From Phycisphaerae bacterium (lineage in GTDB: Bacteria > Planctomycetota > Phycisphaerae > Sedimentisphaerales > SM23-30): a stretch of DNA of 33,979 nucleotides. The position numbers were made by a program, and so were the translations under genes. Below are positions 1 to 33,979 of the stretch, piece by piece (the stretch's first letter is position 1; each line of letters begins with the position of its first letter). The notes beneath the pieces were generated by a model, which was given only the letters and a program-made list of their open reading frames with translations, was not told the DNA's origin and did no database searches. The stretch covers positions 1 through 33,979 of the forward strand of contig JAEIOG010000054.1 of NCBI GenBank assembly GCA_016342495.1. Reading direction: 5' to 3'.

Positions 1-42
1 ATCATAATAAATATATCCTCGCCCTCAAGTCTAATTAATGAC

Positions 43-152
43 AAGGAATTGTCTCACCCATTCTGGCACAGAGGGGTCAGAGACAAGCTCATTTGCGATA
101 AAAAGTAATGACAACTTTAAAAAGTTGGCTTTTTATTCAAGGTAATTGTCTC
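43..152. repeat. REP-like palindrome with a partial second copy
   Basis: Bases 49-86 can fold into a hairpin. TTGTCTC (49-55) pairs with GAGACAA (80-86) and ACCC (56-59) pairs with GGGT (74-77), with two unpaired bases on the right arm. The left arm with its flank, AAGGAATTGTCTC (43-55), recurs with one inserted base as AAGGTAATTGTCTC (139-152). A palindrome plus a half copy in non-coding DNA is typical of REP elements mobilised by REP-associated tyrosine transposases. No transposase is visible here, so that link is inference. Confidence 0.45.
112..134 (+). terminator. Small intrinsic terminator
   Basis: CAACTT and AAGTTG (within 112-127) form a short A/T-rich stem followed by GC and a five-T run (130-134). 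It would end a plus-strand transcript entering from the left edge. It could also slow transcription leaving the minus-strand gene that stops at 197. The stem is weak, so this is tentative. Confidence 0.35.
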
Positions 153-196
153 CGACCAGCTTTTAGTATGCGCATTTGAGGGCAATGCTGGGCAAA

Positions 197-1060
197 TTAC
201 TTGAGTATTACCCCTCTTTTCGTTCTATCCATCAAAAAAGTAACCTTGGAATACAGGTCTTTACTTAAAGTAGACTTTAACATTTTTTTTGCCAATCTTA
301 TATCAGTACGTCTGCTTAAATGGGTCAAAATTACGTATTGATTACTACTTTTTTCCAGAAATTCGGCCATTGAGTCGACATGATAATGCCGCCCTGCCCG
401 CGCCCGGTCATGGTGGTCAGGCTCGAAAAATGTACATTCAGCTATCAAAATCTTGCTGTTTTGGACACAGGGCAAGTTTTCAAAATCGCCAGCCATTGTA
501 TCGCCAAGATAGGTAACTAATGGCATATCAAGAGTATAGGTGATTTCGATTCCTTGTTTCTTGAGATCTACGATTTCTCTGCTTGCCAGGCCATGATATT
601 GTTCTTTAAGTTTTTGACGTCTTTCAATGATAGTAAAACCCATCGAGTCGCCATAATGATTGGTGGAAAAGACATAAACATATAAATTCTTACGAATTTG
701 ATATTCTTTATTATCTTCAACGGCAATGATATTAGCTGGTGGTCGATTGCCATCAATTCTGCCCCAACAATCCAGTAATGATTGAAGCTTACTTTTAAGC
801 CCGGCTGAGCAATAAACCGTGCCGGCGGCCATTTCGCGAAAATTTCTCTGGGAACAATAATATGCAATGCCGGCGGCATGGTCCATGTGACCATGAGTCA
901 AAAACACATTATCGACCAGCAAAGCTTCTTCGGGACATCGCCCAATATCAAAGCATACATTGAGCATAGGAACAGCGACAACAGATTCTTCACCAGCTAC
1001 CGAATAGCCAACTATCTCTAAATCGTCAGCTAACAGGCTGGCCAGGCGTCTTGATGACAT
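197..1060 (-). CDS. MBL-fold metallo-hydrolase, RNase Z-like
   Basis: This is a probable zinc-dependent hydrolase of the metallo-beta-lactamase fold. The signature THGHMDH supplies the HxHxDH metal ligands (about residues 55-61 from the chosen start). Further ligand-like segments are GDT in YLGDTMAGDF, and ECTF and ILTHLSRR near the C-terminus. The order resembles ribonuclease Z and its homologues in bacteria and plants, but the substrate cannot be assigned. The frame stays open to 1162. I chose the ATG at 1060 because GAAAGAG lies just upstream, and because the longer version would leave 8 bp to the divergent gene and put a candidate promoter (1135-1162) inside the coding region. No signal peptide is seen, so it is probably cytosolic. 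Confidence 0.8.
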   Translation of the reverse strand: MSSRRLASLLADDLEIVGYSVAGEESVVAVPMLNVCFDIGRCPEEALLVDNVFLTHGHMDHAAGIAYYCSQRNFREMAAGTVYCSAGLKSKLQSLLDCWGRIDGNRPPANIIAVEDNKEYQIRKNLYVYVFSTNHYGDSMGFTIIERRQKLKEQYHGLASREIVDLKKQGIEITYTLDMPLVTYLGDTMAGDFENLPCVQNSKILIAECTFFEPDHHDRARAGRHYHVDSMAEFLEKSSNQYVILTHLSRRTDIRLAKKMLKSTLSKDLYSKVTFLMDRTKRGVILK

Positions 1061-1093
1061 AATAAACTCTTTCAATACTAATGGAATTGATGC

Positions 1094-1122
1094 TTGCGAC
1101 AAATACCTAATGTTAATAAAAT
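1094..1122 (+). promoter_or_regulatory. Candidate sigma-70 promoter for yjbQ
   Basis: TTGCGA (1094-1099) and TAAAAT (1117-1122) have a 17-base spacer, matching the -35/-10 consensus at 4 of 6 and 5 of 6 positions. The start of transcription would fall about 40 nt upstream of the ATG at 1171. Confidence 0.4.
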
Positions 1123-1134
1123 CGTAATGGTAAC

Positions 1135-1162
1135 ATTGTATGAAATTAACCCTCTTTAGCAA
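1135..1162 (-). promoter_or_regulatory. Candidate sigma-70 promoter for the MBL hydrolase
   Basis: On the minus strand TTGCTA (1157-1162) and TACAAT (1135-1140) are separated by 16 bases. Transcription would start near 1128, leaving a leader of about 70 nt before the ATG at 1060. It overlaps the divergent yjbQ promoter region. Confidence 0.4.
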
Positions 1163-1170
1163 GAAAAACC

Positions 1171-1569
1171 ATGGAAACCATAAACATAAAAACCCACAGC
1201 CGTAATTGCATGATCGATATAACCAGTGAGATTCAGCAAATAATCACGAAATCAAAAATTAAAAATGGGATTTGTATCGTTTTTGTGCCACATACAACGG
1301 CAGCTGTAACGATCAACGAAAATGCCGACCCTGATGTTGTCCATGATGTGATACTAACCATGAATCAGCAATATCCAAAAAATCACCCGCAATACCTTCA
1401 TTGTGAAGGCAATTCTGATTCACATGTAAAGACATCTCTTTTTGGTCCCAGCATAACTGTTATTGTAAATGATAGTCATCTTATCCTGGGCACCTGGCAA
1501 AGCATTTATTTCTGTGAATTCGATGGTCCACGGAGTAGAAATATCCATATAAAAATTATGCAGGGATGA
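1171..1569 (+). CDS. yjbQ: YjbQ/UPF0047 family protein
   Basis: This 132-residue protein has the full pattern of the YjbQ (UPF0047) family. HTTAAVTINENADPDV lies near residues 41-56, then HCEGNSDSHVKTSLFG in the middle, and LGTWQSIYF followed by EFDGPRSR near the end. Family members are small cytosolic beta proteins reported to have secondary thiamine-phosphate synthase activity, but their main cellular role is unsettled. The length is normal for the family. The ribosome binding site is weak. The gene is divergent from the MBL hydrolase. Three bases after its stop lies the start of a short ORF whose ribosome binding site overlaps the end of this gene. Confidence 0.88.
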   Translation: METINIKTHSRNCMIDITSEIQQIITKSKIKNGICIVFVPHTTAAVTINENADPDVVHDVILTMNQQYPKNHPQYLHCEGNSDSHVKTSLFGPSITVIVNDSHLILGTWQSIYFCEFDGPRSRNIHIKIMQG

Positions 1570-1572
1570 AAA

Positions 1573-1688
1573 ATGCGCAAAAAAGATGGCGAGCACGTGG
1601 AACCAATCGGGGGGGGGGAATCGGCTCACACGCATACTCGCCAGTAGCTCAAAAACTAAACCCACAGATGAAGGAATTTAGTACTTAA
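1573..1688 (+). CDS. Short ORF interrupted by a ten-G tract
   Basis: ATG 1573 lies 3 nt after the yjbQ stop, with AGGG about 8 nt upstream, a good coupled start. As printed, the frame gives 24 residues (MRKKDGEHVEP, then Ile-Gly-Gly-Gly and a short tail) ending at TAG 1645-1647. The run of ten Gs at 1609-1618 splits two frames. With 11 (or 8) Gs the ORF would continue through SHAYSPVAQKLNPQMKEFST to TAA 1686-1688, giving about 38 residues. This could be a real small protein with a phase-variable or slippery tract, a sequencing error, or a dead remnant. I do not recognise the product. Confidence 0.35.
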
Positions 1689-1807
1689 ATCTTATTTACT
1701 GTTACTATTGTAAAAATATTCAAGCAACAGGTCAACCATAAAATTAAATTTATTTTACAATTTTCAAAAACTGCGTAAAACGAATAAAGTCCACTTGAAG
1801 AAAAAAA

Positions 1808-1891
1808 TGCGGATGAGAGGAGTCGAACCTCCACGAGCATAAGCCCACAGGCACCTGAAGCCTGCGCGTCTACCAATTCCGCCACATCCGC
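1808..1891 (-). tRNA. tRNA-Leu (anticodon CAG)
   Basis: Read on the minus strand, the acceptor arm GCGGATG pairs with CATCCGC and is followed by discriminator A (1808). The D-arm contains GGTAGACGC. The anticodon stem-loop CAGGC-TTCAGGT-GCCTG presents CAG, decoding CUG leucine. A long variable arm (class II tRNA) and a T-arm with GGTTCGACTCC follow. CCA is not encoded. A run of seven Ts directly downstream (1801-1807 complement) can serve as terminator. Confidence 0.95.
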
Positions 1892-1907
1892 GCGAATTAG
1901 AAAGGAT

Positions 1908-1935
1908 ATTGTATAATCAGCTGACAATCTGTCAA
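1908..1935 (-). promoter_or_regulatory. Sigma-70 promoter of tRNA-Leu
   Basis: On the minus strand a perfect TTGACA (1930-1935) and TACAAT (1908-1913) are separated by 16 bases. Transcription would start near 1901, about 10 nt before the mature tRNA 5' end, as expected for a tRNA gene. Confidence 0.65.
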
Positions 1936-2241
1936 GTGCCATTTAAACAAAATAATGAAAATTGGCCTTAATAACCGAAAAACTGACTTTAACTAAACAA
2001 TAGAATCTTAAATATTAACAGTAAATACTTCTACAACAATATTGAGATTATTTAGATTTCATTAATAACAGTACGCATATGAACTATATGCATCGAGAAT
2101 ATTAACGATTTCAAAAATCAGATACACAATAAGCGACAAACAAGTGACAAACTACTTAAGTTGTTATATAAAAACAATTTAGCATTCATATAATATCACA
2201 ATCACCAAAACAAACTCTAATTCCAACAAATCATCCAATTA
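1936..2241. other. AT-rich intergenic stretch with an 11-bp tandem repeat
   Basis: I see no gene between the tRNA promoter and the argS stop. The only structure noticed is two adjacent 11-base units, AAGCGACAAAC (2131-2141) and AAGTGACAAAC (2142-2152), differing at one base. No convincing argS terminator was found. Confidence 0.4.
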
Positions 2242-3993
2242 TTACATTTGTTCAATCGTATCGATACCAAGCAGGCCAAGGCCTTTTTTGATTGTCTTTG
2301 CGGTCTGGTAACAAAGCATCAATCGAGATTCTTTTACTGAGGTATCAGCTTTTAAGACCGGGCAATTTGAATAGAAACTGCTAAAAGCCTGAGCCAAATC
2401 AAATAGATATCCCGTTAAAATGTGGGGTCGTAATTCGCTGGCTACCGATGCAATAATTTCTCCAAAACGCAATAACTGCTTCGCTAAAGCAATTTCCATT
2501 TCTTCATTTAACTGCAAATTACCGGCGTCGGCGATTAATTGTTCGGTGTCGATTTCACCCTTACGGAAAATACTCTGCACACGAGCATAGGCATATTGCA
2601 TATAAGGAGCTGTATTACCTTCCATCGCAAGCATTTTATCCCAGTCGAAGACATAATCGCTGGTAAGATTATTGGAAAGATCTGCATATTTAACCGCACC
2701 AATACCAACGGCGGCCGCGATTTCTTGCTTTTGCTGGTCGCTTAGATCTGGACTTTTAGCTTCAACCACGGCCATCGCCCTGATCTGGGCCTCATCCAGC
2801 AATTCCTTTAGTTTAATATTTTCACCGCTACGAGTTTTGAATGGCTTATTGTCATTACCCAACACTGTCCCAAACGGCACATGATCCAACCTGGCATCGC
2901 CCTGAACCCAGCCTGCCTGTTTAGCGCAATTAAACACCATATCAAAATGGAGCTTTTGTCGGGCATCGGTTACATAAACCACCCGATCAGCTTTTAATTG
3001 GTCCAATCGGAACCGAATCGCGGCCAAATCTGTTGTGGCATACAAAAAAGCGCCATCACTTTTTTGCACGATCATGGGTAAAGGCTCGCCATCGGGTTTT
3101 TTATAGCCATCCATAAAGACAACTTTTGCCCCATCGGATTCTTTTAGCATTCCTGCTGTTTCCAGCGACTCAATAACTCCGGGCAGCTTATCAGTATAAA
3201 AACTTTCGCCACGGACATTATCATTATCCAACAGCACATTAAGCTGTTTATAAATTTCAATACAGGCATCCAGTGAAACCTTGCGGGCATTCTGCCACAA
3301 AGAGATTTCAGGCTCTTCATGATTTTGAAGTTTTAATGTACTGTTGCGAAAAATATCGCCATGCCCGGGATCATCTTTCATCAATATATTGCTTTTACGA
3401 TAAACATCTTCCAGATCAGCCAGAGTCATTTCAGAAGCATCGACCTCCATAACATTCTGCATCGCCCAGACAACCATACCCATCTGCAGTCCCCAGTCGC
3501 CAATGTGATTTTGACGAATGACTTTGTCAGGATCTCCAATATAAAATTCCAACACCCGTGAAATCGTATCGCCGATAATGGTCGACCTGAGGTGTCCAAC
3601 ATGCATTTGTTTAGCAACATTCGGAGCCGAATAATCAATAACAGTAATACCTACCTGCTCGACCGGATCAACACCCAACCGGGCATCGTCTCCAAGAGCA
3701 TCAACCAGCCGCGCGGTGAGCCAATCATTTTTTAATCTTAAATTGATAAAGCCCGGCCCTGCTATTTCAGGAGCGGCACACATATCGGCCAGATCAAGTT
3801 TTGCAACGACTTCGCTGGCTAATTCACGCGGGTTTTTCCTGAGTTTTTTAGCCAGAGACATCACGCCATTGGCCTGATAATCGCCAAATTTAACATTCTG
3901 TGAAGTCTTGACAATCGCAGGCACTTTTTCACCAGCCAACTCCGACATAACTGCCGCAACTTTTTCTTCCAAAATTTCAATAATTGGTTTCAT
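2242..3993 (-). CDS. argS: Arginyl-tRNA synthetase
   Basis: This class I synthetase charges tRNA-Arg with arginine using ATP in the cytosol. Its 583 residues match the usual length. The N-terminal additional domain contains KFGDYQANG and PGFINLRL. The HIGH motif is present as HVGH in KQMHVGHLRSTIIGD (about residues 128-142). The KMSK position is relaxed, as is common in ArgRS, here near FKTRSGENIKL. The C-terminal anticodon-binding domain ends with the family-like GLLGIDTIEQM. The start has only a weak purine-rich ribosome binding site. It lies 102 bp downstream of the KilA-N gene on the same strand. Confidence 0.96.
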   Translation of the reverse strand: MKPIIEILEEKVAAVMSELAGEKVPAIVKTSQNVKFGDYQANGVMSLAKKLRKNPRELASEVVAKLDLADMCAAPEIAGPGFINLRLKNDWLTARLVDALGDDARLGVDPVEQVGITVIDYSAPNVAKQMHVGHLRSTIIGDTISRVLEFYIGDPDKVIRQNHIGDWGLQMGMVVWAMQNVMEVDASEMTLADLEDVYRKSNILMKDDPGHGDIFRNSTLKLQNHEEPEISLWQNARKVSLDACIEIYKQLNVLLDNDNVRGESFYTDKLPGVIESLETAGMLKESDGAKVVFMDGYKKPDGEPLPMIVQKSDGAFLYATTDLAAIRFRLDQLKADRVVYVTDARQKLHFDMVFNCAKQAGWVQGDARLDHVPFGTVLGNDNKPFKTRSGENIKLKELLDEAQIRAMAVVEAKSPDLSDQQKQEIAAAVGIGAVKYADLSNNLTSDYVFDWDKMLAMEGNTAPYMQYAYARVQSIFRKGEIDTEQLIADAGNLQLNEEMEIALAKQLLRFGEIIASVASELRPHILTGYLFDLAQAFSSFYSNCPVLKADTSVKESRLMLCYQTAKTIKKGLGLLGIDTIEQM

Positions 3994-4095
3994 TTTTCAT
4001 TCTCTATTTTACATTTACTGATATAACTATTTAATTTGCACATAAACCCAGACAATATAAACGCTTACTTGCCTGCCCACTTTTAGCTTTTCAAG

Positions 4096-4929
4096 TTATG
4101 CATCATTTTCCTTTTCCAGTTTCTTAATACGATTGTCTTCAACAAGCAAACACATTTGCTGGATAGCAGTATTATTCAATAGCCTCAATCTCTCATTTTG
4201 CGGTAAATCCTGCTGAATAAAATGAGCATTCAATATTTCAAGATTAGCCAGACATACCAACTGCGAAACATTGGCATAATCCCTGATATTTCCGGACTTA
4301 TCCGGATTCTCTTCCTGCCATTGCTTTGCTGTTTTACCAAACAAAGCCATATTCAATAAGTCAGCCTCTGAAGCATAAACTAAATTAATCTGCGGGCCAG
4401 TAAGTTCCGGTGGAATCAATTTTTCCTTTATCGCATCAGTATGAATACTATAATTAATCTTGGTCAAATTGCGACGAATATCCCAGCCGAGTTGCTTTTG
4501 TTCTTCATCCTTGAGACGCTGAAATTCTTTTATCAGATAAAGCTTAAATTCAACTGATACCCAAGATGCAAATTCAAAAGCAATATCTTTATGGGCATAC
4601 GTACCACCATATCTCCCTGTTTTTGAACTTAAACCTATCGCCCCGGTTGTGGAAATCCATTTTTTGGGAGTAAGCGTAAAACTATTCAAACCAGCTTGTT
4701 TTTTAATCCCGTTGAATTCGACGGGATTAAAATCTGGATTGTAAAGTTGCTCCCATATACCAAGAAGCTCCAAAGTATTACGGTTCCGCAGCCAGTTCCG
4801 AATCAGATCGTCAGGGTGCTCTGGATTCTTGGATTTTGCAATATCGGTAAGGCAAATAAAATCATCCTGGCCTATAGCTTTTACTCTTACATCAGTACTC
4901 AAAACTTCTATTTTTTTATTCTTTTTCAT
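4096..4929 (-). CDS. KilA-N domain protein
   Basis: The N-terminal roughly 120 residues match the KilA-N DNA-binding domain seen in phage and large DNA-virus proteins and in scattered bacterial genes. Diagnostic segments are DDFICLTDIAKSKNPEHPDD, IRNWLRNRNTLELLGIWE, WISTTGAIGLSSKTGRYGG and the region with FEFASWVSVEFKLYLIKEF. The C-terminal half is helical, and the end (LLVEDNRIKKLEKEND) could form a short coiled coil. I chose ATG 4929; a TTG 24 bases upstream is the alternative, and neither has a well-spaced ribosome binding site. It sits between argS and rsfS without other phage genes, which suggests an acquired cargo gene. A regulatory or anti-phage role is possible but not shown. Confidence 0.85.
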   Translation of the reverse strand: MKKNKKIEVLSTDVRVKAIGQDDFICLTDIAKSKNPEHPDDLIRNWLRNRNTLELLGIWEQLYNPDFNPVEFNGIKKQAGLNSFTLTPKKWISTTGAIGLSSKTGRYGGTYAHKDIAFEFASWVSVEFKLYLIKEFQRLKDEEQKQLGWDIRRNLTKINYSIHTDAIKEKLIPPELTGPQINLVYASEADLLNMALFGKTAKQWQEENPDKSGNIRDYANVSQLVCLANLEILNAHFIQQDLPQNERLRLLNNTAIQQMCLLVEDNRIKKLEKENDA

Positions 4930-4964
4930 CCTAACATACCAACACAGCCCCAAGCCATTCTATA

Positions 4965-5414
4965 TTAGTCTTGCCTTGGCTCTGCCTGCCAATCGATTCT
5001 TGGAGCATCACCCCAGAGCAATTCCAGATCATAGAATTTTCTGAATTCTTCATCGAACACATGCACAATAATATCAACTAAGTCGACAATCGCCCAGCGT
5101 CCTTCCTGCATACCAGCTTTGCCATAGGCCCGCCAATTGGTATGTTTGCCCATAACTTCAATTTCATCTGCTACCGAACGAATCTGTGGCGAGGAGGTAC
5201 CAGTTGCAATCACAAAATGTTGAGCCAGCGGGCTAATCCCGCTGAGTTCAAGCACAACAACATTTGTGCAATTGCGGTCATCGGCCAACTGAGCGATTTT
5301 AATCGCCATCTTGCGACTCTCTTCGATACTAGTCGGATCAGCCTGGATCGGGGTAGTAATGTCACCAATATTTTCATTGGGTTCTAATATTTCTTCTCTT
5401 TGATGATTTCTCAT
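4965..5414 (-). CDS. rsfS: Ribosomal silencing factor RsfS
   Basis: This is the RsfS/Iojap (DUF143) family. The protein binds ribosomal protein L14 on the large subunit and blocks subunit joining in starvation. The domain spans about residues 32-137. Hallmarks are VVVLELSGISPLAQHFVIAT, SVADEIE, GKAGMQEGRWAIVDLVDIIV and HVFDEEFRKFYDLELLWGDA. The roughly 30-residue N-terminal extension is low in recognisable motifs. A good ribosome binding site (AGGAAAG) precedes the ATG. It lies upstream of the KilA-N gene on the same strand and is separated from dnaK by a terminator, so it probably has its own promoter. Confidence 0.95.
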   Translation of the reverse strand: MRNHQREEILEPNENIGDITTPIQADPTSIEESRKMAIKIAQLADDRNCTNVVVLELSGISPLAQHFVIATGTSSPQIRSVADEIEVMGKHTNWRAYGKAGMQEGRWAIVDLVDIIVHVFDEEFRKFYDLELLWGDAPRIDWQAEPRQD

Positions 5415-5476
5415 TTTATCTTTCCTATATTTAAAGATTAGCCCCCAAGAGTATCTTGAAGGTTCAGCTATAGAAT

Positions 5477-5482
5477 ATTATA
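5477..5482 (-). promoter_or_regulatory. Candidate -10 box for rsfS
   Basis: A perfect TATAAT on the minus strand lies between the dnaK terminator and the rsfS start, about 60 nt upstream of the ATG. No good -35 box is visible at 16-18 bases. Confidence 0.3.
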
Positions 5483-5505
5483 CATATTTTCAATCACGAA
5501 TAAAC

Positions 5506-5534
5506 AAAAAAAAGCCCCGAGCATAACCCGGGGC
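5506..5534 (-). terminator. Intrinsic terminator of dnaK
   Basis: On the minus strand GCCCCG and CGGGGC enclose a nine-base loop and are followed directly by eight Ts. It sits 13 bases beyond the dnaK stop codon. Confidence 0.88.
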
Positions 5535-5546
5535 CAAATTATCGTA

Positions 5547-7454
5547 TTATTCTTTAACTTCAAAGTCGGCGTCGATGATATCTTCATCATCTTTCTTAGG
5601 TTCAGCATCAGGCTGTGGCTGCTGGGCATCCGGGGCAGCTCCGCCCTGAGCCTGTTGAGCCTGTTCATACATGATCTTGCCAATTTCCTGGCTGGCTTCC
5701 ATCACATTTTCGATAGCCTTTTTGATAGCTTCGCCATCTTCGCCTTTGGCAATTTCTTTGAGATTGTTCAAAGATGATTCGACTTTACTTCGCTCTTCGG
5801 CTGGCAGTTTATCACCATGTTCTTTCATAGTTTTTTCAGTTTGATAAACCACCTGGTCTGCCTGGTTCTTTAAGTCGATAACTTCACGACGTTTTTTATC
5901 TTCTTCGGCGTGAGCTTCTGCATCCTGAGTCATTCTTTCGATATCTTTTTCATCTAAGCCCGATGAACCTTTGATTTCGATATGCTGTTCTTTGCCGGTA
6001 CCTTTATCTTTAGCTCTTACACTTAAAATACCATTGGCATCCAGATCAAATGATACTTCAATTTGAGGTATGCCACGTGGCGCTGGTGGGATATCAGTCA
6101 GTTGGAAACGGCCCAGTGTTCTGTTGTCTTTGGCAAATTCACGTTCGCCCTGTAAAATATGAATATCAACCGAAGGCTGGCTATCCGATGCGGTACTGAA
6201 TGTTTCAGTCTTGGAGGTTGGAATAGTAGTATTTCGCTCAATGAGCTTAGTCATAACGCCACCCATGGTTTCAATGCCAAGAGAAAGCGGAGTGACATCC
6301 AGCAACAGAATATCTTTGACATCGCCAGCTAAGACACCACCTTGAACAGCTGCACCAAGAGCGACAACTTCATCAGGGTTAATGCTCTTATTGGGCTCTC
6401 TGTTGAACAATTCTTTTACCAACTGCTGAACTGCAGGGATACGAGTCGAGCCACCGACTAAAACCACTTCGGCAATTTCAGAAGTCTTCAATTTTGAATC
6501 GGCGATTGCTTTTTCGCACGGCAAACGCAAACGCCGTAAAACATCGGAGATCAATGATTCAAACTTGCTACGAGTAATTGAAACCTGTAAATGTTTTGGA
6601 CCACTTGAATCAGCAGTGATAAATGGCAAATTAATCATCGATTCAACCGATGTACTTAATTCACATTTTGCTTTTTCACACGCTTCTTTCAAACGCTGCA
6701 AAGCCATCGCGTCACCGCGAAGATCGATACCTTCTTTTGTCTTAAATTCATCAGCAACATAATTGATCATGATTTCATCGACATCATCACCACCGAGGTG
6801 GGTGTCACCATTAGTGCTTAAAACTTCAAACACATTATCGGCAATATCCAGAATAGAAATATCGAAAGTACCACCACCAAAATCAAAGACAGCTATCTTT
6901 TCATTGGCTTTCTTTTCCAGACCATACGCTAAAGCTGCGGCGGTTGGCTCATTAACGATACGTTCGACTTTCAAGCCAGCAATCGCACCGGCGTCTTTGG
7001 TTGCCTGTCGCTGAGCATCATTAAAATAAGCAGGAACAGTAATAACTGCACGGTCAACTGTTTCGCCCAAATAATCTTCAGCGACTTTTTTCAGATCCTG
7101 TAGGATCATCGCCGAAATTTCTGGTGGTGTATATTCTTTGTCTTTTACTTTGACCCTGACCAGCTCATCAGCTCCGCCTGTAATCGTATACGGAACGATT
7201 TTTTCTTCATCGGAAACTTCGCTGTGACGACGACCCATAAAACGTTTTACTGAATAAATAGTGTTATGTGGATTTGTTACTTGTTGATGACGAGCTAGCT
7301 GACCGACCAGCCTTTCGCCCTTATCGGTAAAACCTACCACCGAGGATGTTATTCTTGAACCCTGAGCGTTAATTAATACTTTAGGGGTTGCACCTTCTAA
7401 AACTGCCACGACCGAATTGGTAGTACCAAGGTCAATTCCTATAATCTTAGACAT
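5547..7454 (-). CDS. dnaK: Chaperone protein DnaK (Hsp70)
   Basis: This is an ATP-dependent chaperone that binds exposed hydrophobic peptides and normally works with DnaJ and GrpE, neither of which is in the window. The ATPase domain begins with [10 protein letters not shown] and shows the phosphate-binding motifs [31 protein letters not shown] and [14 protein letters not shown]. The substrate-binding domain includes [14 protein letters not shown] and the conserved block around [15 protein letters not shown]. The C-terminal tail is Gln/Ala-rich and ends in [14 protein letters not shown], the bacterial DnaK signature. At 635 residues it is a normal length. A strong ribosome binding site (AGGAG) precedes the ATG. 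It appears to be a single-gene unit with a sigma-54-type promoter upstream and a strong terminator downstream. Confidence 0.98.
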
Positions 7455-7512
7455 AACTCTATACTCCTATATATTATTGAGAAAAAATTTATTTATATAC
7501 GCTTTTATATAG

Positions 7513-7528
7513 AGCAAAACCCGTGCCA
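7513..7528 (-). promoter_or_regulatory. Sigma-54 (-24/-12) promoter of dnaK
   Basis: The minus strand reads TGGCACGGGTTTTGCT, matching every fixed position of the sigma-54 consensus TGGCACG-N4-TTGCW with exact GG-to-GC spacing. Transcription would start near 7502, giving a leader of about 48 nt. No CIRCE inverted repeat was found. An enhancer-binding activator site has not been identified. Confidence 0.7.
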
Positions 7529-7703
7529 TAAAATCTATTAAAACCATAAGTAATGTAAAAACAAACACTTATGAATTAAAATTATATCTATATCAGTGTC
7601 ACATATGCCATCTAGGCAGGCTCACAACCTCCAACTGCCAAAATGAACATCTTCACGTGAGTGAGATTTTTTAGTGGCAGGGTAAAAATATAAGAATAGC
7701 ACA

Positions 7704-7740
7704 CGGATTTTGACGGATCTGGCGGATTTTCGCGGATTTG
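7704..7740. repeat. Degenerate tandem CGGATTT repeat
   Basis: Four CGGAT cores occur at 9-10 base intervals, three of them extended to CGGATTT, with the last as CGCGGATTT. A related piece, ATCCGCG (complement CGCGGAT), occurs at 20132-20138. Such short CGGATT arrays are dispersed intergenic repeats in many environmental genomes; that generalisation is from memory. Confidence 0.5.
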
Positions 7741-8018
7741 ATTGGGCAATAGCCAACGATTGTTTTAATGGATTTGTGGATTTTTTAGCTGGCAAGGCCT
7801 GTTTTGATGCAATTGGTTTTTAATTGTTTGTTTTGAAATTGTCAATTTGTGATTGATTATCACTGATCAAACCAGATTTTTTTTATGGCTATTGTTGGTT
7901 ACAAGCCCGGAAGACCAATTTTAAGCACGAGTCATTTGCTAAGTTGATATTGGATATGGCTTTAGGTTTGCCACCAAATAAACTCGCTCACCATCTTCAC
8001 CAATAATTTATTTCCAAA

Positions 8019-8047
8019 TTTACATTCATGCGACGCTTTAGTAATAT
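8019..8047 (+). promoter_or_regulatory. Candidate promoter of the sulfatase cluster
   Basis: TTTACA (8019-8024) and TAATAT (8042-8047) have a 17-base spacer. Transcription would start near 8054, about 34 nt before the first sulfatase ATG. Confidence 0.4.
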
Positions 8048-8087
8048 AGGATGAATTAAACCATTCTCAATTATTAAAGGAATCGAT

Positions 8088-9701
8088 ATGAATCGTCGCA
8101 AATTTCTCAAAGCATCTGCGTTCACAGCCTTAGCCCCCCTTGTTAGTTCCTGCAATAGTCCTTTATCTAAATTGACCAAAACCCAAAAACCCAATATAAT
8201 TCTAATAATGGCCGACGATATGGGCTATTCCGATATAGGTTGCTTTGGCAGCGAAATAAATACCCCAAATCTTGACAATCTTGCTAATAATGGCTTACGC
8301 TATACCAATTTTTATAATGCCGCCCGTTGCTGCCCTACCCGTGCTTCACTACTAACGGGACTCTACCCACATCAAACCGGACTGGGCTGGATGACCGCTG
8401 CTGATGGTGGCCGACCGGGCTATCGTGGCCAGATTAATAATAAATGCGTCACCATCGCTGAAGCGTTAAAGTCTTACAAATACAATACTTATATGTCCGG
8501 GAAATGGCATGTCGCCTTAGATAAGCACCTTGATGGCTCCAATAAAGAAAACTGGCCTTGCCAGCGAGGGTTTGAAAAATTCTTTGGCACCATTTGTGGT
8601 GGCGGCAACTATTTTGCCCCACAACACCTCAAACGCAATAATGAACCAATTGAAGAATTCCCCGATGATTTTTATTATACCGATGCAATCAGCGACAATG
8701 CCTCCCAATTCATCAAAGACCACAATACCGACAATCCATTTTTTATGTATGTCGCTTATACGTCACCCCACTGGCCACTGCATGCTAAAAAGCAGGATAT
8801 TGCAAAATATGCAGGCAAATATGTACATGGCTGGGACAAACTTCGCCAGTCACGCTATGAAAAAATGATTGAAATGGGCATCATCGACAAATCATGGGCA
8901 CTCAGTGACCGTGACAAAGGAATCAACGAATGGGAAAAACTTGCCCCAGAAAAACAGAAAGACATGGCCCAACGTATGGCTATTTATGCAGCCCAAATCG
9001 ATTCAATGGATCAGGGCATTGGCCAAATCATCAATACTCTCAAAGATAAAAATCAGCTGGATAATACCATCATTTTCTTTCTGGCCGACAATGGCGGCTG
9101 CGCTGAATATATAAGCTGGGGAAAAACAGATTTAGATTCTATGGGCACAGAAGAATCGTTTGAAAGCTACCGCAAACCCTGGGCCAACGCTTCCAACACT
9201 CCATTTAAGCTTTATAAACATTACACCCATGAGGGCGGCATCTCAACTCCGCTTATCGTTCATTGGCCCAATGGCATAAAACATAAAAACCAGTTGCGCC
9301 GTCAACCATCCCACATCATTGACATTATGGCGACCTGCATCGATGTAAGCGGCACAAAATATCCAACCAGATATAATGGCAATGATATAATTCCATTTGA
9401 AGGAAAATCCCTGAAATCAACTTTTGATAATACACCATTTCCTTCGCGTCCAATTTTCTGGGAACACGAATCCAACCGGGCAATACAACTGGATAATTAC
9501 AAATTGGTAGCCCGCGATAAAGACACCCCATGGCAGCTATACAACTTAGCTAAAGATCGAACCGAAACAAATAACCTCTCCAGGGAAATGCCTGAAAAAG
9601 TTGAGCAATTAAACAAACTCTGGCAGGCATGGGCCAAACGCTGTGATGTCCTGCCCCTAAGCAACAAAGGCTGGGATGCTCGAATCAAAGAGTCAAAATA
9701 A
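8088..9701 (+). CDS. Sulfatase 1, Tat-exported lipoprotein
   Basis: A type I formylglycine sulfatase of the alkaline phosphatase superfamily that hydrolyses sulfate esters, probably on a polysaccharide. The N-terminus MNRRKFLK is a twin-arginine signal, and VSSC with Cys22 is a lipobox, so it should be anchored in a membrane facing the periplasm or outside. Metal-binding ADDMGYSDIG contains Asp43 and Asp44. The maturation motif is CCPTR with Cys81 as the predicted formylglycine, followed by ASLLTG. GKWH lies near residue 138 and a late DNGG near 337. The length (537) is normal for arylsulfatase-type members. The ribosome binding site is AAAGGA. It is first of four tandem sulfatase genes, 18 bp from the next. 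The substrate is not assignable. Confidence 0.94.
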   Translation: MNRRKFLKASAFTALAPLVSSCNSPLSKLTKTQKPNIILIMADDMGYSDIGCFGSEINTPNLDNLANNGLRYTNFYNAARCCPTRASLLTGLYPHQTGLGWMTAADGGRPGYRGQINNKCVTIAEALKSYKYNTYMSGKWHVALDKHLDGSNKENWPCQRGFEKFFGTICGGGNYFAPQHLKRNNEPIEEFPDDFYYTDAISDNASQFIKDHNTDNPFFMYVAYTSPHWPLHAKKQDIAKYAGKYVHGWDKLRQSRYEKMIEMGIIDKSWALSDRDKGINEWEKLAPEKQKDMAQRMAIYAAQIDSMDQGIGQIINTLKDKNQLDNTIIFFLADNGGCAEYISWGKTDLDSMGTEESFESYRKPWANASNTPFKLYKHYTHEGGISTPLIVHWPNGIKHKNQLRRQPSHIIDIMATCIDVSGTKYPTRYNGNDIIPFEGKSLKSTFDNTPFPSRPIFWEHESNRAIQLDNYKLVARDKDTPWQLYNLAKDRTETNNLSREMPEKVEQLNKLWQAWAKRCDVLPLSNKGWDARIKESK

Positions 9702-9719
9702 TATCTCAAGGAATACCCA

Positions 9720-11126
9720 ATGAACAGAAGAATATTTCTGAAACATAGTTCGACAATATTAGCTTCAATGTCAATTGCAGGTTGTTTTGAAACTGATAGT
9801 TGTACTAAACTTTATGAGCCAAAGCAGCCAAATTTTCTGCTCATTATTGCTGATGACATGACCTATACCGATCTAGGATGCTATGGTAATAAACAAGTAA
9901 GAACACCAAATCTGGACAAACTCGCTAAACAAAGTTTGAAATTCAACTATTGCTTCAACTCTGCTCCAATGTGCGCCCCAACCCGCATGAGTCTTTACAC
10001 CGCAATCCATCCCGTTCGCAACGGAGCACATCCAAACCACAGTAAAGTTTATCCAGATATAAAAAGCATGCCCCATTACCTTAGCAACCTGGGATACCAT
10101 TGCGCACTAATTGGCAAAAAACATTATAAGCCTGAAAAAAATTTCCCTTTCAAATATCTCGGAGGCCGAAACCATGACAATGGCGATAATGGCACTGACC
10201 TGCTAATCAGCAAAGCTCATGACTTTTTCAAAGACAATAAATCCAAACCCTGGTGCCTGGTCGTCGCTTCTAATCAGCCCCATACCCCGTGGAATCGTGG
10301 CGATCCTTCACAGTACAAAGCATCCGAACTGACATTGCCGCCATACATGGTCGACACACCCGAAACCCGACAGGCTATGACTAAATATTATGCAGAAATC
10401 ACTTATCTGGATGATCAAGTTGGCCAGGTTCTTGCTGGCCTGGAAAAATCTGGCCAAACCGAAAACACTTTGGTAGTTTTTCTCAGCGAACAAGGCTCAA
10501 CTTACCCGCATTGCAAGTGGACCTGCTACGAAACCGGCCTAGGTTCGGCCTGCCTGCTGCGCTGGCCGGGCATCACTAAGCCCGAGACAAGCACTGATGC
10601 TATGATTCAATACATCGACATTCTACCAACCTTTATTGAAGCTGCTGGCGGTGATCCGACAAAATTAGATTTCGACGGAAAAAGCATCGTTGCTCTACTT
10701 AAAGGCAAAACAAACAAGCATCGCGACTATACTTTTGGAATTCAAACTTCAAAAGGAATTATTGCCGGGCCCAAGGCCTATGGTATTCGGTCGGTTCGCG
10801 ACAAACAATACCGACTCATCTGGAATCTAAATTATGATACTCAATTCCAAAATACTGTCACCAAAAATTTCGCTCCTTACCTTTCATGGCAAACAAAAGC
10901 CAATACGGGCGACACCTTCGCACAGCAGCAATATGACCGCTACAAAAACAGACCGGAATTTGAACTTTATGATCTTGTCAACGATCCTTATGAAATGACG
11001 AATATCATAAATAACTCTGAACACAAAACTAAAATCGCAGAACTTAAAAAACAATTACATCAATGGATGACCCAACAAAACGATAAAGGCATCGAAACCG
11101 AAAAACAGGCACTCACTCGTCAATAA
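9720..11126 (+). CDS. Sulfatase 2, Tat-exported lipoprotein
   Basis: A type I sulfatase with twin-arginine signal MNRRIFLK and lipobox IAGC (Cys22). The metal site ADDMTYTDLG carries Asp45 and Asp46. The formylglycine motif is CAPTR (Cys85). At the usual GKWH position this protein reads GKKHY, so the histidine is kept but the tryptophan is not. This pattern resembles the branch containing heparan N-sulfatase-like enzymes, although that placement is from memory. The C-terminal part has FELYDLVNDPYEMTNI, a typical sulfatase ending. At 468 residues it is the shortest of the four. The ribosome binding site is CAAGGAA. It lies 18 bp after sulfatase 1 and 15 bp before sulfatase 3, clearly one transcription unit. 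Confidence 0.93.
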   Translation: MNRRIFLKHSSTILASMSIAGCFETDSCTKLYEPKQPNFLLIIADDMTYTDLGCYGNKQVRTPNLDKLAKQSLKFNYCFNSAPMCAPTRMSLYTAIHPVRNGAHPNHSKVYPDIKSMPHYLSNLGYHCALIGKKHYKPEKNFPFKYLGGRNHDNGDNGTDLLISKAHDFFKDNKSKPWCLVVASNQPHTPWNRGDPSQYKASELTLPPYMVDTPETRQAMTKYYAEITYLDDQVGQVLAGLEKSGQTENTLVVFLSEQGSTYPHCKWTCYETGLGSACLLRWPGITKPETSTDAMIQYIDILPTFIEAAGGDPTKLDFDGKSIVALLKGKTNKHRDYTFGIQTSKGIIAGPKAYGIRSVRDKQYRLIWNLNYDTQFQNTVTKNFAPYLSWQTKANTGDTFAQQQYDRYKNRPEFELYDLVNDPYEMTNIINNSEHKTKIAELKKQLHQWMTQQNDKGIETEKQALTRQ

Positions 11127-11141
11127 ACTAAAGGTGAACAA

Positions 11142-12638
11142 ATGAATAGAAGAACTTTCCTTAAACGTAGCTCATTAGCATTAGCCTCCATGTCCATTGC
11201 TGGCTGTTCAAAAATAAATTCTTTCGCTCACCAGAGCAAACCCAATATCATCGTCCTGCTGGCCGACCAGCTTGGTCTTAATCATTGCGGCTATGCGAAC
11301 AACGATAAAGCGATAACTCCAAATATAGACAAGCTGGCATCCCAGTCTATGAATTTTTCTAATGCGGTAGCCAACACTCCAGTTTGTTCAGCATTTCGTG
11401 CTTCATTTATGACCGGCAAATACACCACATCTCATGGCATGGTCATCAATGAACTTCGATTAAACCCCAACCAGAAATGTCTGGGCCATTGCCTGAGCGA
11501 TGCTGGCTATCAGACTTCCTACATCGGTAAATGGCATATGTATGCCAACGAGCTCGGCAACCATTTTGATCCTAAAAATTCCTTTGTCCCCCGTGGCCAA
11601 CATCGTCTGGGCTTTGATGGCTATTGGGCGGCTTTCAATTTCCATCATATTTACTATAATGCTTACTACCACACCGAATCACCCGAAAAAATATTCTATA
11701 GCCCTGATGTCTACGAACCAGACGCCCAAACCGACCTGGCAATCAATTGGCTCAAACAAAATTCCGCCAAACCATTTTCTATGGTGCTAAGTTATGGCAC
11801 GCCCCATGACCCGTGGTCTGACGACAATGTACCCAAAGAATATCGTGAGAAATTTAAAGATAGTTCGCTGCCTAATCCACCGAACTATAAAGACCAAAAC
11901 GACAAACCCTATGCCGATGGCTGGGCTTCGCTGAGTCCTCAACAGCGAAAGGAATTGCAAAACTGGCGCAGAAATTATTATGCCATGACTACCAATCTCG
12001 ATAAAAATATCGGCAGAATATTAAAACACCTTGACACCAATGGCTTAGCAGAGAACACCATCGTTATTTTCTCATCTGATCATGGTGAAATGTTTGGAGC
12101 TCAGGGTCGTCGCGCTAAAAATATCTTTTATAATGAAGCCTGCCAAATACCTTTCCTTGTTCGCTGGCCCAATAAAATCAAACCCGGCACATCCAATGCC
12201 AATATCAGCACCGTCGATATGATGCCTACTATTTTGGGACTGGCCAATATTAATGCCCCCGATTCCGCTGAAGGAATGAATCTGGCCCATCTGGCAACCG
12301 GTAATGATGGGCCTGAGCCAGAATGCGCTTTCATGCAAGGCACCGGCGCAACCGCTAACTGGGACACTGGCCACGAATGGCGCGCAATTAGAAATCAGAA
12401 ATTTACCTATGCCAAATATCTCGTTGATGGCAAAGAACTCCTTTTCGACAATGTCAATGACCCTTACCAGATAAACAATCTGGCCCAAAACCCGACTTAT
12501 AAGCAGGTCTTAAATAAATTTCAAAAGCTTATGAAGCAGAAAATGGCTTCCCTAGACGATACCTTTGAAAAATCTACCTACTACAAAGAAAACTGGGTTG
12601 ATAAAGACAGAAAAATCCTTAAAGGAGCAAAAAAGTAA
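11142..12638 (+). CDS. Sulfatase 3, Tat-exported lipoprotein with CSAFR motif
   Basis: A type I sulfatase with twin-arginine signal MNRRTFLK and lipobox IAGC (Cys22). The first 22 residues are nearly identical to those of sulfatase 2, which suggests duplication or exchange of the leader. The metal site is ADQLG (Asp42, Gln43) instead of two aspartates. The maturation motif is CSAFR (Cys82), with alanine replacing the usual proline. CxAxR is an accepted variant for formylglycine formation, especially by radical SAM maturases. GKWHMYANE and SSDHGEMFG are conserved catalytic blocks, and LLFDNVNDPYQINNL closes the domain. The ribosome binding site is AAAGGTG. The gene is 498 codons long and is followed by a 113 bp gap before the fourth sulfatase. 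Confidence 0.93.
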   Translation: MNRRTFLKRSSLALASMSIAGCSKINSFAHQSKPNIIVLLADQLGLNHCGYANNDKAITPNIDKLASQSMNFSNAVANTPVCSAFRASFMTGKYTTSHGMVINELRLNPNQKCLGHCLSDAGYQTSYIGKWHMYANELGNHFDPKNSFVPRGQHRLGFDGYWAAFNFHHIYYNAYYHTESPEKIFYSPDVYEPDAQTDLAINWLKQNSAKPFSMVLSYGTPHDPWSDDNVPKEYREKFKDSSLPNPPNYKDQNDKPYADGWASLSPQQRKELQNWRRNYYAMTTNLDKNIGRILKHLDTNGLAENTIVIFSSDHGEMFGAQGRRAKNIFYNEACQIPFLVRWPNKIKPGTSNANISTVDMMPTILGLANINAPDSAEGMNLAHLATGNDGPEPECAFMQGTGATANWDTGHEWRAIRNQKFTYAKYLVDGKELLFDNVNDPYQINNLAQNPTYKQVLNKFQKLMKQKMASLDDTFEKSTYYKENWVDKDRKILKGAKK

Positions 12639-12751
12639 ATAATCTGCAAATAATCCTTTTTTAGCAATATTTATTTCTAATTTTCGTTAACTCAAGCTAT
12701 ATCATAAACAGCAATTGCGATTGTATAAATTGACTATATAAAGGAGTTACA

Positions 12752-14311
12752 ATGCAAAGACGTGAATTCATCAAGATAATGGGCATTAGTGCTATTGGAT
12801 TAGCTACTGGCTGTGGCAATGTTCGGGCAGCGGTTGGCATTAAAAAACCAAATTTACTGGTAATCCAGACCGATGAACATAATTTCCGAACACTGGGTTG
12901 TTATCGTGATACATTAAGCCCGGAACAAGCTTTTATGTGGGGGCCAAAAGCTATTGTTGAAACCCCAAATATCGACTTTTTAGCCAAAAATGGTGCTCTT
13001 TGCACCAGATTTTATGCTACCACCCCGGTTTGTTCACCCTCACGTGGCTCATTGATTTCAGGTCAATATCCATATAATACCCCGGTAAATCAAAATGACA
13101 TCGCCTTAAATGATGATGTTATCAGCTTTGCTGAACTGATGGCAAAGGATGGCTATTCAACTGGTTATGCCGGCAAATGGCATCTCAATGGCCCTCCTAA
13201 ACCAGAATGGGCCCCCAGCCGCAAGTTTGGTTTCAATGACAATCGTTATATGTTCAATCGAGGCCATTGGAAAAAACTGGAACTGACCGCAAATGGTCCG
13301 CGTATCGGGGCTAAAAACGCCAAAGGCAACAACAGCTACGATGTTGATGGTGCTGATGAAAAAAGTTTCACTACTGATTGGCTCGCCGACCGGACTATTG
13401 AATTCGTCAAAGCCAACAAGGATAAATCATTTTGTTACATGTTAGCTATCCCTGACCCCCATGGGCCGGACACTGTTCGCAAACCTTATGACACTATGTT
13501 TGATAATCTGGATTATCAACAGCCCCGGACTTATGAAAAATTCGCTAAAAATCCCCCCAGCTGGGACAATACCCCCAAAGCCGGGCCAAGAATTCAGAGC
13601 CAATCAAAATATTTTGGCATGGTAAAATGCATTGATGACAATATTGGTAAAATACTTAAGTATCTGAAAGACAACAACTTAATGGACAATACCATTATCG
13701 TTTTCACCTCTGACCATGGTGATATGCGATCTGAACATCGTCGGCAAAACAAAAGCATACCCCAGGATGGTTCGGCTAAGGTGCCATTCATTATTTATTA
13801 TCCTAAGAAGATCAAAGCTGGTACCATTATCCATGAAGCCATGGGATGTGTAGATTTTCTGCCTACGATGCTTGCATTGACTAATACTAAAACCGCTGGC
13901 AAAGAAGAAGGCCGCGATTATTCGCAACTGTTTATCGATGGCAAGGCACCTGCCGGCTGGAAAGACATAACTTTCTTCCGTGGAACAGGTTATGACAATG
14001 ACAACTGGGTAGCCGCAGCAACTAAAAGATATAAACTAGTGACATCTCCGATAGATGAGCCCTGGCTATATGATCTGGAAAAAGACCCCGATGAACAGAT
14101 AAACTTCTATACCGACCCGGCTTATCGCGAGACTGCTAAATTCTTAGCCAGTGAGATGTTAGCTTATGCCAAGAAATATAATGACCCGCGTTATAAACGC
14201 TCAAAAATTCAGGCCGACCTCACCTGGTCCATCAGTGGCACAGGCCCATTTGTTCCTGCCTCACAAAAAGATGATTCAAAACAAAAAGACACGAGACACT
14301 ACACTGGTTAA
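12752..14311 (+). CDS. Sulfatase 4, Tat-exported lipoprotein
   Basis: A type I sulfatase whose signal MQRREFIK is a twin-arginine type followed by a lipobox ending ATGC (Cys21). The metal site is QTDEHNFRTLGC (Asp41, Glu42). The formylglycine motif is the canonical CSPSR (Cys94). GKWHLNG, IPDPHGPD and TSDHGDMRSEHRRQ follow as catalytic and metal-site blocks. WLYDLEKDPDEQINF marks the end of the domain, and a short hydrophilic tail rich in Lys and Asp follows. The ribosome binding site AAAGGAG is the strongest in the cluster. The 113 bp upstream gap could carry its own promoter, but I see no clear one. A bidirectional terminator follows, so this gene ends the cluster. Confidence 0.94.
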   Translation: MQRREFIKIMGISAIGLATGCGNVRAAVGIKKPNLLVIQTDEHNFRTLGCYRDTLSPEQAFMWGPKAIVETPNIDFLAKNGALCTRFYATTPVCSPSRGSLISGQYPYNTPVNQNDIALNDDVISFAELMAKDGYSTGYAGKWHLNGPPKPEWAPSRKFGFNDNRYMFNRGHWKKLELTANGPRIGAKNAKGNNSYDVDGADEKSFTTDWLADRTIEFVKANKDKSFCYMLAIPDPHGPDTVRKPYDTMFDNLDYQQPRTYEKFAKNPPSWDNTPKAGPRIQSQSKYFGMVKCIDDNIGKILKYLKDNNLMDNTIIVFTSDHGDMRSEHRRQNKSIPQDGSAKVPFIIYYPKKIKAGTIIHEAMGCVDFLPTMLALTNTKTAGKEEGRDYSQLFIDGKAPAGWKDITFFRGTGYDNDNWVAAATKRYKLVTSPIDEPWLYDLEKDPDEQINFYTDPAYRETAKFLASEMLAYAKKYNDPRYKRSKIQADLTWSISGTGPFVPASQKDDSKQKDTRHYTG

Positions 14312-14340
14312 TGAAATTGCCATTAAAATAAATAAAAAAT

Positions 14341-14372
14341 CCCTTGGGACAATTGTCTCAAAGGGTTTTTTT
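14341..14372. terminator. Bidirectional terminator between sulfatase 4 and rpe
   Basis: CCCTTGGGAC pairs with GTCTCAAAGGG around an AATT loop, giving about ten pairs with one bulged A. Seven Ts follow on the plus strand and an A-rich stretch precedes it, so it can serve both convergent genes. Confidence 0.85.
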
Positions 14373-14402
14373 ATTACCATCTACAAAACATATTCCATGC
14401 GG

Positions 14403-15068
14403 TTAACAAATAGAAGCTAGAATATCGCTGACAGCCTGAGCCGGATCAGGTTTGCCAAAAATCGCATTGCCAGCTACTAAAGTATCAGCGCCGGCTTGGA
14501 CTATCAGACTGGCAGTGCCGACATCAATGCCGCCATCAACTTCTAATCTCTGATCATCCCTGAGCATATTTCTGATTTTTCGGGCTCTTTCGGGGCCATC
14601 GGTCATAAACGCCTGACCGCCAAAACCTGGTTCAACCGTCATCAATAAAACCATATCGACATATTCTACATAAGGATGTAACTGTTCAACTGGCGTGCCG
14701 GGCTTTAAAGAAATACCAACTGAGGCCCCTAAATCGCGTATAACTCTTATGGCATCCATGGTATCGCAGGGCGATTCCAGATGTATAGTTATGCCATCGG
14801 AGCCAGCTTTTATAAACTCCGGCGCATATTTAATCGGATTATCGATCATCAAATGAGCATCGAAAAACAAATCGCTATGGTGCCGGATTTTCTTGATCAG
14901 ACAAGGGCCAAAGGTAATATTAGGCACAAAATGGCCATCCATTACATCCAAATGCAATATTTTAACTGAATTTTCTATAGTAGCGATATGCCTGGCTAAA
15001 TCCGCAAAATCGGCACTAAGTATCGATGGTGCGATCTCAATTGAAGGGGTCGCTGGTAACTGTTTCAT
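14403..15068 (-). CDS. rpe: Ribulose-phosphate 3-epimerase
   Basis: This enzyme interconverts ribulose-5-phosphate and xylulose-5-phosphate in the pentose phosphate pathway. It is a TIM barrel with the usual signatures: IAPSILSADFADL near the N-terminus, HLDVMDGHFVPNITFGP, DAHLMI, MTVEPGFGGQAFM and EVDGGI. The length from the chosen ATG is 221 residues, as expected. The frame is open to 15122, but AAAGG lies properly upstream of 15068 and the extra 18 residues are unlike the family. The catalytic Asp and His ligands in the listed motifs are intact. It is convergent with the sulfatase cluster and appears to be transcribed alone. Confidence 0.96.
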   Translation of the reverse strand: MKQLPATPSIEIAPSILSADFADLARHIATIENSVKILHLDVMDGHFVPNITFGPCLIKKIRHHSDLFFDAHLMIDNPIKYAPEFIKAGSDGITIHLESPCDTMDAIRVIRDLGASVGISLKPGTPVEQLHPYVEYVDMVLLMTVEPGFGGQAFMTDGPERARKIRNMLRDDQRLEVDGGIDVGTASLIVQAGADTLVAGNAIFGKPDPAQAVSDILASIC

Positions 15069-15231
15069 ATCAAAACCTTTATAAATATCATACAACTGCG
15101 TCAGAATTACTATCATCTGCAATTTTTTTTCACATTACTATAGCACTTTTACTAATAACACCGATATAATAGCCTGTAAGCAAAAAAAATGCAAAAAAAA
15201 GTTTAATTTCGTATCACAAGGAGACAAAAAC

Positions 15232-16104
15232 ATGTTTAATCTGCTAATCTTAGCACAAGAAAATCAAAACTCATCTTTTTATGAAGTAGCTTGTAAAAAA
15301 TTGATGGATTTTGGCCCAAAACTATTGGCGGCTATCGCGATCTTGATTATAGGACGCTGGGTCGCTAAAATTATTAAATCAATCGTTGGCAAGGCCATGA
15401 CCCGGGCTAAAATAGAGCCAACTCTGGTAAAGTTTGCCCAGAACCTTACTTTTGCTACGGCCATGGTCATCGTAATAATCTCATCGATTGGAGCCTTGGG
15501 GGTTAACACTACATCATTCGTAGCTATCGTAGGTGCCGCCGGCCTGGCTGTTGGTCTGGCACTACAGGGATCACTTTCCAACTTTGCCTCAGGTGTACTG
15601 CTGGTGGTCTTTAGACCTTTTAAGGTTGGCGATTTCATCGAAGCTGCTGGAACCAAAGGAGTAATCCGCGAAATCCAAATATTCAACACTATCATAGACA
15701 CCCCCGATAATGTAAAAGTCGTTATCCCCAATGGCCATATAACATCAGGTAATATCCGTAACTTTTCCGCTAATGCCAACCGCCGTATCGATATGGTTTT
15801 CGGGATCGCTTACAAAGACAATATTGAAAAAGCCAAGAAAATCATCGCTGATATTATGGAACAAGAAGAACGTATTCTCGATGAGCCAAAACCCACAGTT
15901 AAAGTCATAGAGCTTGGCGATTCCAGCGTCAATCTGGCCGTACGACCCTGGGTTCGCAACGCTGATTATTGGGATGTTTATTTTAATATGACTGAAACTG
16001 TCAAAAACGCTCTGGATGCAAATGGCATTTCCATACCTTTCCCACAGCGCGACATTCACATAATCAATCAGGCCCAATCAATGGCTCCAGACACCGTGGT
16101 ATAA
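15232..16104 (+). CDS. mscS: Small-conductance mechanosensitive channel MscS
   Basis: An inner-membrane channel that opens under membrane tension and releases solutes on hypo-osmotic shock. Three transmembrane segments fit about residues 27-46, 71-92 and 94-127. The pore-lining third helix has the typical Gly/Ala pattern GAAGLAVGLALQGSLSNFAS, followed by VVFRPFKVGDFIE of the beta domain and VVIPNGHI. The 290-residue length is normal. The ribosome binding site is AAGGAG. A TATAAT sequence about 65 bp upstream could be a -10 box, though no clear -35 box accompanies it. The gene is a single unit ended by a strong terminator. Confidence 0.95.
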   Translation: MFNLLILAQENQNSSFYEVACKKLMDFGPKLLAAIAILIIGRWVAKIIKSIVGKAMTRAKIEPTLVKFAQNLTFATAMVIVIISSIGALGVNTTSFVAIVGAAGLAVGLALQGSLSNFASGVLLVVFRPFKVGDFIEAAGTKGVIREIQIFNTIIDTPDNVKVVIPNGHITSGNIRNFSANANRRIDMVFGIAYKDNIEKAKKIIADIMEQEERILDEPKPTVKVIELGDSSVNLAVRPWVRNADYWDVYFNMTETVKNALDANGISIPFPQRDIHIINQAQSMAPDTVV

Positions 16105-16129
16105 ATAAATTAGTTGCCAGTTAAAATTA

Positions 16130-16167
16130 AACCCCTTGAACTTCAAACTTCAAGGGGTTATTTTTTT
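16130..16167 (+). terminator. Intrinsic terminator of mscS
   Basis: AACCCCTTGAA (16130-16140) and TTCAAGGGGTT (16149-16159) form an 11-bp perfect stem with an eight-base loop, followed by A and seven Ts. Confidence 0.92.
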
Positions 16168-16173
16168 CGCTAA

Positions 16174-16205
16174 TAAAAAAGGCCCAGTCTCAAGACCAGG
16201 CCTTT
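16174..16205 (-). terminator. Intrinsic terminator of the thioredoxin-like gene
   Basis: On the minus strand AAAGGCC and GGCCTTT flank an inner pairing of GGTCT with AGACT, giving a near-continuous hairpin followed by six Ts. It is 21 bases past the stop codon at 16227. Confidence 0.88.
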
Positions 16206-16226
16206 ATTTTCACATTATTAACATTA

Positions 16227-17387
16227 CTATTTTTTGTTCTGGCTGTCTAGATACCTTTGGATATTTTTGGCCAGCGGTGTATCAGGTGCTGCTTTTACTG
16301 CTTCTTCTAATACCTTATTTAGATTTTCCATATCATTTTTTGTTTGATAAATATTAGCTTTGATTAAAATTGCATTTTGCAATTCTTCTCCTTTAAGGTT
16401 ATTTTTCTTAACGATACCATCAACCATCCCGATAGCTTCTTCAATCTCGCCTTTGGTACCGACAATCCCTGCCTTGGTCAGCTCCATATCCATCAAGGCT
16501 TTGCCTTTGAGATCTTTAGCTTTGACTTCATCATCTATTAAAGTGATAATTTCGTCATATTTTTTCTGACGACGCAAACCATTGACTTTATTGTCAAAAA
16601 TTTTCTTGCCATAAACACTCATCATCTCGGTAGCTTCATCTTTAGACAATTTCCAGGATTTGGCAGCTTCTTCCAGACTTGTCTGGGCCTTGTCGTAATT
16701 GCCTTTGGCTACCAGCTCATTAAATTCTTGATCAAAACTAACCTTTTCATATTTAACTTTAAGACCTGCTTCATTATTTCTGTCATACTTTATTATATCT
16801 TGCATCTCTTTGCTATAAAATTTACTGACAAGATCGTTTGGCATCGCCGCCAACGCCTGATCAATATATTTAGCTTTTTCAGCCTTATCTTTAGTCCTTC
16901 TGGCTTTTGTTAAATTTTCATCTCGGACTTTGCCGATAGCTTTCAACTCAGCAAGATAAGGTAGATATTTTTCTGGACCACCGGCTTGATAGCCTGCCTG
17001 AGCATAAGGACGGCCCTTTGCATCAGTTAGGAACAATGTCGGAAAGCCACGCACGCCATATTCTTTTTGCAGCTCTGCATTTTGTTTGGCAATTTCTGGG
17101 CTGACTAAAGTTTTATCTCTTGGAAAATCCAAAGCAACCAGAATAAAGTCCTTTGGTGCTGAATCTTTAAATTCTTTAGTCTGAAATACTTCTTTATCCA
17201 ATTTAATGCACCAGCCACACCAGTCCGATCCGGTAAAATCTATCAGGATATCTTTGCCTTCTTTGGTAGCTTGAGCTTTAGCTTTTTCAAAATTATCAAC
17301 CCAGTCATCGCCAATTGCCATCGCCATCGAACTAACGGTGAAAATCATAGCCAGAGCTAATGATAATATCATTACACTTTTTTTCAT
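16227..17387 (-). CDS. Secreted thioredoxin-fold protein with helical C-terminal region
   Basis: A likely periplasmic protein. Residues 1-24 form a cleavable signal peptide ending MAMA. The thioredoxin fold follows, with the redox motif WCGWC (Cys57 and Cys60) in DFTGSDWCGWCIKLD and the cis-proline block GFPTLFLTDAKG. This domain resembles the DUF255/thioredoxin_7 group. Residues from about 160 to 386 are Lys/Glu-rich helices that may form TPR-like repeats, with no motif I can name. A disulfide or thiol role in envelope folding is plausible. The ribosome binding site is AGGAG. It lies downstream of the parvulin gene on the same strand, 158 bp away, and ends at a strong terminator. Confidence 0.85.
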   Translation of the reverse strand: MKKSVMILSLALAMIFTVSSMAMAIGDDWVDNFEKAKAQATKEGKDILIDFTGSDWCGWCIKLDKEVFQTKEFKDSAPKDFILVALDFPRDKTLVSPEIAKQNAELQKEYGVRGFPTLFLTDAKGRPYAQAGYQAGGPEKYLPYLAELKAIGKVRDENLTKARRTKDKAEKAKYIDQALAAMPNDLVSKFYSKEMQDIIKYDRNNEAGLKVKYEKVSFDQEFNELVAKGNYDKAQTSLEEAAKSWKLSKDEATEMMSVYGKKIFDNKVNGLRRQKKYDEIITLIDDEVKAKDLKGKALMDMELTKAGIVGTKGEIEEAIGMVDGIVKKNNLKGEELQNAILIKANIYQTKNDMENLNKVLEEAVKAAPDTPLAKNIQRYLDSQNKK

Positions 17388-17406
17388 AACTTATCTCCTA
17401 TTTACA

Positions 17407-17478
17407 TTATTTACAAGGGGACAACGCCCTTAGTGCCGCAAAGCCATACACCTTGTCAGCCCAGATATCAGCAATCAT
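17407..17478 (-). CDS. Possible 23-residue ORF or gene fragment
   Basis: The frame gives MIADIWADKVYGFAALRALS plus Pro-Cys-Lys and stops at TAA 17407-17409. The same frame stays open upstream, with HYGNVG just before the Met. The stretch is more GC-rich and protein-like than the AT-rich DNA on either side. No ribosome binding site is visible, and I do not recognise the sequence. It could be a small gene, a gene relic, or part of a repeat element. Confidence 0.2.
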   Translation of the reverse strand: MIADIWADKVYGFAALRALSPCK

Positions 17479-17545
17479 GCCAACATTACCATAATGAGCC
17501 AAAAAAATATTCAGTAATACACAAATATTATATATGAGAAAAAAC

Positions 17546-18409
17546 CTATTTATCCTCAATAGTAGCTTTTTCTCTTAGCACATCAACAAAGTCTTCGACC
17601 GCTTTTTGCTGATTTTCATTTTCGAGTCTTTCCATAATATGGCCCTTAACCTCATCGAAATCCAGCATTCTTGGTGGTTTTTTATCGTAAACGGTAGCTA
17701 TATGCAGACCAAACTCAGTTTCAAATATATCGCTGACCTGGCCAACTTCTAAGGCAAAGACTACATCTTCAAAACTCTGGACCATCTGTCCGCGGCCAAA
17801 AGTACCAAGATCGCCAGCACTTTCAGGGCAGTCCGAAGCAATTGAAGCCTGTTCTTGAAAACTTGCGCCATTGCGAATTTTTGTCAAAATCTGATGCAAT
17901 TCAGCATGAACTTTTTCAACATCTTCGCTATCGCGGGGCCGACGAACGATATGAGCGGCATGGACCATATCACCAGCCATAAACTCATCTTTATTTTCCG
18001 TATAGTATTCTTTGGCTTGCTCTTCGGTTGGCTTTAACGCCGATGAGGTAATACGAGCCATCATTTGCTGAAACTTCATATCCGCTGCGATCTGTTCTTT
18101 GAGCATAGCTTCGGTAAGGCCCGAAGTTTCCAACTGTTTGAGAAGTTCTTCACGTCCGCCGCAATTATTTTCAATTTCAGTGAACTGTTCATTTAATTTT
18201 TCTTCATCGACTTTTCCAAGATCATGATGGGCAGCTTGCCTTAGCAAAACTTGTTCAATCACATTTTCTCGAGCCCAGCGATGTAGTTGCATTTCTTTTT
18301 CGTCGCCCTGTACATCAGTAACATATTGATCATAATCAGGGCGTAATCTTTCAACTTCCTGATCCAGCATTTCCTGTGCAACTTGTTGTCCATTTATATA
18401 AAGAGCCAT
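17546..18409 (-). CDS. Cytosolic parvulin-type peptidyl-prolyl isomerase
   Basis: A cis-trans prolyl isomerase of the parvulin/rotamase family. The rotamase domain covers about residues 148-243 and shows VHAAHIVRRP, SDCPESAGDLGTFGRGQMV and FEDVVFALEVGQVSDIFETE followed by FGLHIA. The first 130 residues form a charged helical region of SurA/PrsA-like type. There is no signal peptide or lipobox, so unlike SurA or PrsA it is probably cytosolic, perhaps ribosome- or nitrogenase-chaperone-like as in NifM relatives; that comparison is inference. The ribosome binding site is AGGAG. It follows the GmhB-like gene with a 99 bp gap. Confidence 0.88.
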   Translation of the reverse strand: MALYINGQQVAQEMLDQEVERLRPDYDQYVTDVQGDEKEMQLHRWARENVIEQVLLRQAAHHDLGKVDEEKLNEQFTEIENNCGGREELLKQLETSGLTEAMLKEQIAADMKFQQMMARITSSALKPTEEQAKEYYTENKDEFMAGDMVHAAHIVRRPRDSEDVEKVHAELHQILTKIRNGASFQEQASIASDCPESAGDLGTFGRGQMVQSFEDVVFALEVGQVSDIFETEFGLHIATVYDKKPPRMLDFDEVKGHIMERLENENQQKAVEDFVDVLREKATIEDK

Positions 18410-18508
18410 ATTATCTCCTAATTTATTTATAATTTAAATTCCAATTTTTCCAATTACTGTTTTTATCCATCTCAAAGTAACATTATTACTTTATCGCTAA
18501 CTTTCTCA

Positions 18509-19540
18509 CTAACTTTTACCCCCCATAAAAGTAAATCCAATAGTCATAACCTGAAAGATTAAACCGGTCAACAAAACATTCGTCGCACCAATTGCATTGC
18601 TTTCCTTGCCATCGCCTATACTCATCGTCAAAGCCATTATCAAACATCCTATCACCGCTAATTGCAATATCATCGCTAACACCTTAAAAATTGAAAATTC
18701 ATCTTCAATATCTTTTTGACGATTCATATTTTTCAACTCACGATAGATATGCCGCAACAGCTTCTGCGATTCATCATCATCAATATCAGTTTCACTTTCA
18801 GCACTTTTTTTCTTTATTATTTTCTTTTTCTTTTTTTTTGTTGGCGGAGCAGCTTCAGCAGGTTCAATTTTTTTTTCTTCTTCAACAACTTCTATTATAG
18901 AAGCTTGTTTGTTTTCTGGTGGCTCGGTGGGCTTGATTTTTTTTTCTTCTTCTTTTTTTTCTTCCTTAGCGGGTGGCACTACATTTGAAAATCTTGCAAT
19001 GATATTGCCTGCTTCCTGTAAGTTCACTGCTATATAGTCAGGCTTTGACCCACCCCGCTTTACCAGGTTTGAACCTTGCAACTGCAGCATAATCGTCCGA
19101 CAGCCCGCAGCCTCACCGGCTAAAATATCCCGATCATCATCGCCAATCATCCAGCTTTGTCCCAGATCAATATCAAATTCTTTTGCAGCCTTTAGCAGCA
19201 TCCCCGGAGCAGGCTTGCGCATATCAGATTCTTTGCGATATTTTTCGACAACCGCTTCAGGATGAAATGGGCAATAATAAATACCATCCAGGTATGCACC
19301 CTTCAACGCCAACAACGAACGCAACCGGTCATGAATCCTGCGAAGTTTAGATTCAGTCAATTTACCCCGCGCAATAGCTGACTGATTGGTTATCAAAATC
19401 AAAAGATAACCACGATCCTTCAACCCACGCAACATCTCAGAAGCCTTAGGCTTTAACGCAACCTGCTCGGCCTCAGTAAGATAATCATAATGCTCGATTA
19501 AAGTACCATCTCTATCAATAAATACTGCTTTTTTTGCCAT
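18509..19540 (-). CDS. GmhB-like HAD phosphatase fused to a membrane anchor
   Basis: Residues 1-185 form a HAD-IIIA phosphatase like D,D-heptose 1,7-bisphosphate phosphatase. Evidence is FIDRDGTLIEHYDYL (nucleophile Asp9, acid Asp11), ILITNQSAIARG, MRKPAPGML and MIGDDDRDILAGEAAGC. Compared with E. coli GmhB from memory, the CPHH zinc site is CPFH here and the later CxC is SDM, so the zinc ligands appear mostly lost. Residues 190-250 are a low-complexity Lys/Glu/Pro linker including a run of six lysines. A charged helix (260-282) and two transmembrane segments (about 285-307 and 318-338) end the protein. It starts one base after the DUF1643 stop, so the two are coupled, and hldE lies just upstream, which supports a heptose role. 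Confidence 0.85.
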   Translation of the reverse strand: MAKKAVFIDRDGTLIEHYDYLTEAEQVALKPKASEMLRGLKDRGYLLILITNQSAIARGKLTESKLRRIHDRLRSLLALKGAYLDGIYYCPFHPEAVVEKYRKESDMRKPAPGMLLKAAKEFDIDLGQSWMIGDDDRDILAGEAAGCRTIMLQLQGSNLVKRGGSKPDYIAVNLQEAGNIIARFSNVVPPAKEEKKEEEKKIKPTEPPENKQASIIEVVEEEKKIEPAEAAPPTKKKKKKIIKKKSAESETDIDDDESQKLLRHIYRELKNMNRQKDIEDEFSIFKVLAMILQLAVIGCLIMALTMSIGDGKESNAIGATNVLLTGLIFQVMTIGFTFMGGKS

Positions 19541-19541
19541 A

Positions 19542-20075
19542 CTAAAACTTTTGCCTTGTGCCTATATATTGCTCAACATCAAACTCCGAAATCCCCGTCT
19601 TATGCGAAAGATAAAGCGGATGATGCGGATGGCCTTTAACACTCAATTTGCCGATCGTCACCCAATTAACATCGAAGCCATTAATCACATCTACAATATC
19701 AGTCAGAGCTTCTTTCAAATAACTTCGCTTTTCAATTATCGTACCCCATGCCGCCCATATATCCACATTGTCATATTTCTTTAAATATTGTTTAATATAT
19801 TTCAAATTCATTTTATGTTCACACTCATCCAATTCGTCATGCATTCCATTGGGGTCAGTCGAACGCTGCGGATAAACATTAAACATCAGCCACCCATCAT
19901 AGCCATGAATCTGGGAAAACTTTTTAACATTTTTCAATGTCGGGTCCAGGTCATCCGGCACGGCGGTACTGGAATTAATCCCAATACAAGCCAACACCCG
20001 CCCCTGCGGCTGACCTAAAATATATCGAGCACTATTATCACTATTATGCTCATAAACCCATTTTGCTTCTGTCAT
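19542..20075 (-). CDS. DUF1643 domain protein
   Basis: About 177 residues from the chosen start. The conserved DUF1643 pattern is present: ARYILG, CIGINSSTAVPDDLDPTLKN, GYDGWLMFNVYPQRSTDP and DIWAAWGTI, ending near GHPHHPLYLSH. The family has no established function and is found scattered in bacteria and phages. I chose ATG 20075 because AGAAGAG lies at proper distance; the frame extends to 20114 without a usable binding site. The stop is one base before the start of the GmhB-like gene, and hldE ends 65 bp upstream, so it is part of the heptose gene group by position. A role in sugar-nucleotide or glycan metabolism is only guilt by association. Confidence 0.85.
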   Translation of the reverse strand: MTEAKWVYEHNSDNSARYILGQPQGRVLACIGINSSTAVPDDLDPTLKNVKKFSQIHGYDGWLMFNVYPQRSTDPNGMHDELDECEHKMNLKYIKQYLKKYDNVDIWAAWGTIIEKRSYLKEALTDIVDVINGFDVNWVTIGKLSVKGHPHHPLYLSHKTGISEFDVEQYIGTRQKF

Positions 20076-20114
20076 ATTAACTCTTCTGTAGATATTACCA
20101 CACTGATAGACCAT

Positions 20115-20141
20115 CTCATATTATCTGCGTAATCCGCGTTC
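20115..20141. repeat. ATCCGCG fragment related to the 7.7-kb repeat
   Basis: The 26-base gap after hldE contains TCTGCGTAATCCGCGTTCT. The complement includes CGCGGATTACGCAGA, sharing the CGCGGATT core with the array at 7704-7740. It lies in the gap between two same-strand genes. Confidence 0.35.
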
Positions 20142-21652
20142 TATTTCTCCGCTCCATATTTATTAACAATCTCATCGACGATATTGGTGGTGCTAACTCC
20201 TTCAACCAGCGGCATCAGAACAACTTTGCCACCATGGCTTTCAACCCAATCCTGGCCAACAACATCGCCAGTCCAATCGGTTCCTTTAATCAGGACATCA
20301 GGCGTTATCATTTCGATAATTTCTTTAGGAGTTTCTTCATTAAATATCACAACATAGTCAACCATCTCCAAAGCACCCAGCATAGTCGCTCTGGACTGCT
20401 GGTTGAGAATTGGCCGTTTTGGTCCTTTCAATGCCTGCACCGAAGAATCGCTGTTTAAGCCAACGATTAATATATCACCCTGCTTCTTACAGAAATCCAA
20501 AAGTGTAACATGGCCCGGATGCAAAATATCAAAACAGCCATTACTGAAAACTATTTTTTTGCCTTGCTGCCTGTGCCAATCCAATTCCTGGCAAAGGGTA
20601 GCACTTTCACGCAATTTGCCATTGTGCCCGACTGTCTGCTGCGACAGTTCAGTTATTATTTCACTTCGGGTGATTCCAACACAGCCAAATCTTTCAACTT
20701 CCAAACCACCAGCTACATTTGCCAGCTGGACGATTTCATTCATATCAGGTTTGTCTACATCGCCATAGCTTCCACCAATAAGCATACCCAAAGTAGCCAA
20801 CACCATATCACCAGCCCCGGTCACATCATATACACTTCGTGGCCGGGTAGGAACAAGCCTGCCTTCCTGTTTGGCTGCACAATAATAATAAGCACCGGAT
20901 TTATCCAATGTAACTACGACATTATCAATTTCATACATTTGGGTTAATTTAACGCATGCTTCCTTAGCTGACTGTTCGTTTTCAATTGTTATATCAGTAG
21001 CGATGCCAAGCTCACGCCGATTAGGTTTGACCAGCCAAGTGCCATTATATCGCTCATACTGATTCGTCGAAGCCGGGTCAACTACAACTTTCTTGCCGGC
21101 GGCATTTGCCAACTCGATAATCGACTGGGCAAAATCTACACAAAGCACGCCTTTATTATAATCTTCTAAACATACAACGTCACACCAACTTAATAATTCG
21201 ACAAACTTTTCTTTCAGTTCTGCCCGAACCGCAATAGAAATATCATTAGAACATTCATCATCTATTCTCATTAATTGCTGGCGATGACGATGTTGTGCCA
21301 GCCCAACTACACGCTGCTTGCTGGTCGTTGGACGTTTCGGGTCAACCACGAAACCATCAACATTAACACCTGCCAACTCGGTCAACATTTCAGTCAATTC
21401 AGCCCCGATGGCATCACTACCAACAACACCTAAGCATTGTACCTGACAATTCAAGGCCGACAAATCCGCCGCGACCGAGCCAGCACCACCGGGTGTACAT
21501 TGGCGACCGGTCACATTCATTACTGGTACCGGTGCCTCTGGCGATATCCGGTCGATATTGCCAAACAAATAATTGTCCAGCATAAAATCGCCCACCAGCA
21601 AAACCCTGCTGGCCCCGGCATTTTCCATTATCTCAATCAAACGTTCACTCAT
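20141..21652 (-). CDS. hldE: Bifunctional heptose 7-phosphate kinase / heptose 1-phosphate adenylyltransferase
   Basis: The protein makes ADP-heptose for lipopolysaccharide core. The N-terminal PfkB-type kinase (about 1-330) has VLLVGDFMLDNYLFG, GGAGSVAADLSAL, LEDYNKG and the active-site block YDVTGAGDMVLATL. The C-terminal nucleotidyltransferase (about 365-503) has FSNGCFDILHPGHVTLLD and ends with GVSTTNIVDEI. Both halves are intact, and 503 residues is slightly longer than E. coli HldE. The ribosome binding site is AAGG. Downstream on the same strand lie the DUF1643 and GmhB-like genes. GmhB acts between the two HldE steps in the known pathway. Confidence 0.96.
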   Translation of the reverse strand: MSERLIEIMENAGASRVLLVGDFMLDNYLFGNIDRISPEAPVPVMNVTGRQCTPGGAGSVAADLSALNCQVQCLGVVGSDAIGAELTEMLTELAGVNVDGFVVDPKRPTTSKQRVVGLAQHRHRQQLMRIDDECSNDISIAVRAELKEKFVELLSWCDVVCLEDYNKGVLCVDFAQSIIELANAAGKKVVVDPASTNQYERYNGTWLVKPNRRELGIATDITIENEQSAKEACVKLTQMYEIDNVVVTLDKSGAYYYCAAKQEGRLVPTRPRSVYDVTGAGDMVLATLGMLIGGSYGDVDKPDMNEIVQLANVAGGLEVERFGCVGITRSEIITELSQQTVGHNGKLRESATLCQELDWHRQQGKKIVFSNGCFDILHPGHVTLLDFCKKQGDILIVGLNSDSSVQALKGPKRPILNQQSRATMLGALEMVDYVVIFNEETPKEIIEMITPDVLIKGTDWTGDVVGQDWVESHGGKVVLMPLVEGVSTTNIVDEIVNKYGAEK

Positions 21653-21682
21653 ATTACTACCTTATAAATCTCTATTGGTAGG

Positions 21683-21719
21683 ATGGGCTATGCCCATGCT
21701 GTCACCCATGCGTCACCCA
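21683..21719. repeat. Small hairpin plus GTCACCCA direct repeats
   Basis: ATGGGC (21683-21688) and GCCCAT (21692-21697) form a tight hairpin. GTCACCCA is repeated at 21701-21708 and 21712-21719. The element fills the gap between the AIPR stop and hldE. It lacks a T-run, so it does not look like an ordinary terminator. Confidence 0.45.
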
Positions 21720-21723
21720 AATT

Positions 21724-23391
21724 TCAATCACCATCAGACAACATTTCTAACAAATCCCCACGCCGAAACGTTGCAGCTAATTGTTGAAGAGACACTTCAC
21801 GATCACCATACAAAAACTTCAATCCTTCTCTAATACATGCGACAGATTTTTGATGATACATCATCTTTTTTTGTTCAAAAATATCAATTAAACCTTGAAA
21901 ATTCTTATGAGAAATATCTTCAAGAGCTAATCCTTCATCTTTCAATAAATCACTACCTATTAGCATGGCAATATAATGTGAAGCATAAGGCAAAAAAACC
22001 GGCGGGTTACTGGATTCTGGCCGTTTACGTTCATTTTCAACCATACGCAATATTACTGTAGCCAAAACAGCTTGGGCTGCATTTAATCCCTGAAAAATTT
22101 CTTCATATAACTTACCAAAATGCTCTTTACGCCAAAACTTGGCCTGATGAGGCTTGCTACGCCAAATTGCTAAAACTGCTTCAGCAACTGTTGAACTTGC
22201 AATAACTTGCGAACCGGCAATTCCTTCCTGGCGATAACGTTTATATACATAGCCATAATGCTGCATATCTAATTCGAGCGTTTTTTGGTAATCATCATTA
22301 GACTTTAAATCTCGTAAATCTACTGGATTTTGACTATTTGTCGCATAAGTAATATCTCTAACAAAATCTTTATCTGTTTCGGCCAGTTGATAGATTCTTA
22401 CCATAACATATGCCGATTGAATATCAAGCAATAGCCCATTTAATGTTTCTTGAATAGTCTTGCAAGTTTGGCCACCATTAATAATCTGCATATTCTTAAT
22501 TTGAATTTTATAATCTGATTGCTGAAAAGCATTATAATCAAATTTATCACATACAACTGTTATACCATTATTGTAAAAGTAAAATTTATCTGATTTTTCA
22601 TTATCGCACAAGGTATTATGAATCGCCATATTAACACGGTTTGAATGCAAACCTAAATATCGCCGAACATTTCTCTCGAGTAAACGGTCACCATGTTTAT
22701 TAAATAATTCCTGTATCTCTTGAACAGAAACCCTCCCAACCAGCACTCGAAGATAATTCATATCTTCAACTATAGTTTTACCATTAAGCGTCAATTGAGC
22801 ATCCACACTTTTGCTACGCTGCAAAACAGACACTATCGAGTTATGATTATAGTGAACAAAATGAACTTTATCGCCGTATTGTTTTTTGGCTTGAGTAATC
22901 AATTCCTCGGCCTGCTTAGCCCATTTTTCACCATTATTACAAAGAATGACTCTTATTGTCGGGATATAACCATCACGAATCAAAGATCTGATTTCTTCAA
23001 TTTTTGGCTCAATTCGAGGATTAAGAGTAACTTTACGGCTTGGGTCAAACAATACTTGAATAGTTGCTACTGCTTTCTGCAAACCATTTTCGGGAAAATT
23101 TGCATTTCCGTCTAAATTTTCAATTTTATATTTAGCTTGAAATATGGTTACCAGAAATTCTCCATCTTCAATTTCTCCAACATGAAGACCGTCAACTCCA
23201 GCATCATTGCCTCCTTCAGTAAGCAATTCAGCTGCCTGGGGTAAAGAAATATCCAGACATGTGTGCATACATAGAATTGTAAACGCCGCAGACTTTTGCT
23301 TATTAATATCATTAGGGAAAGGAACCCATTTAGGGTTTTGCTCTACGATACCCGCAATCCTTTGATCAATTATGCTTGCATTAATGTCCAT
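21724..23391 (-). CDS. AIPR-family protein with N-terminal nuclease-like region
   Basis: A probable phage-defence protein. The AIPR (abortive infection phage resistance) domain lies about residues 235-420, with RNVRRYLGLHSNRVNMAI, FYFYNNGITVVCD and IKNMQIINGGQTC as characteristic blocks. The N-terminal part contains GGNDAGVDGLHV (Asp63, Asp67) followed by FQAKYK (Gln85, Lys87), the D-(Q)xK arrangement of Mrr-like PD-(D/E)XK nucleases. No methylase or other defence partner is adjacent, so it may act alone. The ribosome binding site is strong (AGGAG), and a candidate promoter lies just upstream. It is wedged between lpxK and hldE on the same strand, which suggests recent insertion. The defence role is inference from the family. 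Confidence 0.88.
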   Translation of the reverse strand: MDINASIIDQRIAGIVEQNPKWVPFPNDINKQKSAAFTILCMHTCLDISLPQAAELLTEGGNDAGVDGLHVGEIEDGEFLVTIFQAKYKIENLDGNANFPENGLQKAVATIQVLFDPSRKVTLNPRIEPKIEEIRSLIRDGYIPTIRVILCNNGEKWAKQAEELITQAKKQYGDKVHFVHYNHNSIVSVLQRSKSVDAQLTLNGKTIVEDMNYLRVLVGRVSVQEIQELFNKHGDRLLERNVRRYLGLHSNRVNMAIHNTLCDNEKSDKFYFYNNGITVVCDKFDYNAFQQSDYKIQIKNMQIINGGQTCKTIQETLNGLLLDIQSAYVMVRIYQLAETDKDFVRDITYATNSQNPVDLRDLKSNDDYQKTLELDMQHYGYVYKRYRQEGIAGSQVIASSTVAEAVLAIWRSKPHQAKFWRKEHFGKLYEEIFQGLNAAQAVLATVILRMVENERKRPESSNPPVFLPYASHYIAMLIGSDLLKDEGLALEDISHKNFQGLIDIFEQKKMMYHQKSVACIREGLKFLYGDREVSLQQLAATFRRGDLLEMLSDGD

Positions 23392-23417
23392 ATTACACTC
23401 CTAGTCTTTTCACACCA

Positions 23418-23446
23418 ATAGTACACACTTGCTATACTTAACCCAA
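23418..23446 (-). promoter_or_regulatory. Candidate promoter of the AIPR gene
   Basis: On the minus strand TTGGGT (23441-23446) and TACTAT (23418-23423) have a 17-base spacer. It lies between lpxK and the AIPR start, so the gene could be expressed independently of lpxK. Matches are only 3 of 6 and 4 of 6. Confidence 0.3.
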
Positions 23447-23468
23447 GATTCTAATCGGACTTGAGATT

Positions 23469-24536
23469 TCAATCCAGAACTTTCCGGATAATATCTTTTA
23501 CTACAACTTCATATTCACCTAAAGATAGCTCGATTTGCAGGCGGCGGAGGTTTTTGAGATTTTGGGTGGCTTGTACATTTTCCAACTTAACCCAATCTTT
23601 CTCGGTGGTCAAAATAAGCTCTGCTTCATTTTTTTCCGCCAACTCCTGTACTTTCAATACTTTAGATTCATCGTATTGGGTATGATCATCAAAAAAATGT
23701 TGAGCTATCACATTGGCCCCTAGCTTGTGCAAAGTACCTACAAAGCCATGTGGGTTACCGATACCACAAAATGCGACAATTTTAGCATTAATCAAATCAT
23801 TAAGGTGATGCTTCTGGCCTTGAATATCGAGGAGCGATGAAGGTGAATGTTTGGCTAAAACGGGTGCTTTTTCGGTAAAATCGGTCATTTTTTGTAGAAT
23901 TCGTGCCTTTTCGGTACCGTCGATAAGGTCGCATCTGCTAAGGACAATCAGCCCGGCACGTTTAAGGCCTTTAAGTGATTCACGCAGCAGACCAGCAGGC
24001 AATAACTTATTGTAGCCAAAAGGGTTAAGGCAATCTATCATGACAATATCCAAATCGCGTTTGAGCCTGCGATGTTGAAAACCATCATCCATAACAATAA
24101 TATCGGCTTTATGCTCATCAATAGCGGTACGCCCACCAGCTACCCGGTCAGGGTTGACAATAATCGCCACATCTTCCAGCATAGCCTGAAGCATTTGCAC
24201 TTCATCGTTGGCATCATAAATATCTTCATTGTCATCACTTACAGTATTTTGACTGCGATACCCCCTAGTCAAAAGCGCCACCTTCAAGCTCTGGCTTTGC
24301 AGGTATTTGCACAGCCAAACAACCATAGGGGTCTTACCAGTTCCACCAGCGGTGATATTGCCAACGCAAATAACGGGGACATCAAGCTTGTATGATTTCA
24401 ATAAACCTTTGTCGTACATAAAGTTACGCAAAGATGTAATGAAGCTATACAGCCCTGTGCCACAGCGTAAAAGGATGCGGGTTATAGATGGGCCAAAGCC
24501 TTTGGACTGCCCTGACATTATATCAATTATATTCAT
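23469..24536 (-). CDS. lpxK: Tetraacyldisaccharide 4'-kinase
   Basis: An inner-membrane-associated P-loop kinase that phosphorylates the 4' position of the lipid A disaccharide precursor. The Walker A block VICVGNITAGGTGKTP lies about residues 55-70, followed by ALLTRGYRS and IIVMDDGFQHRRLKRDLDIV, family hallmarks. LPAGLLRESLKGLKRAGLI and LTTEKDWVKL are also conserved. An N-terminal hydrophobic segment mediates membrane association. The length of 355 is typical. There is no clear ribosome binding site. It is separated from the uronate operon by a terminator. The presence of this gene indicates true lipid A synthesis. Confidence 0.96.
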   Translation of the reverse strand: MNIIDIMSGQSKGFGPSITRILLRCGTGLYSFITSLRNFMYDKGLLKSYKLDVPVICVGNITAGGTGKTPMVVWLCKYLQSQSLKVALLTRGYRSQNTVSDDNEDIYDANDEVQMLQAMLEDVAIIVNPDRVAGGRTAIDEHKADIIVMDDGFQHRRLKRDLDIVMIDCLNPFGYNKLLPAGLLRESLKGLKRAGLIVLSRCDLIDGTEKARILQKMTDFTEKAPVLAKHSPSSLLDIQGQKHHLNDLINAKIVAFCGIGNPHGFVGTLHKLGANVIAQHFFDDHTQYDESKVLKVQELAEKNEAELILTTEKDWVKLENVQATQNLKNLRRLQIELSLGEYEVVVKDIIRKVLD

Positions 24537-24626
24537 AAGCTATTATTTTTCAATTATTTACAATTATTCAAATTTCAGCGAGCATTTTATCATTGGATAT
24601 GAAACTGGGCAAGGGATATATGTAAA

Positions 24627-24663
24627 CAAAAAATGCCCGCCTCATTTTTTGCGAGGCAGGCAT
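24627..24663 (-). terminator. Terminator of the uronate operon
   Basis: On the minus strand ATGCCTGCCTC pairs with GAGGCGGGCAT (one T-G wobble) around a nine-base loop, followed by six Ts. It is 23 bases past the dctM stop. Confidence 0.92.
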
Positions 24664-24686
24664 TTAACTGTAGCAATTATTTTAAG

Positions 24687-25988
24687 TTAAGCGAATTTAG
24701 CCAGCCAGGTGGAAAGCTCTGGCCAGATAGTAATAATCACCAAAGAGATAATCATCGCTAAAAACAGTGGCAGTAAGGGTTTAACAACCTTGGTAATTGT
24801 GGTCTTACCAACACTACAGCCAATAAACAGGCATGTCCCCACCGGTGGAGTACAAAGGCCAATACATAGGTTGGCGATCATAATAATACCAAAATGGATT
24901 GGGTCGACACCCAATTCTTTTACCACAGGTAATAAAATTGGGGTAAAAATCAAAACCGCAGGGGTCATGTCCATAAAAGTACCAACGATCAACAACATAG
25001 CATTGATAATTAAAAGAATAACTATTTTATTAGTCGAAAGACTGGTTAAAGCTATCGAAATCTCTTGGGGGATATTTTTGAAGGTTAAAACCCATCCCAT
25101 CGCATTGGAGATACCCACCAAAAACATAACAACAGCAGTAGTGATGGCTGACCCTAACAGGATTTTCTGCATATCGGCAAGCTTAACTTCTTTGTAAACA
25201 AAGACAGCGATAATAAAAGAATAAAGCACCGCGATAGCTGAAGATTCAGTAGGGGAAAAGGTACCGGAAAGAATGCCACCCATAATAATAACGACAAGTA
25301 TCAAAGATAGGCCCGCGTCTTTGAAAGCTGCTATAACTTCAGAAAATTTAAATCTTTCGGTCGAAGCGCCACGGCCATAGCCTTTGATACTGCAAATCAA
25401 AGCCGAGGCGGCAATAAGAGCCAGGCCAGTGAGGATACCCGGAAGGACACCAGCTAAAAACATCGCCGCAACAGATACCTGAGCTGAAAGCGAATAAACC
25501 ACCATAACATTACTAGGTGGGATAAGCAGCCCGGTAGTAGCGGCGGTAGTGGTAAGAGCAACAGAAAAATCTTTGTCATAACCGGCTTTTTCCATTTCTG
25601 GAATCATAAAACCACCAACGGATGAAACCGCAGCGGCAGCAGAACCAGAGATACTGCCAAACATCATACAAGTAAGAGTATTAACATAAGCTAAGCCACC
25701 GGGTATCCAGCCTACAAAAGATTTGGCAAGACGAATCAGCCGTCGGGCCATACCGCCTTCGCCCATGAGCGCCCCGGAAAGAACAAAAAATGGAATAGCT
25801 AACAAAGGGAAACTTTCAACACCGGCTGCAAATTTAATCGAGATGGTAGAAGCAACATCAGAGGGAGCCATTGTTTCAACGGTAAGCATAACCAAAGCAG
25901 TGGAAAGACCAATAGCAATAGCAATGGGCACCCGAAGAACAAGCAATGCGAAAAAAGCAAGAATCATCATCCAAACAGAAATATCCAT
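24687..25988 (-). CDS. dctM: TRAP transporter large permease DctM
   Basis: The ion-coupled translocation subunit of a tripartite TRAP transporter in the inner membrane. It is very hydrophobic with about 11-12 transmembrane segments and the normal length (433). Family blocks are AIAIGLSTALVM, FPLLAIPFFVLSGALMGEGG, YVNTLTCMMFGSISGSAAAA, LIPPSNVMVVYSLSAQVS, FTPILLPV and GLCTPPVGTCLFIG. The ATG directly follows the dctQ stop with no gap, and AGGTG serves as ribosome binding site. It is last in the uronate operon, before a strong terminator. Confidence 0.95.
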   Translation of the reverse strand: MDISVWMMILAFFALLVLRVPIAIAIGLSTALVMLTVETMAPSDVASTISIKFAAGVESFPLLAIPFFVLSGALMGEGGMARRLIRLAKSFVGWIPGGLAYVNTLTCMMFGSISGSAAAAVSSVGGFMIPEMEKAGYDKDFSVALTTTAATTGLLIPPSNVMVVYSLSAQVSVAAMFLAGVLPGILTGLALIAASALICSIKGYGRGASTERFKFSEVIAAFKDAGLSLILVVIIMGGILSGTFSPTESSAIAVLYSFIIAVFVYKEVKLADMQKILLGSAITTAVVMFLVGISNAMGWVLTFKNIPQEISIALTSLSTNKIVILLIINAMLLIVGTFMDMTPAVLIFTPILLPVVKELGVDPIHFGIIMIANLCIGLCTPPVGTCLFIGCSVGKTTITKVVKPLLPLFLAMIISLVIITIWPELSTWLAKFA

Positions 25989-26519
25989 TTATATCACCTG
26001 CCCTTTCTCGGAAAGTTTTTCTTCTATAATTGCCTCGACAGCAAACATGATAATAAATATTCCGGCAATAGGCACAGCCATATAGACATAGCCTTTGGGG
26101 ATTCCAATAACAGGATAGACAGATTGCCAGGCGAGAGTTTTACATACCAGCAGGATACCGCCATAGACAAAAATAGCGGCAGAGAAAATAATCACAAGCA
26201 TATGGACAATAATGCGAGTCAATTTTGCGGTGGCATCATCAAAGGCTCGCACCAGCACATCCACCCCCAGATGAGCCTGGGTAGAAAAAGCGACGGCAGT
26301 ACCCAGAGTGCTAAGCCAAATAAACATTATACTGGCAACATCCTGAACCCATTGATTAGATTTAGCGCTTATAAAGCTACGGAAAAATTCAACTTTGAGC
26401 ATCAAAGCGGTAAATATCCCCCAGAGCACCACAAACACAAGCCCTACTAAAAGCAGGCATACCAATCGCTCCAGAATACCAAGTAATATTTTTTTACATT
26501 TAATAATTGCATCAATCAT
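25989..26519 (-). CDS. dctQ: TRAP transporter small permease DctQ
   Basis: The four-helix small membrane subunit that works with DctM. Hydrophobic segments fit about residues 12-35, 55-75, 95-120 and 140-162. WVQDVASIMFIWLSTLGTAVAF followed by HLGVDVLV is the typical DctQ core (the segment is conserved around WLSTLGTA). It is 176 residues long. Its stop abuts the dctM start, and its own ATG abuts the dctP stop, with GAGG in the end of dctP as binding site. Translational coupling of all three subunits is evident. Confidence 0.93.
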   Translation of the reverse strand: MIDAIIKCKKILLGILERLVCLLLVGLVFVVLWGIFTALMLKVEFFRSFISAKSNQWVQDVASIMFIWLSTLGTAVAFSTQAHLGVDVLVRAFDDATAKLTRIIVHMLVIIFSAAIFVYGGILLVCKTLAWQSVYPVIGIPKGYVYMAVPIAGIFIIMFAVEAIIEEKLSEKGQVI

Positions 26520-27569
26520 TTATTTGACCTCACGTATTTGTTTGATCAAGTCAGCAACTTCTTTATTAGAGATTTGGTCATACATGGGTTTTACCTGCTG
26601 GAAGAAAGCATCTTTTTCCTGGGCAGTTGGCCGGTAGACATCGAAACCTTTTTCTTTAAGTTCGACAAAAATATCCTCAATACTTTTGGCCCAAAGCTTG
26701 CGTTGTTCAATAGAAGACTCGTCGGCAGCTTGCTGAAGCCATTGCTGTTGCTGAGGAGTAAGGGCGTCAAAAACTTTTGGAGAGATAAGTAGGACATCAG
26801 GAATCATGGTATGTTCATCGAGACTGTAATAATTACACACTTCATAATGAGCATTGCTAAAATATGAAGGAGGATTATTTTCAGCGCCATGAACCAGACC
26901 AGTCTGTAGTGCACCATAAAGTTCGCCAAAGTCAACAGGCTTTGGTGTTGCCCCCATAGCCACGACCATACTGGTAGCAATTTGGGAGTTCATGACACGA
27001 ATAGTCAGCCCCTTAAGATCATCGGGAGATTTAATATATTTGTCTTTAGTATAGAAACTTCGAGCCCCGGCATCATAATAACACAAACCCAGAAGATCTT
27101 TGGATCGCATTTCCTGAAGAATTTTTTTGCCGATGGGGCCATTAAGGACTTTCCATTGATGCTCACTGTCGCGGAAAAGATAGGGATAGCTAAAGACAGA
27201 AGTCACTGGAATAAAACTTCCTAATGGATCGGTAGAAGTTTTGACCATAGCCAAAACGCCAGCCTGCACATCTTCAACACATTTAGGTTCGCTACCGAGC
27301 TGCCCACTTGGAGAAATTTTGATAGCCAACGTCCCGCCGGAAAGTTCATCAAGCCGTTTGGCCATATGCAGCATCCCTTTATGCACGGGGTGTTCTTCGT
27401 TGAGGCCATGGGCCAGTTGAAGTACAATTTTTTTGTTGCCAGTAGAATCTGCACCCGAACTATTATCGTCCGAATTATTGAGTCCGGCGATATAACCAGA
27501 AAGAGTAAATACCACAAGCAGGATGCCAATAAGGATCCCCAGAAATAGCATTGAAGTAGATTGTTTCAT
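26520..27569 (-). CDS. dctP: TRAP transporter solute-binding protein DctP
   Basis: The periplasmic binding component of the TRAP system. A hydrophobic N-terminal segment (about 8-28) serves as signal peptide or anchor and is followed by a Ser/Asp/Gly-rich linker. The binding fold has GHGL-like LQLAHGLNEEHPVHKG, ISPSGQLGSE and LKGLTIRVMNS, where Arg191 is the expected carboxylate-binding arginine. FGELYGALQTGLVHGAENNP follows. A carboxylated sugar is expected, and the neighbours uxaC, kdgK and eda point to a uronate. The 349 residues are normal. The ribosome binding site is AAAGG. Confidence 0.94.
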   Translation of the reverse strand: MKQSTSMLFLGILIGILLVVFTLSGYIAGLNNSDDNSSGADSTGNKKIVLQLAHGLNEEHPVHKGMLHMAKRLDELSGGTLAIKISPSGQLGSEPKCVEDVQAGVLAMVKTSTDPLGSFIPVTSVFSYPYLFRDSEHQWKVLNGPIGKKILQEMRSKDLLGLCYYDAGARSFYTKDKYIKSPDDLKGLTIRVMNSQIATSMVVAMGATPKPVDFGELYGALQTGLVHGAENNPPSYFSNAHYEVCNYYSLDEHTMIPDVLLISPKVFDALTPQQQQWLQQAADESSIEQRKLWAKSIEDIFVELKEKGFDVYRPTAQEKDAFFQQVKPMYDQISNKEVADLIKQIREVK

Positions 27570-27624
27570 TTGTTTTGACCTTTCGTGAAAACAGACACTA
27601 AGTATAAGTTAATTTTAAATAATT

Positions 27625-28725
27625 TTAACGGTCGACGCGGGCGCCGGCACCTTTGATTACTTTTAGAACTTCAGTAAGTGAAGCAGTTGTTGTATCGCCG
27701 GGGGTTGTCATGGCAAGAGCACCATGGGCAGCACCACAATTGACAGCAAAATCAGGGTCATCAGATTCCATCAGGCCATAGATGAGTCCTGAAGCAAAGC
27801 TATCGCCGCCACCAACCCGGTCAAAAATTTCCAATAGAGGACGCTGGGCAGCCTGATAGAAATTGTCGGCAGTGTAAAGAATAGCACTCCAGTCGTTCTG
27901 GCTGGCTGTTACCGCATTTCTCAGAGTTGTCGCGACAGCTTTGAAATTGGGGAATTTCACACAAGCCGCTTTTATCATCTGCTTGAAGCCTTCGATTTCG
28001 ATATTGGTGATATTTTCATCCAGACCTTCGATATGAAAGCCAAGCGAGGCTGAGAAATCTTCTTCGTTGCCAATCATAACATCGACAAGAGTAGCGATTT
28101 TGGAGTTTACTTCCTGAGCTTTTTTCTGACCGCCAATGGCTTTCCAAATGCTTGGTCGATAATTCAGGTCATAGCTGATGATAGTGCCATACTTACGGGC
28201 AAGGGTCATGGCTTCGATGATAACTTCGGCGGTGGTTTCAGAAAGACCGGCAAAGATACCGCCAGTGTGGAACCATCGCACGCCATCGGTACCGAAAAGT
28301 TTTTCCCAGTCGATATCACCGGGTTTCAGATTTGAAGCAGCAGAATTTGCCCGGTCACTGCAGCCTACCGCAGCGCGACAGCCAAAGCCCGCTTCGGTAA
28401 AGTTAAGTCCAACCCGAACATCACGACCGATGCCGTCATAGTCAAACCATTTGCAATAGTCCAGATCAAGACCACCTTGCAGCATGAGGTCTTCGAGCAA
28501 TCTACCGACAGGATTATTTACCATGCCAGTAACTACAGCGCCGCGTTGGCCAAAGCATCGTTTCAAGCCGCGGGCAACATTATATTCGCCGCCACCTTCC
28601 CATGCGCGGAAATGCCGGGTGGTGTGGATGCGTTCGGAGCCGGGGTCCAGACGAATCATAACTTCGCCTAAGGAAACAATATCATATTTACAATCTTTTT
28701 TGTCACGTAATTTCAGAATAGCCAT
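27625..28725 (-). CDS. kdgK: 2-Keto-3-deoxygluconate kinase
   Basis: A PfkB-family sugar kinase that phosphorylates KDG to KDPG. The N-terminal block is SLGEVMIRLDPG, with AWEGGGEYNVARGL for substrate binding. DLNYRPSIW (186-194) and GGGDSFASGLIYGL (about 305-318, with the catalytic Asp) are family hallmarks. At 366 residues it is slightly longer than typical. GGAG lies unusually far (about 14 nt) from the ATG. It lies 20 bp after uxaC and 55 bp before dctP. The neighbouring KDPG aldolase gene supports KDG rather than ribose or fructose as substrate. Confidence 0.9.
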   Translation of the reverse strand: MAILKLRDKKDCKYDIVSLGEVMIRLDPGSERIHTTRHFRAWEGGGEYNVARGLKRCFGQRGAVVTGMVNNPVGRLLEDLMLQGGLDLDYCKWFDYDGIGRDVRVGLNFTEAGFGCRAAVGCSDRANSAASNLKPGDIDWEKLFGTDGVRWFHTGGIFAGLSETTAEVIIEAMTLARKYGTIISYDLNYRPSIWKAIGGQKKAQEVNSKIATLVDVMIGNEEDFSASLGFHIEGLDENITNIEIEGFKQMIKAACVKFPNFKAVATTLRNAVTASQNDWSAILYTADNFYQAAQRPLLEIFDRVGGGDSFASGLIYGLMESDDPDFAVNCGAAHGALAMTTPGDTTTASLTEVLKVIKGAGARVDR

Positions 28726-28745
28726 CGTTTAAGATAAAACTCCAT

Positions 28746-30158
28746 TTATTGTTTGAGTAAATCAAAATCAAAATATTCAACAGCATTATTATAGCTGATA
28801 TTTTTTACGATTGAGCCGATATGATCCATGTCATTAGGCAGCAGACCTTTGTCAATCTGATCGCCAAGGAAACCGCAAAGTATGCGGCGAAAATAGGCAT
28901 GACGCGGATAAGACAGCAATGAACGAGAATCGGTCAGCATGCCAACAAAGCGACCCAGCAAAGACATATTCGCCAGAGCAGCCAATTGTTTCCGCATGCC
29001 ATCGATATTATCCAGAAACCACCAGGCCGAGCCATATTGCATTTTACCGGGGACGTTAGCTTGTGGGAAACAGCCAGCTAAGACGGCAAGCACTTCGGTA
29101 TCACAAGGGTTCAGATTATACAATATTGTTTTTGGCAAGGTATCGGTCTGCTGGAGCTGATCAAAAAGTTTGAAAAGCGCATCGGCACATGGATCCTGAT
29201 TAATCGCGTCAAAACCAGCATCAGGGCCAATATTTTTGAAGTTGATGGTTGAAGTGTTGCGACGGGCACCAAAATGGATTTGCTGAACCCAACCAGCGGC
29301 AGCATCAAGTTTGGCGAATTCCTTGAGCATAGCCCATGAAACTTTATCAGCATCGGCAGTTGAAACATTTTGGCCAGAACGAACCTTAGTAAAAATTGCG
29401 CGAACGTCCGAAATTGGAGCATCAGCGGCAACTAGTGTACTTAGACCATGATCACTTAGACGGCAGCCATGGCCATGGAAAAATTTATGACGGGCCGTAA
29501 GAGCCGCGATCATATCATCATAGGTTTCGATTTCACAATTAATGACAGATACCAATTTATCGCAATATTCATTGAATGCAACAGAATCATAAAGATTGCG
29601 GGCTTTGTCAGGTCTAAATGTTGGCAATACAATGGTATGAAAATCTTTGGCCGAGGCGATCTGCTGATGATATTCTAATGAATCGATTGGATCATCAGTA
29701 GTGCAGAGAGCTTTGACATTGAATTTTTTAATCAGGGTACGAGCGGAAATATCACTATTTTGGAATAAATCAGATGTTTTTTTCCAGATGGTATCGGCAT
29801 TTTCAGGATTCAACGTTTCGGTAACCCCTAAGCTGCGCAGTTCCATATGCGACCAATGATAAATTGGATTGCCGATCGCAAGTGGTATAGTCCGGGCATA
29901 AGCGTTGAACTTTTCACGAGCAGGAGCATCGCCAGAACACAAATCTTCACTACATCCATTGGCACGCATTAACCGCCATTTGTAATGGTCGCCAGCGAGC
30001 CAAATATCGGAGATATTGTCAAAACGAATATCGTTGGCAATTTCAGCTGGGGGCAGATGACAATGATAATCGATGATTGGCATATCAGCGGCATAATCGT
30101 GATAAAGTTTTTGAGCTGATGTTGTATCTAATAAAAAATTATCGTTTAAGAAACTCAT
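28746..30158 (-). CDS. uxaC: Uronate isomerase
   Basis: An amidohydrolase-superfamily enzyme that converts glucuronate to fructuronate and galacturonate to tagaturonate. The metal-binding HCHLPP (His32, His34) lies near the N-terminus, followed by DHYKWRLMRANG and YHWSHMELRSLGV. ALCTTDDPIDSLEYH and PTFRPDKARN are further conserved blocks. LTDSRSLLSYPRHAYFRRIL near the C-terminus is diagnostic. The 470-residue length matches the family. The ribosome binding site is weak (GAAAG). It is second in the operon, 49 bp after eda. Confidence 0.97.
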   Translation of the reverse strand: MSFLNDNFLLDTTSAQKLYHDYAADMPIIDYHCHLPPAEIANDIRFDNISDIWLAGDHYKWRLMRANGCSEDLCSGDAPAREKFNAYARTIPLAIGNPIYHWSHMELRSLGVTETLNPENADTIWKKTSDLFQNSDISARTLIKKFNVKALCTTDDPIDSLEYHQQIASAKDFHTIVLPTFRPDKARNLYDSVAFNEYCDKLVSVINCEIETYDDMIAALTARHKFFHGHGCRLSDHGLSTLVAADAPISDVRAIFTKVRSGQNVSTADADKVSWAMLKEFAKLDAAAGWVQQIHFGARRNTSTINFKNIGPDAGFDAINQDPCADALFKLFDQLQQTDTLPKTILYNLNPCDTEVLAVLAGCFPQANVPGKMQYGSAWWFLDNIDGMRKQLAALANMSLLGRFVGMLTDSRSLLSYPRHAYFRRILCGFLGDQIDKGLLPNDMDHIGSIVKNISYNNAVEYFDFDLLKQ

Positions 30159-30207
30159 TTTTTAGTCTTTCATAAAAAAGCTAGTATCGGCACTGACCAG
30201 GAATGTA

Positions 30208-30867
30208 TTATCCTTTTATTTCAGCTACTAAAGCTAACAATTCAGTAATTTGATTTTCAAGGTTTTCAAAATCGGTATCAGTATTAAGTTTGGCGGTATT
30301 AATCAATTTGGAACCCATCCCCACGCAAGTGACACCTGATGCGAACCATTTCGAAAGATTTTCCCGGGTCGGGCTTACCCCACCAGTAGCCATTATCTGC
30401 AAAGTTGGCATAGGGCCAAGAATAGCTTTTACAAAACCCGGGCCATCAATTGCGCCTGCGGGGAAAAGTTTACACATTGCCGCACCGGACTGCATGGCAT
30501 GATGCATTTCTGTTGGGCTGTAACAACCCGGTACATATGGGATATTATTTTCTTTTGCAACCTGACAAACTTTCGCATCGAAAGCCGGGGAAACGATAAA
30601 TTTCGCGTCGGCTTCAATAGTTTTAACCGCGGCGGCTCTGTCCATAACCGAACCAACACCCAAAATCATATCCGGGACATTTTCAGATGCATACCTGAGA
30701 AGCTCCGCGAAAACATCAATAGCCTGAGGAGCACGAATTGTGAACTCTATTAATTTAACACCAGCTTTATGGCAGGAATTTAGTATTTTAGTGGCCCGAA
30801 CCGGATCAGTATCACAAAACAAAGGAATGACACCTTGGCTGGCCAATACATCTACAATACTGTTCAT
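30208..30867 (-). CDS. eda: KDPG/KHG aldolase
   Basis: A class I aldolase that splits 2-keto-3-deoxy-6-phosphogluconate into pyruvate and glyceraldehyde-3-phosphate. Family signatures are IEFTIRAP with Glu41 as general acid/base, GVGSVMD, FIVSPAFD and CKLFPAGAI with Lys133 as the Schiff-base lysine. IMATGGVSPTRENLSKWF forms the phosphate-binding end. At 219 residues it is typical. The ribosome binding site is GGAG. It is the first gene of the uronate operon, under a strong promoter and operator. Confidence 0.95.
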   Translation of the reverse strand: MNSIVDVLASQGVIPLFCDTDPVRATKILNSCHKAGVKLIEFTIRAPQAIDVFAELLRYASENVPDMILGVGSVMDRAAAVKTIEADAKFIVSPAFDAKVCQVAKENNIPYVPGCYSPTEMHHAMQSGAAMCKLFPAGAIDGPGFVKAILGPMPTLQIMATGGVSPTRENLSKWFASGVTCVGMGSKLINTAKLNTDTDFENLENQITELLALVAEIKG

Positions 30868-30889
30868 ATTTGAACTCCATTATTTAATA

Positions 30890-30905
30890 TTTAGACAAGT
30901 CTGAA
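30890..30905 (-). promoter_or_regulatory. Palindromic operator at the transcription start
   Basis: TTTAGACAAGTCTGAA is a 16-base palindrome with one mismatched pair. It overlaps the edge of the -10 box and the predicted start site, the place for a repressor. Such sites suit GntR- or LacI-type uronate repressors, but no regulator gene is in the window. Confidence 0.55.
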
Positions 30906-30933
30906 TTATCTATAAATAATGCGAATTAGTCAA
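30905..30933 (-). promoter_or_regulatory. Sigma-70 promoter of the uronate operon
   Basis: On the minus strand TTGACT (30928-30933) and GATAAT (30905-30910) have a 17-base spacer, each matching the consensus at 5 of 6 positions. Transcription would start near 30898, leaving about 30 nt before the eda ATG. Confidence 0.72.
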
Positions 30934-31159
30934 TGACATTCACTGCTGATGTTGAGATATGGCGCAATAATAGGCACAGTCTCCGCAAAATACGACAAGT
31001 ATTATGATGCTAAATACAAAAGTTTCTTCAGATTAAATTTTATCAGTTTTATTGGTTCAGAGAAATAAATAAAAGGTAATAATGACTGATGTGTATGTAA
31101 AAACGTGGAAAAACATCAATATAAGTGAAATATAAAACCCCAATTCCAGGAGCAAATAA

Positions 31160-32803
31160 ATGTTTATAAACCGTAAACACTTCGTGGCAATATACTTAAC
31201 TGCCATTATTCTTTTAATCAATTCCAGTGTATGGGCTCAGGAGAAGAAAATTGAAAAACCGGAAAATCTGGACCAGTTGCTGTTAGCGGCCAAAGAAAGC
31301 AAAACTATAGCCACTGAAGATATCGAAAATGCTAAAAATATTATTCAATCAGCAGCCAACACCCTGCCGGCGGAAGAAATTCTGGAAAAACTCGCTCTGC
31401 TTCAGGAATATCGTCAAGATGAAGTTATCCCAGCGGTTCGCAAACCTTTACGCGACAGCGATTTACTGGATAGACTGATACTATCTATCCAGCTCGGCAA
31501 AGAAACACAGATAGACCCGGCAAAAATTAAGATCCATCCGGCAGCTGCAGGCTTTCCCGGCCTGGTTCCAGATGATGCCCCTCGTGTTAAACGCACAATG
31601 GAACTAAATCTGGACCGTCAAGGTTGGCATAATGTAGGAATTTATGGCAACCCGGGCAGCCCATACTGGCATAGCACCGGATTATATGCCGCTCCTGGAG
31701 AATTAATTACTGTCACCGTACCCAAAGAATTCGCTGGCAAAGGGCTTATGTTAAGGATTGGCTGCCATAGTGACAGGTTATGGCGATTAAATTCCTGGAA
31801 ACGAGCACCATCGATTTGCAGTCGATATAACATCACTGAGACAACCACGAAGATTGCAAATAGCTTTGGCGGCTTGATTTATGTAGAATCTAACCATGAA
31901 AAAACATATGGAAAAGTCAAATTAACCTTCGAAAATGCCGTCGAATCACCCTTTTATGAACTAGGCAAGACTTCATTAGAAGAATGGAAGAAAATCCGAA
32001 ATAATCCCGGTCCCTGGGCTGAGTTAGCTAGTGGTAAGCTAATAATAACCGTGCCATCAAAAGTAGTTCGCAAACTGGATAATCCTCAGGAATTGATGGA
32101 ATTCTGGGATGGTATTATGGATAATTATGCCGATTTACTGGGCCGCGACCACAACCGCAAACGGACCGAAAGATTTGTCTGTGACGTGCAAATCAGTGCA
32201 GGATATATGCATTCGGGTTATCCACTGATGGCCGGACTCGATATTGCCGAGACATTTTGTAATGTTGAATCAATTCAAAAAAATAACCATGGTGGCATTT
32301 GGGGCCTGTTTCATGAAATTGGCCACAATCACCAGCGACGAGAATGGACATTCAGTGGCACTACCGAAGTAACAGTTAATCTATTTTCATTATATATGAT
32401 GGAAAAAGCCTGTGGGCTTCAAACTGGCGGACATCCTGGCGTTGCAGAAAAATCCCGCCAGAAGAGCATGGAAAGATATTTTGCTAATGGGTCAAACTTT
32501 GAACAATGGCAAAAAGATCCGTTTTTGGCTTTGTGTATGTATATTCAATTACAGCAGGAATTTGGCTGGGAGCCATTCACTGCGACATTCAAACAGTATT
32601 TGGTGGCAACGCGAGATGAACTGCCCCGCAGTGACCAGGACAAACGCGACCAGTGGATGGTTAGATTTTCCAAGACTGTTGGCAAGAATTTAGGGCCATT
32701 TTTCCAAGTCTGGGGCGTACCTACCACCAAGGAAGCACGCGATTCTATCGCCGACTTGCCGGAATGGATGCCTAAAGACCTGCCTGATAAAAAGATTAGC
32801 TAA
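31160..32803 (+). CDS. Secreted M60-family zinc metallopeptidase
   Basis: A probable mucin- or glycoprotein-targeting peptidase of the M60 (enhancin-like) family. The N-terminus is a signal peptide ending near VWAQ (residue 27). A helical region follows to about 115. Residues 145-260 look like the beta-rich domain usual before the M60 core, with YAAPGELITVTVP and LMLRIGCHSDRLW. The catalytic block is LFHEIGHNHQRREWTFSG, with the HEXXH zinc site at 385-389, and Glu403 in TTEVTVNLFSLY is the likely third ligand. At 547 residues it appears complete. The ribosome binding site is CAGGAG. It is divergent from the uronate operon and closed by its own terminator. Confidence 0.9.
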   Translation: MFINRKHFVAIYLTAIILLINSSVWAQEKKIEKPENLDQLLLAAKESKTIATEDIENAKNIIQSAANTLPAEEILEKLALLQEYRQDEVIPAVRKPLRDSDLLDRLILSIQLGKETQIDPAKIKIHPAAAGFPGLVPDDAPRVKRTMELNLDRQGWHNVGIYGNPGSPYWHSTGLYAAPGELITVTVPKEFAGKGLMLRIGCHSDRLWRLNSWKRAPSICSRYNITETTTKIANSFGGLIYVESNHEKTYGKVKLTFENAVESPFYELGKTSLEEWKKIRNNPGPWAELASGKLIITVPSKVVRKLDNPQELMEFWDGIMDNYADLLGRDHNRKRTERFVCDVQISAGYMHSGYPLMAGLDIAETFCNVESIQKNNHGGIWGLFHEIGHNHQRREWTFSGTTEVTVNLFSLYMMEKACGLQTGGHPGVAEKSRQKSMERYFANGSNFEQWQKDPFLALCMYIQLQQEFGWEPFTATFKQYLVATRDELPRSDQDKRDQWMVRFSKTVGKNLGPFFQVWGVPTTKEARDSIADLPEWMPKDLPDKKIS

Positions 32804-32835
32804 ACGGCTTTTTCATCAGTAAAACTTGTGTTTTC

Positions 32836-32867
32836 GGGTAGTTTTGATATGGCTACCCATTTTTTTT
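32836..32867 (+). terminator. Intrinsic terminator of the M60 peptidase
   Basis: GGGTAG (32836-32841) and CTACCC (32853-32858) form a stem with an 11-base loop, followed by A and eight Ts. Confidence 0.85.
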
Positions 32868-32986
32868 CAAAACCATGCCCATATTTAGCTCATTACATAG
32901 TATTTTCTGATTAATTTAGCAAGATTTGGAATCGACCTTATGTTATTATCTATAGTTACGAAACTTTTTGAAAGACCAATGCTATA

Positions 32987-33910
32987 ATGATACATAAAAC
33001 TGAACAGAAAAATTCTGGTATAATATTCGATATTAAAAGATATGCGATCCATGACGGCCCAGGGATTCGGACGACAATATTCTTTAAAGGTTGCCCGCTT
33101 CGGTGCCGATGGTGCCATAATCCAGAAAGCTGGAACAGGGAACCAGAGCCTCGATTTTATGAAAGCCGATGTTTACAATGTGGTAAATGTGAAGCCATTT
33201 GTTCGCAAGGCGCTATAAGTTTCGATAAATACCCAGTTACAAATGGCGATCTTTGCCTAAGTTGTGGGAAATGTACCGACATATGCCTGGGGCAGGCACG
33301 AACAATTAGTGGTCGGTCCATATCTGCCGATGAATTGATGGACGAGATTCGTAAAGATGTTATTTTCTATGATGAATCTGGTGGTGGCGTAACTTTTTCT
33401 GGTGGCGAACCTTTGAGCCAACCGGCTTTTTTAGCCGAGGTATTAAAACGATGCCGTCAAGAAGATATTCACACTACTGTAGACAGTTGTCTATATGCTG
33501 ACACTGGAGTAGTTCAAGAGATAAAACCATTAGCGAATTTGTTTCTTTGCGACATTAAACATATCGACACCGATAAACATAAAAATTTTACTGGTGTTGA
33601 CAATAGCTTGATTTTAGATAATATTCGCTATCTGGCCAAAGCCGGTGCTGAAATTATTGTGCGAGTTCCGGTGGTGCCAGGTTTCAATGATACCGAAAAG
33701 GAAATTGAAGCTATTGTGGAATTTGTAAAGTCGCTTGAAACAGTAAAAGAAATTGGGCTGTTGCCTTATAATAGTGGTGGAGTAGCTAAAGCGAAAAGAT
33801 TGACAGGGAAAATTGAGATGTTACAAGGTAAGATGCCAACGAAAGAAATGATGATTGCCCTGGGAGAAATTGTGTTAAAACATAGCCTTGAATTGAGAAT
33901 AGGTGGCTAG
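32987..33910 (+). CDS. Glycyl-radical enzyme activating protein
   Basis: A radical SAM enzyme that installs the glycyl radical on a partner enzyme. The 4Fe-4S/SAM motif CPLRCRWC (Cys36, Cys40, Cys43) follows DIKRYAIHDGPGIRTTIFFKG, the hallmark of pyruvate-formate-lyase activase relatives. Two ferredoxin clusters are inserted: CLQCGKCEAIC (62-72) and CLSCGKCTDIC (90-100). FSGGEPL and VRVPVVPGFND are further SAM-fold blocks. This two-cluster architecture accompanies diol, glycerol, choline or related eliminases more than pyruvate formate-lyase itself. No clear ribosome binding site precedes the ATG. The partner is not in the window and should lie to the right. Confidence 0.93.
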   Translation: MIHKTEQKNSGIIFDIKRYAIHDGPGIRTTIFFKGCPLRCRWCHNPESWNREPEPRFYESRCLQCGKCEAICSQGAISFDKYPVTNGDLCLSCGKCTDICLGQARTISGRSISADELMDEIRKDVIFYDESGGGVTFSGGEPLSQPAFLAEVLKRCRQEDIHTTVDSCLYADTGVVQEIKPLANLFLCDIKHIDTDKHKNFTGVDNSLILDNIRYLAKAGAEIIVRVPVVPGFNDTEKEIEAIVEFVKSLETVKEIGLLPYNSGGVAKAKRLTGKIEMLQGKMPTKEMMIALGEIVLKHSLELRIGG

Positions 33911-33979
33911 TGCTTAGTCATAATTAAAGGTTTGGGTCAATATTGCCGATACATCTCCATATGAAGATAACTGTTATTT

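What the first reader, a model, noticed from the sequence alone, without database searches (positions are those of the whole stretch)
7513..7528. Perfect sigma-54 promoter in front of dnaK
All fixed bases of TGGCACG-N4-TTGCW are present with exact spacing, on the correct strand and 59-74 bases from the dnaK ATG. dnaK is normally under sigma-32 or HrcA/CIRCE control, and no CIRCE element is seen. RpoN control would tie the main Hsp70 to an enhancer-binding activator and perhaps to envelope or nitrogen stress.
Basis: partly seen in the sequence, partly recalled or inferred. Interest (0 to 1): 0.72.

Follow-up and report, generated by a model that had tools for sequence, protein, structure and literature searches.

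The report
Sigma-54 heat-shock switch before dnaK
In this planctomycete and across its phylum, the genes for the main protein-rescue machines (Hsp70, GroEL, ClpB and others) appear to be switched on by the unusual sigma-54 transcription system through one dedicated activator protein, instead of by the textbook heat-shock regulators.

Summary
The motif is real (7513-7528, minus strand, exact). On its own it would prove little, but comparison turns it into a regulatory system. (1) The -24/-12 element is kept upstream of dnaK in every family relative whose upstream DNA is complete, and in more distant Phycisphaerae. (2) About 76 bp further upstream lies a conserved inverted repeat, CTGCC-N5-GGCAT (7605-7619), and between them a dyad, TAAG-N17-CTTA (7547-7571), fixed in spacing and helically phased. 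(3) A blind scan of 298 Phycisphaerae genomes for repeat plus promoter gave 105 hits against 7 for a reversed control. Of 90 fetched, 82 precede dnaK, groEL, clpB or hsp20, and four more precede htpX or another hsp20. (4) The likely activator is an NtrC-type enhancer-binding protein outside the window (G000:C155). It is present in 17 of 17 signature-positive genomes tested, and is the only such protein in three of them. HrcA is absent from 61 of 61 genomes; no CIRCE is present. (5) Bacteroidota dnaK has a similar promoter (60 of 63). A 2025 study predicted sigma-54 promoters for these chaperones. The operator, activator, phased element and absence of HrcA are, to my knowledge, new. Nitrogen or envelope stress is not supported. 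No transcript or binding was measured.

The parts
7513..7528 (-). Sigma-54 -24/-12 promoter element TGGCACGGGTTTTGCT; predicted transcription start near 7502, leader of about 48 nt (inferred from usual sigma-54 spacing)
   Evidence: Exact match; conserved before dnaK in relatives
7605..7619 (-). Enhancer (activator-binding) inverted repeat CTGCCTAGATGGCAT, ~76 bp upstream of the -24 element
   Evidence: 0 mismatches to CTGCC-N5-GGCAK; same site at 76-80 bp before dnaK in seven family relatives; class-wide signature
7635..7640 (-). Extra half-site TGGCAG, 15 bp upstream of the enhancer repeat; kept at 15-16 bp in the family
   Evidence: Read directly; coordinates; not conserved class-wide
7547..7571 (-). 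Middle dyad TAAG-N17-CTTA (7-bp arms CATAAGT...ACTTATG span 7545-7573), 18 bp upstream of the -24 element; binding protein unknown
   Evidence: Spacing of exactly 17 in 21 of 82 promoters against ~0.3 expected; helical phasing; coordinates
7464..7469 (-). Ribosome-binding-site-like TAGGAG
   Evidence: Sequence
5547..7454 (-). dnaK (Hsp70), 635 aa, the controlled gene
   Evidence: Pfam PF00012 E 6e-257; NCBIfam DnaK equivalogs above cut-off

Best explanation
The motif is the -24/-12 element of a functional RpoN (sigma-54) promoter for dnaK, one of a set of chaperone promoters (dnaK, receiver-groES-groEL operon, second groEL, clpB, hsp20 in this genome) that share one enhancer operator, CTGYC-N5-GRCAK. 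A single REC-AAA+-Fis-HTH enhancer-binding protein (own copy G000:C155, L352:5608-6963, next to a histidine kinase at L352:4627-5490) binds the operator as a dimer or higher oligomer, probably after phosphorylation. With DNA looping it hydrolyses ATP to open the RNA polymerase-sigma-54 closed complex. An unknown protein at the middle dyad probably bends or aligns the DNA. In this class the arrangement replaces HrcA/CIRCE as the dedicated heat-shock control. Shown by computation: promoter, operator, dyad, their conservation and phasing, regulon content, HrcA absence, co-occurrence of the activator. Inferred: binding, phosphorylation, the inducing signal (heat or unfolded protein), the role of the dyad.
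For: Promoter conserved before dnaK in family and class. Operator shared by dnaK, groEL, clpB, hsp20 and the groESL operon in the own genome. Blind signature scan: 90 of 298 class genomes, 105 places, 7 in controls; 82 of 90 fetched precede DnaK 50, GroEL 12, ClpB 11, Hsp20 9, plus HtpX x3 and one more Hsp20. Signature also outside the class. Activator: present in all 17 signature-positive genomes tested, sole EBP in G148, G208 and G113, one supported clade, its HTH found in 288 of 298 class genomes. Domain make-up REC, Sigma54_activat, HTH_8. HrcA in 0 of 61 class genomes with working controls; no CIRCE. Middle dyad with exact spacing and phasing.
Against: No transcription start, binding or mutant data. 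The strict motif alone is at chance frequency in the genome. Only 30% of class genomes match the strict signature, though it allows no mismatch and one spacing range. 'Sole activator' rests on draft genomes of 95-97% completeness. The HTH search shows the activator is nearly universal in the class, so presence/absence gives little contrast. RpoH-type sigma-32 was not searched for, and weak sigma-70-like matches exist nearby, so a second promoter is not excluded.
Confidence: 0.87

Rival explanations
1. Chance match: a sigma-54-like string with no function; dnaK is transcribed by sigma-70 or another sigma factor.
For: Two exact matches in the genome is near the base-count expectation; weak sigma-70-like sites nearby, 7 found against 3.1 expected.
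Against: Conservation of motif and position before dnaK across the family and class, same operator before four other chaperone transcription units in the same genome, blind scan falling almost only on chaperone genes.
Confidence: 0.02
2. The sigma-54 promoter and operator are real, but a different enhancer-binding protein uses the operator (for example the L167 two-component regulator or the GAF-type L164).
For: L164 and L167 orthologs are also common in the family; no direct binding evidence.
Against: Three signature-positive genomes (G148, G208, G113) hold no EBP other than the L166 ortholog, hence neither L164 nor L167.
Confidence: 0.08
3. The sigma-54 promoter serves a signal other than heat (e.g. 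starvation, attachment, redox) and heat induction of dnaK runs through another promoter or an RpoH-like factor.
For: The kinase has no recognisable sensor domain beyond HisKA and HATPase_c; the signal is unknown; RpoH-like factors were not searched for.
Against: Operator set is the classic heat-shock set including clpB, hsp20 and htpX; HrcA absent. In the planctomycete Rhodopirellula baltica clpB, groEL, dnaK and hsp20 are induced together by heat (PMC2754498).
Confidence: 0.2

Closest known systems
Predicted sigma-54 chaperone promoters in Planctomycetota and Bacteroidota (PLoS One 2025, PMC12316311)
   Different: A text search of that paper found no mention of UAS or upstream activating sites, and no activator is named for the chaperone cluster in the passages read; no phasing, middle element or HrcA loss there
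Myxococcus xanthus HsfA/HsfB two-component system (Ueki and Inouye 2002, as cited in PMC9548883)
   Same: A histidine kinase and an enhancer-binding response regulator activate a heat-shock gene (lonD); HsfA is called an EBP in PMC7910581
   Different: Known target is the protease gene lonD; operator and phylum differ; no sequence comparison with HsfA was made here
NtrC-family response regulators (NtrC, AtoC, ZraR)
   Same: REC + sigma-54 AAA+ + Fis-type HTH
   Different: Reaches no NCBIfam equivalog cut-off among the 25 best listed (best AtoC 437 of 714 bits); regulon is chaperones
HrcA/CIRCE and sigma-32 control of dnaK
   Same: Same target genes
   Different: No CIRCE in the window and no HrcA in 61 class genomes; positive enhancer control instead of repression or sigma swapping

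Membership tests
Sigma-54-dependent promoter | GG and GC dinucleotides at -24/-12 in TGGCAYN5TTGC with fixed spacing | tested here: met
   Exact match, conserved
Sigma-54-dependent promoter | RpoN present in the genome | tested here: met
   PF04552 E 7e-59; core-binding and DNA-binding domains
Sigma-54-dependent promoter | Upstream enhancer site for an activator | tested here: met
   CTGCC-N5-GGCAT conserved; binding itself not shown
Sigma-54-dependent promoter | Transcription starts ~12 nt downstream of the GC element and depends on RpoN | not testable with these tools
   Needs RNA and mutants
NtrC-type enhancer-binding response regulator (candidate activator L352:5608-6963) | Receiver, sigma-54 interaction AAA+ with GAFTGA loop, Fis-type HTH | tested here: met
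   Pfam PF00072, PF00158, PF02954; GAFTGA, receiver Asp and Lys read in the sequence
NtrC-type enhancer-binding response regulator (candidate activator L352:5608-6963) | Partner histidine kinase | tested here: met
   Adjacent HisKA-HATPase_c gene in the order; none adjacent in family f24
M. xanthus HsfA/HsfB heat-shock system | Orthology of the activator to HsfA | not tested
   HsfA sequence was not at hand
HrcA/CIRCE regulon | HrcA repressor gene | tested here: not met
   0 of 61 class genomes including the own one; found in 7 control genomes
HrcA/CIRCE regulon | CIRCE TTAGCACTC-N9-GAGTGCTAA upstream | tested here: not met
   No match with up to 3 mismatches in the window
Sigma-32 (RpoH) regulon | RpoH gene and sigma-32 promoter | not tested
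   No search for RpoH-type sigma factors was made

The most novel reading that the evidence does not exclude
A sigma-54 heat-shock switch shared by Planctomycetota and Bacteroidota, with one operator code (CTGYC-N5-GNCA) read by enhancer-binding proteins carrying nearly the same recognition helix (GIGERTLYRKIKEY / GISERTLYRKIKQY). In Planctomycetota, where the class tested lacks HrcA, a phased middle dyad bound by an unknown protein adds a third layer. It would be a third general route of bacterial heat-shock control beside sigma-32 and HrcA.
Probability: 0.5. Interest if true: 0.85.

Novelty: new variant of a known kind. Interest (0 to 1): 0.7.

Why it matters
Heat-shock control is taught as sigma-32 or HrcA/CIRCE. 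Here a whole class (and apparently a phylum) seems to run its chaperones by sigma-54 with one dedicated enhancer-binding protein. That gives an all-or-none, ATP-driven switch with little leak and makes a concrete, testable prediction: one operator, one activator, one kinase. It also gives an entry point to stress control in bacteria that are hard to study genetically, and a possible link to the same logic in Bacteroidota, where genetics is easy.

Tried and rejected
Chance match: rejected by conservation and the blind scan. CIRCE/HrcA: no site, no gene. Nitrogen or envelope regulon: not supported by operator targets. The flagellar EBP L163 (beside flgB, which has its own sigma-54 site), the PAS-type L165, the RtcR-like L168, and L164/L167 were weighed as activators and set aside, because genomes with only the L166 ortholog still carry the signature. 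Conserved second operator class-wide: not found, only the half-site within the family. Phasing of operator to promoter over all Planctomycetota pooled: not significant (R 0.13); phasing appears only through the middle dyad. Orthology of the Bacteroidota ERTLYRK activators to the planctomycete one: not supported by the tree, they form a separate clade. Literature searches for sigma-54 heat-shock control in Bacteroidota or Phycisphaerae gave nothing relevant beyond PMC12316311. Reference 80, cited there for sigma-54-dependent grpE/groES, is a Blattabacterium genome paper that is not held.

Full report
WHAT WAS CHECKED. The motif TGGCACGGGTTTTGCT is present at 7513-7528 on the minus strand, exact, on the strand of dnaK, 59-74 bases from the ATG at 7454. 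Shuffles give 0.01 exact matches per window. The genome (5.42 Mb, 221 contigs) holds two exact matches, which is near the naive expectation, so the strict motif alone would not be convincing. The looser TGGCAY-N5-TTGCW occurs 51 times against 3 for the reversed control, and RpoN is encoded, so sigma-54 promoters are real here. The nearest named relatives of DnaK are Sedimentisphaerales and Phycisphaerae, Planctomycetota.

CONSERVATION BEFORE dnaK. In family relatives whose upstream DNA is complete (L005, L006, L008, L009, L010, L013, L014) an exact TGGCAY-N5-TTGCW lies 47-71 bp before the dnaK start. In two more (L007, L012) it lies about 380-400 bp upstream, as if DNA had been inserted between. 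Phycisphaerae further away (L034, L035, L036) have it too with at most one mismatch; L037 has a degraded form. At 76-80 bp upstream of the promoter in the family there is an inverted repeat CTGCC-N5-GRCAT, in the window CTGCCTAGATGGCAT at 7605-7619, with an extra half-site TGGCAG 15-16 bp further up.

THE SAME OPERATOR MARKS A CHAPERONE REGULON. Among the 51 sigma-54 sites of the own genome, the intergenic ones with an operator matching CTGYC-N5-GRCAK with at most one mismatch within 260 bp precede dnaK, a GroEL gene (L136), clpB (L142/L194), hsp20 (L177), and a receiver-like gene followed by groES and groEL (L183/L364). An unbiased scan of 298 class genomes for CTGCC-N5-GGCA, 65-95 bp, TGGCA-N6-TTGC found 105 places in 90 genomes and 7 in the reversed control. 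Of 90 fetched, the next gene is DnaK in 50, GroEL in 12, ClpB in 11, Hsp20 in 9. Of the eight others three are HtpX proteases and one is another Hsp20, and one is a 167-aa protein that resembles the receiver-like groESL leader only in place and size. The rest are unrelated. A phylum-wide scan finds the signature in other Planctomycetota families as well, again before DnaK, GroEL and ClpB.

A THIRD ELEMENT. Between operator and promoter lies a dyad TAAS-N17-STTA. At spacer 17 it is present in 21 of 82 promoters; at every other spacer from 8 to 31 at most 2, and shuffles give about 0.3. The window copy is exact (7547-7571). Allowing one mismatch, its distance to the -24 element clusters at 3-4, 14-19 and 23-29 bp, and both of its distances, to promoter and to operator, are phased near one helical turn (R 0.70 and 0.67, n = 40). 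Related genomes are not independent, so the p-values are only indicative. The protein that binds it is unknown. An architectural or co-regulatory role is inference.

THE ACTIVATOR. The own genome has six complete enhancer-binding proteins. PF00158 was searched in 17 signature-positive Phycisphaerae; three of them, G148, G208 and G113 (95-97% complete), have exactly one, and in all three it is the ortholog of the own protein L166 (46-50% identity against 36-39% for L167). All 17 have that ortholog. The orthologs form one clade, SH-aLRT 98. The HTH ends in a nearly invariant NREQAAxLLGIGERTLYRKIKEY, and a profile of it finds 288 of 298 class genomes. The protein has receiver, sigma-54 AAA+ and Fis-type HTH domains, with a histidine kinase gene directly upstream in the order. 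In family f24 it sits by murB/murC without a kinase. It reaches no NCBIfam equivalog cut-off among the listed models.

WHAT IS MISSING. HrcA is absent from all 61 class genomes searched, with the controls ringing as expected, and no CIRCE is in the window. RpoH-like factors were not searched for.

BACTEROIDOTA. Sixty of 63 Bacteroidota dnaK genes among the database hits have TGGYAY-N5-TTG 15-110 bp before the ATG, against 0 of 12 in other phyla and 0.14 in shuffles. TGYC-N5-GNCA occurs before 26 of 60, spacer exactly five, and its distances to the promoter (near 22, 32, 42, 53, 63, 74, 86, 105) repeat every 10.5 bp (R 0.80). Four Bacteroidota genomes examined each have a receiver-less EBP ending in GISERTLYRK(I/L)K. 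The tree puts these in a separate clade, so common descent of the regulator is not shown; shared DNA-binding code is the weaker claim.

COMPARISON WITH WHAT IS KNOWN. A 2025 computational study predicted sigma-54 promoters for DnaK, GroEL, GrpE, GroES, DnaJ and IbpA in Planctomycetota and Bacteroidota (PMC12316311). A text search of it finds no 'UAS' or 'upstream activat'. M. xanthus HsfA/HsfB activates the heat-shock gene lonD (cited in PMC9548883) and HsfA is named an EBP in PMC7910581; it is the closest mechanistic precedent. In Rhodopirellula baltica clpB, groEL, dnaJ, grpE, hsp20 and dnaK are induced by heat (PMC2754498), which fits a joint regulon.

VERDICT. I rate it a new variant of a known kind: a sigma-54/enhancer regulon with an unusual, phylum-wide target set, a named candidate activator and an unexplained phased element.

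Noticed in passing
L364:5595-6423 and 6515-8140 (G000:C186): A 164-aa receiver-domain protein heads the groES-groEL operon under the same sigma-54 operator; a candidate feedback regulator of the activator. Its phosphorylation site looks degenerate.
   Followed up: partly
7547-7571 and equivalents in about 50 promoters: Phased dyad TAAS-N17-STTA between operator and sigma-54 promoter; its binding protein is unknown.
   Followed up: partly
L040-L112 upstream of dnaK: Bacteroidota dnaK genes carry a sigma-54 promoter and a 10.5-bp-phased CTGYC-N5-GNCA operator.
   Followed up: partly
L017/L031 (G000:C31:22434-23934): A second DnaK gene (65% identity) split by a TAA stop or frameshift, without the operator; possibly a pseudogene or assembly error.
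   Followed up: no
L002 (G000:C30:7802-7817): The only other strict sigma-54 consensus in the genome precedes a 265-aa protein resembling a HAD-type phosphatase, without the chaperone operator.
   Followed up: no
L187 and L163 (G000:C194): A sigma-54 site before an flgB-like gene lies next to an NtrC-type activator (L163), a probable flagellar regulator.
   Followed up: no
4099-4953 minus strand: A KilA-N domain protein, a domain typical of phages, sits between rsfS and argS.
   Followed up: no
L338, L350, L290: Three signature hits precede genes that are not known chaperones; either chance or unusual regulon members.
   Followed up: no
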